Positions 1-64,000 of a stretch of 64,000 nt of DNA are shown here, one piece after another. A program made the translations under genes and the position numbers. The DNA is from an uncultured Modestobacter sp. (GTDB taxonomy: Bacteria; Actinomycetota; Actinomycetes; Mycobacteriales; Geodermatophilaceae): positions 1-64,000 of the forward strand of contig NZ_CANKUD010000009.1 in the NCBI RefSeq assembly GCF_947486615.1, in the 5' to 3' direction. Every line of letters starts with the position of its first letter. Position 1 is the stretch's first letter. A model generated the notes under the pieces. That model was not told the DNA's origin. It saw only the letters and a list, made by a program, of their open reading frames with translations, and searched no databases.

Positions 1-68
1 GTCAGACCACCAGCCCACCCAACGCCATCACCTTCAAGATCACCGCACCAAACTTCAACGCTGCCTGA
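1..68 (+). CDS. 3' end of a gene entering from the left (partial)
   Basis: One frame is open from the window edge to TGA at 66-68 and ends ITFKITAPNFNAA. The Asn/Thr-rich composition resembles the tail of a secreted beta-rich protein, but 21 codons are too few to assign a family. The next gene lies on the opposite strand 13 bases away, so this would be a converging gene end. It could be a chance open frame. Confidence 0.3.
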   Translation, partial: QTTSPPNAITFKITAPNFNAA

Positions 69-81
69 CGCTACCGACCGG

Positions 82-690
82 TCAGTGCACCGGCTCGGCC
101 GTCGCCTCCCGACTCGCCAGCCGCTCGCGCAGACCGGCCAGTCGGCGTTGCTTCGCGGCGCCCAGGCCCCAGCCCAGCAGCGTGAACTGCGCGTAGACCA
201 TCGCCGAGGTCAGGATGGAGTACACCCGCACGTCCAGCCGCCCCAGCGCCGTGGCCAGCACGACCCCACCGAGCAGGACGACGCCGAGCGCGGCGGCACC
301 AGCCGCCAGCAGCACCATCCGCCGCCGGTGCAGGGCCTGCACCCGGGCCAGCAGCGGCAGCCACTCCCCCGCGTCCGCCTCCGCCGGCAGCCGCCCGGTG
401 CGCGTCGCCGTCCAGAACGGCCGCATCCGCTCCCGCTCGGCCTCGCCCGCGACGCGCCGCTGCCACCACCGCACGAGCGCGGGCCCGGCCAGTGCGCCGC
501 CAGTCGCACCCACGGCCGTGCCCACCGTCAGCCCCCAGTCGATCGGCTCGTCACCGGTCAGCCTCTGCCCCAGCGCCACGAGCGCAGCGACCAGCACGAA
601 GGTCAGCGCAGCCTGGACGGCCAGCACGCCCCGTCTGCGCCGACGGGCCGAGCGGTCGTCCGGCGACGCCGGCGAGCCCGCGCGCATCAC
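82..690 (-). CDS. four-helix membrane protein, function unknown
   Basis: About 202 aa. A short Arg-rich N-terminus precedes four predicted membrane segments at roughly residues 21-41, 52-72, 125-147 and 155-177. A charged loop between segments 2 and 3 contains RMRPFWTATRTGR, and the tail is basic. A GGAGGAG Shine-Dalgarno at 701-707 favours the TTG at 693 or the GTG at 690 over the ATG at 687; I took GTG. It follows the 92-aa gene on the same strand and, before the island inserted, would have been downstream of the S9 peptidase and DUF2891 genes. No family recognised. Confidence 0.65.
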   Translation of the reverse strand: MMRAGSPASPDDRSARRRRRGVLAVQAALTFVLVAALVALGQRLTGDEPIDWGLTVGTAVGATGGALAGPALVRWWQRRVAGEAERERMRPFWTATRTGRLPAEADAGEWLPLLARVQALHRRRMVLLAAGAAALGVVLLGGVVLATALGRLDVRVYSILTSAMVYAQFTLLGWGLGAAKQRRLAGLRERLASREATAEPVH

Positions 691-803
691 CAACCGGCAC
701 CTCCTCCATGATCCGACCGCTGGTGATCATGGCGGTGGACCGGCCGGTCCGCGACCTCGACCCCGACAGCCAGTGAGCGACCGGGTCCGGCACGGCAGCG
801 GCG

Positions 804-1082
804 CTACTCCTCGAAGAGCTCGACCAGCTCGTCGGCCGTCCCGGCGGCGTGCAGCGGCACGACCGCGATCGTCCAGTCCGGCTGCCGGTCGTCGAGCTCG
901 ACCGCGAGGTCCCAGGCGGCGCGGGCGGTGAGCGGGCCGAAGCAGGCGTCGTCGCCGTCCTCGCTCACCGCGATCTCGACCAGCCAGTTGTCCGACAGGT
1001 CCGCGGCCAGCTCGGCGAAGTCCGGCTCGGCGTCCTCGTCGGGCTCGGGAGCATCGGCCAGGACCGGGTAGACGAGTGCCAT
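804..1082 (-). CDS. small acidic protein, function unknown
   Basis: 92 aa, very acidic (ADAPEPDEDAEPDFAEL and a C-terminal ELVELFEE), with no signal peptide or membrane helix. Codon use is typical of the host. No Shine-Dalgarno is visible. Instead TAGCGT lies 6 bases upstream of the ATG (1089-1094), so the mRNA is probably leaderless. It follows the DUF2891 remnant on the same strand and was probably the next gene after the intact DUF2891 gene. No family recognised. Confidence 0.65.
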   Translation of the reverse strand: MALVYPVLADAPEPDEDAEPDFAELAADLSDNWLVEIAVSEDGDDACFGPLTARAAWDLAVELDDRQPDWTIAVVPLHAAGTADELVELFEE

Positions 1083-1108
1083 GCCCGCACGCTAGACCCC
1101 GCGGGCGC

Positions 1109-1950
1109 TCAGTACGCGGGGTCGAGGTACAGCAGCGCGTAGGCGGCCAGCCAGTGCTCGACCATGTAGTCGCTGCCGCTGACGTGCGGCATCGCCGCGT
1201 CGGCGTGCTCGGCGGCCGAGGCCAGCAGGACGTCGGCGGCGCCGGGCAGCGCCGCGGCCAGCCGGCGCAGGCACCAGGCCCGGCTGAGGTTGAGCCCGTG
1301 CAGGTGGGCCGTCTGCCCGTCGCCGGCGTCGCTGACCACCGCGGGGGCGAACAGCGGCCCCTCGGCGAGCCCGGGCAGGAAGCGGGCCAGCCACGGTCCG
1401 GGCTCGGGCAGCACCTCGGTCATCAGCACCGCCTCGACCAGGGACGGGGAGAGGAAGTCCGAGCCGGAGGGCTCCCAGCGCACGGGGGCGTCGGCGTCCG
1501 CGCTGAAGAACCGGCGGGCTGCGTCGCTCAGCCTCCCGTCCACCCCGGCGCGGCGGGCGGCCGGCAGCGACATGAGCAGCCCGAAGGCACTGCTGGGGTG
1601 CAGGCCGGTGCGCACCGGGTAGGTCGCCGCCGGCAGCCACCGGTCGAAGGCCCCGAGGAAGTGGTCGGCCAGCGGCTGCAGGGTCGCGGCCCACCGGCGG
1701 ACGTCGTCCGGCGCGTCGGGCTCGGCCGCCCAGGACGCCGCCTCCTCGACCAGGGTCAGCGCCCAGGCCCAGCCGTACGGCCGCTCCCAGCCGGGGTTCG
1801 CGACCGCGTGCGCCACCTCGGCGGCGATCGAGGGCGCCGTCCAGTGCTCGTCGAACACGGCCCGGACCTCGTCGGCCGGCACGTCGTCGGGAGCCACCCG
1901 GAGCAAGCGGAGCAGCACCCAGTGCATCTCCACGGCGGAGTGCCAGTCGT
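1109..1950 (-). pseudogene. 3' fragment of a DUF2891-family gene split by the island
   Basis: Carries the C-terminal five-sixths of a DUF2891-type protein: WHSAVEMHWVLLRLLR, ERPYGWAWAL, YPVRTGLHPSSAFGL, WEPSGSDFLSPSLVEAVLM, HLHGLNLSRAWCLRRLA and HWLAAYALLYLD. The frame meets a TAG stop just upstream, inside island DNA, so the N-terminus is missing. An internal ATG at 1933 could start a 274-aa truncated product. The missing part is at 13223-13383. Merging the shared TCGT (1947-1950 with 13223-13226) gives a continuous 999-nt frame of 332 codons plus stop. DUF2891 has no established biochemical function. Confidence 0.9.
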
Positions 1951-1974
1951 TCTATCGGGTGTTCGGCACTGTTC
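1947..1974. repeat. left element end: TCGT core and GTTC-type repeats
   Basis: TCGT (1947-1950) joins host DNA to the element. GTTCTATCGG (1949-1958) mirrors the right end. TGTTC recurs at 1960-1964 and 1970-1974, 10 bases apart, suggesting repeated recombinase-binding half sites. Confidence 0.65.
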
Positions 1975-2057
1975 ATGAGGCTGGCTGCTGGTCACCGCGG
2001 CACGGGCTTCCGGGGTCCCCGACCGCCTCCTACACCGCGCTTAGTGGCGGCGCATGT

Positions 2058-2558
2058 TCAGCCGCGCGAGTAGTTCTGGACGAGGATCCGGAACGGCGGA
2101 GGCTCGGGGGTGGCAGCCTGACACTCGGTGCGTCGCACCTTCACCTCGACCTGGACCTCGTGGTGAGGCCCCGCGATCGCCGTCCACCCGATCTGTCCGT
2201 CCTCGACCTCGAAGGGGCGGCGGAGCGCGTGCGCGACCGACTTCAGGATCGCGACTGGGTCTGGAGCGACGAGCGGGGTGATAGAGACCACCTCGGAGAG
2301 TGGGATCGAGAACTCCGAGCCGTCGTCCAACTCGACATCGAACCCCGGCAGTCGTGCCTCACGGTAGAGGTCTGTCTGGCCGTCCCCATCGGCGTCATCT
2401 CTGAACCAGACGGGTCCTGCGGGACAGCCCTCAACTCGTTGCCCATCGCGCAGGACCACGAGGATGCGCTCATGCATCCCTAGCCAAGTCGACGTGTGGC
2501 TCTCGCCCGTCTCCGACGGCGCTTGCCAGCACGTGCAGCGATCAGGTGCGTGGGGCAT
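2058..2558 (-). CDS. island cargo protein, function unknown (166 aa)
   Basis: I start at the ATG at 2558 (MPHAPDRCTCWQ) because GAGGAG lies 4-5 bases upstream; the frame extends back to 2636 and a later ATG gives MHERILVVLRDG. The N-terminus has a CxC, and the middle reads like a small beta-rich fold (ILVVLRDGQRVEGCPAGPVWF, then GFDVELDDGSEFSIPLSEVVSITPL). The tail is PPPFRILVQNYSRG. It is the leftmost gene of the element and reads toward the left end. No family recognised, and no link to the neighbouring defence-like genes can be shown. Confidence 0.55.
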   Translation of the reverse strand: MPHAPDRCTCWQAPSETGESHTSTWLGMHERILVVLRDGQRVEGCPAGPVWFRDDADGDGQTDLYREARLPGFDVELDDGSEFSIPLSEVVSITPLVAPDPVAILKSVAHALRRPFEVEDGQIGWTAIAGPHHEVQVEVKVRRTECQAATPEPPPFRILVQNYSRG

Positions 2559-2771
2559 GGGTCTCCTCGCGGTCGCAGCGGTGACTCCTGCTGGTGTGCC
2601 TACGGCGACGATAGTGGCCGACCGGTTGGTGACCACTACTACAGCGGTCCAGCAGCCACTGCGCTCCGGAGGCCGCCTCTCGCAACCGTTGACTTGCGGG
2701 CGCGCGGCCGACCTCGCATGGCCAGCATGAAGGACTGTGAACCCCTCAGACGGGTTCGAGACGGCCGGTCC

Positions 2772-3347
2772 TCAGCGCAACTGGCCCTGCGCCGTTGCGG
2801 GATCAAGTAGGGCTGCCCGCCACTGCGAGGGCGGGGTGCGCCCGTGCGCGCCCAGGAGGACTGGGCCGAGGTCCGCGACTGCGGCGAAGCCTTCGTCGCG
2901 GTAGTGCATCCACAGCATGAAGGTGTGTCCGTCAACGTCGATGGTGCTCGGCTGCCAGACCGCCGGGTCTCCGAGCGCTGCGACCACCTTGTCGGCGCCT
3001 TCCTGCGCGGCTTCGGTGAGTTGCTGCAACTCGTCGTGCGGCAGCCCGTTGGGCACATGAGCGAGCAGCAACGTGCCGACTGTGGCTGTGGTCGCGCTGT
3101 GTATGCCCATGTCGAGTGTCCAGCCGCCGTTCCCGCCGGGGCGGCATCCACGACGGGCGAAGGTTGTAAGCCGCCAGGGCGGGTCCTGATCGCCCGGCGC
3201 CGGAGCCACCTCGACTGACTCCCAGTACGCGCCACCGGGGTCGCCACCGGCCCGGCTGCGGCCAGTGCCGGATACCCACAACTCTGGGACGCCGGTCGGG
3301 ACTGCTACGGGCATGTCTAGACCGGCCAAGGACAAGGTGTCGCTCAT
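2772..3347 (-). CDS. island cargo protein, function unknown (191 aa)
   Basis: A soluble-looking protein with a Gly/Pro-rich N-terminal half and an alpha/beta-like second half (TVGTLLLAHVPNGLPHDELQQLTEAAQEGADKV-type helix, then STIDVDGHTFMLWMHYRDEGFAAVADLG). The ATG at 3347 has GGAAG about 6 bases upstream. It lies upstream of the 166-aa gene on the same strand with a 213-base gap. The second half loosely resembles small actinobacterial proteins encoded near immunity or toxin genes, but I recognise no family. Confidence 0.55.
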   Translation of the reverse strand: MSDTLSLAGLDMPVAVPTGVPELWVSGTGRSRAGGDPGGAYWESVEVAPAPGDQDPPWRLTTFARRGCRPGGNGGWTLDMGIHSATTATVGTLLLAHVPNGLPHDELQQLTEAAQEGADKVVAALGDPAVWQPSTIDVDGHTFMLWMHYRDEGFAAVADLGPVLLGAHGRTPPSQWRAALLDPATAQGQLR

Positions 3348-3881
3348 CTGCGCTTCCTACCTGATAGCGATCGGGTTGGACAGCGCCCCGCGGATGACGA
3401 TCTGTCGAGGCCGACCAGGTGGTGCTCCGGTGCCGCGCCGGGCACTGCCCTCCGACACCACACGCGGTCGAGAGCGACGGCGTGGCCCCGCTCCGGCCCG
3501 TAGAGCCACGAGGACGGAGCGGGGTGGCTAAGCCCGATCGCGCCACTGGCTCGGACAACTTCTTGAACCGCCTCCTACCCGGTCCACGAGGTCCGTGCGC
3601 CCAGGGCGCGACCATTCGCCCTTGGCGCGGGCCGGACGGTAGTTCCGACCTATGACAGTCGACCAGGAGTGCTCCCGATCGTTGACGACCCGGCAGCGGT
3701 ATCGAAAGGCCGGAGCACGTGCCGACGGGATGTCATCGCGCCCGCAGCCGCCCTCAGGCTGCGGTGCCCCGGCGAAGCCAGCGCGCTACGCCAGCGAAGC
3801 GTCGGGCTGACCATCCAGCCCGACAGAGCATGTTCGCGGACCAGGTGGGCCGCCCGACGCAGCGGCTCACTAGGGAACGGA
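3348..3881. other. island stretch without a supported gene
   Basis: Open frames here have no Shine-Dalgarno and arginine/proline-rich shadow-like translations. The frame upstream of the Abi_C gene stays open back to 3669, but its translation before 4341 has no domain character. I see no clear promoter or terminator. Confidence 0.4.
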
Positions 3882-4082
3882 TCAACGCGTAGGCGACGCG
3901 GGCAACCCCTTCATTCGACGCCAAAGGATCACAGGGACACCGGCTCCCGACGCACCGCCGCCAACCAGGGCCTGCATGTCGGTGGACCAGCCCGTCAACG
4001 CGACGACGAGGAGTGCGACGACAACGGCCAAGCCGAGCCCCAGCGCCGCGGTGAAAACAGCCCAGGTAGTCCGCTCGTTCAC
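3882..4082 (-). CDS. small two-helix membrane protein
   Basis: 66 aa starting at GTG. A hydrophobic helix runs from about residue 6 to 31 (AVFTAALGLGLAVVVALLVV), followed by a short polar turn and a second segment (ALVGGGASGAGVPVILW) ending in a positive tail (RRMKGLPASPTR). GGAGG lies about 13 bases upstream of the GTG, which is a long spacing. The hydrophobic pattern is unlike the arginine-rich shadows nearby, so I take it as real. It lies back to back with the Abi_C gene and could be an effector, but that is a guess. Confidence 0.45.
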   Translation of the reverse strand: MNERTTWAVFTAALGLGLAVVVALLVVALTGWSTDMQALVGGGASGAGVPVILWRRMKGLPASPTR

Positions 4083-4340
4083 ACCGCCAAGATGACCTCC
4101 GCGCCGCCCCCGAGACGCACGGGGCTGCCAGGGTCCCCTGAACGAGTGATTACCGGCGTAGCGACGGATTCATCCCTGAGGCCGCTCTCGCGGACAGGGG
4201 TGCCAACACATGAAGGCCGCAGGCCAGCCTCAAGGGCCTCACCGCTGTGCAGGACCATCCCCTCACCCGGCGCACGCGCCCTCTCGAACTCGTGCTGGAC
4301 CTACCCGAAGAACCCGTTGACGGGTCTAGACAATGAGGTC

Positions 4341-5153
4341 GTGACCCAGCCCCCCGTCTCGGACGAGATCGCCGGTGCCCTTGGGCACTTCTTCTTCGGA
4401 GGCATCGGCCCTAGTCACACCTCTCTGACTGGCGTCTTCTTGCGAGCGGGACTGAGTGATGCGGACCCTTACGTGCCCTCCGAAGGGACGCCCAGCAAGG
4501 AAGTACGTGTCCAGCACGTGGTGCGCGCAGCGATGCGCCAGCCTGCATCGGCTCGCAAGTTGATCGACGGGCTCCTGACACAACTGAGGTTGAAGGGCTC
4601 GTTCGGACCAGACGGACCGAACTTCGACCCCAAAACCGTGCACACCGCACAGACGGCGTTCCGCCGAAGCGGCTGGGGCCTCTCAGCCGACGGCACGCTA
4701 GCCCCTCTCGGACACATCGACTTGGTAACTGGCGGCAGGGAGGCGCTGGACGAGCAACTCGATCGCCTTCGTCGCTCCACCGACGACCCCGGCCAACTCC
4801 TCGGCAGTGCGAAAGACCTCTTGGAGGCCATAGCCAAGTTCGTCCTGGAAGAGTGGGGCACGCCTCAGGACGCCGACTTCAACCACCTTTGGTTCTTGGC
4901 ACGCGATCGTTTGGGGACGCATCCAAAGCAGGTAGTCAAAGACGGCCCGGCCGCAGAACAAATCCGGAAGATTCTCCAGGCGTCGTGGACGATCGCCGAA
5001 CAGGTGAATGAGTTGCGGAACATTCAGGGCTCTGGCCACGGGCGCACGCTGCCAACTGGCGTGACACCGGAGATGGCGCTTCTGGTCGTTAGAGAGGCGT
5101 GCTCGGTCGCCCAGTTCACCCTGTCGACGCTCGACCGGTCACTGGGTCGATGA
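4341..5153 (+). CDS. Abi_C-domain (abortive infection C-terminus) protein, defence candidate
   Basis: 270 aa from GTG at 4341, with GAGG immediately upstream; TTG at 4317 is an alternative. Residues about 140-265 match the Abi_C pattern: DDPGQLLGSAKDLLEAIAKFVLEE, a segment starting HLWFLARDRLG, then an amphipathic helix and VNELRNIQGSGHGR, ending in a helix (ALLVVREACSVAQFTLSTL). R226-N-(x5)-H233 fits the R-x(4-6)-H signature of HEPN ribonucleases. The N-terminal 130 residues are unassigned. Its TGA overlaps the ATG of the next gene (ATGA), so the two are probably translationally coupled. Family members are associated with phage abortive infection; activity here is inferred. Confidence 0.75.
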   Translation: MTQPPVSDEIAGALGHFFFGGIGPSHTSLTGVFLRAGLSDADPYVPSEGTPSKEVRVQHVVRAAMRQPASARKLIDGLLTQLRLKGSFGPDGPNFDPKTVHTAQTAFRRSGWGLSADGTLAPLGHIDLVTGGREALDEQLDRLRRSTDDPGQLLGSAKDLLEAIAKFVLEEWGTPQDADFNHLWFLARDRLGTHPKQVVKDGPAAEQIRKILQASWTIAEQVNELRNIQGSGHGRTLPTGVTPEMALLVVREACSVAQFTLSTLDRSLGR

Positions 5154-7099
5154 ACGGTCCCCTGGCGGACGATGCATGTCAGGAGGACCTCGTCGAGGGT
5201 CTGGTCTTCGCGCTACAGAGCGTCGACGCGATCGGGCTGAGCCCACTGCCGCTCTCCGCACTGGTCGCCGAGATCGAAGAATGGGCTGTATCGGCGCGAG
5301 ACGATCCGTGGAGACGCGCCCGCGCGTCCCTACGAGAAGAGGTGAACGCCACCCTCCGGGTCGTTGGCTCCACCCTTCGCGCCAGCGTGGCTGAGCCGCT
5401 GTCGCGCTACGTAGAAGCCTTCGAAGCAATAGCCTCCGCGAAGCCCCGCGACGCCGAGACCGTGGCGGACATCCGGCGATCCGCCAGCGCCCTCGTCGAG
5501 GCGCTTTCGACGCCTGTATCGCTTGAGGCTTCGTGGCGCGACATGGAGAAAGCCGTCGCCTCCGACGACCTGTTCGCTGCTGTCGCCGCCGCCTCTCAAC
5601 TCAAGGGTCAACTCTCATTAGGCGGCCGGGACAGCAAGGAGGTATTAGCCGATCTGCTGCGCATCCTCCGTCGGGACGCATGGTCGGTTGACCTGGCGAT
5701 GCGTCGACTCGACGGTGGGACAGCGCGGCCATGGCGAGAGTTGGCCGAGGCGGCAACAGCCGACGTAGCGGCCGAGGACCTCCGCAACCTGGCATGTCGC
5801 ACTCTTATTGAACCGGGGCGAGAAGGCCACGTGGTTGTGTGGTCGCTCTACGACCACGCGATCACGCTTCAAGGCATTACCTCTCTCGGGCCGCTCACGA
5901 TCTTGCTACCGCAATGGATTGTCGAAGTAGCCTTCGGTGGCTCTGGGCACGAGTTGCCTCTGGCCGAAGAAGTTCGCAAGTTGTCCGAAGAAGTTCGCAA
6001 GTTGTGGCGCGCCGAGTCAGACCGTGACGAAGGCTACGACTACACGCAGCACGTATTGATTCGGGTCGACCTTGGAGTCCGCTCCCCAGTGGGCGGGCTG
6101 GATGCTGCGGCCGACCTCATCGAAACCCTCATGGACGCCCTTCTTAGCATTGGCAGCGACAGTCGGTGGGGTAAGGCCGTCTGGTCGACCATGTTGGTAG
6201 ACGGCGAAGAGCAAGCCTCGCGTTTTGGGCGCGGCAGCAGGCGCTCGGACTTCGCTGACTCTATGGGCATGGAGGCGACATGGGACGCCCTGAATGTAGA
6301 CGCCGAAGGATTCGCACGCGCCCTAGTTGCACGTCCCGTGCCGTGGCACCTGAGGGAGGCGCTGCGCATCTCCGCCGAGGCGTCGCACGCCACGTCAAGA
6401 GCCGTCGCCCTCTACGACGAGTGGCACAACGACGACCGAACAGTGCTTCTGCTGTTGGACTCAGCCTTTGAGCACGTCGCCGCACTTGCCGGAACTGAGG
6501 CGAGCCTCCTCAGTAAGAAACTCAGTGACTTATGGCCAGCCGCACGTGGACGTCGCCTAATCCTCTGGGCCATCGATTCCTGCCTACATCGACGACAGAC
6601 TGGGAAAAGCCGCCCAGAAGACGCGGTCGCACTGGAACGGATGATCAAGGCGAAGACGGGTCATCGCCGAGGAACGTCGTTGCTAGTGGCCTACCGCAGC
6701 ATCGACCGGCTCACAGCGTTGGCTGGGTCTCGACTTCAGCGGGCGGTCGTGCACCGCGTCGTGGGCCAACTTGGCGACGCCCGCCTTCATGCATTGGAGA
6801 GTGACCGCCTCAGCGAAGACGCCCAGCTTGCGATCAGCAGACAACGTCGGGTCCGGAACGCACTCACCCACGGAAACCCAGTGACCCGCTTCGTGCTCGC
6901 ATCCGTTGTGGACTACTCCCGCTTTCGTACCGGCGTGGCTGTCCGGGCAGCGCTCGACTCGTACGCGGACGGAGTGGCTATGAACGACTATCTTCGAGAC
7001 AAAGAGCAAGAACGTGCGACGGACACCGAGGAGATGCGTCGTGGCAGGTCGCAGATTGACATCTGGGAGGCGGAGATGCCCGAGGCCATCGGCGAGTAG
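5150..7099 (+). CDS. large partner of the Abi_C protein, HEPN-like C-terminal motif, unknown
   Basis: 649 aa from the ATG at 5150, which overlaps the stop of the Abi_C gene as ATGA. It is largely helical with no membrane segment, P-loop or nuclease motif that I can identify. Near the C-terminus, RNALTHG (R569 to H574) is an R-x4-H motif preceded by basic SRQRRV and followed by a helix, the usual look of a HEPN active site. A perfect 21-bp tandem duplication (5964-5984, 5985-6005) encodes two EEVRKLS-type heptads. The coupling argues that both proteins act together, perhaps as sensor and RNase or as two HEPN subunits. No named family recognised. Confidence 0.7.
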   Translation: MNGPLADDACQEDLVEGLVFALQSVDAIGLSPLPLSALVAEIEEWAVSARDDPWRRARASLREEVNATLRVVGSTLRASVAEPLSRYVEAFEAIASAKPRDAETVADIRRSASALVEALSTPVSLEASWRDMEKAVASDDLFAAVAAASQLKGQLSLGGRDSKEVLADLLRILRRDAWSVDLAMRRLDGGTARPWRELAEAATADVAAEDLRNLACRTLIEPGREGHVVVWSLYDHAITLQGITSLGPLTILLPQWIVEVAFGGSGHELPLAEEVRKLSEEVRKLWRAESDRDEGYDYTQHVLIRVDLGVRSPVGGLDAAADLIETLMDALLSIGSDSRWGKAVWSTMLVDGEEQASRFGRGSRRSDFADSMGMEATWDALNVDAEGFARALVARPVPWHLREALRISAEASHATSRAVALYDEWHNDDRTVLLLLDSAFEHVAALAGTEASLLSKKLSDLWPAARGRRLILWAIDSCLHRRQTGKSRPEDAVALERMIKAKTGHRRGTSLLVAYRSIDRLTALAGSRLQRAVVHRVVGQLGDARLHALESDRLSEDAQLAISRQRRVRNALTHGNPVTRFVLASVVDYSRFRTGVAVRAALDSYADGVAMNDYLRDKEQERATDTEEMRRGRSQIDIWEAEMPEAIGE

Positions 7100-7137
7100 C
7101 AGACTAGGCGCTCGTTTTCGGCCAGTGACGGCACTAC

Positions 7138-7683
7138 CTATCGGCTGCCTCGGGGTCGCCAAGGGGTCACTGTTGCATTCGCCTCTTGCAGCGTCTGATT
7201 CTCCTGCTTGAGTTGTTCGATCTGAGCCAACAGTCGCTGCTCTTTCAGGTTGGCGATTCGCACCTTCTCTTCAACATTGGCCCGCTTCACTTGCTCGACC
7301 TGCACTACGCGGGCCAGCGCCTCAGCGGCCGACTTCCACTCCGCCCTTTCTTCGCGCATCGTGTCGTACTTTGATTGGAGCGCGTCCCGCTCTTCTCGCA
7401 CCTTCCAGTTCTTGGCGATGAGCGCCGCTTCCCGAGGATTGGGTGTGTCGTAGTCCCTTTTGAGGCGTTCGAAGAGATCGCGCAGGTCGGCATAGGCACG
7501 GTAGAGATCGTTTCTGGTTACTCCTGCTTCTTCCGCGAGCGCACCGACTGATCGATTGCCCGGCTCCACGCGCGACGGAGTTCCGGCGAGCATCCGCCGG
7601 ATCGCGTCAACAATGTTCCGACGGATCGGGTCAGTCTCCTGAGGCAAGACCGGCTTTGGTAAGTCGTCAACGACTTCACTCAC
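7138..7683 (-). CDS. HTH/coiled-coil recombination helper (TnpC-like)
   Basis: 181 aa starting at GTG, overlapping the previous gene's TGA as GTGA. Residues 45-72 (SVGALAEEAGVTRNDLYRAY) look like a helix-turn-helix. Residues about 92-170 are heptad-rich, with runs such as VEEKVRIANLKEQRLLAQIE, and form a long coiled coil. The tail is short and basic. As the last gene of the recombinase operon it holds the position of tnpC in Tn554, whose product is a small accessory protein affecting efficiency or orientation of transposition. KfrA-like DNA-binding proteins have a similar plan. Role inferred from position and architecture. Confidence 0.7.
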   Translation of the reverse strand: MSEVVDDLPKPVLPQETDPIRRNIVDAIRRMLAGTPSRVEPGNRSVGALAEEAGVTRNDLYRAYADLRDLFERLKRDYDTPNPREAALIAKNWKVREERDALQSKYDTMREERAEWKSAAEALARVVQVEQVKRANVEEKVRIANLKEQRLLAQIEQLKQENQTLQEANATVTPWRPRGSR

Positions 7684-9830
7684 GGCGCATCCCCTGTCTC
7701 GCCCGGCAGCATGACGATGCGGCGCGACCGCTCATGTTCGGCGATGGTGGCCCTGGCCTCTGCGGCGTGTTGCTCAAGTCGAATCGCCAGCGGTTCCGGC
7801 AGCAAAGGACTTTGCGCTTCGAGCATGTGCCTCCGCTCTTCCTCGCGTAGGCGGCTGATCTGAATGTCTGTTCGCGCGTGGTTGGCGCATGACTTCTTGC
7901 AGTCAGCGCGGTCAGGGGTGTCTGTGCCATGGCACATCGCAGTCGAACGGTTGAAGACACAAAGGCTGTATGCGTGTGGGTTGTCGTACACCTGGAACGC
8001 CGGGTCTGTGAGGATCCGGCGTTCATCCTTGTCGCTCTGGAACGTCGCCAGTAGTGGACGCACCGCCTGAGCCTTCGCGACCAATCGATCCGCAGCGGGT
8101 CCTGAGACGCCCAGACCCGTGGTGAGCGCATCGCTAACCGTTTCAAGCAACTGGAGGAACGCTTCGGCGCGCTCCCGACCCATCATCTTCTGGAGCCCGA
8201 CGCCAGAGGCCGAGGCGTAGCCGTTCCGACCGAGAGCCGTGGCAGCGTGCTCGTACTGGAACGCCAAGGCAATGTCACCGCCCGGCTGATTCTCGATGTG
8301 CCACGCGATCGTGCGCCGGAATGCGCTTACGTCGACACCTCCTGACGCGTTTTCCTGGATCCGGTAAGCGTCGGGCAGCCCGAGATCAGCGACCATCCCG
8401 TTCGCGTACTCGATGAACTCAGCGATGCGGTCGCCTGCGACTTGAGTTCCCATGGCTTCGCGTCGCTCACTAGCGAACACGAAACGAGTCTCCTCGTCCA
8501 GCGCTTCCAAGACCGCGATGGCATCGGCGGCAGGCTTCACCGTTCCCCAGCGCTTCTCATTGCCTTCAGGCACACGTTCGCCATCAGCGAGGACGCCCTT
8601 GTGGACTCGACCTCGAAGGTAGTAGCGGATCGGGCCCTCTGGTTGGTCCGCCGGAGGGGGTACGACCTCGACACAACCCCGCTCCAGCAAGAGCATTTCG
8701 TGCGGACGCATGCCTGACAGGTAGCCAACCACCACCAGTGCCGCCGCCTGGAGCAGTTTAACCATGATCGGGGGCCCACCGCCGGATACCTTCGCCACAT
8801 CATGGAAGTCGATACCGGTAGTCCATTGACGGTCGTGGATTCGCCCCGTGATCGGCACGCTGACCGTCGTATCGGCGTTCACGTTGACCGCGAACTGGCC
8901 CTTCCAGTCGGTTGCCGCGCCGCTTATTGCCGCCCTGCTGATCCCGTAGCGCGCAGCCAGGTAGAGGGAGGCAATGCGGGGGCCGCTTGGTCCTTGCCTC
9001 GCGGGCAAGTAGCCGTGTTCTGCGAGGTACTGGCGGAGTACGGGACGAGCGCTCGACGGATCGGCGGGAATGTCCCGGATCATCTGCTCGACGTGCGCCT
9101 TGGCGGCAAGGATGTCCGCCGCGAAGTCACGGATGAAGGCGAGGGCCCAGATGAGCAGGGGGTCCATAGTGTCCGGGTCGATCACGGAAGTCAGGTTTGG
9201 CCCGGCAGTTCCCTTGCGGAACCGGAAGCCGGAGTCCATCCATTCCGGACGCGGCAGTCGGTCAGCGGCGGGGAGTTCGTCTCCGAAGGCGTGCAGGCGC
9301 GAGACGCATCCAAGGAGTGCGTCCTTTGCCCGGTCTTTCACCTTGAGAGCGCCGACATGGAGCCTGAAGCGCTCCAACAGGCCGGGCGTCACGTCGCTGA
9401 GGACATACACGTCCTCACTCGCCAGCCATCTGAAGAAGCGCTTCCATCGCTCGAACTCCCGGCCAGTGGACGTGGCCGAGAGCCATTCCACAGCGTTGCT
9501 TCCTCTGCTGTTGAAGAGAACAGCCGGAGTAGGTCGATTGATGAGGAGGTAGGCAGCCCGGCGCGCGGTTGCGTCGTACTCCGCAGGGACACCCTCCGAT
9601 CGACGGGGCGAGAAGTGTAGTGACTGCCCCCCGCGCGTATTCGCGAGCACGCCAAGGGCCGCCAGCGGCCATTCGTCGGCGCTCACCGGCGCGATCGTGG
9701 CTTTCGGGTCTCGAACACGAGCACTACTGACACTGGGCTCATCCGCCTGAAGTTCAAGGCCAGACGAGCGTGGGCTGTCAGTTGCCGCGCCGGGCCAAGA
9801 GCGCCAGGTCGCGCGCTCGCTAAGCGACAA
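7680..9830 (-). CDS. large tyrosine recombinase (third of the trio)
   Basis: 716 aa. Conserved recombinase features are GYLSGMRPHEMLLLE (box I Arg R375), VSAFRRTIAWH (R505 in box II; the usual His before it is Ser), YEHAATALGRNGYAS (H528, proposed nucleophile Y538). The C-terminal region has a Cys/His cluster (CVFNRSTAMCHGT then CKKSCANHA) that may bind zinc. It is much longer than typical XerC/D-type enzymes (about 300 aa) and nearer Tn554 TnpB (about 630 aa). It overlaps the middle gene by 11 bases and the helper gene by 4, so expression is coupled. Confidence 0.85.
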   Translation of the reverse strand: MSLSERATWRSWPGAATDSPRSSGLELQADEPSVSSARVRDPKATIAPVSADEWPLAALGVLANTRGGQSLHFSPRRSEGVPAEYDATARRAAYLLINRPTPAVLFNSRGSNAVEWLSATSTGREFERWKRFFRWLASEDVYVLSDVTPGLLERFRLHVGALKVKDRAKDALLGCVSRLHAFGDELPAADRLPRPEWMDSGFRFRKGTAGPNLTSVIDPDTMDPLLIWALAFIRDFAADILAAKAHVEQMIRDIPADPSSARPVLRQYLAEHGYLPARQGPSGPRIASLYLAARYGISRAAISGAATDWKGQFAVNVNADTTVSVPITGRIHDRQWTTGIDFHDVAKVSGGGPPIMVKLLQAAALVVVGYLSGMRPHEMLLLERGCVEVVPPPADQPEGPIRYYLRGRVHKGVLADGERVPEGNEKRWGTVKPAADAIAVLEALDEETRFVFASERREAMGTQVAGDRIAEFIEYANGMVADLGLPDAYRIQENASGGVDVSAFRRTIAWHIENQPGGDIALAFQYEHAATALGRNGYASASGVGLQKMMGRERAEAFLQLLETVSDALTTGLGVSGPAADRLVAKAQAVRPLLATFQSDKDERRILTDPAFQVYDNPHAYSLCVFNRSTAMCHGTDTPDRADCKKSCANHARTDIQISRLREEERRHMLEAQSPLLPEPLAIRLEQHAAEARATIAEHERSRRIVMLPGETGDAP

Positions 9831-11571
9831 CGTCGTACTCCCCCGCGAAGAGCGCTCTTACGTACGTGCGGTCGACCTCGGTGGCCTCGGCCAGAGCCGC
9901 TTTGCGCCGCTGGGGGGTCATACGCACACGGTCGTCCAGGAACGCGCTGAGTCGCACGTAGTCATCCGACCACCGAACCCACGCGGAGTCGCTTAGCGCC
10001 CCCCTCAGGTCCTCCAGGACTTGGTGGATGAGGCACAGCCGAGGGAGGTGCCTGGGCGTGGCCACAGCATTGGTACATGTGAGGCACATCAGGAAGTTGG
10101 CCCGGCACTCTTCCCCAGTGACTGGGTGGCAGTGGATGTCACGACAGGCGACAGTCGCAGTGTCCTTGCTTCCCGAGTTGATGGCGTCCTCCACATCCTT
10201 CTCATCGGAAAGGAGAAGCACCAGTCTTGCTTCCGCTCGGGTCTGCGCTTGAGCCAGACCTGCACGCACCACCTCCCACGCCTCTTCGCGCGCTTGATCA
10301 TCCAAGGCGAGGTACTTCTCGACATGTGTTCGAGGCGTGTTGTGTGTCGGGGCGCGCTCCACTCGGGTCTGGAATGTTCGGTGAAGTTTCTGGTAGTCGA
10401 CGTTCACCCCGGCAGGCAGCCACGGCGAGTGGTACCGGATTCCGTTGGTGCCCCCGAGCGGAACGCCGCTGAAGACATCAGTGGAGAGGGTCCGAGGACC
10501 GCCCTGTCGCCCGCTCCGCGTAGCAGAGATCAGGAGCAGGTCGGTGTGTTGGCCCCGCACGGCCAGGTACGCCCGAGCGGGATCGGTCGCCTCTGCGATC
10601 AGTCGGTATGCGTACCCGGAACTGCCCCTACCGCTGTCAACATAGGTGCTCGTAAAATGGCGTCGCCGACCGCGCCGCTTCTTGTCGATGGGGACCGCAT
10701 AGACGTTGACATCGGTTTCACCAGCGCCTGGGCGGTCGCTGGCGATGAGTTGCCGTTCGAGGGTGGACTTGTTGAACCCTTCGAGGCAGGTGAGGAGCAC
10801 GGCCGCTGCCGTGACCTCCTCTGGACTCAAGAAGAGGGCATGCTTCTTGTCGGGATGCCGGGAAGGGCTGAAGTCGCGTGGGCTGCCCAAAGCATCGGCG
10901 ACCTCGCCATCTGCTGGATCGGGTCCGGTCAGCATCCTTGACAAGACGCGGGCCTTGAGTTGCTCTTCCTGACTCAAGTCGTCTTCGCCGTCGCGCAGGG
11001 CTAACTCGTAGTTCTGGGTGATCCGTTGATGCGCCGCCTCTAACGCGTCGCGGGCAGTCCGCTGGAGCGCTCGGAACTCCGGTTCGCTGTAGGTGGCCTG
11101 ACTGCTTGCTGCCTTGACCGACCCAACCCGCCTCGACATGGCCCACTTGGTACGCTTGGAAACTTCTGGCACATCGAGCAGCAGTGCGCGCGTGTAGACC
11201 GTTCCCGCGATGTAACCGCTGCGCGGATAGGTTTCTTCAAGATGCTCTTTCCACGCGCCCCAGTCACTGTCCTGCATGTCGGCGAAAGACGTGATGCCGC
11301 GCGCCTCGCACCACTGTGTCAGTGCCTTCGCCCAGCGCATCGGATCGTTGACCGTCGAACGGGATGTCCAAGTGCCCAACGTGCCCGTCTTAACGGCGAA
11401 GGCTCGTGCGAGTTGCTGACGGAGGCGCTCGCTTCCCGCCCAGCCGGTGAGATCGATGATGCGCGGCTTAGCCCCAGGCTCCTCGGGCGTCCAAGTGACC
11501 TTGAGCCCGTTCTCGGACATCGCCTCGGGAAAATCAAACCCGACCGGCAGTTTCGCCCGCTTACGCGGCAT
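9820..11571 (-). CDS. recombinase-like protein, probably catalytically degenerate (second of the trio)
   Basis: 583 aa. The N-terminal part resembles a SAM-like core-binding domain (WTSRSTVNDPMRWAKALTQW, FADMQDSDWGAWKEHLEE). The expected box I reads TCLEGFNKSTLERQLI (about 261-276), with Asn/Lys where the catalytic Arg should be. I find no convincing H-x-x-R / H / Tyr set. The C-terminal part has a Cys cluster (CRDIHCHPVTGEEC then CLTCTNAV, about 475-510) reminiscent of the Cys-rich tail of the 716-aa protein. The ATG overlaps the previous stop as TAATG. It is probably a structural subunit of a hetero-oligomeric recombinase. Confidence 0.75.
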   Translation of the reverse strand: MPRKRAKLPVGFDFPEAMSENGLKVTWTPEEPGAKPRIIDLTGWAGSERLRQQLARAFAVKTGTLGTWTSRSTVNDPMRWAKALTQWCEARGITSFADMQDSDWGAWKEHLEETYPRSGYIAGTVYTRALLLDVPEVSKRTKWAMSRRVGSVKAASSQATYSEPEFRALQRTARDALEAAHQRITQNYELALRDGEDDLSQEEQLKARVLSRMLTGPDPADGEVADALGSPRDFSPSRHPDKKHALFLSPEEVTAAAVLLTCLEGFNKSTLERQLIASDRPGAGETDVNVYAVPIDKKRRGRRRHFTSTYVDSGRGSSGYAYRLIAEATDPARAYLAVRGQHTDLLLISATRSGRQGGPRTLSTDVFSGVPLGGTNGIRYHSPWLPAGVNVDYQKLHRTFQTRVERAPTHNTPRTHVEKYLALDDQAREEAWEVVRAGLAQAQTRAEARLVLLLSDEKDVEDAINSGSKDTATVACRDIHCHPVTGEECRANFLMCLTCTNAVATPRHLPRLCLIHQVLEDLRGALSDSAWVRWSDDYVRLSAFLDDRVRMTPQRRKAALAEATEVDRTYVRALFAGEYDVVA

Positions 11572-13166
11572 TAGGCCATCTCTCCTGTCGACAGGGCGCG
11601 AACATCGAGGATCCGCGAGCCGCCCGGACCGCCGGAAGCGATAGACTCGATGATCTCGTTCAGTGACCTATCGACGCTCGCCTCGTCGAACAGCATGGAT
11701 CGGCGAAGACCCTTCACCGGTTCGAGGTACGTGTCTTTGGTGGTCGTGACGCTTGCGTGTCCCAGCAGGTCCCGAACTGTGTCGTACGCCTGCTCGTATC
11801 GCCTCGCGTCGTAGCCGTCGGTGCTTCGGTAGCCCTCCTGCTCGTCGACGCGCCGGTGGAGAGCAGCCAGCAGATACAACGCGAAAGAGAACCGGAGACT
11901 GTGGGGCGAGAGTCGGATCGACATCGAGCGCGGCAGCCCCAGCCGGACAAACTCCCGCTCGACCCGGTCGTTGGCCCCGTCGAAGGCATCGTTCCAACTG
12001 TTCATACGAAGTGGCAGTCCGGCGTCGCTCAGCCACAGCGCCAGCGGCTCAGCGGCTGAGGGGGTGCCGTCGGCGTTCGTGGTCAGCATCAGGAGACGAA
12101 GTCGCTCGTCCTCGTCCAGGTCTCCGACGGACCGGATCTCTCCTCCGTTGAGAACCAAGTCCAAGCCATCTCGCTGATCCTCGACCGCTATGACGTGGAT
12201 CGGGTTCGCCATCCGTTCATAGCGGCCTTCCCGCTGGGCTCGCCGGACGGCCGCTGCCCTCTGGAAGCGGAGGTACTCGTGAACGTTCTGAAGACCAGCG
12301 GCCAAGGGCGTCCACATGCGAGCCCGGTCGTACTTCGCGACCGCACCGCCGAGCGGAATCTCTCGGGGCTCGGTGGGGACTTCGATTGTCAACAGAGAAG
12401 CGAGTTCGGTCCGTCGCAGCGCTGACGTGATCATCAAGTCTGTGTATGCCCTGTTGCGGCTCTGCTCACGGCCACCACGCCACAGGGCGTCGTGGCCACC
12501 CGGAACAACTCCGCGCCCCTGCCGCTCGGCCTGGTAGCCGAGGAGCCCTACGTCTCTCCACGTAGCGTAGGTGGCCGGGGTGACCCACCTCGAACGATTG
12601 GCCCGAACGTTGCTGGCCCCAGGCTCACGCCGACCCCGGAGCGTCCCGACCTTCTCTGGGATCGGCGAGGCGACCACGTACTGTCGCGACTTGGCCTCCG
12701 CCCATGCGTACAGGGCGGTCAGCGCTGCGTGCGTCTTTCTGAAGGTTGTTGGGTCGACCACGGGCGCACTCTCGCCCGGCTCGACCTGATGCAGGGACGG
12801 GTCCGTGCGCCACCGTTTGAACTGCGAATAGTGGATCTCCGACGCTTCGTCCCAACGCACGTCCTGTTGCCACAGGAAGTCGACCCAGGTTCGGATCTCG
12901 CGGGCATAGGTGAGTCGGCCACTCAGTGCCTGGTTCGTGAAGGTGTCCGACCGGGCGAAGAACTCGACCAGTCGCTCGTCGATCAAGAAGTCGGGCGCGA
13001 CGAGGATCGGAGTGCCGTCCGGTATGTACAGGAGCCGTTCCTGCTCGCTCAGGTCGAGGTAGTCGCCCAGTGCGGGGTGGAGGTGTGCGGGGACCCCGGA
13101 GGCCCGTGTCGCGGTGACCAGCAGCCAGTCCTCGCCCGGCCGGTTCTCATCCCTCACGCTGATCAA
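11571..13166 (-). CDS. tyrosine recombinase/integrase (first of the trio)
   Basis: 531 aa with the full catalytic set: ITSALRRTELASLL (R251), LSPHSLRFSFALYLL (H422, R425), LLGHASVTTTKDTYLEP (H470, Y480). An N-terminal SAM-like core-binding region (about 75-160) precedes the catalytic domain. It starts at TTG 13166 or GTG 13157; neither has a good Shine-Dalgarno. It is the promoter-proximal gene, only about 60 bases from the right end of the element, so transcription probably starts within or next to the recombination site and may change when the element excises. Confidence 0.88.
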   Translation of the reverse strand: MISVRDENRPGEDWLLVTATRASGVPAHLHPALGDYLDLSEQERLLYIPDGTPILVAPDFLIDERLVEFFARSDTFTNQALSGRLTYAREIRTWVDFLWQQDVRWDEASEIHYSQFKRWRTDPSLHQVEPGESAPVVDPTTFRKTHAALTALYAWAEAKSRQYVVASPIPEKVGTLRGRREPGASNVRANRSRWVTPATYATWRDVGLLGYQAERQGRGVVPGGHDALWRGGREQSRNRAYTDLMITSALRRTELASLLTIEVPTEPREIPLGGAVAKYDRARMWTPLAAGLQNVHEYLRFQRAAAVRRAQREGRYERMANPIHVIAVEDQRDGLDLVLNGGEIRSVGDLDEDERLRLLMLTTNADGTPSAAEPLALWLSDAGLPLRMNSWNDAFDGANDRVEREFVRLGLPRSMSIRLSPHSLRFSFALYLLAALHRRVDEQEGYRSTDGYDARRYEQAYDTVRDLLGHASVTTTKDTYLEPVKGLRRSMLFDEASVDRSLNEIIESIASGGPGGSRILDVRALSTGEMA

Positions 13167-13191
13167 TGTACTGGGTGGAATGATCAGATCA
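13160..13191. promoter_or_regulatory. TGATCA-type palindromes upstream of the recombinase operon
   Basis: TGATCAGATCA (13181-13191) is a perfect palindrome, and TGATCA recurs at 13160-13165, covering the TTG start. They lie between the element end and the first recombinase gene and are plausible operators. No regulator can be assigned. Confidence 0.35.
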
Positions 13192-13196
13192 CGTTA

Positions 13197-13226
13197 GAAC
13201 ACCGCTGATGCCGACAGAACATTCGT
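13197..13226. repeat. right element end: TCGT core and GTTC-type repeats
   Basis: Reading inward on the minus strand: TCGT core (13223-13226), then GTTCTGTCGG (13220-13211), which matches the left end at 9 of 10 positions. TGTTC occurs at 13221-13217 and again at 13201-13197, 20 bases apart. Confidence 0.65.
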
Positions 13227-13383
13227 AGCTGCCGTAGAACGCCGGGTGCCGGTCGCGCGGACGTGCCGGGGCGTCACCGGGGCGCCGGTAGTGCACGTAC
13301 ATGCCGTTCGGGAACTCCTCCCGCACGGTGCGCAGCGCGGTCGCCGCCAGCTCCGGCGCGGCCGCCCGCAGCCCCGGGGTCAC
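13223..13383 (-). pseudogene. 5' fragment of the DUF2891-family gene
   Basis: Begins with GTG at 13383, overlapping the TGA of the S9 peptidase gene (GTGA), and encodes the N-terminus of DUF2891: ELAATALRTVREEFPN, VHYRRPGDAPARPRDRHPAFYGSY. Beyond the TCGT core the frame runs into element DNA (ECSVGISGVLT) and stops at 13189. The rest of the gene is at 1109-1950. The GTGA overlap shows that the intact gene was translationally coupled to the peptidase gene. Confidence 0.9.
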
Positions 13384-15437
13384 AGCCGGGTGGCCGGCAC
13401 GGTGAGCCGGCCGTTCCCGGCGGCCGGTGCGGCCTCGCCGGCCGACGGCCCAGCCGGCAGCTCGGCCACCGCGGAGGTGTTCTGCGAGGTCGGCAGCCAG
13501 CGGCCCCACCAGCGCAGCACGTGCTCCAGCCGGGCCCGCCGGTGCTTCGGGGTGCCGGACCGGGACAGCTCGTGCCCCTCCCCCGGGAACAGCAGCAGCT
13601 CGGTCGGCACGCCACGGCGCTTGAGCTCGACGTAGAGCCGGGTGCCCTGCTCGAGCGGACAGCGCCAGTCCTCCTCGGAGTGGATCACCATGGTCGGGGT
13701 GGTGATCCGGTGCGCGGAGGCCATCGGCGACTGGGCGGCGACCCGCTCGGGGTCGGTGCCCACGTACTCGTCGGGGAAGAAGAAGCCGATGTCGGAGGAG
13801 CCGACGAAGCTGACCGGGTCGTTGAACGCCCGCTCGCTGATGCCGGCGACGAACCGGTCGGTGCGGCTGAGCAGCAGCGTGGTCATGTAGCCGCCGTAGG
13901 AGCCGCCCATGATCCCGACCCGGGATCCGTCCAGCGCCGGGTCCTCCAGCGCGTGGTCGAGGAAGGCGAGCACGTCGTCGGCGTCCAGCTCGCCCATGTG
14001 CTCCTTGATCACCCGGCCGTGCGCCTGGCCGTAGCCCGACGAGCCGCGCGGGTTGCACTTCACCACCGCGTAGCCGGCCTCGACGTAGGCCTGGGTCTCG
14101 TCGAACAGCGTCCAGCCGTACTGGGCGAACGGGCCGCCGTGCACGGTGAGCAGCACCGGGTGCGGCCCCGGGCCGGACGGCGTGGTGACCCAGCCGTGCA
14201 CCGGGTAGCCGTCGGGCGCGGTCGCGGTGACCTCCCGCATCCGGTGCAGCCGGCCGGTGGCCTGCAGCGGGGCGCCGAATCCGGTGATCAGCCGCCGGCG
14301 GCCGGGGGTGATCGCGATCAGCTCGCCGGCCGAGCGGTCGTGGGCCACGGTGGCGACGACCACGCCGCCACCCACGGCGATCCCGCGCACCGTGTACGGC
14401 CCGTCGACCAGCGGTTCGGCAGCCCCGCCGGACAGCGGCACGCGCAGCAGCTCGACGGCGCCGCGCCGCTGGACGCCGACGAAGGCCGCCCCACCGGCGA
14501 CCACCGTCGCCGGGGTCTCGTCGCCGCGATCGTGGTCCTCGGGGTCCAGCATCGGCACGACCGGCCCGCCGGCGGTGCTGACCTTCACCATCGTGGTGTT
14601 GCGGCCGACGAAGTCCCGGCCCAGCGGACCCAGGTCCGGGACGGCGGTGAGGTAGATCGTGCTGCCGGCCGGGTCGTCGGGGTCGTAGGCGGGGTGCGCG
14701 CAACTCGACCGCGAGTCGGTGACCTTGCGCAGACCGGTGCCGTCGGGCCGGACGACGTACACGTCGGTGACCCGGTCGAGGTCGGCGCCCTCGTGGCGGG
14801 CGGAGACGAAGGCCAGCTCGGTGCCGTCCGGGCTCCAGGCCACGTCGGCGTCGTCGGCGTCCCCGTCGGTCACCTGGAACGGCGGGACGAGCTCGACCGC
14901 GTCGTCCTCTGCCTCGGCCGGCAGGTCGACGACGAACACGTGCGGACGGCGGTCGTTGGTGAAGCCCACCCCGTCGGCGCGGTACTTCAGCGTGGTGATC
15001 AGCCGGGGCGCCTCGGCCGCGGGCGGGACGTCGTCCGCGGTGCCGTAGCGGCCCTCCTCGGGCACCCGCGCGGTGTAGGCGATCCGCCGGGAGTCCGGCG
15101 ACCAGACCGGCACACCGGCGCCCAGGTGGTGGTCGGTCAGCTTCCGCGCGGTGCCACCGCCGACCGGGAGGACGTGCAGCTGCGGGCTGCCCTTCGGCTC
15201 GGCCGCCAGGTAGGCCAGCCAGCGCCCGTCCGGGGAGAACACCGGCGCAGACTCCCGGTGGCCGTGGGTGAGCGGCCGGGCCGGCGCCGACCCGTCGGTC
15301 GGCACGGTCCACAGCTGGCTGCGGTACTCGTCCGCCTCCAGGTCCAGCCGGCTGACGGCGACGACGGCGGTCTGCCCGTCCGGGGACACCGTCGGCACAC
15401 CCGGGACACGCAGCAGGGAGAGGTCGGTGGGCCGCAT
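13380..15437 (-). CDS. S9-family prolyl-oligopeptidase-type serine peptidase
   Basis: 685 aa. The first ~400 residues form a beta-propeller with WD/TolB-like repeats (VSPDGQTAVVAVSRL, FSPDGRWLAYLA, WSPDSRRIAYTA, WSPDGTELAFVS). The C-terminal 260 residues are an alpha/beta hydrolase with GIMGGSYGGYMTTLLLS (nucleophile Ser) and a late FPGEGHELSR (His). No signal peptide, so probably cytoplasmic, cleaving oligopeptides or acyl-peptides (S9C-like). ATG at 15437 is chosen because TAGCGT (15445-15450) lies 7 bases upstream, a leaderless arrangement; GTG at 15446 would fall inside it. The next gene, now disrupted, overlapped its stop. Confidence 0.88.
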   Translation of the reverse strand: MRPTDLSLLRVPGVPTVSPDGQTAVVAVSRLDLEADEYRSQLWTVPTDGSAPARPLTHGHRESAPVFSPDGRWLAYLAAEPKGSPQLHVLPVGGGTARKLTDHHLGAGVPVWSPDSRRIAYTARVPEEGRYGTADDVPPAAEAPRLITTLKYRADGVGFTNDRRPHVFVVDLPAEAEDDAVELVPPFQVTDGDADDADVAWSPDGTELAFVSARHEGADLDRVTDVYVVRPDGTGLRKVTDSRSSCAHPAYDPDDPAGSTIYLTAVPDLGPLGRDFVGRNTTMVKVSTAGGPVVPMLDPEDHDRGDETPATVVAGGAAFVGVQRRGAVELLRVPLSGGAAEPLVDGPYTVRGIAVGGGVVVATVAHDRSAGELIAITPGRRRLITGFGAPLQATGRLHRMREVTATAPDGYPVHGWVTTPSGPGPHPVLLTVHGGPFAQYGWTLFDETQAYVEAGYAVVKCNPRGSSGYGQAHGRVIKEHMGELDADDVLAFLDHALEDPALDGSRVGIMGGSYGGYMTTLLLSRTDRFVAGISERAFNDPVSFVGSSDIGFFFPDEYVGTDPERVAAQSPMASAHRITTPTMVIHSEEDWRCPLEQGTRLYVELKRRGVPTELLLFPGEGHELSRSGTPKHRRARLEHVLRWWGRWLPTSQNTSAVAELPAGPSAGEAAPAAGNGRLTVPATRL

Positions 15438-15512
15438 GACCGGCACGCTAGTCCAGCGGGATCACCGCGAGATGATGAGCACCGCTAACGGGTGAGGTCC
15501 TAGGGTGCGCAC

Positions 15513-16757
15513 ATGACGCGACGTGTGTTCTCCGGTGGCCAGGTGCTCGACGGGACGGGCGGGCCCGCGGCCCGCGGCGACGTGGCCGTGCAGGACGGCC
15601 GGATCGTCGAGGTGGGGGTCGGGCTGGCCGGCGACGAGGTCGTCGACTGCACCGGCGCCACCCTGCTGCCCGGCCTCTTCGACTGCCACGTGCACGTGAT
15701 GCTCAGCGGCGTCGACATGATGCGACTGCTGCAGACGCCGTTCAGCTACGGCTTCTACGAAGCGGTGCACAACCTGCGCCGCACGCTCGCCCAGGGCATC
15801 ACCAGCGTGCGGGACGCCGGCGGCGCGGACCTGGGCGTCGCCCAGGCCGTCCGCGACGGGCTGATCGCCGGGCCGCGGATGCAGATCGCGATCAGCATGC
15901 TGTCCCAGACCGGTGGGCACGGCGACGGCTGGCACGTCTGCGGCGCCGAGGTGCCGCTGATGGGGCCGCACCCGGGCCGGCCGGACACCGTGGTGGACGG
16001 CGCGGACGAGATGCGCCGCACCGTGCGGGAGCTGCTGCGCGCCGGTGCCGACGTGATCAAGGTGGCGACCAGCGGCGGCGTGCTGTCGGCCCGGGACGAC
16101 CCGCGGCACCCGCACTTCCGCCCGGCCGAGCTGGACGTGCTGGCCGAGGAGGCGGCCGCGGCCGGGGTGTACGTGATGGCGCACGCGCAGGGCGCCGAGG
16201 GGATCAAGGCCGCCGTGCGGGCCGGCATCCGCTCCATCGAGCACGGCATCTTCCTCGACGACGAGGCGATCGAGCTGATGCTGGCGCACGGCACCTGGCT
16301 GGTGCCCACCCTCGCCGCGCCGCGCGCCGTGCTCGCCGCCGCCGCGGCCGGCGCGTCGCTGCCCGAGGCGGTGGTGGAGAAGGCCCGCGCGGTGCAGGCG
16401 GTGCACGACGAGTCGGTGCGCCGGGCGGTGCAGGCGGGGGTCAAGGTGGCGATGGGCACCGACAGCGGGGTCGGCCCGCACGGGGACAACCTGTCGGAAC
16501 TGGCGCTGATGACCGGTTGCGGGATGACCCCCGAGCAGGCCTGGCACGCCGCCACGCTGTCAGCCGCCGAGCTGCTGGGCGTGGCGGACGAGCTGGGCAG
16601 CCTGGAGGTGGGCAAGCGGGCCGACGTCGTCGTCCTGGACGGCGACGCGACCGACCTGACCGGGCTGTCCACCCGGGTGCGGGAGGTCTGGCGGGACGGA
16701 GTGCTGGTGGCCGCCGGGGGCGCGACCGTCGAGGCCGGGACGCTGCCGCCCCGCTGA
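15513..16757 (+). CDS. metal-dependent amidohydrolase (imidazolonepropionase/prolidase-like)
   Basis: 414 aa amidohydrolase-superfamily TIM-barrel enzyme. GLFDCHVHVML gives the HxH metal pair. VIKVATSGG carries the probable carboxylated/bridging Lys. MAHAQG and SIEHGIF supply further metal His residues, and MGTDSG the catalytic Asp. The flanking small beta domain is seen in VFSGGQVLDGTG at the start and LGSLEVGKRADVVVLDGD near the end. This subgroup includes Xaa-Arg/Lys dipeptidases and related hydrolases; the substrate cannot be told. TAGGGT at 15501-15506 sits 6 bases before the ATG, so the transcript is probably leaderless. It diverges from the S9 peptidase gene. Confidence 0.85.
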   Translation: MTRRVFSGGQVLDGTGGPAARGDVAVQDGRIVEVGVGLAGDEVVDCTGATLLPGLFDCHVHVMLSGVDMMRLLQTPFSYGFYEAVHNLRRTLAQGITSVRDAGGADLGVAQAVRDGLIAGPRMQIAISMLSQTGGHGDGWHVCGAEVPLMGPHPGRPDTVVDGADEMRRTVRELLRAGADVIKVATSGGVLSARDDPRHPHFRPAELDVLAEEAAAAGVYVMAHAQGAEGIKAAVRAGIRSIEHGIFLDDEAIELMLAHGTWLVPTLAAPRAVLAAAAAGASLPEAVVEKARAVQAVHDESVRRAVQAGVKVAMGTDSGVGPHGDNLSELALMTGCGMTPEQAWHAATLSAAELLGVADELGSLEVGKRADVVVLDGDATDLTGLSTRVREVWRDGVLVAAGGATVEAGTLPPR

Positions 16758-16764
16758 GTGCGTT

Positions 16765-16795
16765 GCTCCGACGGCCCGGCTCGGGCCGTCGGAGC
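16765..16795. terminator. bidirectional hairpin terminator
   Basis: Perfect 14-bp stem (16765-16778 with 16782-16795) and 3-base loop, between the converging amidohydrolase and TerC genes. Confidence 0.75.
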
Positions 16796-16800
16796 AGGGG

Positions 16801-17874
16801 TCAGCTGGAGCGGGTGTCCGACTCCGGCGCCGGCGCCGGGCGGCCGGTCGTCTCGGTGCCGATCGGCGCCTCGCCGCGCTCGACCTCGGCCGCCGGGTGC
16901 TCCTCGGTGCTCTCGTCGCGGGTCTTGAGCAGGCTGGCCACGGTGGCCACCAGCAGCACGACCAGGATCACCGTCAGGGACAGCCAGGTCGGGATCGCCG
17001 GCACGCTCTCCAGCGGCTCGCGCTCGCCCAGGAACGGGTACTGGTTCTCGTGCACGGCCTCGAGGATGAGCTTCACGCCGATGAACGCGAGGATGACGGC
17101 GAGGCCCAGGGACAGGTAGACCAGCCGCTTGAGCAGGCCGCCCAGCAGGAAGTACAGCTGGCGCAGGCCCATCAGCGCGAAGATGTTCGCGGTGAAGACG
17201 ATGAACGGCTCCCGGGTCAGCCCGAAGATCGCCGGGATGCTGTCGAGTGCGAAGAGCAGGTCGGTGGTGCCCAGGGCCAGGAAGACCACGATCATCGGCG
17301 TCCAGAGCTTCTTGCCGTCCTGGACCACCCGGATCTTGCTCTCGTGGAACTCCTGGGTCATCGGCAGCACCTTGCGCATCCGCCGGATGAAGCCGTTCTC
17401 CTCGTAGTCCTCGTCCTCGTCGCGGTGCCGGACCAGGTTGATCGCGGTGTACACGAGGAAGGCGCCGAAGAGGTAGAAGACCCAGATGAACTGCTCGATC
17501 AGCGCGGCCCCGGCGAGGATGAAGAGCCCGCGCAGCACCAGCGCGATGATGATCCCGACCATCAGGACCTCTTGCTGCAGCTTCCGGGGCACCTGGAAGC
17601 GGGCCATGATGATCACGAAGACGAACAGGTTGTCGACCGACAGCGAGTACTCGGTCAGCCAGCCGGCGTAGAACTCGGTGGCGAACGTGCCGTTGGTGAC
17701 GGCCAGCACGATCAGGCCGAAGAGCAGCGCCAGGCCCACGTAGAACACGACCCAGCCGGTCGCCTCCTTGACGGAGGGCTCATGCGGGCGACGGACGACG
17801 AGGGCGAGGTCGGCGAGCAGCAGGACGGTGAGCCCCACGAACGTTGCGATCTCGAACCAGACGGGGAGCTCCAC
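16801..17874 (-). CDS. TerC-family integral membrane protein (first paralogue)
   Basis: 357 aa with about eight membrane helices and the TerC signatures EFYAGWLTEYSLSVDNLFVF and LFALDSIPAIFGLT, whose Asp residues are conserved in the family. The C-terminal tail is cytosolic and acidic. TerC proteins are linked to manganese export and metal loading of exported proteins, and to tellurite resistance. The GTG start has no Shine-Dalgarno; TACAGT lies 7 bases upstream (17882-17887), suggesting a leaderless mRNA. Unlike its neighbour it has no riboswitch. It is about half identical by eye to the next gene, indicating duplication. Confidence 0.9.
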   Translation of the reverse strand: MELPVWFEIATFVGLTVLLLADLALVVRRPHEPSVKEATGWVVFYVGLALLFGLIVLAVTNGTFATEFYAGWLTEYSLSVDNLFVFVIIMARFQVPRKLQQEVLMVGIIIALVLRGLFILAGAALIEQFIWVFYLFGAFLVYTAINLVRHRDEDEDYEENGFIRRMRKVLPMTQEFHESKIRVVQDGKKLWTPMIVVFLALGTTDLLFALDSIPAIFGLTREPFIVFTANIFALMGLRQLYFLLGGLLKRLVYLSLGLAVILAFIGVKLILEAVHENQYPFLGEREPLESVPAIPTWLSLTVILVVLLVATVASLLKTRDESTEEHPAAEVERGEAPIGTETTGRPAPAPESDTRSS

Positions 17875-17928
17875 GGGCGGGACTGTACAAGTTGGTTGCC
17901 CACACCACGGGTTCGGGCGCAGACGCGC

Positions 17929-17962
17929 AGGCGCCCGGCGGGTCGGAACCCACCGGGCGCCT
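17929..17962. terminator. hairpin terminator between the two terC genes
   Basis: 15-bp stem with one mismatch (17929-17943 with 17948-17962) and a 4-base loop. It ends transcription of the upstream terC paralogue and keeps the two genes as separate units. Confidence 0.65.
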
Positions 17963-18017
17963 GGGGCGGCGTTCAGCCACCCGGGGACAACGGCCCACCT
18001 CCCCGGGTCGCCACGGT

Positions 18018-19142
18018 TCAGTCGGTGCGGGACTCCGGTCGGCTGACGGGCACCTCGCGCGGGTCGGCCGGCGCGTCGGCCGTGTCGGCGTCCGGGTCCC
18101 CCGGCGCCCCGATGTGCCGCCCGGAGCTGTCCGCGCCCGGCTCGCCCGCGCCGTGCTGCTGGCGCCGCTGGGCGTCCTTCTTGTTCTTGCGCAGGCTGGC
18201 CCAGGTGGTCACCAGCAGGGTGACCAGGATGACCAGCAGCGACAGCCAGGTCGGGATCTCGGGGATCGCGGTGACGTGCTCGCCGCCGTTGATGAACGGC
18301 AGCTCGTTCTCGTGCAGGGCATGGATGACCAGCTTGACGCCGATGAAGCCCAGGATGACGGCCAGGCCGTAGGCGAGGTAAACCAGCTTGTCGAGCAGAC
18401 CGTCCAGCAGGAAGAACAGCTGCCGCAGGCCCAGCAGCGCGAAGGCGTTGGCCGTGAAGACCAGGTAGGTCTCCTGGGTGAGCCCGAAGATCGCCGGGAT
18501 CGAGTCGACGGCGAAGAGGATGTCCGCGCTGCCGATGGCGATCAGCGCGATGGCCAGCGGGGTGATGTGCCGCTTGCCGTCCAGCTTCGCGGTCAGCCGG
18601 TCGGAGTGGTACTCCCCGGTCGTCGGCACCACCTTGCGGGTGAGCCGCAGGACCGAGTTCTCCTTGAACTCTTCGCTGTCGTCGTGCCCGCCGCTCCGGG
18701 CCTGGGCCCAGGCGGTGTAGATCAGGAAGCCGCCGAAGACGTAGAAGATCCAGCTGAAGTTCGCGATGAAGGCCGCGCCGACGAAGATGAAGACGGTGCG
18801 CAGCACCAGGGCGAAGGCGATGCCGAACAGCAGCACCTTCTGCTGGAGCTCCCGGGGCACCGCGAAGCTGGCCATGATCAGCACGAAGACGAAGAGGTTG
18901 TCGACCGACAGGCTCTTCTCGGTGACCCAGCCGGCGAAGTACTCACCGGCGTAGGTGCCGCCCCAGAACACCAGCACCACCAGGCCGAACAGCACGGCGA
19001 TGCCGACGTAGACCGCCGACCAGGTGGCGGATTCCTTCAGGGTCGGCGCGTGCGGCGTGCGCACGTGGCCGATGAAGTCGAAGACGAGCATCCCGATGAT
19101 GGCGGCAACGGTGATGCCCCAGACCCACAGGGGGACGTCCAT
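18018..19142 (-). CDS. TerC-family integral membrane protein, riboswitch-controlled (second paralogue)
   Basis: 374 aa. Same plan as the first paralogue: EYFAGWVTEKSLSVDNLFVFVLI, LFAVDSIPAIFGLT, FALLGLRQLFFLLDG, then a polar C-terminal tail. ATG at 19142 is chosen because GGAGGA lies 6 bases upstream; the ATG two codons earlier touches the Shine-Dalgarno, and the longer upstream frame overlaps the leader RNA. The yybP-ykoY-like leader implies induction by manganese, which fits a Mn2+ exporter role for the Alx/TerC family. uvrB lies upstream on the same strand with 269 bases between. Confidence 0.9.
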   Translation of the reverse strand: MDVPLWVWGITVAAIIGMLVFDFIGHVRTPHAPTLKESATWSAVYVGIAVLFGLVVLVFWGGTYAGEYFAGWVTEKSLSVDNLFVFVLIMASFAVPRELQQKVLLFGIAFALVLRTVFIFVGAAFIANFSWIFYVFGGFLIYTAWAQARSGGHDDSEEFKENSVLRLTRKVVPTTGEYHSDRLTAKLDGKRHITPLAIALIAIGSADILFAVDSIPAIFGLTQETYLVFTANAFALLGLRQLFFLLDGLLDKLVYLAYGLAVILGFIGVKLVIHALHENELPFINGGEHVTAIPEIPTWLSLLVILVTLLVTTWASLRKNKKDAQRRQQHGAGEPGADSSGRHIGAPGDPDADTADAPADPREVPVSRPESRTD

Positions 19143-19175
19143 GCACATTCCTCCGGTGCTGGCAGGTGTCAGTAC

Positions 19176-19277
19176 CGGAGGTCTCTCCCACCGGCCCGAA
19201 TCACGGGCCGGCCAGCAGCGCCGGGGGTCATCGGACCCCGTGTTGACGACGATGCCGTGCCGGGATACTCCCCTCCA
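19176..19277 (-). ncRNA. yybP-ykoY-type (manganese) riboswitch
   Basis: The minus strand of the terC leader reads GGAGGGGAGTATCCCGG (from 19277), then GCATCGTCGTCAACACGG, GCTGCTGGCCGG and GGTGGGAGAGACCTCCGG (to about 19176). The opening GGGGAGTA, central CGTCGTCAACAC and closing AGACCTCC are hallmark conserved segments of this class. GGAGG near the start pairs with CCTCC near the end to form P1. It sits 34 bases before the terC start codon. This class senses Mn2+ and commonly precedes terC/alx/mntP genes. Confidence 0.85.
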
Positions 19278-19411
19278 CGTCGGGCTCGTCACCACGGACG
19301 GCCAACAGCCGCCCCGGTGGGAACCCGAAGACCGCAACGCCCGAGCCGACCGCGGAGTTCCCCGGGGCCGGGAACTCTTCCACCCGTCCCGGGTGCCCGG
19401 GGGCCGTCACG

Positions 19412-21529
<2,118 letters not shown>

Positions 21530-22125
21530 GGGGACGACGGTACGACGGGGGTGCGACAGGACGGGCCGTCCGCCGTCCCGCTGCTGGTCCGTGGCTCACC
21601 CACGCACTCCTGCCCACTCCTGGGACAGGTGGTGCAGCCGGCGCGTCGGACACGGCCGGGGGCCTTGCCGTCGACCACCGCGACCCCCTAGCGTCGGCGC
21701 CCGCAGGAGCGAGCAGCACCGGTCACCACCAGCGCCACCCGGCCCCCGGGCGAGGTCGGTGGTGACCGGGCTGCCCGCCCTCCCCTGCCTCTCCGGCGGG
21801 CGCCGCCAGGGCCCCGCGGACGCACCCGGTGACCGGCCCCGCCGCACGGGCCCGCCGCTCCCCGCGGACCGGAGCCGCCCATCGCCCGCCGTCCGTACGA
21901 CGCCACCGGCGGCGTCCGGGGAGGTCAGGACGCTGCGCCCGGGCCGCGGGCTTGGCAGACTCCTCCCGGACACCCCGCCGTCCCCGCGCACGTGTCCTGC
22001 CTCTCGGCAGGTGTGCGGTGGCCGCGACGCGGGCATCCACCGTCGAACCCCCCGGTTCAGCCGTTACGACCCGCGCCCTGCGCCCCGAGCCCAGGGGCGA
22101 TCAGCTTCAGGAGGACGACCCCTTC
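21530..22125. other. intergenic region between divergent uvrB and glgX
   Basis: About 595 bases with only arginine/proline-rich shadow frames. It must hold the promoters of uvrB (minus) and glgX (plus). An 11-bp inverted repeat (21720-21730 with 21758-21768) is the clearest structure. AGGAGGA at 22109-22115 is the glgX Shine-Dalgarno. No small gene is convincing. Confidence 0.5.
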
Positions 22126-24227
<2,102 letters not shown>

Positions 24228-24231
<4 letters not shown>

Positions 24232-26570
24232 CCTCGGGCACCGACCCGAACCGGCGCCGGGAGGTGCCGGCCAGCACCTACCGGCTGCAGGTGACCGCCG
24301 ACTTCACCCTGGATGACGCCGCGGGCGTGGCCGGCTACCTGGCCGACCTCGGCGTCACCCACGCGTACTCCTCGCCGCTGCTGCGCTCGGCGGCCGGGAG
24401 CACGCACGGGTACGACACCGTCGACCACGCGCACATCGACGAGCCGCGCGGTGGCCGGGCCGGCTTCGACCGGCTGGTCGCCGCACTGCACGAGCACGGT
24501 CTCGGCCTGGTGCTGGACCTGGTGCCCAACCACATGGGCGTCAGCGACCCGCACGAGTCCGGCTGGTGGTGGGACCTGCTGCAGCACGGGCGCGGCTCGG
24601 CGCACGCCGACGCCTTCGACGTGGACTGGGACTTCGGCGGCGGCCGGATCCGCATCCCGGTGCTCGGCAGCGCCGAGGACGTGTCGGAGCTGCAGGTCGT
24701 CGACGGCGAGCTCCGCTACTACGACAACCGGTTCCCGATCGCCCCGGGCACGATGGAGTCCGGGGAAGGCGTGGCGCCTACGCCGCAGGAGGTGCACGAC
24801 CGGCAGCACTACGAGCTGGTCGACTGGCGCCGCGCCGACGACCAGCTCAACTACCGGCGCTTCTTCGCGATCAACACCCTCGCCGGACTGCGGGTGGAGG
24901 ACCCGGAGGTCTTCCGGGCCACCCACGCGCTGATCGTGGAGCTGGTCGGGAACGGCTCGGTCGACGCCCTGCGGATCGACCACCCGGACGGCCTCGCCGA
25001 CCCCAAGGGCTACCTGGACGCCCTCGCCGACGCCACCGGGAACCGGTGGACCGTGGTGGAGAAGATCCTGGAGCCCGGTGAGGAGCTGCCGGAGTCCTGG
25101 AAGACCGCCGGGACGACGGGCTACGACGCGCTGTCCGAGGTCGACGAGGTGCTGATCGACCCGGCCGGCGAGGCCGCGGTCACCGCGCTGGACACCGAGC
25201 TGGCCGGGGGGCCGGTGGACTACGCGCAGCTGGTGCGGAGGTGCAAGCGCGAGGTCACCGACGGCATGCTCGGCTCGGAGGTGGCCCGGCTGCAGCGGAT
25301 CGTCGGCGACCTGCCGGGCGTCCCGGCGGAGCAGGTGACCGAGGGCCTGGCCGAGCTGCTGGCGTCCTTCCCGGTCTACCGCAGCTACCTGCCCGACGGC
25401 CGCGAGCACCTGGACGAGACGGTGGCGGCGGTCAAGCAGCGCCGTCCCGATCTGGCCGACGCCGTCGACGGGCTGCACCCGCTGCTCGGCTCGGCCGGCA
25501 CCGAGCTGGCCACCCGCTTCGAGCAGACGTCGGGCCCGGTGATGGCCAAGGGCGTGGAGGACAGCGCCTACTACCGGTGGGCGCGGTTCGTCGCGCTGAA
25601 CGAGGTCGGTGGTGACCCGGCGCGGTTCGGCACGACGGTCGCCGAGTTCCACGAGGCGCAGCAGCGGCGGGCCGAGCGCCGGCCGGCGTCGATGACCACG
25701 CTGTCCACGCACGACACCAAGCGCAGCGAGGACGTCCGGGCGCGGCTGGCCGTGCTCGCCGAGGTGCCCAGCGAGTGGGCCGGCCTCGTGCGCGGCTGGC
25801 TCGGCCGGCACCCGCTTGCCGACCGGCAGCTGGCCCACCTGGTGTGGCAGAACCTGGTCGGCGCATGGCCGCTGTCCCGGGAGCGGGCGCACGCCTACGT
25901 GGAGAAGGCCGCCCGGGAGGCCGGCACCTCGACCACCTGGACCAACCCGGTGCAGGAGTTCGAGGACCAGCTGCACGCACTGGTCGACGCGGCCTTCGAC
26001 GACACGACCACGCATGCCGAGATCGAGGCGTTCGTGCAGCGGATCGCGCCGTTCGGGTACCGCAACTCGCTGAGCCAGAAGCTGCTGCAGCTGACCATCG
26101 CCGGCGTCCCGGACGTCTACCAGGGCACCGAGCTCTGGGACTTCTCGCTGGTCGACCCGGACAACCGCCGTCCGGTCGACTACGACCTGCGGCGCAGCCT
26201 GCTGGCGAAGCTCGACGAGGGGTGGGTGCCGCCGGTCGACGAGACCGGTGCGGCCAAGCTGCTCGTGGTCTCCCGGACCCTGCGGCACCGCCGGGACTCC
26301 CCGGAGGCCTACGCCGGCTACACGCCGGTCGAGGCCACCGGGCCGGCCGCCGACTCGGTGATCGCCTTCGACCGCGGCGGGGTGGTGACCGTGGCGACCC
26401 GCCGGCCGGTGCACCTGGCCGAGACCGGCTGGGGCGACACCACCGTCGGCTCGCGCACCGGGGCCTGGCGGGACCTGCTCACCGGCACCCGGGTGGTCTC
26501 GGACCGCGCCGGGGTCCGGCTGGCCGACCTGTTCACCCAGCTGCCGGTCGCCCTGCTGGTCCGCGACTGA
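24228..26570 (+). CDS. treY: malto-oligosyltrehalose synthase
   Basis: 780 aa. Begins with the family's PASTYRLQ and continues LADLGVTHAYSSPLL, GSTHGYDTVDH and LDLVPNHMGV. The catalytic region has VDALRIDHPDGL (nucleophile D251), TVVEKILEPGE (acid E278) and STHDTKRSEDVRARL. It isomerises the reducing end of maltodextrins to a trehalosyl unit, which TreZ then releases. GTG start overlaps the glgX stop (GTGA). The partner treZ lies about 4.3 kb downstream rather than next to it. Confidence 0.96.
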
Positions 26571-26930
26571 GGAAGGTGGAAGGACCCCGTCCTCCCCACC
26601 CTTCGCACGCTCAGGGCGGGCCCCTGGACGGGGCCGGAGCCCCACCACTCGCGAGCTCGCGGCGGGGCCCTGCAGCGGGGCCGAACCACACGGGACGGCG
26701 GTCGGGCCTGCGGGCCCGGCCGCCGTTTCGGCGTCCAGGGGTGGTCACGGTGAGTGGGTGGCGGCCCACGCGCAGCGGCGGAGGCGTCGGCCTGTCGCGA
26801 CCGCTCCTGGGCGGATGCCCACGCGGCACGGGAGAGCACGAGCGGAACCGGACGGTCTCGCACAACATGGGTCGCGTGCCCGGGCCGGAATGGCCGGGCA
26901 CGAGGCGCCGGACCGCCCAACCCCGTCCGC
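26571..26930. repeat. intergenic region with two units of a dispersed palindromic repeat
   Basis: Copy A spans 26578-26638 (starts GGAAGGACCCCGTCCTCCCC). An adjacent unit at 26640-26682 matches the reverse complement of 63479-63521 at about 37 of 43 positions. The repeat is Gly/Cys-codon-free, strongly self-complementary and lies directly after the treY stop, so it may also act as its terminator. The remainder to 26930 shows no gene. Confidence 0.6.
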
Positions 26931-27084
26931 CGGTCGCCTGACTCCGAGCACTCCAGGACGGGGGCGGGGGAACCACTCTCCACCGACGCGTCCGCGCGTC
27001 TCGGGGTGAAGCCGTGCCGTGCGCGCTGCACGACCGGCCGGGCATCGATCAGCCCGAACCCGACAGCTCACCTCGCAGGCGGTG
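26931..27084 (+). ncRNA. ydaO-yuaA-type (c-di-AMP) riboswitch
   Basis: Leader of the Rpf-like gene. Conserved segments in order: GGTCGCCTGACTCCG, GGACGGGGGCGGGGGAACCA, TCTCGGGGTGAAGCCGTG, GCCCGAACCCGACAGCTCAC and CTCGCAGGCGG. CGCCTG (26935-26940) pairs with CAGGCG (27076-27081) to close P1. This class binds c-di-AMP and usually turns expression off; in actinomycetes it is well known upstream of rpf and other wall-lytic genes. Confidence 0.88.
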
Positions 27085-27085
27085 A

Positions 27086-27661
<576 letters not shown>

Positions 27662-27667
27662 GCAGTC

Positions 27668-27705
27668 CCCTGCCCTCCCCACCGTGTGCGGCGGGGAGGG
27701 CAGGG
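27668..27705. terminator. bidirectional hairpin terminator
   Basis: Perfect 13-bp stem (27668-27680 with 27693-27705) and 12-base loop, between the converging Rpf-like gene and the ABC permease gene. Confidence 0.75.
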
Positions 27706-27712
27706 CCCCACG

Positions 27713-28924
27713 TCAGAACCTGATCGCGTCGATGACCTTCACCCGGACAGCGATCAGCGCCGGCACCAGCCCGGCCAGCGCCCCGACGGCCGTCGCCGCG
27801 AGCAGCCCCTCCACCGCGGCCGACACCGGGAAGCCGGGGGCGTCGACCAGCGGGACGCCCCCGGCCAGCCACTGCTCCAGCGGCAGGTTGCGCACGATCG
27901 CCACCGACAGGGCGACCGCGGCCAGCCCGGCCAGGGCGGTCGCCACCACGCTCTCCAGGACGACCGCGGAGAAGACCCGCGCCGACGTCGCCCCGAAGCT
28001 GCGCCGCACGCCGATCTCCCGGATCCGCTGCCGCACGGTGACCAGCCCGATGTTCAGCACACCCAGCCCGCCCAGGAACAGCACCACGAGCCCGGCGGCC
28101 CGCACCGCGAGCCGGAGCTTGGCGATGGTGTCCTCCAGGTTCTCCGGGTCCTGCCGGTTGGCCTGCACCTCCGCACCGGGCAGCAGCCGGCCCAGGTCGG
28201 TCTGCACCGCGGCCACCACCGCGTCGGCCTGGTCGGAGGGCACCCACAGCTCCAGGCTCGGCGGCGACCAGAAGCCGGCCCCGCCGGCCGTGGCCACGGC
28301 GTCCCCGGCCGAGGAGTCGATCCGGTAGGTGCTCGGGTAACCGTCGTTCCAGGCGACCACCCCGACGATCGTGGCGAGCACCGGCTGCGGGCCGCCGATC
28401 ACCACGGTCGGCCGGGTGCTGAGGTCTGTGACGCCCAGCAGCCCGAGGAAGTCACGGTTCACCACCAGCGCCGGCGACAGGCTCTGCCGGTCACCGGTGC
28501 GGAACCAGCGGCCCTCCACCGGCTGGATCCGGTGCAGCGGGCCGTAGGACGGCGACACCCGCCGGGTCTCCACCGCCTGGGTGCCGCCGGGGAAGCGGTA
28601 GAGCCCGTTCTCGTAGGCGAGGGTGGCCACCGCCTGCTCCGGCAGCCCGTACCGGCTGACCAGGGCGGCCACCCCGGCGTCCCACTCGTCCCGCGGCACG
28701 CTGCCGGTCATCGGGTCGTAGGCCGAGACGCCGATGGTCGCCGTCCGCCCGCCGCTGGCCTCGGCCTGTTCCTGCTGCACCTGGGCGGCGATCTGGCCCA
28801 GCGCCGTCACGGTGGTCATCGCCAGCACGGCCAGGAAGACCCCGACCAGCGACAGCAGCACGCGTGCCTTGTGCACCCGGACCTCGCCCCAGGCCTCGCT
28901 GAGGGTGCCCAACAGCCCGGTCAC
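27713..28924 (-). CDS. MacB/FtsX-type ABC transporter permease
   Basis: 403 aa. N-terminal helix (LSLVGVFLAVLAMTTVTALG), a large extracytoplasmic MacB-like periplasmic-core domain (about 45-260), then three helices with LFLGGLGVLNIGLVTVRQR and the MacB cytoplasmic motif REIGVRRSFGATSARVF. Starts at GTG 28924, overlapping the stop of the ATPase gene (GTGA). With the ATPase and adaptor it forms a MacAB-like exporter for peptides, lipids or antibiotics; the substrate is unknown. Such systems pull substrates from the outer leaflet rather than transporting across the bilayer. Confidence 0.88.
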   Translation of the reverse strand: MTGLLGTLSEAWGEVRVHKARVLLSLVGVFLAVLAMTTVTALGQIAAQVQQEQAEASGGRTATIGVSAYDPMTGSVPRDEWDAGVAALVSRYGLPEQAVATLAYENGLYRFPGGTQAVETRRVSPSYGPLHRIQPVEGRWFRTGDRQSLSPALVVNRDFLGLLGVTDLSTRPTVVIGGPQPVLATIVGVVAWNDGYPSTYRIDSSAGDAVATAGGAGFWSPPSLELWVPSDQADAVVAAVQTDLGRLLPGAEVQANRQDPENLEDTIAKLRLAVRAAGLVVLFLGGLGVLNIGLVTVRQRIREIGVRRSFGATSARVFSAVVLESVVATALAGLAAVALSVAIVRNLPLEQWLAGGVPLVDAPGFPVSAAVEGLLAATAVGALAGLVPALIAVRVKVIDAIRF

Positions 28925-29649
28925 GCGTCGCTCCGGTCGCTCGTCGCCGCGGCGAGGGCGTCCCCGGCGGCGACCGGGGTGAGCCGGCCGTGGTCGAGCC
29001 GGTAGCGGCGACCGGCCAGCGCGGCCACCGACAGGTCGTGGGTGATCGTCACCAGCGCGGCCCCGTTCTCCGCGGTCACCTCGGCCAGCAGCGCCATCAC
29101 CGCGGCCCCGGTCTCCACGTCGAGGGCGCCGGTCGGCTCGTCGGCGAGCACCACGCGGGGGCCGCGGACCAGGGCGCGGGCGATCGCCACCCGCTGCTGT
29201 TCGCCGCCGGAGAGCTTCTCCGGCACCGACAGCGCGCGGGGCCCCAGCCCCACCCGGTCCAGCATCGCCCGCGCGGCCCGGGTGCGGGTCAGGAACTCCC
29301 GGCCGCGGGCGTAGAGCAGCGGTGCGGCGACGTTCTCCTCCGCGGTGCGCCGGGGCAGCAGGTTGAACTGCTGGAAGACGAAGCCGAACGTCTCTCCCCG
29401 CAGCCGGGACCGTCGCCGTCCGCCGAGGGAGTCGGTCGGCTGCCCGTCGAGGAGGTAGCTGCCGGCGGTGGGGCTGTCCAGCAGGCCCAGCACGTTGAGC
29501 AGGGTGGACTTGCCGGAGCCGGAGCGGCCGACGATCGAGACGTGCTCGCCGGGCGCGATGCTGAGGTCCACCCCGGCCAGCACCGGCAGGAGGCTGCCGT
29601 CCGGGAGGCGCACGTCGCGGCCGATGCCGGAGAGCTCGAGCAGGCTCAC
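28921..29649 (-). CDS. MacB/LolD-type ABC transporter ATP-binding protein
   Basis: 242 aa. Walker A GRSGSGKSTLLN, Q-loop FVFQQFNLLPRRTAEENV, signature LSGGEQQRVAIARAL, Walker B VVLADEPTGALD and H-switch TITHDLSV. GTG at 29649 overlaps the adaptor stop (GTGA). It drives the adjacent permease. Confidence 0.93.
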   Translation of the reverse strand: MSLLELSGIGRDVRLPDGSLLPVLAGVDLSIAPGEHVSIVGRSGSGKSTLLNVLGLLDSPTAGSYLLDGQPTDSLGGRRRSRLRGETFGFVFQQFNLLPRRTAEENVAAPLLYARGREFLTRTRAARAMLDRVGLGPRALSVPEKLSGGEQQRVAIARALVRGPRVVLADEPTGALDVETGAAVMALLAEVTAENGAALVTITHDLSVAALAGRRYRLDHGRLTPVAAGDALAAATSDRSDA

Positions 29650-30671
29650 CCGTACGGCCCGCCCATGCCGTAGGGGTCGGCGGCCGCGTCGTCGGGCACC
29701 GGCACGAACTCCAGCACGTGCTCGCCCTCGGTGAGGCCGCCGGTGATCTCCACCTGCTGGCCGTCGGTGAGGCCCAGGGTGACCGGCCGTTCCTCGGGCG
29801 TGCCGTCGGCACCGGGCACCCACACCGTGCCGTTCTGCACCGAGCCCTGCACCGCGGTCACCGGCACCACGAGCGCGTCGGCGATCTCGCCGGCCTGGAT
29901 GGCCACCGTCGCCGCCATCCCGGAGAAGACGGTCACCCCGGCCGGGACGGCGCACCGGGCGGTGGTGGTCGCGGTGATCGGCATGCCGGTCATCGGGTCG
30001 ACCCCGGCGGTGGCCTGGTCGTCCTCGCCCTGCGGGGCGCCCAGCGTGAGCCCGGTGCAGGTGAACGGCGCGGGCCCGCCGGTGACGGTGACCTCGGCGG
30101 TGCCGGGCGGGCTGAGCAGCCGGAACTGGTCGGCCTGGCTGAGCGAGGCGGTCACCGAGAGGGTGCCCGGGGAGATCGTGCCGACGGCATCGCCGACCGC
30201 CACCACCTGGTCCTTGAGCACGTCGAGGGTGGCCAGCCGGCCGGCGGCGGTCGCGGTGACGGTCACGACGGTGACCAGCGGGTCGCGCGGGGTCGACGTC
30301 GGGTTCCCCTCGGCGTCGGTGCCCTCGATCGGGTCGCGCTCCTCCTCGTACCGGACGTCCAGCAGCTTGTCACCGACCGCGACCGTGGCCCCGGGCTCGA
30401 CGCGCAGCCGGCTCACCGTGCCGGCGGCGGTGGCCTTGACCGGGACGGCCGGGTCGGCGGCGATGGCGCCGTCCACGGTGACGGTGTTGGTCACCGTGCC
30501 GCGGCCGACCGGGATCGACGAGGAGCCGAGGTCGACGCCGGGCGCACCGGTGGCCCCGGTCGGCTCGGTGCCGCCGCTGCCGCGGAAGGCCAGGACGACG
30601 AGCGCGACGGCGATCACCGCCCAGATCAGGATTCTCAGCACGGGCAGGACCCAGGTCCGGACCACCGTCAT
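29646..30671 (-). CDS. membrane-fusion/adaptor protein (HlyD/MacA-like)
   Basis: 341 aa. One N-terminal membrane anchor ([16 protein letters not shown]), then an RND/MacA-type adaptor: barrel-sandwich halves ([25 protein letters not shown] and [25 protein letters not shown]), an insert between them, and a C-terminal [17 protein letters not shown] beta-barrel section. First gene of the three-gene export operon. In a Gram-positive envelope it probably stabilises or gates the MacB-like permease outside the membrane. Confidence 0.85.
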
Positions 30672-30879
30672 GTCGGCTCTCTTCGTCGCGCGGAACGGAA
30701 GCGTCAGGAAGGTAGCGGCGCGGAGGCCCCGTTGTGGTCATCCCGGCGACGGAAACGCCGTCCCTACCTGGTCATCCCCCGGGTGGACGCCGCCCGTGCC
30801 CGCGGTCACGGTTGAGCGCCGGGCACCCGGGCATGATCGTCCTGCCCCGTCCCCCCGCTCGCGCCCTGGAGGCCCCCGC

Positions 30880-32634
30880 ATGTCCGAGCCCGTCGAGTTC
30901 GCCGTCTGGGCGCCGCTGCCCGAGCGGGTCCGCCTGCAGGTCGGCGGCGAGGTGCAGGACATGCAGCGGGACGACGCCGGCTGGTGGCGCGCCGCGGTCG
31001 CCGCCGATCCCGAGGCCGACTACGGCTACCTGCTCGACGACAACGCGACCCCGCGACCGGACCCGCGCTCGCGCCGGCAGCCCGAGGGCGTGCACGGGCT
31101 CTCCCGCCGGTTCGACCCGTCCGGGTACCGCTGGGGCGACGGTGCCTGGACCGGGCGCCCGCTCGCCGGCGGGGTGGTCTACGAGCTGCACATCGGCACC
31201 TTCAGCCGCGAGGGCACCCTGGACGCGGCGATCCGGAACCTGGACCACCTGGTCGACCTGGGCGTCGACTTCGTCGAGCTGCTGCCGGTCAACGCCTTCA
31301 ACGGCACGCACAACTGGGGCTACGACGGCGTCGCCTGGTTCGCGGTGCAGGAGACCTACGGCGGCCCGGCCGCCTACCAGCGGTTCGTCGACGCCTGCCA
31401 CCAGCGCGGCCTCGGGGTGATCCAGGACGTCGTCTACAACCACCTGGGCCCGTCGGGGAACTACCTGCCCGAGTTCTTCCCGATCTTCGCCGAGGGCGGG
31501 GCGAACACCTGGGGCAACTCGATCAACCTGTCCGGCCCGGACTCCGACGAGGTGCGCCGCTACGTCATCGACAACGCGCTGATGTGGCTGCGGGACATGC
31601 ACGTCGACGGGCTGCGACTGGACGCCGTCCACGCCCTGGTCGACGAGCGGGCCACCCACGTGCTGGAGGAGATGGCCGCCGAGGTGGCCAAGCTGTCGGT
31701 CACCGAGGGCCGCCCGCTGACGCTGATCGCGGAGAGCGACCTCAACGACCCGCGGATGGTGACCCCGCGGGTGGCCGGTGGCACCGGGCTGGACGCGCAG
31801 TGGAGCGACGACTTCCACCACTCGCTGCACACCCAGCTGACCGGCGAGGGCCAGGGCTACTACGCCGACTTCGCCGCCGCCGGGCTCGGCGGGCTGGCCA
31901 AGGTGCTCACCGGCGCCTACTTCCACGCCGGTGACTGGTCGAGCTTCCGCCGTCGGCACCACGGCCGCCCGGTCGACACCGCCGCCCTGCCGGGGTGGAA
32001 GTTCCTCGGCTACCTGCAGGACCACGACCAGATCGGCAACCGGGCGGTCGGCGACCGGATCTCCGCCTCCCTCTCCCCCGGCCTGCTCGGCGTCGGCGCC
32101 ACGCTGGTGCTCACCGCCCCCTTCACCCCGATGCTGTTCATGGGCGAGGAGTGGGGCGCCTCGACCCCGTGGCAGTTCTTCACCAGCCACCCCGAGCCGG
32201 AGCTGGGCCGGGCCACCGCGGAGGGCCGGATCGGGGAGTTCGCCGCGCACGGCTGGGACGCCGCGGTGGTGCCCGACCCGCAGGACCCGGAGACCTTCAA
32301 CCGCTCCAAGCTGGACTGGTCGGAGGTGTCGCAGGAGCCGCATGCGCACGTGCTCGCCGTGCACAAGGCGTTGCTGGCGCTGCGCCGCCGGCACCCGGAG
32401 CTGGTCGACCCCGACCTGTCCGCCGTCCAGGTGCACTGGGACGACGCCGACCGGTGGCTGGTCGTGCACCGCGGCTCGCTGCGGGTCGTCGCGAACCTGT
32501 CCGACCAGCCGCGGGAGATCGACCTGGACGCGCCTGCCACCCACGTGCTGTTCGCCAGCGGCGAGCTGCCCGAGCTGGACGGCACGCAGGTGACGGTGCC
32601 GGCGGAGAGCGCCGTCGTGCTGGCCACGCACTGA
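30880..32634 (+). CDS. treZ: malto-oligosyltrehalose trehalohydrolase
   Basis: 584 aa GH13 enzyme. N-terminal CBM48-like domain ([16 protein letters not shown]), then [65 protein letters not shown] (nucleophile D248), [11 protein letters not shown] (acid E285) and [11 protein letters not shown]. It releases trehalose from maltooligosyl-trehalose made by TreY. GGAGG lies 7 bases upstream of the ATG. Separated from glgX-treY by the Rpf-like gene and the export operon; the ribD-like gene follows 2 bases after its stop. Confidence 0.96.
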
Positions 32635-32636
32635 GC

Positions 32637-33356
32637 GTGCTACCCCTCCCCCGGGACCCCGCCGGCCTGGCCGATGCCTACCGCGTCGCGCCGGGCCGGC
32701 ACCTGCGGGTCAACTTCATCGCCTCGCTGGACGGCGCGATCAGCGTCGAGGGCCGCAGTGGTGGGCTGGGTTCCGACGGCGACCGTCGGGTGTTCCGGAC
32801 CCTGCGCGCGCTGGCCGACGTCGTGCTGGTCGGCGCCGGGACGGCGGCCGCCGAGGGCTACCGCCCGGTGGTGGCCGACTCGGCGGTGGGCCGGCTGCGC
32901 GGCGAGCTCGGCCGGCCGGGAACGATGCCGGTCGCGGTGGTCTCCCGGCGGGCGTCGCTGGAACCCGGCGACCAGCTGGTCACCGACGCGGTGACCCCGA
33001 CCCTGCTGGTGACCTGCGCGGCCGCCGACCCCGGACGGCGTGCGGCGCTGGCGGCCGCCGGGGTGCAGGTGCTGGTGTGCGGGGACGACGACGTCGACCT
33101 GGCCGCCGCGCTGGCCGCCCTCGCCGACCGCGGTCTCGACCAGGTGCTCTGCGAGGGCGGCCCGGCGCTGTTCTCCGCGGCGCTGGCGGCGGGGGTGGTC
33201 GACGAGCTCGACCTCTCGATCGCGCCGCAGCTGGTCGGCGGCGGCCCGGGCCTGCTGCCCGCCGCCCTGCCCTCGCTGCGGCAGGCCGAGCTGCGGCAGG
33301 TGCTGGCCGAGGACGGTGTGCTGTTCACCCGGTACGACCTCCGCGCGGGCGGGTAG
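32637..33356 (+). CDS. RibD C-terminal-domain pyrimidine reductase-like protein
   Basis: 239 aa. Matches the dihydrofolate-reductase-like reductase domain of RibD: LRVNFIASLDGAISVEGRSGGLGSDGDRRVFRTLRALADVVLVGAGT (written here in part as VNFIASLDGAIS and LVGAGTA), RPVAVVSRRASLE-like strand and VLCEGGPALFSAAL. It has no deaminase domain. It probably uses NADPH to reduce a riboflavin-pathway or similar substrate. GTG at 32637 lies 3 bases after the treZ stop, so it is likely co-transcribed with treZ despite the unrelated function. Confidence 0.85.
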   Translation: MLPLPRDPAGLADAYRVAPGRHLRVNFIASLDGAISVEGRSGGLGSDGDRRVFRTLRALADVVLVGAGTAAAEGYRPVVADSAVGRLRGELGRPGTMPVAVVSRRASLEPGDQLVTDAVTPTLLVTCAAADPGRRAALAAAGVQVLVCGDDDVDLAAALAALADRGLDQVLCEGGPALFSAALAAGVVDELDLSIAPQLVGGGPGLLPAALPSLRQAELRQVLAEDGVLFTRYDLRAGG

Positions 33357-33381
33357 CCCGCGGGTCGGCGAGGATCTGTCC

Positions 33382-33921
33382 GTGCCGGACCAGGTGGAGC
33401 GCGTCGTCCTCGGCCTGCCGGACCTCCGTGCCGTGACGCGGTTCGCCGCGAAGAGCGCCGACGAGGTCCTGGAGGTCTTCGAGGCGGCCTGCCCCGCAGA
33501 TCCGCGACCCCGCGAGGCGATCGCCGCCGCGTGGACGTTCGCGCGTGGCGGCGCACGCAGCAAGCTCCTGCGGGACGCCGGCTGGGACGCACACCGGGCA
33601 GCCCGCGCGATCGGTGCCGGAGCCGGAGGTGAGGCGGCACGAGCAGCGATGCACGCAGTGTCCGCCGCGTACCTGCACCCGCTCGCCGACGCCCACCAGG
33701 TCAAGCACGTCCTGGGCTCGGCAGCCCATGCGGCGCGGGCTGCCGAGCTCACCGCCGGCGACGACCGCGCCGTGGGTGACGAGCACATCGACCAGGCCCG
33801 TCGCCGCGCAACCCCGGCCGTCGTGGACGTCCTGCTGCGCTACCCCGTCGCACCACCCGGAGGTGGCCGTGTCGGGGAGCTCCTCCGCTCCCTCGACCGG
33901 GCACTTCGCACCCGTTCCTGA
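33382..33921 (+). CDS. Imm-5-like putative immunity protein
   Basis: 179 aa, all-helical. The pattern DPRPREAIAAAWTFARGGAR, repeated Ala-rich helices (AARAAMHAVSAAYLHPLADAHQV) and VLGSAAHAARAAEL fits the Imm-5-like / 'putative immunity protein' family found near polymorphic toxins and also alone in actinomycetes. GAGGA lies about 7 bases before the GTG. No toxin gene is recognisable next to it; the following gene is an HNH endonuclease of the 13E12 group. Immunity function is inferred only from family resemblance. Confidence 0.65.
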   Translation: MPDQVERVVLGLPDLRAVTRFAAKSADEVLEVFEAACPADPRPREAIAAAWTFARGGARSKLLRDAGWDAHRAARAIGAGAGGEAARAAMHAVSAAYLHPLADAHQVKHVLGSAAHAARAAELTAGDDRAVGDEHIDQARRRATPAVVDVLLRYPVAPPGGGRVGELLRSLDRALRTRS

Positions 33922-33965
33922 ACCGGCCCCGGAGGTGCCCGTTCGATCGACAGAACTGTCGTACC

Positions 33966-33981
33966 TCGATCATATGTTCGA
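33966..33981. promoter_or_regulatory. LexA-type SOS box
   Basis: TCGATCATATGTTCGA matches the actinobacterial LexA consensus TCGAAC-N4-GTTCGA at 11 of 12 fixed positions. It lies 3-33 bases before the possible starts of the HNH gene, overlapping the expected promoter. Confidence 0.7.
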
Positions 33982-33999
33982 TGCGTGGAGACGATGGCG

Positions 34000-35577
34000 A
34001 TGCGATCCGGTCCGATCGGCGCGGTCGTCGACGTCTTCTTCACCGCCCGATGGCACGGTGCCCGGGTCCCAGCTGCGTCGGCTGAGCAGGTCGCTGCGGA
34101 GCTGCAACGCCTGCAGGCCCGCCGGGCGATGGACGCCGCCTTCGAGGCGCAGCTGATCCTGCAGCTGGCCGCTGCCCGACCGGCCTCGCTGGACCCCGAT
34201 GGCCCCGGCGCGAACTCCCCGGGTTGGACTGGCGACGCTGAGGGCGACGAGATCAGTGAGTTCTTCCCCGCCGAGCTGTCCACCGTGCTCAACCTGGGCC
34301 GCGGTACGGCCTCCCACCGGCTGGCAAGAGCACTGACCTGGTCCCGCAAACTCCCCGCCACCCTGGCCGCGCTGGAGTTCGGTGACCTGGACGAACGCCG
34401 CGCCGATGCCCTGGCCGACGTGCTCGCCCACACCAGCCCCGAGGTCGCCGGCCAGGTCGAGAGAGCGCTGCTGCCCGAAGCCACCAGCCTGTCGGTGTAC
34501 CGGCTGCGCGAGCGGGCCACCGCCCTGATGCTCGAGCTGGACGCCGCGGCGGCGGAGGAACGCCGGGCCGAAGCCGAGAAGACCGCCGACGTCCGGGTGT
34601 ACCCCTCCCCGGTCGATGGCCGGTCCACGCTGGCCGCGGACCTGCCCACCGACGAGGCCGTGGAGTGCCACGACCTGCTCGACCAACTCGCCCGCATGCT
34701 CAAGTCCGACGGCGACCCCCGCCCCATCGGCGCACTGCGGGCGCACGTGCTGTCGGCGCTGATCCGCCGCCCCGCCGACTCCGGCCTGCCGGCGGTGGCC
34801 GCGAACCTGACCATCAGCGCCGACCTGACCGCCCTGCAAGGCACTGCCACCGTCACCGGTGAGGTCAACGGCCTACCCATCACCGCCGCACACCTGCGCG
34901 AACTCCTCACCCGCGTCGGCACCCTGGGCCTCACCAGCCCCGAGGGCGGCACTCTCAGCTACGCCCTCACCGGCCCCGACGGGCACCTCCTCGCGACCCT
35001 CACCCCTGCTGAGCTCGCCCGCCTGGCCCGCCGCGGCTGCCCGACCCACCCCGCCGGCCAGACAAGCCCGGACGCGGGCACCGGCAGCGGCAGCGGCAGC
35101 GGCAGCGGCAGCGGCGATTCCGGGGCTGCGACCGCTACCCGGGACGCCTGCCACTGCCCGGTGCTGGGCCCGCCACCAGCGACCAGCGCCTACACCCCCA
35201 CTGCCCGACAACGCGCCTTCGTCACCACCCGCGACCAACGCTGCCGGTTCCCCAACTGCGGCCAACGCACCGGCTGGACCGACCTCGACCACGTCACCGC
35301 CCACGCCCACGGCGGCTCCACCGACTGCACCAACCTCTGCTGCCTGTGCCGCTCCCACCACCGGCTCAAGACCTTCGCCCCCGGCTGGCGCTTCCACCTC
35401 GACGACGACGGCACGCTGCACGTCACCACCCCCTCCGGCGTCACCCGCACCACCCGACCACCCGGGCTCCGACGACCACCCGGGCTCCGACCACGGCCGG
35501 CCGAACCACCGCCGCCCAGACCAGCCGGCGGACCCGAGCCATCACGTTCGGAACCAGACGACCCACCGCCGTTCTGA
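34000..35577 (+). CDS. DUF222 / 13E12-type HNH endonuclease
   Basis: 525 aa from ATG 34000 (GGAG 9 bases upstream; GTG 33985 and ATG 33994 are alternatives). The N-terminal DUF222 region (about 20-340) includes LGRGTASHRLARAL and DLDERRADALADVLA. A low-complexity (Gly-Ser) linker near 35090-35115 precedes the C-terminal HNH nuclease: RCRFPNCGQRTGWTDLDHV, HAHGGSTDCTNLCCLC and RSHHRLKTF, with Cys pairs for zinc. These multicopy actinobacterial genes are often LexA-controlled, as the upstream box suggests. Biological role is unsettled; mobile or DNA-repair functions have been proposed. Confidence 0.88.
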   Translation: MRSGPIGAVVDVFFTARWHGARVPAASAEQVAAELQRLQARRAMDAAFEAQLILQLAAARPASLDPDGPGANSPGWTGDAEGDEISEFFPAELSTVLNLGRGTASHRLARALTWSRKLPATLAALEFGDLDERRADALADVLAHTSPEVAGQVERALLPEATSLSVYRLRERATALMLELDAAAAEERRAEAEKTADVRVYPSPVDGRSTLAADLPTDEAVECHDLLDQLARMLKSDGDPRPIGALRAHVLSALIRRPADSGLPAVAANLTISADLTALQGTATVTGEVNGLPITAAHLRELLTRVGTLGLTSPEGGTLSYALTGPDGHLLATLTPAELARLARRGCPTHPAGQTSPDAGTGSGSGSGSGSGDSGAATATRDACHCPVLGPPPATSAYTPTARQRAFVTTRDQRCRFPNCGQRTGWTDLDHVTAHAHGGSTDCTNLCCLCRSHHRLKTFAPGWRFHLDDDGTLHVTTPSGVTRTTRPPGLRRPPGLRPRPAEPPPPRPAGGPEPSRSEPDDPPPF

Positions 35578-35949
35578 CGGGCCGGGTTCCGACCATCGCC
35601 TCGAGAGTCGACATGCCGCCATGTCCCACCCAGCGACCAGCCGTGACCAGTCTCGCCCGCGTGCACAGACGCCACTTCCTCGCCATCGGCGTCACGCTCG
35701 CGCTCGCTGGCTGCTGCGTGCCGGCGGCGCGAGAGCTGCTCGAGGGCGACGAGCGATCCGACGACGTCGTCCCGGGGTGCCGCGCATGCCGCCGTTCCTG
35801 CTGCGCGGGCTCCAGCAGGTCCGGTGGAGTGCCACCTGTGCGCCGGCGGAACCGCGCTGCCGCAGGCGGCCGGGGCGCTCGGTCGCTGACCGTCGTCCGG
35901 TGCAGCGCGGTCACCGTGCGGGCCGCCGCCGGGCTGCTTGACTACCGCC
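35578..35949. other. gap with possible remnant of a lipoprotein gene
   Basis: Around 35640-35760 a GTG frame reads HFLAIGVTLALAGCCVPAAREL, a lipobox-like start with good GC3, but the frame then degenerates; the continuation with good codon use lies in another frame and ends near 35887. It could be a frameshifted relic. No intact gene is supported. Confidence 0.3.
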
Positions 35950-37038
35950 ATGGACCTGCCCGTGAACCCACCGGTCAAGCCGATGCTCGCCAAGCCCGCC
36001 GCCGCGCTGCCCACCGGCGAGGGCTGGTTCTACGAGCCGAAGTGGGACGGGTTCCGCTGCATCGTCTTCCGGGACGGCGACGAGGTGGAGCTGGGCAGCC
36101 GCAACGAGCGCCCGCTGACCCGCTACTTCCCCGACGTCGCCGAGGCAGTCAAGGCGCAGCTGCCGGAGCGCTGCGTGGTCGACGGGGAGATCGTCGTCCC
36201 GCGCGGGGACCGGTTGGACTTCGAGTCCCTGCTGCAGCGGATCCACCCCGCGGCCTCCCGTGTCGCCAAGCTGGCCGCGGAGACCCCCGCCTCGTTCGTC
36301 GCCTTCGACCTGCTGGCCCTCGGCGACGAGTCACTGCTGCAGACCCCCTACGCCGAACGGCAGGCCCGGTTGCGGGAGGCGCTGGCCGGCGTGCAGGCGC
36401 CGGTCTACGTCTCCACGGTCACCTCCGACGCCGAGGTGGGCCGGCGCTGGTTCGACGAGTTCGAGGGCGCCGGCCTGGACGGCGTGATCGCCAAGCGCGG
36501 CGACCAGCCCTACGCCCCCGACCAGCGGCTGATGACCAAGGTCAAGCACGTCCGGACGGCGGACTGCGTGGTCGCCGGGTTCCGCTGGCACAAGAGCGGC
36601 CCGGTCGTCGGCTCACTGCTGCTGGGCCTCTACGACGACGCCGGCAGCCTGCAGCACATCGGGGTGGCGGCCTCCTTCACCATGAAGCGCCGCGCCGAGC
36701 TGGTCGAGGAGCTGGCCCCCTACCGGGCCGAGGCGCTGGACGGCCACCCGTGGCAGGACTGGGCCAACGCCTCGACATCGACGGCAGGGCCCGACGGCGA
36801 GGGCGAGCACCGGATGCCCGGCGCGACCAGCCGCTGGAACGCCGGCAAGGACCTGTCCTGGGTGCCACTGCGCCCGGAGCTGGTGGTCGAGATCAAGTAC
36901 GACCAGCTGGAGGGCAGCCGGCTGCGGCACACCGGCCACTTCCTGCGCTGGCGCACCGACCGGGACGCGCGGTCGTGCACCTACGACCAGCTCGAGGTGC
37001 CGGTGCGGTACGACCTGGCCGAGGTCCTGGGCGGGTGA
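35950..37038 (+). CDS. ATP-dependent DNA ligase (LigC-like)
   Basis: 362 aa. Nucleotidyltransferase motif I EPKWDGFRC (adenylated K31), motif III ASFVAFDLLALG, motif IV LDGVIAKRGD and motif V LMTKVKHVRTADCVVAGF, followed by an OB-fold with SLLLGLYDDAGSLQHIGVAASF. The size and lack of extra domains fit mycobacterial LigC rather than LigD. It probably joins nicks in a backup repair pathway, likely with the LigD-type polymerase two genes downstream. Confidence 0.9.
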   Translation: MDLPVNPPVKPMLAKPAAALPTGEGWFYEPKWDGFRCIVFRDGDEVELGSRNERPLTRYFPDVAEAVKAQLPERCVVDGEIVVPRGDRLDFESLLQRIHPAASRVAKLAAETPASFVAFDLLALGDESLLQTPYAERQARLREALAGVQAPVYVSTVTSDAEVGRRWFDEFEGAGLDGVIAKRGDQPYAPDQRLMTKVKHVRTADCVVAGFRWHKSGPVVGSLLLGLYDDAGSLQHIGVAASFTMKRRAELVEELAPYRAEALDGHPWQDWANASTSTAGPDGEGEHRMPGATSRWNAGKDLSWVPLRPELVVEIKYDQLEGSRLRHTGHFLRWRTDRDARSCTYDQLEVPVRYDLAEVLGG

Positions 37039-37114
37039 GTTCCCGCCGCGCTGAGCACTTCGTCACGCCCGCTCCGGCTGACGCGCACAGCTACGCCTCC
37101 TACCCTTGCTGATC

Positions 37115-38674
37115 ATGACCGCGCACCGCCGCCTGGCCACCACCGCAGGGTCCCTGCTCGCCCTCACCCTCGCCGTGAGCGGCTGCACCTCCTCCGGCGA
37201 CGCGGACGACGCGGCCAGCAGCTCGGCCCCGGAGACCACGGCGGCGCCCGAGGCCCAGCCGATCGACTGGACCGACTGCGACGCCGACATCGACCAGATC
37301 ATCGCCGGCCGCCCCGGCTCCGAGCGCGACCTCGCCTTCTCCTGCGGGACGACGACCGTGCCGGTCAGCTACGACGACCCGGACGGCGGCACCCTGCAGC
37401 TGTTCCTGGTGCGGGCCACGCTCGCCGGTCAGACCGGCCGGGTCGGCTCGCTGCTGGTCAACCCCGGCGGCCCGGGCCAGTCGGCCACCGACGCCGCCAT
37501 CCAGTCGGCGCTGACGCTGCCTCCCGACGTGGTGAACCGGTTCGACATCGTCGGGGTCGACCCGCGCGGCGTCGGGCTCTCCACGCCGGTCGAGTGCATC
37601 TCCGACGACGACAAGGACGAGCTGTTCGCCGCCGACCCGCGGGCCACCGACGCGGCCGCGCTGGACGCCGCGTTCGCCCGGGTCGACGACATCGCCGCCG
37701 GCTGCGCCGAGGAGTACGACGAGGCGCTGGGCGCCTTCAGCACCGTCGACAGCGCCCGGGACATGGACCTGGTGCGGCAGTCGCTCGGGGACGAGCAGCT
37801 GAACTACCTGGGGTACTCCTACGGCACCACGCTGGGCTCGACCTACGCCGAGCTGTTCCCCGAGCAGGTGCGGGCCATGGTGCTCGACGGCGCCGTCGAC
37901 CCCACCGCCACCCGGCAGGAGTTCGCGGAGGCCCAGGCCCAGGGCTTCGAGGCCGCCTTCGACGCCTTCGCCGCCAACTGCACCGGCCTCATCGGTGGCT
38001 GCCCGGTCGGCGCGGACCCGCGGGCCTTCGTCAACGAGCTGCTCGCCCAGGCCGCCGCGGCACCGATCGCCAGCTCCCGGGCCGGCGAGACCCGGCAGGC
38101 GACGCCGGGGCTGATCCTCAACGGCATCCGCTCGGCGCTGTACCAGCCCAGCGCCTGGCCGCAGCTGGCGCAGTCGCTGGCCGCGGCACGCAACGGCGAC
38201 GCCGCCGGCATCCTGACCCTCGCCGACACCTACACCGGTCGCAACGAGGACGGCAGCTACAGCAACGTGGTGGACGCCAACGTGACGATCACCTGCGCCG
38301 ACACCGAGGAGGACGTCAGCGCCGACCAGGTGCGCGAGCTGGTCACCAGCTGGGGCGCCACCTACCCGCTGTTCGGCGCCGACGCCGCGCTCGGCCTCTA
38401 CACCTGCTCGGCCTGGGACGCCCCGCGCACCCCGCTGCCCGAGCGGGACGCCGCCGGCAGCGCACCGATCCTGGTCGTCGGCACCCAGGGCGACCCGGTC
38501 ACCCCGCTGCCCGGCGCGGTGGACATGGCCACGGACCTGGAGAACGCGGTCCTGCTGACCTGGCAGGGCAGCGGGCACACCGCCTACCCGAAGAACGACT
38601 GCGTCACCGCGGCCGTGAACGCCTACCTGATCGACCTCGTCGTCCCCCAGGACGGGGTGACCTGCCCGGCCTGA
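37115..38674 (+). CDS. secreted alpha/beta-hydrolase lipoprotein (tripeptidyl-aminopeptidase-like)
   Basis: 519 aa. Lipobox LAVSGC (C24) after a short hydrophobic signal. Core alpha/beta hydrolase: LLVNPGGPGQSAT (oxyanion loop), FDIVGVDPRGVGLSTPV, LGYSYGTTLGS (nucleophile S235), and a C-terminal TAP-like part with VVGTQGDPVTP (Asp) and GSGHTAYP (His). It probably cleaves peptides or esters at the cell surface. TACCCT (37101-37106) lies 8 bases before the ATG with no Shine-Dalgarno. It sits between the ligase and polymerase genes. Confidence 0.88.
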   Translation: MTAHRRLATTAGSLLALTLAVSGCTSSGDADDAASSSAPETTAAPEAQPIDWTDCDADIDQIIAGRPGSERDLAFSCGTTTVPVSYDDPDGGTLQLFLVRATLAGQTGRVGSLLVNPGGPGQSATDAAIQSALTLPPDVVNRFDIVGVDPRGVGLSTPVECISDDDKDELFAADPRATDAAALDAAFARVDDIAAGCAEEYDEALGAFSTVDSARDMDLVRQSLGDEQLNYLGYSYGTTLGSTYAELFPEQVRAMVLDGAVDPTATRQEFAEAQAQGFEAAFDAFAANCTGLIGGCPVGADPRAFVNELLAQAAAAPIASSRAGETRQATPGLILNGIRSALYQPSAWPQLAQSLAAARNGDAAGILTLADTYTGRNEDGSYSNVVDANVTITCADTEEDVSADQVRELVTSWGATYPLFGADAALGLYTCSAWDAPRTPLPERDAAGSAPILVVGTQGDPVTPLPGAVDMATDLENAVLLTWQGSGHTAYPKNDCVTAAVNAYLIDLVVPQDGVTCPA

Positions 38675-38752
38675 CCTTGCGCCGCCGACCGGCTGGCCCG
38701 ACGCTGACCCGCCAGAGCGCGCACCCGCGCGTCCCGACCCGGACGGAGCCCG

Positions 38753-39823
38753 ATGGCCAGCAGCAAGGACGCCGTCGTCCTGGAGCTCGACGGTCACGAG
38801 GTGCGGGTCAGCAACCCGGAGAAGCCGTACTTCGGCGACCTCGGCGTCCGCAAGATCGACGTCGTCGAGTACTTCGTCGCCGTCGGCGAGGGCGTCCTGT
38901 TCGCGCTGCGGGACCGCCCCACCACGCTGGAGCGCTGGCCTGGCGGGGTGTTCGAGGGCGCCCGGCTCTCCACCCGGGTGGACAACACCGGCGACGCGTT
39001 CTACCAGAAGCGGGTGCCCAAGAACGCCCCCGAGTGGGTGCCGACCGCGCACATCACCTTCCCCAGCGGCCGGACGGCGGACGAGATCGCCCCGGACTCG
39101 GTCGCCGTCGTCGCGTGGTGCGCCAACCTGGGCACGCTGACCTTCCACCCGTGGCCGGTGAGCAAGGCCGACGTCGAGTCCCCCGACCAGATCCGGATCG
39201 ACCTGGACCCCCAGCCGGGCACCGACTTCTCCGACGCGGTCCGGGTGGCCCCGCACGTGCGGGAGCTGCTGCACGAGTTCGGCATGGAGGGCTGGCCGAA
39301 GACCTCCGGCGGCCGGGGCGTGCACGTCTACGTGCCGATCCAGCCGCGGTGGACGTTCCCCGAGGTGCGCCGCGCGGTGATCGCCTTCGGCCGGGAGCTG
39401 GAACGGCGCATCCCCGACCGGGTCACGATGAACTGGTGGAAGGAGGAGCGCGGCGAGAAGATCTTCATCGACTACAACCAGATGGCCCGGGACCGCACGA
39501 TCGCGAGCGCCTACTCGATCCGGCCCAAGCCGCACGCGCCGGTCAGCGCCCCGGTCGACTGGGACGAGCTGCCCGACGTGTCGCCGTTCGACTTCGACGT
39601 CCGGACCATGCCCGCGCGCTTCCGCGAGGTGGGCGACAAGCACGCCGGACTCGCCGACCACGCCTTCGGCATCGAGCCGCTGATCGAGCTGGCCGACCGG
39701 CAGGAACGCGACCTCGGGCTGGGCGAGATGCCCTATCCCCCGGACTACCCGAAGATGCCCGGCGAGCCGATGCGGGTGCAGCCCAGCCGCGCGAAGAAGC
39801 CGGCGACCAGCCAGGACAGGTGA
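38753..39823 (+). CDS. LigD-type polymerase/primase (PolDom)
   Basis: 356 aa. An archaeo-eukaryotic-primase-fold polymerase domain: EVRVSNPEKPYF, ALRDRPTTLERWPGG, QIRIDLDPQP (metal Asp D150 and D152), WPKTSGGRGVHVYVPI and RTIASAYSIRPKPHAPVS. It equals the stand-alone PolD proteins of mycobacteria, which fill gaps with a ribonucleotide preference in NHEJ or base-excision repair. No ligase or nuclease domain is fused, so the nearby LigC-like gene may supply sealing. No ku gene is in the window. Confidence 0.92.
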   Translation: MASSKDAVVLELDGHEVRVSNPEKPYFGDLGVRKIDVVEYFVAVGEGVLFALRDRPTTLERWPGGVFEGARLSTRVDNTGDAFYQKRVPKNAPEWVPTAHITFPSGRTADEIAPDSVAVVAWCANLGTLTFHPWPVSKADVESPDQIRIDLDPQPGTDFSDAVRVAPHVRELLHEFGMEGWPKTSGGRGVHVYVPIQPRWTFPEVRRAVIAFGRELERRIPDRVTMNWWKEERGEKIFIDYNQMARDRTIASAYSIRPKPHAPVSAPVDWDELPDVSPFDFDVRTMPARFREVGDKHAGLADHAFGIEPLIELADRQERDLGLGEMPYPPDYPKMPGEPMRVQPSRAKKPATSQDR

Positions 39824-40171
39824 GGGAGCCGGTGACGAGGGGTCAGCACATCGCTCGTTCACCGGCCGGGCGAGTCGCGGCAGGTGCACGCGCATCGGCG
39901 CGGCGGGCCCGCTCAACCACATCGAGACGGCCTTCTGGATCGGTCTAGCGCTCAGACCTCACGCGCCCACGCCGGGCCGGCTCGGTGGCGACCCTCCCCC
40001 CAGCCGGGCGCGCCCACCGCTCGGCCGCGGCGATGCGGGCGGTCACGGCTCGGTCGCGAGTTCGGTGCTCATCGCCGTCCGTAGGCGTCGACTCGGCCTC
40101 GGTCTGGGTCACGCTCCCTCCGCCAGGGACACGCCCGCCGACCTCGACGGAGTGCCTGTCGCCGATCCCTA
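39824..40171. other. intergenic stretch without a supported gene
   Basis: One frame reads GPLNHIETAFWIGLALRP near 39905-39960 with membrane-protein character, but no start or longer frame supports it, so it may be a gene relic. I see no other structure. Confidence 0.3.
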
Positions 40172-40237
40172 GTGGAAAGCAGGCTTGACGACAAGCCTGC
40201 TTGACACGAATCGAGTGTGGAAAGCAGGATTGTCGCT
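40172..40237 (+). promoter_or_regulatory. palindromic operator and promoter of the XRE regulator
   Basis: A perfect 11-bp inverted repeat AAGCAGGCTTG / CAAGCCTGCTT (40177-40187, 40192-40202; spacer ACGA). Its left half recurs as GTGGAAAGCAGGATTGTCG at 40217-40235. TTGACA (40201-40206) and CAGGAT (40225-40230), 18 bases apart, make a good promoter whose start would fall at the GTG at 40238. Binding by the adjacent XRE protein would cover the promoter, so autoregulation is likely. Confidence 0.65.
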
Positions 40238-40435
40238 GTGAGGAGCCGGGTCCGTGAACTGCGGCAGGCCAGCGGCCTGTCCCAGGAGGCGCTGGCCAGG
40301 GTCCTCGGGGTTTCCCGGCAGACGATCAATGCGATCGAGACGGGTCGATACGACCCGTCGCTCCGGCTCGCCGTGCATCTGGCGCGGCACTTCGGCCGCA
40401 CAGTTGAGGAGATGTTCGATGTCGACACCGACTGA
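40238..40435 (+). CDS. small XRE-family transcriptional regulator
   Basis: 65 aa, a single helix-turn-helix domain: VRELRQASGLSQEALARVLG and VSRQTINAIETGRYDPSL, then LARHFGRTVEEMFD, the classic YozG/YgzD-type mini-repressor. I chose GTG 40238 because the promoter predicts a leaderless transcript there and family members begin at this point; GTG 40217 would overlap the operator repeat. It overlaps the downstream membrane gene by 17 bases, a common pairing in which the regulator controls its membrane partner. Confidence 0.85.
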   Translation: MRSRVRELRQASGLSQEALARVLGVSRQTINAIETGRYDPSLRLAVHLARHFGRTVEEMFDVDTD

Positions 40436-40844
40436 GGGGCGACTGCCGGTCTCGACCGCGAACGCCGTCCTGCTGACCGTCTTCCTGGCGGGAGCTGTTG
40501 TCACGGCTGTCGCCGGGAGCTGGTTCGAGGCCGGCTTGCTCGCGGCGGTGGGCCTCGCCGTGCTCGCCATGGCGGTCTACGCGCGCCGCCCGAACTCTCG
40601 CGACATCACCCGGGTCAACGCGATCGAGTACCGGGACGAACGAGACAAGCGCATCGCGCAGGTCGGCTTCTCCGTCGTCGGAGTCGTCGCCCTGGCGGTC
40701 TCCGCGATCGAGCTCGTCGCGGTCGCCGTCCTGGTGGCCGCCCGCGACTGGCCCCAGCCGGTACAGCTGCTCCCCGTCGGCCAGCTGCTCCTGCTCTCCA
40801 CCGTCTGGGGAATCGCGAACTCGATCGCCGCACGGCGCGGCTGA
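40419..40844 (+). CDS. small membrane protein paired with the XRE regulator
   Basis: 141 aa from ATG 40419, inside the end of the regulator gene. Four hydrophobic segments: AVLLTVFLAGAVVTAVAGSW, AGLLAAVGLAVLAMAVYA, VGFSVVGVVALAVSAIELVAVAVLVAA and LLPVGQLLLLSTVWGIANSIA. A conserved-looking charged loop NAIEYRDERDKRIAQ lies between the second and third. The layout resembles DUF2178-like proteins that accompany such regulators. Function unknown. Confidence 0.75.
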   Translation: MSTPTEGRLPVSTANAVLLTVFLAGAVVTAVAGSWFEAGLLAAVGLAVLAMAVYARRPNSRDITRVNAIEYRDERDKRIAQVGFSVVGVVALAVSAIELVAVAVLVAARDWPQPVQLLPVGQLLLLSTVWGIANSIAARRG

Positions 40845-41045
40845 CCCCACGACAGGGGTTGGCTGGGAAGACGCGGGTCCATCGCGCTCGGTGGAGGGAC
40901 TGCCCCGGGCCGGGTCGGCTCGAGACCTCCCCCGATCGGGTGACGACCCACCACACAGGTGGCTCCCAGCCTCGCGTGGCGGGCACTGCCTGTCGTTGAG
41001 GAACCGTCCGGTCGGGTCCACGGCAGCAGGCGGAGGAACAGGGTC

Positions 41046-41501
41046 ATGCGGGTCGCGCTCTTGGTGTACGGCGTGCTGTACGTCGTCGTCGAGATCGTCG
41101 GGTACCAGCTGGGGCAGGTCAGCTGGCCGGAGATCACGCCCCTGGACGTCGCCACCGCGCTGGCCGACGCGTTCCTGACCGTGGCCGTGCTGGTCGCGGT
41201 GCTGGTGGCGATCGACGTGCTGGGCCACCGCTGGCGCCGGCACCTGCAGGCCGTCCGGCTGGAGGAGGCGCGGCTGGCCACCGAGCAGTGGGCCGCCCCC
41301 GCACCGATCAGCGTCTCGTCCTGGCGCACGGAGTCATGGCGCACGGAGTCATGGCGCACGGACTCCCGGCGCCGGGAGCCGCTCGCACTGCCTGCCGCGC
41401 GGTTCGCCGGGCTCCCCGCCGGTCACCCCTACGCGGCCGACGCCCACGCCGGGCGCGCCTGGCCCGGGGACCACGAGGACCCACCCGGACGACTGCTCTG
41501 A
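41046..41501 (+). CDS. membrane protein with short tandem repeat, unknown
   Basis: 151 aa. Two hydrophobic segments (VALLVYGVLYVVVEIVG and ALADAFLTVAVLVAVLVAIDV) followed by a basic helix (HRWRRHLQAVRLEEAR) and a polar tail containing SWRTESWRTESWRTDS. That stretch is encoded by three 15-bp tandem copies at 41319-41363. Start at ATG 41046. No family recognised. The 200 bases upstream show no gene. Confidence 0.65.
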   Translation: MRVALLVYGVLYVVVEIVGYQLGQVSWPEITPLDVATALADAFLTVAVLVAVLVAIDVLGHRWRRHLQAVRLEEARLATEQWAAPAPISVSSWRTESWRTESWRTDSRRREPLALPAARFAGLPAGHPYAADAHAGRAWPGDHEDPPGRLL

Positions 41502-41695
41502 GCCGCTCGCACGCCTGTGCCGACGCTCCGGGACGACTGTCCCGACCCTCCGACATGGAGCCGATCGGGCGCGCCCGGCGATCTTCTGGGGCCCGAGTGC
41601 CCCACGAACGCCTCCGAGCCGCTAGGGTTCACCACGTCGGGAAGGCCCTGCGCTCTGGCAGGACCCCGACGCACGACCTCAGCTAGGAGCGAGCA
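41502..41695 (+). promoter_or_regulatory. probable long 5' leader of the cold-shock gene
   Basis: 194 bases without a gene before the csp ATG. AGGAG at 41684-41688 is the ribosome-binding site. Cold-shock genes often have long structured leaders; no specific element is recognised. Confidence 0.35.
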
Positions 41696-41899
41696 ATGCC
41701 CGAAGGAACAGTGAAGTGGTTCAACGCAGAGAAGGGGTTTGGCTTCGCCACCCCGGACGGCGGCGGCCCGGACGTCTTCGTCCACTACTCGGCCATCCAG
41801 ACCAGCGGGTACCGCTCGCTCGATGAGGGCCAGCGCATCTCGTTCGACATCGAGCAGGGCCAGAAGGGCCCGCAGGCTGCGAACGTCAACCCGGTCTGA
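41696..41899 (+). CDS. cold-shock protein (CspA family)
   Basis: 67 aa single cold-shock domain. RNP1 KGFGFA and RNP2 VFVHY are intact in [20 protein letters not shown] and DVFVHYSAI. It binds single-stranded RNA/DNA as an RNA chaperone. A strong hairpin terminator follows. AGGAG lies 7 bases before the ATG. Confidence 0.97.
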
Positions 41900-41941
41900 T
41901 CTCATCAGACTGAGGAGCTGATCGCAGCCCTCGTGAACCAC

Positions 41942-41983
41942 CGACAGTGCCCTCGCCCGGGAAACCGGGCGGGGGCACTGTCG
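41942..41983. terminator. strong GAAA-loop hairpin terminator
   Basis: 19-bp stem with one G-T pair (41942-41960 with 41965-41983) capped by GAAA, after csp and before the converging gene at 42021. Confidence 0.8.
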
Positions 41984-41998
41984 CGTTGTACCGCGGCT

Positions 41999-42040
41999 CT
42001 CAGCGAGCGCGGGGCACGTCTCAGCGAGCGCGGGGCACGT
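41999..42040. repeat. 21-bp tandem duplication at a gene end
   Basis: Two identical 21-bp copies (41999-42019, 42020-42040). The second contains the stop codon and last codons (VPRAR) of the minus-strand gene; the first is a non-coding echo just past the stop. Confidence 0.7.
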
Positions 42041-42479
42041 AGCCACCGATCAGCGCGGACATGAGCAGCGCCCCGTCGTCGGGGCCCAGGGCGACCGCCG
42101 CCTCGGCGAAGGCCTCCCAGCGCGCCCGCTCCACCTCGGTCATCGCACCCGTCGCCCGGGCCTGCGCCTGCTCCACCAGCCGCGCCCACTCGCTCTGCGG
42201 GGTGGGCCACAGCCCGGTGAGCCGGCGGGCCTCCCCGGACACGGCGGTGAACCGGACGATCTCGCCGGCGTGGTTGGTGAGCGCCTCGGCGTAGCCGGCG
42301 GTGACCAGGGCGTTGGCCGCCGACACGACCTGCGGCTTTGGCAGGCCGCTGGCCGGCACCACCGCCCCCAGGTAGGGCGCGCTGCCGTGCGGTGGTTCGT
42401 CGATCAGCCGGACGATGGCCCGCAGGACGGGGAGGTCGCGGGTGAACCAGGTGTCGGCCAGGGGCTGCGGGGTGCTCAT
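42021..42479 (-). CDS. probable winged-helix regulatory protein
   Basis: 152 aa. Residues about 12-85 resemble a MarR/GntR-like winged helix (TRDLPVLRAIVRLIDEPPHG, VPASGLPKPQVVSAANALVTAGYAEAL, EIVRFTAVSGEARRLTGLWP). The C-terminal half is helical (EWARLVEQAQARATGAMTEVERARWEAFAEAAVAL). AGAGGA lies close upstream of the ATG. The target is unknown, and it is alone on its strand between csp and the nuclease gene. Confidence 0.65.
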   Translation of the reverse strand: MSTPQPLADTWFTRDLPVLRAIVRLIDEPPHGSAPYLGAVVPASGLPKPQVVSAANALVTAGYAEALTNHAGEIVRFTAVSGEARRLTGLWPTPQSEWARLVEQAQARATGAMTEVERARWEAFAEAAVALGPDDGALLMSALIGGYVPRAR

Positions 42480-42713
42480 GGGTCCTCTCGGCGGACGGCG
42501 GCGCCACCGGACGCGGCGCCGCGACCACGGTACGAGCCCGCGCCGGGCCCCGGGCACGCGCACGCCGTGCGCCCGATGTGCGGGGTCTCCGCAGAGTTCT
42601 TAGCAGCGCGTAGTTCGTTACCGGATGTTCATCGGCGGTCGCTCAGGGCACTGACAGGATCGGTGCGTCCGACCGCCCCTGACCGGTCAGCGCTCGACCG
42701 TCCGAGGAGTTCC

Positions 42714-45700
42714 GTGTCCCTCTCCAGATCCTCTCGCTCCGCCGTCCTCGGCCTGACCGTCGGGGCCCTGGCCGCCGGCGGGCTGGTCGTGGCGGCGCCC
42801 GCGCTGGCCGCCCCCGGCGACGCGCGGATCACCGAGATCCACTACGACAACGACGGCACCGACAGCGGTGAGGCGATCGAGGTCGCCGCGCCGGCCGGCA
42901 CCGACCTCGTGGGCATGCAGGTCGTGCTCTACAACGGCAGCAACAGCACTGCCTACAACACCCGGACGATCACCGCGGCCGAGGTCACCACCCAGGCCGA
43001 CGGCACCCCTGTCGCAGTGCTGGCCTACCCGGCCAACGGCATCCAGAACGGTGCACCGGACGGCGTCGCGCTGGTCGCGAGCGACGGCACCGTGGTCGAG
43101 TTCCTCAGCTACGAGGGCACCCTCACCGCCGCCGGCGGCCCCGCGGCCGGCGCCACCTCCACCGACATCGGTGTCGCCGAGACCGGCACCGAGCCGGCCG
43201 GCCAGTCGCTCCAGCGGGTGGACGAGGGCTCCTGGACCGGACCGGCCGCCAGCACCTTCGGCGCCACCGACCTCTTCGGCGCCGGCGGCCAGCCCGAGCC
43301 CGACCCCGAGCCCGACCCGGATCCCTCCCCCGACCCGGACCCCACGCCGGCCGGCACCGCCGAGCTCACCGAGATCCACTACGACAACGGCGGCACCGAC
43401 AGCGGCGAGGCGATCGAGGTGACCGCCGACGGGCCCATCGCCGCCGGCGCCTACACCGTCGTGCTCTACAACGGCAGCAACGGCGCCACGTACGACACCG
43501 ACCCGGTGCCGGCCAGCGAGTCCGGCGTCTCCGTGGTCACCTACCCGTCCAACGGCGTGCAGAACGGCTCGCCCGACGCCTTCGCGCTGGTGGACGCCGA
43601 CGGCGCGGTCGTGGAGTTCTGGAGCTACGAGGGCACGCTGACGGCCACGAACGGTCCGGCGGCCGGCACCACGAGCACCGACATCGGGGTGGCCGAGGCC
43701 GGCACCGAGGACGCCGGGCTGTCCCTGCAGCGCACCCCGGGCGAGGACACCTGGTTCGGCCCGGCACCCAGCACCTTCGGCGCAGCCAACACCCCCGGCG
43801 GCGGGGAGACCCCCGGCGGCGGCGAGCTGCCGGTCGGGGAGTCCTGCGACGCCACCGTGGTGCCCATCGGCTCGGTGCAGGGCCCCGGCGACGCCAGCCC
43901 GGTCCAGGGCCGGACGGTGACCGTGCGCGGCACCGTCGTCGGCGACCTGCAGGAGGGCGGCCTGGACGGCGTGCACGTGCAGGACGCCGGGGACGGCGAC
44001 CCGGCCACCTCCGACGGCGTCTTCGTCTACGGCGAGCAGCTGCCGGCGCTCGACCTGGGCGACACGGTGACCGTCACCGGCACCGTCTCGGAGTTCTACG
44101 AGGCCACCCAGGTGACCGCCACCGCGGTGACCGACTGCGGCCCCGGTGAGCTGCCGGCGGCGACCCCACTGCCGCTGCCCTCGACCGATGCCCAGCGCGA
44201 GGCGCTGGAGAGCATGCTGGTCGAGCCCGCCGACGACCTGACCGTCACCGAGGTCTACAACCTGAACCGGTACGGCGAGGTCGTGCTGGCCGCCGGTGGC
44301 CGGCTGATCTCCCCCACCGAGGCGGCCGAGCCCGGCCCGGCCTCGACCGCGGTGGCGGAGAGCAACGAGGCCCGGTCGGTGATCATCGACGACGGCCGCT
44401 CGACCAGCTTCGGCTCGACCGGTGAGGCCCCGCCGTACCTGACCGCCGACGACCCGGTGCGGGTCGGCGACGGTGCGCTCATCGACCAGCCGGTGGTGCT
44501 CAGCTACGGCTTCGACGAGTGGCGGCTGCAGCCCTCAGACGGCACCGCCGAGGGGACGAGCTTCCCCGAGCGCAACCCGCGGACGGCGGCTCCCGAGGAC
44601 GTGCTGGGTGACCTGCGCATCGCCGACTTCAACGTGCTGAACTACTTCATCCGCACCCCCGCCGAGGTCGGCAGCGGCGTCCTCGAGCCCCGCGGGGCCA
44701 CCAGCGAGGCGGAGTTCCAGCAGCAGGAGGCCAAGATCGTCGCCGCCATGGCGGCGATGGACGCGGACGTCTTCACGCTGCACGAGATCGAGAACTCGGC
44801 GCTGTACTCCACCAACGAGTACGAGGCGGTGGAGACGCTGATCGCCGCGCTCGAGGAGGTCGACGGCCACGACTGGGACCACGTGCGGGCCCGGGAGGAC
44901 ACCGACGCCATCACCAACGCGATCATCTTCCGCACCGACCGGGTCACCCCGGTCGGCGCCCCGATGACCCCGACCGGCGACGAGGCTGCCGCCGTCTTCG
45001 CCAACGCACGGACGCCCATCGCGCAGACCTTCGACTTCCAGGGCGAGGTCTTCTCGGTCATCGCCAACCACTTCAAGTCCAAGGGCAGCGGCTGCGGCGC
45101 CGACAGCGACGACAGCTCGGTGGGCGGACAGGGCAACTGCAACGGCGACCGGGTGGCCCAGGCCGACGTGCTGGTGGACTTCGCCGGCCAGGTGGCCACG
45201 GAGAGCGGCGACACCGACGTGCTGCTGACCGGCGACTTCAACTCCTACCGCAACGAGGACCCGCTCGACGTCCTCCGGGCGGCCGGCTACCAGGAGGTCC
45301 GCGAGGACGGCGAGTACAGCTACGTCTTCGACGGTGCCGCGGGGTCGCTCGACCACGTCTTCGCGACCCCGTCGCTGTTCCCGAAGGTCACCGGACACGA
45401 CATCTGGGAGATCAACGCCGAGGAGTCCTTCGCCTACCAGTACGCCGGGTACGAGCCGTTCTTCTCCCCCGACCCGTACCGGTCCAGCGACCACAACCCG
45501 ACCCTGATCGGCATCACCCCCGCCGAGACGGACGTGCCGGCCGAGGCGACGGTCAGCGACCCGCGGCCCTACCGCGGCGAGCGGGTCACCGTGACCGGCA
45601 CCGGGTTCGAGCCGGGTGAGCGGGTGACGGCCTCGCTGCCCTCCCGCAACCGCGGGCAGCTGGGCAGCGCGGTGGCCGACTCCGAGGGCACCGTCACCAT

Positions 45701-45851
45701 CCGGTTCACCGTGCCGGTGCTGCTGCCGGCCGGTGACCAGGAGGTGCTGCTGCGCGGCACGTCGGGCGAGACCGCCAGCACCGGGTTCGAGCTCCGCTCG
45801 GTGCTGCAGGAGCTGCTGGACCGGCTGATCGGCTGGTGGCACCGCGGCTGA
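42714..45851 (+). CDS. large secreted ExeM/NucH-type extracellular nuclease
   Basis: 1045 aa from GTG 42714 (GAGGAG 4 bases upstream). Signal peptide (AVLGLTVGALAAGGLVVAAP ... ALAA). Two homologous lamin-tail-like modules follow: ITEIHYDNDGTDSGEAIEV (about 35-180) and LTEIHYDNGGTDSGEAIEV (about 220-355), joined by a Pro-Asp-rich linker. Then an OB-like part (RTVTVRGTVVGDLQEGGLDG) and an endonuclease/exonuclease/phosphatase domain: LRIADFNVLNYF, FTLHEIEN, VIANHFKSKG, LLTGDFNSYRNEDP, SLDHVFAT and YRSSDHNPTLIGI (catalytic DH). A C-terminal beta domain may bind the wall. It probably degrades extracellular DNA. A hairpin terminator follows. Confidence 0.92.
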   Translation: MSLSRSSRSAVLGLTVGALAAGGLVVAAPALAAPGDARITEIHYDNDGTDSGEAIEVAAPAGTDLVGMQVVLYNGSNSTAYNTRTITAAEVTTQADGTPVAVLAYPANGIQNGAPDGVALVASDGTVVEFLSYEGTLTAAGGPAAGATSTDIGVAETGTEPAGQSLQRVDEGSWTGPAASTFGATDLFGAGGQPEPDPEPDPDPSPDPDPTPAGTAELTEIHYDNGGTDSGEAIEVTADGPIAAGAYTVVLYNGSNGATYDTDPVPASESGVSVVTYPSNGVQNGSPDAFALVDADGAVVEFWSYEGTLTATNGPAAGTTSTDIGVAEAGTEDAGLSLQRTPGEDTWFGPAPSTFGAANTPGGGETPGGGELPVGESCDATVVPIGSVQGPGDASPVQGRTVTVRGTVVGDLQEGGLDGVHVQDAGDGDPATSDGVFVYGEQLPALDLGDTVTVTGTVSEFYEATQVTATAVTDCGPGELPAATPLPLPSTDAQREALESMLVEPADDLTVTEVYNLNRYGEVVLAAGGRLISPTEAAEPGPASTAVAESNEARSVIIDDGRSTSFGSTGEAPPYLTADDPVRVGDGALIDQPVVLSYGFDEWRLQPSDGTAEGTSFPERNPRTAAPEDVLGDLRIADFNVLNYFIRTPAEVGSGVLEPRGATSEAEFQQQEAKIVAAMAAMDADVFTLHEIENSALYSTNEYEAVETLIAALEEVDGHDWDHVRAREDTDAITNAIIFRTDRVTPVGAPMTPTGDEAAAVFANARTPIAQTFDFQGEVFSVIANHFKSKGSGCGADSDDSSVGGQGNCNGDRVAQADVLVDFAGQVATESGDTDVLLTGDFNSYRNEDPLDVLRAAGYQEVREDGEYSYVFDGAAGSLDHVFATPSLFPKVTGHDIWEINAEESFAYQYAGYEPFFSPDPYRSSDHNPTLIGITPAETDVPAEATVSDPRPYRGERVTVTGTGFEPGERVTASLPSRNRGQLGSAVADSEGTVTIRFTVPVLLPAGDQEVLLRGTSGETASTGFELRSVLQELLDRLIGWWHRG

Positions 45852-45895
45852 CCCCGCCCCGGGAAGTCCGGCGGTGACACCCCGCTGACCAGGTA

Positions 45896-45933
45896 CGACG
45901 GCCCCGTCGCCCACTCGGGCGACGGGGCCGTCG
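45896..45933. terminator. hairpin terminator after the nuclease gene
   Basis: Perfect 17-bp stem (45896-45912 with 45917-45933) and 4-base loop. Confidence 0.8.
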
Positions 45934-45975
45934 CCGTCCTCGGCACGGGTGGCGGAGCCGCCGTACGGTGGGGTC

Positions 45976-46395
45976 ATGACCACATCCGCCCACCAGCCCC
46001 AGGTCGTCAAGAGCGACGAGGAGTGGCGCGCCCAGCTGTCCCCGGAGGAGTACGCCGTGCTCCGCCAGGCGGGCACCGAGCGGCCGTGGACCGGCGAGTA
46101 CGTCGACACCAAGGCGGTCGGCACCTACTCCTGCCGGGCCTGCGGTGCCGAGCTCTTCCGCTCCGAGACCAAGTTCGACTCGCACTGCGGGTGGCCGTCG
46201 TTCTACGAGCCCTCGACCAAGGACAACGTCGTCCTCCGCGACGACACCACGCACGGCATGCTGCGCACCGAGGTGCTCTGCGGCAGCTGCCACAGCCACT
46301 TGGGCCACGTCTTCGCCGACGCCCCCCAGACCCCCACCGGCGACCGCTACTGCATCAACTCCGTCAGCATCACGCTGGACTCCCCCGAGAGCTGA
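45976..46395 (+). CDS. msrB: peptide-methionine (R)-S-oxide reductase
   Basis: 139 aa. Two zinc CxxC pairs (YSCRACGAELF: C53, C56; LCGSCHSHLGHVF: C102, C105), the substrate motif SHCGWPSFYEP and the catalytic Cys in DRYCINSVS (C126). It reduces methionine-R-sulfoxide in proteins. No Shine-Dalgarno; TACGGT (45964-45969) lies 6 bases before the ATG, so it is probably leaderless. A hairpin terminator follows. Confidence 0.97.
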   Translation: MTTSAHQPQVVKSDEEWRAQLSPEEYAVLRQAGTERPWTGEYVDTKAVGTYSCRACGAELFRSETKFDSHCGWPSFYEPSTKDNVVLRDDTTHGMLRTEVLCGSCHSHLGHVFADAPQTPTGDRYCINSVSITLDSPES

Positions 46396-46409
46396 GCCGG
46401 TCCCGCACG

Positions 46410-46447
46410 ACAACGGCGCGTCCCCTTCTCGGGGGACGCGCCGTTGT
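46410..46447. terminator. hairpin terminator after msrB
   Basis: Perfect 16-bp stem (46410-46425 with 46432-46447), 6-base loop. Confidence 0.8.
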
Positions 46448-46457
46448 GGTTTCGGGG

Positions 46458-46664
46458 ACGAGTGCGGCCCCGCCGCTCTGTCGCCTCAGCGACCCCGCGG
46501 TCTCCGGCGGCCCTCCTGCATGGCAGGGCACGAGTACGGACCCGCCGCTGTGTCGCGCCAGCGACCCCGTCGGCTCCGTCGCGGGCCCGGAGGGTCCCGA
46601 CGGAGACGGCGGTCAGCGGCTCCGCGATCCCGGCGCGGGCCCGCAGGGTCCCGCCGGGATCGCG
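46458..46664. repeat. intergenic direct repeats and hairpins
   Basis: Two 40-bp direct repeats (46458-46497 and 46530-46569) are identical at 35 of 40 positions. Next to them are two hairpins sharing the loop GCGGGCCCxxAGGGTCCC; the second has a perfect 12-bp stem (46623-46634 with 46653-46664). The AGGGTCCC core also occurs in the dispersed repeat at 63.5 kb. No gene lies between 46448 and 46729. Confidence 0.6.
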
Positions 46665-46729
46665 GCCAACGGCTCAACGCCGGTCGGGCACGGCCCCTGG
46701 CCGCGGTGCGATCCGGAGGATCGCCATCA

Positions 46730-47446
46730 TCACGGCAGCCCGGCGACGAGCTCGGCGACCTGCTTGCGGGCGCCGGTGTAGAACGGCACCTCCTCGCGCA
46801 CGTGCCGGCGGGCGCGGCTGGCGCGCAGGTCGCGCATCAGGTCGACGATGCGGTGCAGCTCGTCGGCCTCGAAGGCGAGCATCCACTCGTAGTCGCCCAG
46901 GCCGAAGGAGGAGACGGTGTTGGCCCGCACGTCGGGGTAGGGCCGGGCCTGCATGCCGTGCTCCTTGAGCATGTCCCGCCGCTCGTCCTCGGGCAGCAGG
47001 TACCACTCGTAGGAGCGGACGAAGGGGTAGACGCAGACGTAGCGGCGCGGCTCCTCCTCGGCGAGGAACGCCGGGATGTGGCTGCGGTTGAACTCGGCGG
47101 GGCGGTGCAGGGCCATCTGCGACCACACCGGCTCGAGCTGCCGGCCCAGCGTGGTGCGGCGGAACCGGCCGTAGGCCTCCTGCAGCGCGTCCGGGGTCTC
47201 GGCGTGCCACCAGATCATCAGATCGGCGTCGGCGCGCAGGCCGGCGACGTCGTAGACACCGCGGACAACGACGTCCTTGTCGGCCAGCTCGTCGAACAGC
47301 GCGGAGACCTCGTCGGCGGCCGTGGCCCGCTGGTCGTCGCCGAGCGGGCGGACCAGCTTGAACACCGACCACATCGTGTAGCGGATCTGGGCGTTCAGCT
47401 CGTTCGCCCGCTTGCCGATGCTGCGCTCTTCGGTCTGCTCGCTCAT
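46730..47446 (-). CDS. hemQ: coproheme decarboxylase (chlorite dismutase family, HemQ)
   Basis: 238 aa. Typical actinobacterial Hem[54 protein letters not shown] (reactive Tyr in this region), [27 protein letters not shown] and [19 protein letters not shown]. It converts Fe-coproporphyrin III to heme b by two decarboxylations, the last step of the coproporphyrin-dependent pathway. hemY and hemE lie about 1.7 kb upstream on the same strand, interrupted by a phosphodiesterase gene. CACAAT lies 6 bases before the ATG, a weak leaderless-type -10. Confidence 0.95.
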
Positions 47447-47570
47447 GCCCCCATTGTGGACCGCCGGCCGACGGCCCGATCCGGGACGTCGGTCCATCGA
47501 GTGGGTGAACCGCGCCACCCTCGCGCGCGGGCGGCGGCGCGATGGCCCACGCCGCGGTGGGGACGGGGAT

Positions 47571-47610
47571 CCGGTGGCGCCCGGCGACCTCGGGCACCGG
47601 GCGCCACCGG
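47571..47610. terminator. hairpin terminator after the phosphodiesterase gene
   Basis: Perfect 14-bp stem (47571-47584 with 47597-47610), 12-base loop, just past the stop of the minus-strand gene at 47617. Confidence 0.7.
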
Positions 47611-47616
47611 GTCGGC

Positions 47617-48969
47617 TCAGCCGCGCGGGTGCACCGGCAGCAGCGCCTCGTCGAGCACCCGCCCCTGGCTGGCGTCCGGCGCCGGGACGCCGAGCAGGTG
47701 CGCGATCGTCGGCGCGATGTCCACGTGCCTCGGGTCCTGCGGCACGGTCCCGGGGCGCACGTGCCGTCCGCTAAGCAGGAAGGCGACCTCCAGCTCCTGG
47801 GTGGTGCCGTGCCGGCCGCGGGTGATCTCGGCGTCCGCGGCGAACATGGCCCAGCCCGGTGCGGGCTCCACCACCAGGTCGCCGTAGACCGGGGCCATCC
47901 GCATGGCCGCCTGCTCCCGCTCGTCGTAAATGCCCCCGATGCCCTCCACCCCGGCCAGCGCCTGCTCGATGCGGGCGAGCGCCGTGGCGTCCCCGGTGAG
48001 GTCACCGATCAGGTGTACGGAGGTCAGCCCACCGCCGGCGAGCACGACGTCGGTGCCGGGCGAGGGCGCCTGGTTGGTGCTCACCCACTCGGCCTGGTAA
48101 CCCAGCGCGTCGATCGCGGCCTCGGTCTGCGGGCCGTTGACGTCGTCGTAGGACGTGATGCCGTGGTCGCCCACCAGGACGAACGTCGTCCGGTTGTAGG
48201 TGCCGGCGCGCCGGGTGGCCTCCACCACCCGGCCGATCTGCTCGTCCACCAGCGCGAGCGCGGCCAGGGTCTCCGGGCTCTGCTCGCCCGTGGCGTGCCC
48301 GGCACCGTCGACGTCGGAGCAGTACACCGCGAGGAGGTCGGGCACCTCGGGGACGGTGACCGCCGTCCCTCCGGAGTCGACGGGGCGCCCCTCGAGGATG
48401 GCCACGGCGTCATCAGCGCGGTCCGCGCAGGTGCCCCCGGGCTGGGTGTACAGGGCGTCCGGGTCGCCGTAGGCGGTCCCCCGGTTCTGCAGCGTGAACC
48501 ACTGCACCGACGCCATGGACCGGTCCGCCTGTGCCAGGGCCTCACCGAGGGTCTCGACCGCGAGGGCACGCGACTGGCCGCGGACGGTCCCGGAGACCGG
48601 GTCCAGGTAGTAGGAGGCGTTGAGCGTGGTGTCGGGGTAGGCGCCGGTCGCGACCGAGCCCCACGACTGGTTGGTCATCGACGACATCACCCCGGTGCCG
48701 GTGGTCAGGCTGCCGCGGCGGGCCAGCCGGTCGAGGTTGGGCAGCGGCACCCGCCCGTCGAGGTAGTCGGCGTCGAAACCGTCGATGGCGAAGAACACCA
48801 CCTTGTTCTCGGTGCGGGCGTCCACCCGGTCGAGCACGCGCTCCCGGATGTCGGCGCCGGGGTCGCGTGCTGCGTCGTCCGCGTTCGCGGGCGTCGCGGC
48901 CAGGCTGACGGCGGCCGTCGCGGTGAGGACCGCGACGGCGACCGCCCGCCGGGTGTGGGTCGATGACAT
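47617..48969 (-). CDS. secreted alkaline-phosphatase-superfamily phosphodiesterase
   Basis: 450 aa. Signal peptide ([22 protein letters not shown]). Nucleotide-pyrophosphatase-like core: [13 protein letters not shown] (metal Asp), [23 protein letters not shown] (nucleophile Thr/Ser region), [15 protein letters not shown] (Asp/His), [15 protein letters not shown] (DH) and [16 protein letters not shown]. Members hydrolyse nucleotides, phosphonates or phospholipid headgroups outside the cell; the substrate is unknown. It separates hemQ from hemY with gaps of about 170 and 128 bases, so it is probably its own unit. Confidence 0.88.
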
Positions 48970-49097
48970 GGCGCTCCCTCGGACGAGACCCGGCGGCCCA
49001 GCGGCCGCCGACGGTCCGAAACTAGGAAGCGGACATGGCCGTCATCGGGCTGCCCGGTGACCTCGGGGGCAAGGCTCGGGGCCCCGCCGGAACCGGA

Positions 49098-50456
49098 TCA
49101 GTCCAGCGACTGCGTGGCGCGACGAGCGTCCCGGATGCAGGCGGGCAGGCCGACGCCCTGGTAGGCGGCACCGGCCACGGCCAGGCCGGGGACCTCGGCC
49201 ACCGCCGACCGGATCGCGGCGACCCGCTGCGGGTGGCCGACCAGGTACTGCGGCAGCCCGTCGGTCCAGCGCACCAGCTCGGTCTGCACCGGCTCGGCGC
49301 GCTCCAGCTGGAGCAGGTCGGCGACGTCGGCGACCACCGCGGCGGTGAGCTCGTCGTCCGGGCGGTGCAGGGCGGCGTCGTCGCCGAACCGGCCGACCGA
49401 GGAGCGCACCCGCAGCGCGCCGTCGAGGTGCGGCCACTTGGACGAGGAGACGGTGACGCCCTTGACCAGCCGCCCGGTGACCGGGGGCACCAGCAGCCCG
49501 GAGCCCGCCGCGACCGGCTGCTCGGGGAAGGCCATCGCGACCACGGCCATCGAGGCGTACGGGATCCCGTGCAGGGGCTCGACCGCGTCCGGGGCCAGGT
49601 CGGCGAGCAGCTCGGCGGTGGGCCCGGCGGGGGTGGCCAGCACGACGGCGTCCGCGGTGAGCGTCGCCCCGCCGGCGACGTCCAGCTCGAAGCCGCCGGC
49701 GGTGCGGCGCAGCGCGGTGACCCGGGTGCACAGCCGGACGTCGGCGCCGGAGGCCTGCACGAGGGCGGCCGGCAGCGAGCCGATGCCCTCGCGCACCGTG
49801 ACGAAGACCGGGCCGTCGGCGTCACCGCGGCTGCGGGCACCGGCGTCCCGGGCGGCGAGGGCGGCGCCCAGCAGCGACGTGGCGGCCGGCAGCTGGGCGG
49901 CGAGCGCGGGCATGGTGGCGGCCAGCGACAGGTCGTCGGGGCGGCCGGCGTACACCCCACCGAGCAGCGGCTCGACGAGCCGGTCGACCACCTCGTCGCC
50001 GAGCCGCTCGCGCAGCAGGCCACCCACCGAGACGTCGCCGTCCAGCTGCAGCGGCGGCAGGTCGGCCTCGGCGCGCACCCGCGCGACGCCTGCGGGGGTG
50101 AGCACGCCGTCCAGCCCGTCGGCGGACGTCGGCACCCCCTGCAGCGTGCCGGCCGGCAGCGGGAACCGGCCCTCGGGCAGCTCGATCGACGCCTGGGTGG
50201 TGCGCGCGGGCACCAGCTGGTCGGCCAGGCCGAGGGCCTCGATCAGCTCGACGGCCTCCGGCACGCGGGCCAGCACCGCCTCCGGGCCGGTGTCGTACCA
50301 GCGGCCGGCCAGCTCGACCCGGTTCAGCTTGCCGCCGATCCGGTCGCCGGCCTCGAGCACCACGACCGCACCGTCGGGGTGCGTGCGACGCCACTCCCAG
50401 GCGGCGGTCAGGCCGGTGATCCCGGCGCCGACGACGACCAGCCGGCAGGTGCTCAC
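49098..50456 (-). CDS. hemY: coproporphyrinogen/protoporphyrinogen oxidase (HemY-type)
   Basis: 452 aa FAD enzyme. Dinucleotide-binding [19 protein letters not shown], a glycine-rich [19 protein letters not shown]-terminal [21 protein letters not shown]. In actinomycetes with hemQ it acts as coproporphyrinogen III oxidase, giving coproporphyrin III for iron insertion. GTG at 50456 overlaps the hemE stop (GTGA), so hemE-hemY are coupled. The gene is often labelled hemG; sequence type is HemY. Confidence 0.93.
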
Positions 50457-51496
50457 GACGCCGTCAGCTCGTGGACCAGCTCGACGACGTGCGTCAGGGC
50501 GCCGGGGTCGGTGTCGGGCAGCACGCCGTGGCCGAGGTTGAACACGTGCCCGCGGGCGGCGCGGCCCTGCTCGACGACCCGGCGCACCTCGCGGTCGACG
50601 GTCTCCCGGTCGGCGAGCAGCACCGCGGGGTCCAGGTTGCCCTGCAGCGAGTACCCCGGGCCCACCCGGCGGGCCGCCTCGTCCAGCGGCACCCGCCAGT
50701 CGACGCCGACGACGTCCACGCCGGCGTCCCCGATCAGCGGCAGCAGTTCACCGGTGCCGACGCCGAAATGGATCTTCGGGACCTCCGGCGCGGCCAGGCC
50801 GTCGAAGACCGCGCGGGAGTGCGGCAGGACCCGGGTCGCGTAGTCGACCGGGGAGAGCACCCCGGCCCAGCTGTCGAAGAGCTGGACGGCGCTGACGCCG
50901 GCGTCGACCTGGGTGCGCAGGAAGGTCGCCGCCGAGACCGCGAGGCGCTCCAGCAGGCGCTGCCAGGCGGCCGGTTCGGCGTACATGAACGCCTTGGTGC
51001 GCGCGTGCTCCTTGGAGGGGCCGCCCTCGATCAGGTAGGTGGCCAGGGTGAACGGCGCCCCGGCGAAGCCGATCAGCGGCGTCGCGCCCAGCTCGGCCAC
51101 CAGCCGGCGGACGGCGGTGCCGAGGAACTCCAGCCGGTCGGGCTCCAGGGCGGGCAGCGCGTCGACGTCGGCGACGCTGCGGATCGGCGAGGCGATCACC
51201 GGGCCGATGCCGGGCTTGATCTCGATGTCGACCCCGGCGACCACCAGGGGCAGCACGATGTCGGAGAACAGGATCGCGGCGTCCACCCCGTGCCGGCGGA
51301 CCGGCTGCAGGGTGATCTCGGTGACCAGGTCCGGGTCCTGGCAGGCCTGCAGCATCGCGGTGCCGGCCCGCAGCGCGCGGTACTCCGGCAGCGAGCGGCC
51401 GGCCTGGCGCATGAACCACACCGGCGTGCGCGAGACCGGCAGGCCACGGGCCGCCCGGACGAGATCGGAGTCGGCCGGTCCTGCTGCTGTTCCCAC
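50453..51496 (-). CDS. hemE: uroporphyrinogen decarboxylase
   Basis: 347 aa. Signatures [19 protein letters not shown] and [33 protein letters not shown], and NLDPAVLLA / [12 protein letters not shown] near the end. It decarboxylates uroporphyrinogen III to coproporphyrinogen III, feeding HemY. GTG start at 51496 with GGAGGA about 11 bases upstream. It diverges from the DUF3000 gene across a 155-base promoter region. Confidence 0.97.
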
Positions 51497-51651
51497 GGAC
51501 GCCGATCCTCCCAGACGGTGCCGGCCGGCGTCGCCGGCGGACCGGCCACGGGCCGGGAGCGGTTCGCTCCGCAGGTCACGGCTGCGCGTCGGCCGGGTGG
51601 GGCGGCGCGTCGGGGGGTCCCATCCGGTGGCGGGCGACCTACCCTGCGCTC

Positions 51652-52275
51652 GTGGCCCAGCAGCGCACTCGCCTGGACGGCGGCACCGCTGTGCCCCCGG
51701 GGCCGCAGCCCGCCGTCTTCCAGGCCGCTCTCGAGGCGCTGGCGACCGTACACCCGCGCCCGGAGATCGCCGTCGAGCACATCCCGGCCCCGCAGCGGCT
51801 CGCGCCGTGGTCGCACGCCATCGGCCTGGAGGTCGGCTCGCCCGACGACGAGGACGAGGAGCTGGCCAGCGGCCGGTTCATCGTGCTGTTCGACCCGGAC
51901 GGGCACGAGGCGTGGCAGGGCACGACCCGCTGCGTCGGCTTCGTCTCGGCCAGCACCGACTCCGACATGGTCGACGACAGCATGTTCTCCGAGGTGGCCT
52001 GGAGCTGGCTGACCGACGCGCTGACCGACTCCGGGGCGCAGCACCACTCGGTCGGCGGCACGGTCACCCGCACCGCCTCGACCCGGTTCGGCTCCATCGC
52101 CGCCCCGGAGCACTCGGTGGACGTGGAGATCCGCGCCTCCTGGACGGCGGAGGGCACCGACCTCGACCGGCACCTGAACGCGTTCCTCGAGGTGCTGTCC
52201 AACGCGGCGGGGCTGCCCCCGGCCGGCTTCCGGTTGCTCGGCTCGGACGGGCAGACCGTCGGCACCGACGCCTAG
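51652..52275 (+). CDS. DUF3000-family protein
   Basis: 207 aa. The actinobacterial DUF3000 pattern: [55 protein letters not shown] and [14 protein letters not shown]. Role unknown; in many actinomycetes it lies next to hemE and upstream of the regulator and ribonuclease D genes, as here. No Shine-Dalgarno; TACCCT (51640-51645) lies 6 bases before the GTG, so it is probably leaderless. Confidence 0.9.
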
Positions 52276-52400
52276 ACTCCCTCCGTACTCCACTCGGCGT
52301 AACGCCACCAGGGCCGAGTGCGCGGACACGCCGGGCCCGCACGCGGGTGATCAGCCCCGATCACCGCCGTGCCGGGTCCGGTCCGACGACAGGAGGGCCG

Positions 52401-53111
52401 ATGCCTCTGGGCCAGTTGTGGTCCGACGGCGTCCTGTTCGGGCCGAACGCCAGCGCGCTGGTCGTCGACCCCTCCCCGCTGCTCCGGGAGGCGCTGGCCG
52501 GCCGGCTGCGCGCCCTCGGCGCCCGGGACGTCGAGGAGGCCGCCTCGCTCGAGGAGGCGCGGGTCCGGGCGCACGTCTCCGGCCCGCGGGCGCTGTGCGT
52601 GCTCGAGGTCGACCTGCCCGAGGTCGGCCCGGACAGCGGCGGCCGCGGTGGCGACCCCGGGCGCGGCCTGGAGCTGCTGCCCACGCTGCGCACCGAGGGC
52701 TGGCCGGTCACCGTCGTCCTCAGCTCGGTCACCGACCCGGGCGTCGTCCGGGCCGCGTTCCTGGCCGGCGTGCAGGGGTACGTGCTCAAGACCAGCCCGC
52801 TGGCCACCCTCACCGAGGGGCTGCGGGCCGCGCTGTCCGGCGAGGTGTTCGGTGACCCGGGCATCGCCAGCAGCCTGGCCCAGGGGCTGACCCAGACCGG
52901 TGTGGAGGAAGCTGTCGGTGAGCTGTCCGCCCGCGAGCGGGACATCCTGCGGCTGGTCGCCGACGGGCACACGAACAAGGAGATCGGCGAGAAGGTGGAC
53001 CTGTCCGCACTGACCGTGAAGAGCCACCTGGCGCGCATCGCGCGCAAGCTGGGCACCGGCGACCGGGCGCACATGGTGGCGCTCGGCATCCGTTCGGGGG
53101 TCATCAACTGA
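52401..53111 (+). CDS. LuxR-type response regulator
   Basis: 236 aa. N-terminal receiver-like domain (ALVVDPSPLLREALAGRL; LCVLEVDLPEVGPDS gives the possible phospho-Asp; VQGYVLKTS holds the Lys). C-terminal LuxR helix-turn-helix: LSARERDILRLVADGHTNKE, VDLSALTVKSHLARIARKLG. The receiver carries a Gly-rich insert after the Asp (GPDSGGRGGDPGRG), unlike canonical receivers. No histidine kinase is adjacent. AGGAGG lies 4-9 bases before the ATG at 52401. The ribonuclease D gene follows immediately. Confidence 0.92.
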   Translation: MPLGQLWSDGVLFGPNASALVVDPSPLLREALAGRLRALGARDVEEAASLEEARVRAHVSGPRALCVLEVDLPEVGPDSGGRGGDPGRGLELLPTLRTEGWPVTVVLSSVTDPGVVRAAFLAGVQGYVLKTSPLATLTEGLRAALSGEVFGDPGIASSLAQGLTQTGVEEAVGELSARERDILRLVADGHTNKEIGEKVDLSALTVKSHLARIARKLGTGDRAHMVALGIRSGVIN

Positions 53112-53218
53112 GCACCGACCCGGGCACCGAGCTGTCCCCCGACCCCGCGACGCAGGCACCCGTCGAGGAAGGGCCACCGGCGACGCCGCTGCTGACCCCG
53201 CGCGACGGCCTGCCGCCG

Positions 53219-54370
53219 GTGATCGAGACCTCGACGGCGCTGGTCGCCTACGCCGACGCGCTGGCCGCCGGCTCCGGACCCGTGGCGGTCGACGCCGAGC
53301 GGGCCTCGGGCTACCGCTACGGCCAGAGCGCCTACCTGGTGCAGATCCGGCGCGCCGGTTCCGGCACCGGGCTCATCGACCCGGTCCCGCTGCCGGACCT
53401 GTCACCGGTGCAGCGGGCGATCGGGGACGTCGAGTGGGTGCTCCACGCGGCCAACCAGGACCTCCCCTGCCTGGCCGAGCTGGGCCTGGTGCCCACGAAG
53501 CTGTTCGACACCGAGCTCGCCGCGCGCCTGGCCGGGCTGCCCCGGGTGGGTCTGGGTGCCGTGGTCGAGTCGCTGCTGGGCCTGTCGCTGCAGAAGGGCC
53601 ACTCGGCCGCGGACTGGAGCACCCGGCCGCTGCCGGAGGACTGGCTGGTCTACGCGGCGCTGGACGTCGAGGTGCTGGTCGAGGTGCGCGACGAGCTGGC
53701 CCGGATCCTGGACGAGCAGGGCAAGACCGAGTGGGCGCGGCAGGAGTTCGAGGCGATCCTGGCCGCCGGTCCCCCGGCCGCCCGGGTCGACCCGTGGCGG
53801 CGGACGTCGGGGATGCACGGCCTGCGCAGCCGCCGGCAGCTGGGCATGCTCCGGTCGCTGTGGCAGGCCCGCGACGACCTGGCCCGGCGCCGGGACATCG
53901 CCCCGGGCCGGGTGCTGCCCGACTCCGCGATGGTCTCCGCCGTGCAGGCCGACCCGCAGACCGAGGGCGCGCTGCTGGAGCTGCCGGTCTTCCGCGGCCG
54001 GGCGAACCGCAAGCTGGTCGGCACGTGGTTCGGTGCCCTGACCCGGGCCCGGGCGCTGCCGGAGGAGGAGCTCCCGCTGCACAGCCGCGCCGGCGACGGC
54101 CCGCCGCCGGTGAACCGCTGGGCCGATCGGGACCCGGCCGCGGCTGCCCGGCTCAAGGCCGCCCGGGCCGGGCTCGCGCAGGTCTCCGAGCAGTGGTCGG
54201 TGCCGGTGGAGAACCTGCTCTCCCCCGACCTCGTCCGCCGGCTGATGTGGGCACCTCCGGCTCCCGCCGACGCCGACTCGGTGGCTGACGCGCTGCGTGC
54301 CGGCGGTGCCCGCGAGTGGCAGGTCGGGCTGACCCGCGACCTGCTCACCGAGGCCGCCGCGCAGGGCTGA
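53219..54370 (+). CDS. rnd: ribonuclease D-like 3'-5' exonuclease with HRDC domains
   Basis: 383 aa from GTG 53219. DEDD exonuclease: PVAVDAERASGYRYGQSAYL (D, E), VEWVLHAANQDLPCLAELG (D), DWLVYAALDVEVLVEVRDEL (Y, D). Two C-terminal helical HRDC-like regions (about 190-270 and 290-375). It trims 3' ends of structured RNAs. The frame stays open upstream to the regulator stop, and relatives normally include a PLLTPRDG-type segment encoded at about 53183-53215, so the true start is probably upstream, possibly CTG 53108 (overlapping the regulator stop). Confidence 0.9.
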   Translation: MIETSTALVAYADALAAGSGPVAVDAERASGYRYGQSAYLVQIRRAGSGTGLIDPVPLPDLSPVQRAIGDVEWVLHAANQDLPCLAELGLVPTKLFDTELAARLAGLPRVGLGAVVESLLGLSLQKGHSAADWSTRPLPEDWLVYAALDVEVLVEVRDELARILDEQGKTEWARQEFEAILAAGPPAARVDPWRRTSGMHGLRSRRQLGMLRSLWQARDDLARRRDIAPGRVLPDSAMVSAVQADPQTEGALLELPVFRGRANRKLVGTWFGALTRARALPEEELPLHSRAGDGPPPVNRWADRDPAAAARLKAARAGLAQVSEQWSVPVENLLSPDLVRRLMWAPPAPADADSVADALRAGGAREWQVGLTRDLLTEAAAQG

Positions 54371-54391
54371 TCCCGCCCGGCCGCCCCCGGC

Positions 54392-55237
54392 TCAGTTCCG
54401 CACGGGGTCCGCCAGCCTGGTCCGCAGCTCGCGGACCAGGCGGCGGGCGTCGTCGGCGAACAGCGCGACGGCCTCCGCCGGCACGGCCTGCCCGTCCAGG
54501 TCGACGGTCGAGCCGAGGCGCAGGGTCAGCCGGACGCTGGTCTCGCCCATGACGCTGAGCGCGACCTGGTCGTCGGTGACCTCCAGGTTCCGCTTCGCCC
54601 CGTCGGTGGCGGCCACCCGGGCCGCGACGACGTCGGCGAGCCGGACGCGCACGGTCCGTAGCTGCCCGAACCGCAGGGTGAGCGCGTCGGCGTCGAGGGT
54701 GTGCGGGTTCTGCCGCAGCGACAGCGAGAAGCCGATCAGCCAGAGCAGCCCGTACACGGCCAGCGCGAAGACCACCCAGCGCACGGTCGGCCAGGGCAGC
54801 AGCAGGTGGACGACGCCGATCTCCACCGGGGTCAGCCCGATGACCGTGCCGAGCACGACCCCGATCCGGGACGTGTAGGAGAACGCCTCCTCCCCCGGAC
54901 GGACCACGGTGCGCCGGCGGAGCGCCCGGCCCAGTGCCCGGAGCACGCCAAGCTCGGAGCGGACCACCCAGTACACCGGGCGCGGCAGCGCCGCCTCGGC
55001 GCCGGCCAGCACCGCGCTCCCCCGGGTGCCCCCGGCCTGCCGGGTGCGGCGGTAGGCGCCGCGGAACAGCGTGGCCTCGGCGAGGAACACCCAGGCGAGG
55101 AGCACCTCCAGGGCGACGGCGACGGCGAGCGCGGTGCCCACGGGGAGCACGTCGGCGAGCACGAGCCCGACCTCGACCAGCGGGACGCCCACGGCGAGCC
55201 AGGGCACCACGCTCCGCAGCACCTGCCTGATCCGCAT
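54392..55237 (-). CDS. membrane protein, unknown
   Basis: 281 aa. Two N-terminal helices (VPWLAVGVPLVEVGLVLADV, GTALAVAVALEVLLAWVFLA), a basic loop, two more helices (about 130-180: IGVVLGTVIGLTPVEIGVVHLLL; WVVFALAVYGLLWLIGFSLS), and a cytosolic C-terminal domain with alternating beta strands (LTLRFGQLRTVRVRLADV, VALSVMGETSVRLTLRLG) resembling a bacterial PH-like fold. ATG 55237 chosen; 55264 is an upstream alternative. Converges with the ribonuclease D gene. Confidence 0.7.
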   Translation of the reverse strand: MRIRQVLRSVVPWLAVGVPLVEVGLVLADVLPVGTALAVAVALEVLLAWVFLAEATLFRGAYRRTRQAGGTRGSAVLAGAEAALPRPVYWVVRSELGVLRALGRALRRRTVVRPGEEAFSYTSRIGVVLGTVIGLTPVEIGVVHLLLPWPTVRWVVFALAVYGLLWLIGFSLSLRQNPHTLDADALTLRFGQLRTVRVRLADVVAARVAATDGAKRNLEVTDDQVALSVMGETSVRLTLRLGSTVDLDGQAVPAEAVALFADDARRLVRELRTRLADPVRN

Positions 55238-55298
55238 CGCCACCCCCTGCGCCGGTGCCGACACCGTAGCGAACGTTCCCGTCCGCTGGGGTGCACGA

Positions 55299-55339
55299 CA
55301 GCGGGGCGGCCACCGGGATGTCCGGTGACCGCCCCGCTG
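55299..55339. terminator. hairpin terminator
   Basis: 18-bp stem with one mismatch (55299-55316 with 55322-55339) and 5-base loop, downstream of the sugar permease gene. Next to it GTGGCGCGCTGGAGCGCT is repeated at 55342-55359 and 55366-55383, the second copy overlapping the permease stop. Confidence 0.7.
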
Positions 55340-55381
55340 CCGTGGCGCGCTGGAGCGCTGGAGCGGTGGCGCGCTGGAGCG

Positions 55382-56668
55382 CTAACTCCGCCCGGCGGCC
55401 GCGCGGCGGCGGGCCAGGGCGTCCACGGAGGCGGCGAGCAGCAGCACGCCACCGGTGATGATGTAGTTCAGGTACGCCGAGACGCCCAGCAGCCCGAGGC
55501 CGTTGTCGATGATGGCGATCACCAGGCCACCGAGCACCGCGTCGCGCACCCGGCCCCGGCCACCGAAGAGGCTGGTGCCACCGATGACCGCCGCACCTAC
55601 CGCGTACAGCAGGGTGTTCCCGCCACCGGAGCCGGGCGTCACCGAGCTGAGCCGGGCCGCGGCGACCAGACCGCTGACCGCGGCCATGGACGAGGACAGC
55701 ACGAACACCATGATCCGGATCCGGACGACGTTGATGCCGGCGCGGCGGGCGGCCTCCTTGTTGCCGCCGACCGCGTAGACGTGCCGGCCGAACGTGGTCC
55801 GCCCGAGCAGGAACGTCAGCGCCAGCAGCAGGAGCACGACCACCGGGATCGCGTACGGGATGCCCTTGAGGTCGATCGCGGCCGACAGCGCGCGGTCGGC
55901 GTTGAGGATCGCGGTGAGCACCACGACGACGACCGTGATCATCGCGATCCGCAGCAGCACGATGCCCAGCGGCTGGGTGATCAGGCCCTTGCTGCGCTGC
56001 CCCCGCCAGCGGTTCAGCGTGAGCGCCGCGTAGAGCAGGACCACCGCGGCCGCGAGCAGCCAGCCGATGCCCACCGGGATGTAGCTGTTGGTCAGCGCCC
56101 GGATCACGTCGTCCCGGATCGGCACCGTGCCGCCCTGGCCGATGATGCGCAGCGTCACGCCCTGGAAGGCGAGGAACAGCGCGAGGGTCACGACGAACGA
56201 CGGGATGCCGATCATCGCCACCAGCGTGCCGGTGAACAGACCGATCACCGCACCGGTGACCAGCGCCCCGAGCACGGCGATGTACCAGGGGACGCCGACC
56301 TCGGCGAGCAGCTGGGCCAGCACCGCGGCGCACACGCCGCTGACCACGCCGGCGGACAGGTCGATGTCGCCGAGCAGCAGCACCCAGACCAGGCCCATCG
56401 CCAGCAGGGTGATCGGCGCCGCCTGGATCAGCAGGTTGGTGATGTTCAGCGGGGTCAGGAAGGTCTCCGGCCGCAGCGCGAAGAACAGCGCGGTGAGCAC
56501 GACGATGCCCAGCACCGCCGGGAGGGCGCCGAGGTCACCGCCGCGGATCCGGTCGACGTACCCCCGCACGACGCCGCCGACGGTGTCCGCCCGGCGGTCG
56601 CCCTCGAAGCCGGACGGCGCGGACTCCCCCGGCTCGAGGTCGCTGGTGGGGACGGTGTTGCTCGCCAT
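55382..56668 (-). CDS. sugar ABC transporter permease (XylH/RbsC-like)
   Basis: 428 aa, about ten membrane helices. Carbohydrate-uptake-2 family pattern: LNITNLLIQAAPITLLAMG, VWVLLLGDIDLSAGVVSGVC, PSFVVTLALFLAFQG, the EAA-like GRTTFGRHVYAVGGNKEAARRAGI and AVIGGTSLFGGRGRV. Last gene of the SBP-ATPase-permease operon; one base separates its ATG from the ATPase stop. It imports a sugar, probably xylose- or ribose-like; the substrate is not decidable. Confidence 0.92.
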   Translation of the reverse strand: MASNTVPTSDLEPGESAPSGFEGDRRADTVGGVVRGYVDRIRGGDLGALPAVLGIVVLTALFFALRPETFLTPLNITNLLIQAAPITLLAMGLVWVLLLGDIDLSAGVVSGVCAAVLAQLLAEVGVPWYIAVLGALVTGAVIGLFTGTLVAMIGIPSFVVTLALFLAFQGVTLRIIGQGGTVPIRDDVIRALTNSYIPVGIGWLLAAAVVLLYAALTLNRWRGQRSKGLITQPLGIVLLRIAMITVVVVVLTAILNADRALSAAIDLKGIPYAIPVVVLLLLALTFLLGRTTFGRHVYAVGGNKEAARRAGINVVRIRIMVFVLSSSMAAVSGLVAAARLSSVTPGSGGGNTLLYAVGAAVIGGTSLFGGRGRVRDAVLGGLVIAIIDNGLGLLGVSAYLNYIITGGVLLLAASVDALARRRAAAGRS

Positions 56669-56669
56669 G

Positions 56670-57464
56670 TCAGGCCCCCTCGAAGACGGACTGGTCCAGG
56701 CCGAGGTCGCCCGAGCGCCCGGACGTGATGAGCTCGATGACCTGGGTGCGGTCGACCTGGGAGATCGGGACGTCGGCGGCCATCCGGCCGAGGTAGAGCG
56801 CGGCCACGCGGTCGGCGACCTCGAAGACGTCGACCATGTTGTGGGTGATGAACAGGACGGCGTGACCGGTGTCGGCCAGCCGCCGCACGAGGTCGAGCAC
56901 CTGCCGGGTCTGCGCCACGCCGAGGGCGGCGGTGGGCTCATCGAGGATGACGACCTTGGACTCCCACAGCACGGCCTTGGCGATCGCCACGGTCTGCCGT
57001 TGACCGCCGGACAGGCTGGCGACGAGCTGGCGCACCGACTTCAGGGTGCGCACCGAGAGCGTGGTCAGGGTGTCCTTGGCCGCCTGCTCCATCGAGGCCT
57101 CGTCGAGGACGGCGCCCTTGGTCCGCTCGCGGCCCAGGAACATGTTCTGCACGACGTCGAGATTGTCGGCCAGCGCGAGGTCCTGGTAGACGACCTCGAT
57201 GCCCAGGTGCGCGGCGTCCCGGGGGCCGGTGACCTGCACCCGCTCGCCGTCGAACCAGAACTCACCGCTATCGATGGGGTGGATGCCGGCGATGGACTTG
57301 ATCAGCGTGCTCTTGCCGGCGCCGTTGTCGCCGACGAGCGCGGTCACCGAGCCCGGGTAGACCTTCAGGTCGACCCCGTGCAGCACCTGGTTGGCGCCGA
57401 AGCTCTTGGTCACCCCGCGCAGTTCGAGGATCGGCGACCCGTCCTCGGACTTCGGAACGGACAT
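56670..57464 (-). CDS. sugar ABC transporter ATPase, single nucleotide-binding domain
   Basis: 264 aa. Walker A ALVGDNGAGKSTLIKSIAG, Q-loop EVVYQDLALADNLDVVQNMF, signature SLSGGQRQTVAIAKAV, Walker B VVILDEPTAALGV and H-switch FITHNMVDVFEV. It is half the length of XylG/RbsA, which carry two such domains, so it presumably works as a homodimer. Starts at ATG 57464. A stem-loop separates it from the upstream binding-protein gene. Confidence 0.93.
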   Translation of the reverse strand: MSVPKSEDGSPILELRGVTKSFGANQVLHGVDLKVYPGSVTALVGDNGAGKSTLIKSIAGIHPIDSGEFWFDGERVQVTGPRDAAHLGIEVVYQDLALADNLDVVQNMFLGRERTKGAVLDEASMEQAAKDTLTTLSVRTLKSVRQLVASLSGGQRQTVAIAKAVLWESKVVILDEPTAALGVAQTRQVLDLVRRLADTGHAVLFITHNMVDVFEVADRVAALYLGRMAADVPISQVDRTQVIELITSGRSGDLGLDQSVFEGA

Positions 57465-57492
57465 GCGTGGTCCTTCCTGGGAACACGACTGC

Positions 57493-57522
57493 GGGGCGCC
57501 CTCCGCGAACGGAGGGCGCCCC
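57493..57522. terminator. intercistronic hairpin (attenuator)
   Basis: Perfect 13-bp stem (57493-57505 with 57510-57522) with CGAA loop, between the binding-protein and ATPase genes of one operon. Such hairpins usually reduce read-through so the binding protein is made in excess. Confidence 0.7.
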
Positions 57523-57535
57523 GAGACGGATGGGG

Positions 57536-58642
57536 TTACTGGATGCCGAGCTCGGTGCAGGCGGCCGCGTACTCGCCGGTGCACAGCTCAGCGGCGGTGA
57601 CCTGCCCGTCCTCGACGACCCGGCTCACGTTGTCGCGGGTGATGGTGACCGGGTCCAGCAGCACCGACGGCACGGTCCGGTCGCCCTCGGGGTCCTCGGA
57701 CTCGCCGTTGACGATGGAGGGGTCCTCCTCGCCGTTGATCAGCGCGATGGCCAGCTCGGCCAGCGCGTTGGCCTCCTCGGCCGCCGGCTTGTAGACCGTC
57801 ATGCACTGCCGCTCGGCCAGGATGTTCTGCAGGCCCTCGACCGAGGCGTCCTGACCGGTGACCGGCACCGCGCCGGCCTGGTTGTTGCGCGCCAGCACCT
57901 GGATGACGGCGTTGGCCAGCGTGTCGTTGGCCGCCAGGACACCCTGGATGTCGCCACCCTGCTGGGTGTACATCTGCTCGAAGATGGTCAGCGCCTCGGT
58001 GGGCTCCCACCCCGGGACGGCCTGCTCGGCGACCTGGGTGTACTGGCTCATCGGGTCGAGCACCTCGTGCGCGCCGTTGGAGAACGAGGTGGCGTTGCTG
58101 TCGTCGGGCGAACCGTTGAGGAAGGCGACGTTCGCCGGCTCGTCGCCCAGGCAGTCGGCCAGGCCTTGGCCCTGCAGCCGGCCGACCTCGGTGTTGTCGA
58201 AGGAGACGTAGTACTCCGCCGAGCCACCCAGGGTGAGCCGGTCGTAGTCGATGGTCGCCACGCCCTGCTGGGCGGCCTGGTCCTGGATCTGGGCGCCGGA
58301 GGCGTTGTCCAGGTTGACGATCGCCAGCACGGTCACGCCGCTGGTGATCATCTGGTTGGCGATCGTCTGCATCTGCTGGGCGTCGCCCTGGGCGTTCTGG
58401 ATGTCGGCCTCGATGCCGGCCTCCTCGAAGGCGGCCTCCAGCAGCGGGCGGTCGAAGGACTCCCAGCGGGGCGAGGACTCGGTGTCGGGGAGGATGACGC
58501 CGACCTTGCCGGCGGCCTCGCCGCCACCGCCGCCGCCACTGCCACTGCCACCACCGTCGTCGTCGCCGCCGCCGCCACAGGCGGTCAAGCCGAACACGAG
58601 GGTGGCTGCGAGAGCCGTCATGAGGGTGCGCCGTCGCGCCAT
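57536..58642 (-). CDS. sugar-binding lipoprotein of the ABC transporter (XylF/RbsB-like)
   Basis: 368 aa from ATG 58642. Lipobox GLTAC (C22), a Gly/Asp/Ser linker, then a type-1 periplasmic-binding fold: KVGVILPDTESSPRWESFDR, IEADIQNAQGDAQQMQTIANQM, GVTVLAIVNLDNASG, YYVSFDNTEVGRLQGQGLADCLG, NVAFLNGSPDDSNA, VLAANDTLANAVIQVL and VPVTGQDASVEGLQNIL. First gene of the operon. It captures the sugar outside the membrane. An upstream 280-base region separates it from divergent fadA. Confidence 0.92.
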   Translation of the reverse strand: MARRRTLMTALAATLVFGLTACGGGGDDDGGGSGSGGGGGGEAAGKVGVILPDTESSPRWESFDRPLLEAAFEEAGIEADIQNAQGDAQQMQTIANQMITSGVTVLAIVNLDNASGAQIQDQAAQQGVATIDYDRLTLGGSAEYYVSFDNTEVGRLQGQGLADCLGDEPANVAFLNGSPDDSNATSFSNGAHEVLDPMSQYTQVAEQAVPGWEPTEALTIFEQMYTQQGGDIQGVLAANDTLANAVIQVLARNNQAGAVPVTGQDASVEGLQNILAERQCMTVYKPAAEEANALAELAIALINGEEDPSIVNGESEDPEGDRTVPSVLLDPVTITRDNVSRVVEDGQVTAAELCTGEYAAACTELGIQ

Positions 58643-58923
58643 CAGGGCCTGCCGTTTCGTCGAAGTCTGGATGGTTGCCGGGCGCGATGTTGCGCGGGTC
58701 ACTGGTGTGACCACAAGCACAAGCGAACTCCGTTATCAGCACGTGACCGAAACTCTCGGATGACGTCACAGACGTCTGACCGGGGATTCCCCGCCGTACG
58801 GCGATCTTCGGGTGCTGCACCCCCACCTCGGGGGAACTGGTCGCCGACCGCTGTTACCAGCGGGTAACTTCATTCGGGCCGTCCTCTGCCGAGGCCGGCA
58901 CTGAACTCATCGCGGAGGTCGGA
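58643..58923. promoter_or_regulatory. divergent promoter region with tandem palindromes
   Basis: Serves the sugar transporter (minus) and fadA (plus). It contains TGACGTCA (58761-58768) followed after one base by AGACGTCT (58770-58777), two perfect 8-bp palindromes that could form one operator. GGAGG precedes the fadA GTG at 58924. Confidence 0.45.
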
Positions 58924-60147
58924 GTGTCATCTGCAGAGCGGCCACCACGCTCACTGCGCGAGGTCGTCTTCGTCGACGGCGTGCGCACCCCGTTCGGCAA
59001 GGCGGGGCCGACGGGGATCTACGCCGAGACCCGTGCCGACGACCTCGTCGTCCGCTGCATCCGGGAGCTGATGCGCCGCAACCCGGCACTGCCGGCCGAC
59101 CGGGTCGACGAGGTCGCCATCGCCGCCACCACCCAGATCGGCGACCAGGGGCTGACCATCGGCCGCACCGCCGCACTGCTGGCCGGTCTGCCGAAGAGCG
59201 TGCCCGGGTTCGCGATCGACCGGATGTGCGCCGGGGCGATGACCGCCGTGACCACGACGGCCAGCGGCATCGCCTTCGGCGCCTACGACGTCGCGATCGC
59301 CGGCGGCGTCGAACACATGGGCCACCACCCGATGGGCGAGGGCGTCGACCCCAACCCGCGGTTCGTCAGCGAGCAGATCGTCGACGGCTCGGCACTGGTG
59401 ATGGGCTCGACCGCGGAGAACCTGCACGACCGGTTCCCGCACCTGACCAAGGAGCGGGCCGACGCCTTCGCGCTGGCCAGCCAGCAGAAGTATGCCGCGG
59501 CCGTGGCAGCCGGCCGGATCGGCCCGGAGCTGGTGCCGGTGGCCACCCGGTCGGCCGAGCACGGTTGGGGGCTGGCCACCGTCGACGAGCCGCCCCGCCC
59601 GGGCACGACGCTCGACGGGCTGGCGACGCTGAAGACCCCGTTCCGCCCGCACGGGCACGTGACGGCGGGCAACGCCGCCGGGCTGAACGACGGCGCCACC
59701 GGCTGCCTGCTGGCCGCCGAGGACGTCGCCGAGGAGCTGGGCCTGCACGTGGGCATGCGGCTGGTGGGCTTCGGCTTCGCCGGCGTCGAGCCCGAGGTGA
59801 TGGGCGTGGGGCCGATCCCGTCGACGGAGAAGGCGCTGGCCCGCACCGGGCTCACCATCGACGACATCGGGCTGTTCGAGCTCAACGAGGCCTTCGCGGT
59901 CCAGGTGCTGGCCTTCCTGGACCACTTCGGCATCGCCGACGACGACGCGCGGGTCAACCCGTGGGGCGGCGCGATCGCCGTGGGCCACCCGCTGGCCTCC
60001 TCCGGCGTGCGGCTGATGACCCAGCTGTCCCGGCAGTTCGCCGAGCGGCCCGACGTCCGCTACGGCCTGACCGCCATGTGCATCGGCATCGGCATGGGTG
60101 GCACCGTCATCTGGGAGAACCCGAACTGGGAAGGGGCTGCGGCATGA
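58924..60147 (+). CDS. fadA: acetyl-CoA acyltransferase (thiolase)
   Basis: 407 aa. Catalytic nucleophile in IDRMCAGAMTAV (C102), FELNEAFAVQVL, GGAIAVGHPLASSGVRL (His) and the second Cys in AMCIGIGMGG. It cleaves 3-ketoacyl-CoA in the last step of beta-oxidation. Its TGA overlaps the fadB ATG (ATGA), so the two are co-translated and probably form the trifunctional complex. GTG start at 58924. Confidence 0.95.
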   Translation: MSSAERPPRSLREVVFVDGVRTPFGKAGPTGIYAETRADDLVVRCIRELMRRNPALPADRVDEVAIAATTQIGDQGLTIGRTAALLAGLPKSVPGFAIDRMCAGAMTAVTTTASGIAFGAYDVAIAGGVEHMGHHPMGEGVDPNPRFVSEQIVDGSALVMGSTAENLHDRFPHLTKERADAFALASQQKYAAAVAAGRIGPELVPVATRSAEHGWGLATVDEPPRPGTTLDGLATLKTPFRPHGHVTAGNAAGLNDGATGCLLAAEDVAEELGLHVGMRLVGFGFAGVEPEVMGVGPIPSTEKALARTGLTIDDIGLFELNEAFAVQVLAFLDHFGIADDDARVNPWGGAIAVGHPLASSGVRLMTQLSRQFAERPDVRYGLTAMCIGIGMGGTVIWENPNWEGAAA

Positions 60148-62222
60148 GCGCCGTCTTCGCCGACGAGGTCGTCACCGCCGCCAAGGTGCGGTACCTGCGG
60201 GTGCCCGGGCTGGCCGGTGAGCTGGCGCTGATCACGCTGGACAACGGGCACGACCACACCCGGCCCTCCACGTTCGGCCCCGGCGGGCTCGCCGCGCTGG
60301 ACGCCGCGCTGGACGAGGTCGCCGCGCACTCCCCCGCCCCGGTCGCCATCGCCGTCACAGGGAAGCCGTTCATCTTCGCGGTCGGCGCCGACCTGTCCGG
60401 CGTCCCAGCGATCACCTCGGCCGCCGACGCCCGGGAGATCGCCGAGACCGGGCACCGGGTGTTCCGCCGGCTGAAGGACTCGGCGATCCCGACGTTCGCC
60501 TTCGTCAACGGCGCGGCGATGGGCGGCGGGCTGGAGCTGGCGCTGCACTGCCACCACCGGACGATCGCGAGCACCGCCGTCGTCGCGTTCCCCGAGGTCT
60601 TCCTCGGCCTGGTGCCCGGCTGGGGCGGCACCCAGCTCCTGCCGAACCTGATCGGCATCGACGCCGCGGTCGGCGTCATCGTGGACAACGCGCTGGCGCA
60701 GAACAAGGTCACCCCGGCGCCGAAGGCGGCTGCGCTGGGCATCGCCGACGCGGTGTTCGAGCCGGCGGACTTCCTGGAGCGGTCGCTGGAGTGGGCGGCC
60801 GGAGTCCTCTCCGGGGACGTCGCCGTCCGCCGTCCCGAGGTGGACCGGTCGGCCTGGGACGACGCGATCGCCCGGGCCCGCGGCATCGTTGCGGCCCGCA
60901 CCCGCAACGCCTCCCCCGGCGCGCTGCGCGCGGTGGAGCTGCTCGACCTGGCCCGGGCCGGCGACGCCGGCTTCACCGCCGGGACCGCTGCCGAGGACGA
61001 CGCGCTCACCGACCTGCTGATGAGCGACGAGCTGCGGGCCGGCCTGTACGCCTTCGACCTGGTCAACAAGCGGGCCAAGCGGCCGGCCGGGGCGCCGGAC
61101 AAGGCGCTGGCCCGGAAGGTCACCAAGGTCGGCGTGGTGGGTGCCGGGCTGATGGCCTCCCAACTGGCACTGCTGTTCGTGCGCCGGCTCGAGGTGCCCG
61201 TCGTGCTCACCGACGTCGACCAGGCCCGCGTCGACAAGGGGGTGGGCTACGTGCACGCCGAACTGGAGAAGCTGGCCGGCCGTCGGCGGCTCTCCCCCGA
61301 CGCCCTCAACCGGCTCAAGAGCCTGGTCACCGGCTCGCTGGACAAGGCCGCGTTCGCCGACGCCGACCTGGTGATCGAGGCGGTCTTCGAGGAGCTGTCG
61401 GTCAAGCAGCAGGTCTTCGCCGAGGTGGAGGCCGTGGTGCGGCCCGAGTGCGTGCTGGCGACCAACACCTCCGCGCTGTCGGTCACCGAGATGGCGGCGC
61501 AGCTGCAGCACCCGGAACGCGTGGTCGGGCTGCACTTCTTCAACCCGGTCGCCGTCCTGCCGCTGCTGGAGGTGGTGCGCGCCGAGCGCACCGACGACGC
61601 CACCCTCGCCACGGCCTTCGCCGTGGGCAAGGCGCTGAAGAAGTCGTGCGTGCTGGTCGCCGACGCCCCGGCGTTCGTGGTCAACCGGCTGCTCACCCGG
61701 TTCCTCGGCGAGGTCACCGCCGCCGTGGACGCCGGCACACCGGTCGCGGTCGCCGAGACGGCGCTGGAGCCCCTCGGCCTGCCGATGACGCCGTTCGAGC
61801 TGCTGTCGCTGGTCGGCCCGCCGGTGGCGCTGCACGTGGCCGAGCGGATGCACGAGGCGTTCCCCGACCGCTTCGGCGTCGGCGAGGGCCTGCGCCGGAT
61901 GGTCGAGCTCGGCAAGACCTCGGTCTTCTCCGAGCCCGGCGTCATCGACCCGGAGCTGGCCGGCATCGACAGCGGCGACTCCCCGCTCACCGCTGAGGAG
62001 CTGCGCGACCGGGCAGAGCGGGCGCTGGCCGAGGAGATCGGGCTGATGCTGGCCGACGGCGTCGTCCAGGCCGTGCAGGACATCGACCTGGCGATGCTGC
62101 TCGGCGCCGGCTGGCCGTTCTGGCTCGGCGGCATCTCCGCGTACCTGGACCGGGCCGGCGTCTCCGAGGCGGTCACCGGTGCCCGGTTCCTCCCCCGCGG
62201 GGTGGCCTCGCTCCCCGCCTGA
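60144..62222 (+). CDS. fadB: fatty-acid oxidation multifunctional enzyme (enoyl-CoA hydratase / 3-hydroxyacyl-CoA dehydrogenase)
   Basis: 692 aa. N-terminal crotonase domain (about 10-280): FIFAVGADLSG, FVNGAAMGGGLELALHCH and FPEVFLGLVPGWGGTQ, with both catalytic Glu positions present. C-terminal dehydrogenase (from ~328): VGVVGAGLMASQLALLF, DADLVIEAVFEEL, LATNTSALSVTEMA and GLHFFNPVAVLPLLEVV (His), then the C-terminal helical dimerisation domain. It carries out the hydration and dehydrogenation steps before FadA. Confidence 0.95.
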   Translation: MSAVFADEVVTAAKVRYLRVPGLAGELALITLDNGHDHTRPSTFGPGGLAALDAALDEVAAHSPAPVAIAVTGKPFIFAVGADLSGVPAITSAADAREIAETGHRVFRRLKDSAIPTFAFVNGAAMGGGLELALHCHHRTIASTAVVAFPEVFLGLVPGWGGTQLLPNLIGIDAAVGVIVDNALAQNKVTPAPKAAALGIADAVFEPADFLERSLEWAAGVLSGDVAVRRPEVDRSAWDDAIARARGIVAARTRNASPGALRAVELLDLARAGDAGFTAGTAAEDDALTDLLMSDELRAGLYAFDLVNKRAKRPAGAPDKALARKVTKVGVVGAGLMASQLALLFVRRLEVPVVLTDVDQARVDKGVGYVHAELEKLAGRRRLSPDALNRLKSLVTGSLDKAAFADADLVIEAVFEELSVKQQVFAEVEAVVRPECVLATNTSALSVTEMAAQLQHPERVVGLHFFNPVAVLPLLEVVRAERTDDATLATAFAVGKALKKSCVLVADAPAFVVNRLLTRFLGEVTAAVDAGTPVAVAETALEPLGLPMTPFELLSLVGPPVALHVAERMHEAFPDRFGVGEGLRRMVELGKTSVFSEPGVIDPELAGIDSGDSPLTAEELRDRAERALAEEIGLMLADGVVQAVQDIDLAMLLGAGWPFWLGGISAYLDRAGVSEAVTGARFLPRGVASLPA

Positions 62223-62314
62223 GGCGGCCGCCGTCCGCACTCCCCGGTCGCCGACCTCACGCTGTGGCGTGCGGTCGGCGACCACCGGGTGAGGACGGCG
62301 ATCATGGTCCGAGA

Positions 62315-62358
62315 CGACGAGAGCGCCGCATCCCGCGTGGGGTGTGGCGCTCTCGTCG
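62315..62358. terminator. bidirectional hairpin terminator
   Basis: Perfect 13-bp stem (62315-62327 with 62346-62358), 18-base loop with inner pairing, between converging fadB and the GNAT gene. Confidence 0.7.
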
Positions 62359-62361
62359 GCG

Positions 62362-63153
62362 TCAGGTCGGCGGTGACCAGCTCCGGGTGACGGCGGTGGG
62401 GCGGAATCCCAGGGTGGCGTAGAGCTTCTTCGGAGTGTCCCCCGGCTCTGCCCCGATCAGCACGGGACCGGCTCCTCGGGCACGCACCCTCCCGACGGCG
62501 AGCCCGAGCAGTGCGGTGGCAACCCGGCGCCCGCGGTGGTCCGGGTGGACGAACACGTCCTCGATCAGACCCACGCCTTCCTCGCCCACCCAGGAGGCGA
62601 TGCAGCCGATCGGCCGGCCGTCCTGCTGGGCCAGCAGGTACTCCACTTCCTCCCCCAGCGCCCGACGCAGTGCCACGGCCTCCGCTGTTGCCCCTGGCTG
62701 GCGGGCCGGTCGCCCCAGCCGGCGGTCCTCCTCGACGTGATCCAGCCGGAAGAGCTCGACGACCGCTGCCCAGTGGTCGTCGGTGCGCACGACCACGAAC
62801 TCCCAGCCCAGGCCGTCGCCGGGGTGAGCCAACGCCTCCGTGGCCGGCAGCACCAGCTGCAACTGCGTCTCCAGCAGCCAGTCAAGAACGGTCAGCTCCG
62901 CCTCCACGAACGGTGCGGTGGCCGGGTCGACCAGCACCCGCGCAGCCGGCCCGGCCAACAGGTCACTGACGTCGCCCACCAGGGTGTCCAGCTCCGCCAC
63001 GGTCTGCACCCGGACCCGGCAGAGGAAGGTGCCGAGCGGGTGGGTCGGCGCTGCTTGGTGCCGGACCAGCAGACCGCCGTCCAGCCGGTCGAGCTGCCCA
63101 CTCGAGGACCAGAACTGCTCGACGGCCCTGGTGACCGCTTCGTCCGACAGCAC
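62362..63153 (-). CDS. GNAT-family N-acetyltransferase
   Basis: 263 aa. The acetyl-CoA-binding motif A is at about residues 195-220: IEDVFVHPDHRGRRVATALL; motif B ends KLYATLGFRPTAVTRSW. The N-terminal half is a second, weaker domain (about 1-130), as in two-domain GNATs. Substrate unknown. GTG start at 63153, 15 bases after the stop of the thiamine-binding gene's upstream neighbour; possibly co-transcribed with it. Confidence 0.85.
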   Translation of the reverse strand: MLSDEAVTRAVEQFWSSSGQLDRLDGGLLVRHQAAPTHPLGTFLCRVRVQTVAELDTLVGDVSDLLAGPAARVLVDPATAPFVEAELTVLDWLLETQLQLVLPATEALAHPGDGLGWEFVVVRTDDHWAAVVELFRLDHVEEDRRLGRPARQPGATAEAVALRRALGEEVEYLLAQQDGRPIGCIASWVGEEGVGLIEDVFVHPDHRGRRVATALLGLAVGRVRARGAGPVLIGAEPGDTPKKLYATLGFRPTAVTRSWSPPT

Positions 63154-63168
63154 GGGTCCGCGCCGTCG

Positions 63169-63450
63169 TCAGCGGAACTTGTGGGTGAGCGAGTCCATCG
63201 TGCGGTCCACCGAGGCGATCTTCACGTGCGAGATCCCGGCGTTGGCACCCGCGGCGAGCATCGCCTCGTGCGCGGCTCGCAGGGTCGCCCAGACCGTGTC
63301 GGCGTCGCCCTCCAGCGTCGTCCCGAGCGCACCGACCTCCGAACGCAGCCCGGACGCCTGGATCACCCGGATCGCCGCCTCCACGAAGGCGTGCGGGTCC
63401 TCGGCGGTGCCGGGCGGTGACGGTGCCACCTGGATCTCGGCGATGATCAC
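63169..63450 (-). CDS. MTH1187/YkoF-type thiamine-binding protein
   Basis: 93 aa from GTG 63450. Family pattern IIAEIQVAPSPPGTAEDP, FVEAAIRVIQASGLRSEVGALGTTLEGD and HEAMLAAGANAGISHVKIASVD. Such proteins bind thiamine or its precursors in the cytoplasm. It lies next to dxs, whose product also makes the thiamine precursor DXP, a plausible but unproven link. The GNAT gene follows 15 bases after its stop. Confidence 0.85.
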   Translation of the reverse strand: MIIAEIQVAPSPPGTAEDPHAFVEAAIRVIQASGLRSEVGALGTTLEGDADTVWATLRAAHEAMLAAGANAGISHVKIASVDRTMDSLTHKFR

Positions 63451-63473
63451 AGTTCCCTCGTCCCGTCGGTGTC

Positions 63474-63537
63474 CTCCGGCCCCCGTGCAGGGTCCCGCCG
63501 CGAGCCTGCGAGTGGCGGGGAGCACGGGGGTCCTTCC
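63474..63537 (-). repeat. dispersed palindromic repeat, copy B
   Basis: Read on the minus strand it matches copy A (26578-26638) over about 60 bases: both start GGAAGGACCCC and end in GGCCGGAG with TCGCA and GGCGGG blocks conserved. It also matches 26640-26682 at 37 of 43 positions. It lies between dxs and the thiamine-binding gene. Confidence 0.7.
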
Positions 63538-63538
63538 C

Positions 63539-64000
63539 CTACTGCTGCCCCTCGGCCGGCTCCGTCTCCGCAGGGACCCCGGCACGGTCGGCGACGCGGG
63601 CGGCCCACTCGACGATCCGGCGGGCGACGTCCTGCTCGGTGAGCCCGACGTCGGCGAGCACCTGGCCGCGGCTGCCGTGCTCGAAGAACTGCTGGGGCAG
63701 GCCCAGGGTGCGCACCGGCACGTCGAGGTCGGCGTCCTGCAGGGCCTGCGAGAGCAGCGTGCCCACGCCACCGGCCCGGCCGCCGTCCTCGACGGTGACC
63801 ACGAGCCGGTGCTCCCCGGCCAGGGCGACCAGCTCGTCGGCCACCGGCATCACCCAGCGGGGGTCGACCACGGTGACCTCGATGCCGTGGTCGGCGGCAC
63901 GCTGCGCGGCGGCCAGGCACATCGGCACCAGCGAGCCGGTGGCGACCAGCAGCACCTCGTCGACCTCGCCCCGGCGCAGCACGTCGACCGGGCCGCGCCG
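63539..64000 (-). CDS. dxs: 1-deoxy-D-xylulose-5-phosphate synthase, C-terminal part (gene runs off the window)
   Basis: The visible 153 codons form the C-terminal transketolase domain: EVLLVATGSLVPMCLAAAQ, IEVTVVDPRWVMPVADELV, RLVVTVEDGGRAGGVGTLL and VRTLGLPQQFFEHGSRGQVL then DVGLTEQDVARRIVEW. The catalytic N-terminal half is beyond 64000. The enzyme makes DXP from pyruvate and glyceraldehyde 3-phosphate for isoprenoids, thiamine and pyridoxal. Confidence 0.95.
   Translation of the reverse strand, partial: RRGPVDVLRRGEVDEVLLVATGSLVPMCLAAAQRAADHGIEVTVVDPRWVMPVADELVALAGEHRLVVTVEDGGRAGGVGTLLSQALQDADLDVPVRTLGLPQQFFEHGSRGQVLADVGLTEQDVARRIVEWAARVADRAGVPAETEPAEGQQ

Follow-up and report, generated by a model that had tools for sequence, protein, structure and literature searches.

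Do two overlapping genes on a mobile island form one abortive-infection system, or are they separate genes placed side by side? This question is raised by a pair of plus-strand genes in a 64,000-nucleotide stretch of DNA from an uncultured Modestobacter sp. (contig NZ_CANKUD010000009.1), the whole of which is referred to here as the window. A sequence-only reading of this DNA had proposed that the two genes are coupled and act as an RNA-targeting abortive-infection module. The pair was laid out as follows.

4341–5153, plus strand: gene 1, an Abi_C (HEPN-type) protein of 270 aa; start GTG at 4341, stop TGA at 5153; motif R226-N227...H233
5150–7099, plus strand: gene 2, a 649-aa protein of an actinobacterial family without assignment; start ATG at 5150, stop TAG; helical N-terminal part, alpha/beta middle (226–359) and helical C-terminal part with R564..R567.RNAxxHGxP

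The stop codon TGA of gene 1 (5151–5153) and the start codon ATG of gene 2 (5150–5152) overlapped in ATGA, and both the coordinates and the overlap that had been claimed for these plus-strand genes were borne out. The GTG start of gene 1 coincided with the point at which the alignments of its relatives begin. No ribosome site of gene 2's own was obvious by eye; the gene is therefore likely co-expressed with gene 1 here, and co-translation of the two at this locus is presumed.

The mobile island around the gene pair

GInt islands carry the genes ginABCD, and their cargo begins beside the ginD stop, according to the available part of the text of Bardaji et al. (2017; PMC5385486). The features identified around the gene pair were as follows.

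1109–1933, minus strand: larger fragment of the host gene that the island interrupts, DUF2891 (Pfam PF11199, E 5.2e-85, profile positions 50–324 of 325)
1948–13222, no strand: GInt-type mobile island of ~11.3 kb, with an empty site in relatives and borders good to a few bases
2772–3347, minus strand: possible cargo open reading frame (ORF) of 191 aa, matching no family over its cut-off
7138–7683, minus strand: ginD-like small protein of 181 aa, matched beside recombinase genes in four of five other regions; weak DUF6262 match, below cut-off
7680–9830, minus strand: ginC-like recombinase-related protein of 716 aa, with matches in other gin cassettes
9820–11571, minus strand: ginB-like protein of 583 aa, with matches in other gin cassettes
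11571–13166, minus strand: ginA-like tyrosine recombinase of 531 aa; Phage_integrase and XerC-like matches, both below cut-off

Every one of the 23 genomes of the genus (the window's own among them) matched the right-flank DNA, and position 1950 of the window ran straight to 13220 at 9 of 11 loci in same-genus relatives, which therefore presented the empty site. Compared with this empty site (CCAGTCGTAGCTG), the island junctions read CCAGTCG at the border with TTCTATCGG and CCGACAGAACATTCG at the border with TAGCTG. They marked one clean insertion site with an imperfect direct repeat of ~7 bases (CAGTCGT/CATTCGT), and the ends of the island formed a 10-base inverted repeat with one mismatch (GTTCTATCGG / CCGACAGAAC). 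An insertion of ~11.3 kb into the DUF2891 gene fits the junction bases.

The four minus-strand genes running from 13166 to 7138 (531, 583, 716 and 181 aa) were found in the same order in the cassettes of three other genomes (G097, G237 and G235). In a further cassette (G222) all four gin genes were matched, ginB in two ORFs, while in the fifth other region (L110, from G255) only ginA and ginC were matched. Residues R251, H422, R425, H470 and Y480 of the ginA-like protein were invariant with four relatives and are read as its putative catalytic set. The mobile element is a GInt-type island, and the gene pair is its ginD-side cargo. The pair had been described as the sole plus-strand cargo of a mobile element, and it was found to be the only convincing plus-strand cargo in the island; the other cargo span (1951–4340, 2.4 kb) held two possible minus-strand ORFs, with no Pfam match over cut-off. 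In G237, two tandem gin cassettes with identical scores were located ~7 kb apart (L108, 7469–17965), possibly a double GInt insertion with little cargo.

Conserved arginine and histidine residues of the two proteins

The HEPN signature is defined as Rx4-6H with a polar residue after the arginine, as given in the available part of the text of Anantharaman et al. (2013; PMC3710099). Family matches give good support for assigning gene 1 as an Abi_C/HEPN-type protein. The Pfam Abi_C family (PF14355) matched residues 187–261 with E 2.3e-15 and 56.9 bits, against a gathering cut-off of 24, and the AbiJ model of PADLOC gave a weak match in the same region (E 0.0014); residues 1–186 matched no Pfam family. 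The protein contained an R(N)xxGxGHG-like Abi_C motif, of which R226, G230, G232 and H233 were unchanged across all 22 rows of the alignment (A4) and N227 and G234 nearly so, which confirmed the claimed C-terminal Abi_C domain with R226-x6-H233. The nearest relatives were those of G194 (64%), a Hoyosella plasmid (58%) and G498 (53%).

In the predicted structure of gene 1 (pLDDT 89.8), R226 was placed near the end of helix 205–229 and H233 in the loop that precedes the final helix. The top Foldseek match of this model was the HEPN structure 2hsb, with a probability of 1.00, a TM by target of 0.67 and a weak E value (0.32). HEPN structures were conspicuous among the matches, with 1o3u (probability 0.92) and HepT 6m6w (0.69) at lower ranks; E values of the HEPN rows ran from 0.32 to 3.0, and no match in this search reached E 0.001. 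A sequence search for solved relatives of gene 1 returned nine weak matches, mostly to designed proteins, which were read as helix-composition matches and set aside.

At E up to 1, Pfam, PADLOC and NCBIfam contained no match for gene 2, which agrees with the earlier remark that it was not recognisable as any named family. When 28 members of its family were compared with Pfam, no family matched more than two members and no HEPN family was among the matches; PADLOC gave weak matches only, including CARF_HEPN models in one and two members (best E 0.0011). Whole-protein searches detected relatives in 4 of 72,556 plasmid records. Among 298 genomes sampled from the order there were three holders (the window's genome and two others), and among 393 from the class there were five (the window's and four others). 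A scan of genome_contigs seeded with the gene 2 motif, which relatives lacking the motif would escape, yielded 27 loci, each from a record with an actinobacterial title. No relatives were found in 50,697 phage records, and none were confirmed among the IMG/VR viral contigs. The closest relative, from Blastococcus, was 48–49% identical, and every record in which the family was seen here carried an Actinomycetota title.

The R569-x4-H574 motif, which the sequence-only reading had placed in a helical C-terminus of gene 2, was strictly conserved, and the C-terminal part was helical in the model. Residues R564, R567, R569, N570, A571, H574, G575 and P577 did not vary in any of the 28 rows of alignment A2. 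This alignment comprised 28 of the 33 loci, with the fragmented or split loci L025, L029, L030, L031 and L033 excluded (alignment A3 holds 24 of the 28; L006 and L008 denote a single place). The motif was also kept in 10 of 10 sequences, the window's included, from the whole-protein search, which was not motif-seeded; the ORFs rechecked in this set had been picked by the presence of RNx3H, and every locus had such an ORF. Across these ten sequences the motif stretch was the most conserved 12-residue segment (0.91 vs a mean of 0.44), and the motif was also present in an eleventh copy that is broken across two frames. A distant relative from G074 read RSRNAAVHGGP at this position, and the background rate of RNx3H was 14 in 659 coding-like ORFs. 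As judged from these alignments, gene 2 represents a real protein family with a truly conserved R-x4-H motif.

The predicted structure of gene 2 (pLDDT 78.7) comprised a helical region at 6–173, a poorly predicted stretch at ~175–222, an alpha/beta region at 226–359 and a mostly helical remainder. R569 and H574 closed helix 544–574, and helices 580–648 came next. This succession, in which a long helix ends in R-N and H and further helices come after, resembled that of the Abi_C model of gene 1. For the whole gene 2 model, none of the 218 PDB and 233 BFVD matches from Foldseek had E <= 0.001. Homology of the C-terminal part to Abi_C was also considered and was rejected on a profile comparison that gave no match over the motif (probability 1%). 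Two weak matches from the search for solved relatives by sequence (a metastasis-suppressor protein, E 0.0035, and a designed bundle) were again attributed to helix composition. The HEPN-like reading of gene 2 rests on the motif and its position, with the fold presumed, because no fold match was found.

Occurrence of the two genes in other bacteria

A conserved two-gene system predicts that its two families are found together. The survey of gene pairing that the sequence-only reading had proposed revealed the opposite: the second gene was rarely found with the first, the outcome that had been named there as a refutation. PF14355 was sought in the 32 genomes and plasmid records in which gene 2 has a relative, and it was present in one and absent from 31, where plasmid entries cover the plasmid only and not the host chromosome; in control genomes it was found in 0 of 14. 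In the one of these 32 with both, the Abi_C gene was located at position 200,332 of one contig and gene 2 on another contig of 121,844 bases. Gene 1 was found in 21 and gene 2 in 3 of the 298 genomes of the order sample, and in 22 and 5, respectively, of the 393 genomes of the class sample; in each case the window's genome was the only one common to both lists. No gene 1 relatives were detected in the flanks of other gene 2 loci (phmmer, E up to 1; flanks of 1.5 to 8 kb, shorter at contig ends), nor in wider flanks of L062 and L063, and no gene 2 relatives were found in the flanks of gene 1's nearest relatives (G194, Hoyosella plasmid and G498). The pair as one system was rejected on these co-occurrence counts. 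The two genes occur separately in other bacteria and are therefore probably neighbours by chance, not the halves of a two-part system.

The neighbourhoods of the gene 2 relatives were also analysed. Within ~6 kb in 33 loci, no recurrent partner was identified beyond mobile and general defence genes, the commonest neighbour family being a serine recombinase (7 of 33 loci, two near-identical). Three relatives (L011, L022 and L023) were located within ~8 kb of GajA and GajB in Gabija-like pairs, and RmrA was near L022. These observations fit mobile, defence-bearing surroundings; three Gabija neighbours in 33 loci, with no background rate taken, are an insufficient basis for naming gene 2 a defence gene.

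For Abi_C genes in general, a post hoc count showed a same-strand downstream RNx3H gene within 90 bp at 4 of 41 distinct places, the window's included (of 42 places, L095 was excluded as having no ORF match); the motif, the spacing and the 90-bp limit were all chosen after looking at the data. The four downstream genes were all of different kinds, with RNALTH in the window, RNLCVH in the Hoyosella plasmid, RNVAEH in G097 and RNDAGHP in a 253-aa protein in G237. In Hoyosella subflava plasmid pAS9A-2 (L058, 6001–8264), the 58%-identical Abi_C gene was followed 35 bases on by a 466-aa protein whose N-terminal part matched PD-T7-3 (PADLOC PDLC04108, E 2.7e-18). At a further locus (L053) the RNx3H gene was 193 bp away from Abi_C.

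A test fixed in advance was then applied to 28 new Abi_C loci, taking clear downstream same-strand genes within 150 bp, and RNx3H was found in 0 of 7 such genes, one of which was a second Abi_C gene. In seven other loci (L123, L127, L130, L131, L132, L136 and L137) the downstream ORFs were short or poorly coding, none held RNx3H, and they are not among the seven genes counted. Upstream ORFs, scanned in 13 of the 28 loci, included one with RNx3H (L126, RNEIVH, 164 bp away). Four of the 13 matches of one Abi_C search were left out of the test (the window's own and three already seen), and the neighbourhoods of 18 of 40 plasmid Abi_C records were read, 15 of them for the test. Gene calls in Abi_C loci without annotation were ORF-based and rough. 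The pattern, suggestive post hoc and not reproduced in the preset test, was rejected as a rule and is retained as a lead only.

Several other arrangements were seen around Abi_C genes. In a distant GInt-like element (L106, 7035–8778, in G097), an Abi_C gene at the ginD side was followed by the 260-aa gene with RNVAEH, which parallels the window. A type I restriction system lay a few kb away from the Hoyosella gene pair. The Abi_C gene overlapped its upstream gene by four bases in L060 (4225–5648), L064 (6360–7975) and L151 (1557–2887); this upstream gene was annotated as a 'recombinase family protein' in L060 and L151, and in L064 it was an unannotated ORF holding a resolvase-like stretch (YARVSTAGQ). 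In a Streptomyces subrutilus plasmid (L140, 2342–4179), two different Abi_C genes stood in tandem, 41 bases apart.

Explanations of the locus and comparison with known systems

The reading that we favour, and consider fairly probable, is that the locus represents ginD-side GInt cargo with two separate HEPN-type defence genes and not one system. The obligate two-component abortive-infection system originally proposed would account for the ATGA overlap, the shared strand and the two conserved R-H motifs, but the pair was present in one genome only, Abi_C was unlinked in the single other gene 2 holder that had it, and the positives of the two genome samples overlapped only in the window's genome. 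We regard an obligate system as very improbable, and it is largely refuted by this lack of co-occurrence. A looser arrangement, in which Abi_C is the constant half of a modular pair, its downstream RN-x3-H partner is interchangeable (in the window, a member of the 649-aa family) and both RNases act together, is rather improbable: the 4 of 41 Abi_C places with such a gene of varied kind, set against the background rate among ORFs, speak for it, whereas the preset test returned none, its definition was picked post hoc, and RNx3H was also seen 193 bp off in L053 and upstream in L126. Its fullest form is more doubtful still; there, Actinomycetota would possess a modular immune scheme built from two RNases, in which Abi_C proteins supply one half and unrelated second HEPN-type proteins that differ from island to island, the 649-aa family among them, supply the other; the two might form mixed HEPN dimers, with sensing done by one partner and cutting by both.

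It is also conceivable, though unlikely, that gene 2 is neither HEPN nor RNase and that the RNAxxHGxP stretch has a structural or binding role within a large helical protein. The Pfam matches of the 28 members, the Foldseek search and the profile comparison with the Abi_C alignment are consistent with this explanation. However, the strict R-N-x3-H with a polar residue after the arginine is the HEPN form given in the available part of PMC3710099, the motif ends a long helix with further helices next, much as in the Abi_C model, and one to two of the 28 members gave weak CARF_HEPN matches.

With two separate defence genes as the favoured reading, the N-terminal part of gene 1 would sense a trigger and its C-terminal HEPN domain would cut RNA once phage infection is sensed, by analogy with other HEPN abortive-infection proteins. 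Gene 2 would stand alone, with its helical N-terminal part and alpha/beta middle as the presumed sensor or regulator and its C-terminal helical part with R-N-x3-H as a putative second HEPN-like RNase site. The head-to-tail ATGA arrangement would have arisen because the island's cargo slot, presumably through cargo exchange, put both genes there. By the same analogy, both genes are likely RNA-targeting and phage-related, with RNase activity and a phage trigger presumed for each. Of the RNA-targeting abortive-infection module first claimed, the Abi_C/HEPN-type character of gene 1 and the conserved R-x4-H of gene 2 stood, while the conserved coupling failed.

An ATGA overlap inside an island is, therefore, weak evidence for a system. 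The strict HEPN-like signature and the mobile context make the gene 2 family a reasonable candidate for phage tests, and modular pairing, if true, would give Abi_C proteins partners to test. Among the full-text matches listed, no title dealt with a pair of Abi_C and a second HEPN protein or with the defence cargo of actinobacterial GInts.

Compared with Abi_C/AbiJ-type HEPN abortive-infection proteins, gene 1 shares the PF14355 match, the weak PADLOC AbiJ match, the invariant arginine and histidine and a HEPN-like model, but differs in its first 186 aa, which match no Pfam family. We infer that AbiJ and Abi_C belong to one HEPN family; the name Abi_C is not used in the available part of PMC3710099. 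Gene 2 resembles the HEPN superfamily in its strictly conserved R-N-x3-H in a helical C-terminal part, with the polar N570 after R569, and differs from it in having neither a Pfam HEPN match nor a fold match for the whole model. PD-T7-3 (PDLC04108) is matched by the N-terminal part of the gene after gene 1's Hoyosella relative, a gene that the gene 2 profile does not match. Relative to the GInts described in the available part of PMC5385486, whose repeats are 10–17 nt, the island has ~7 bases in common at its junctions and its insertion interrupts DUF2891. As in those GInts, it has three recombinase-like genes and a small fourth gene in a row, a short imperfect direct repeat at its junctions and an empty site in relatives, and the end of gene 2 at 7099 adjoins the ginD stop at 7138.
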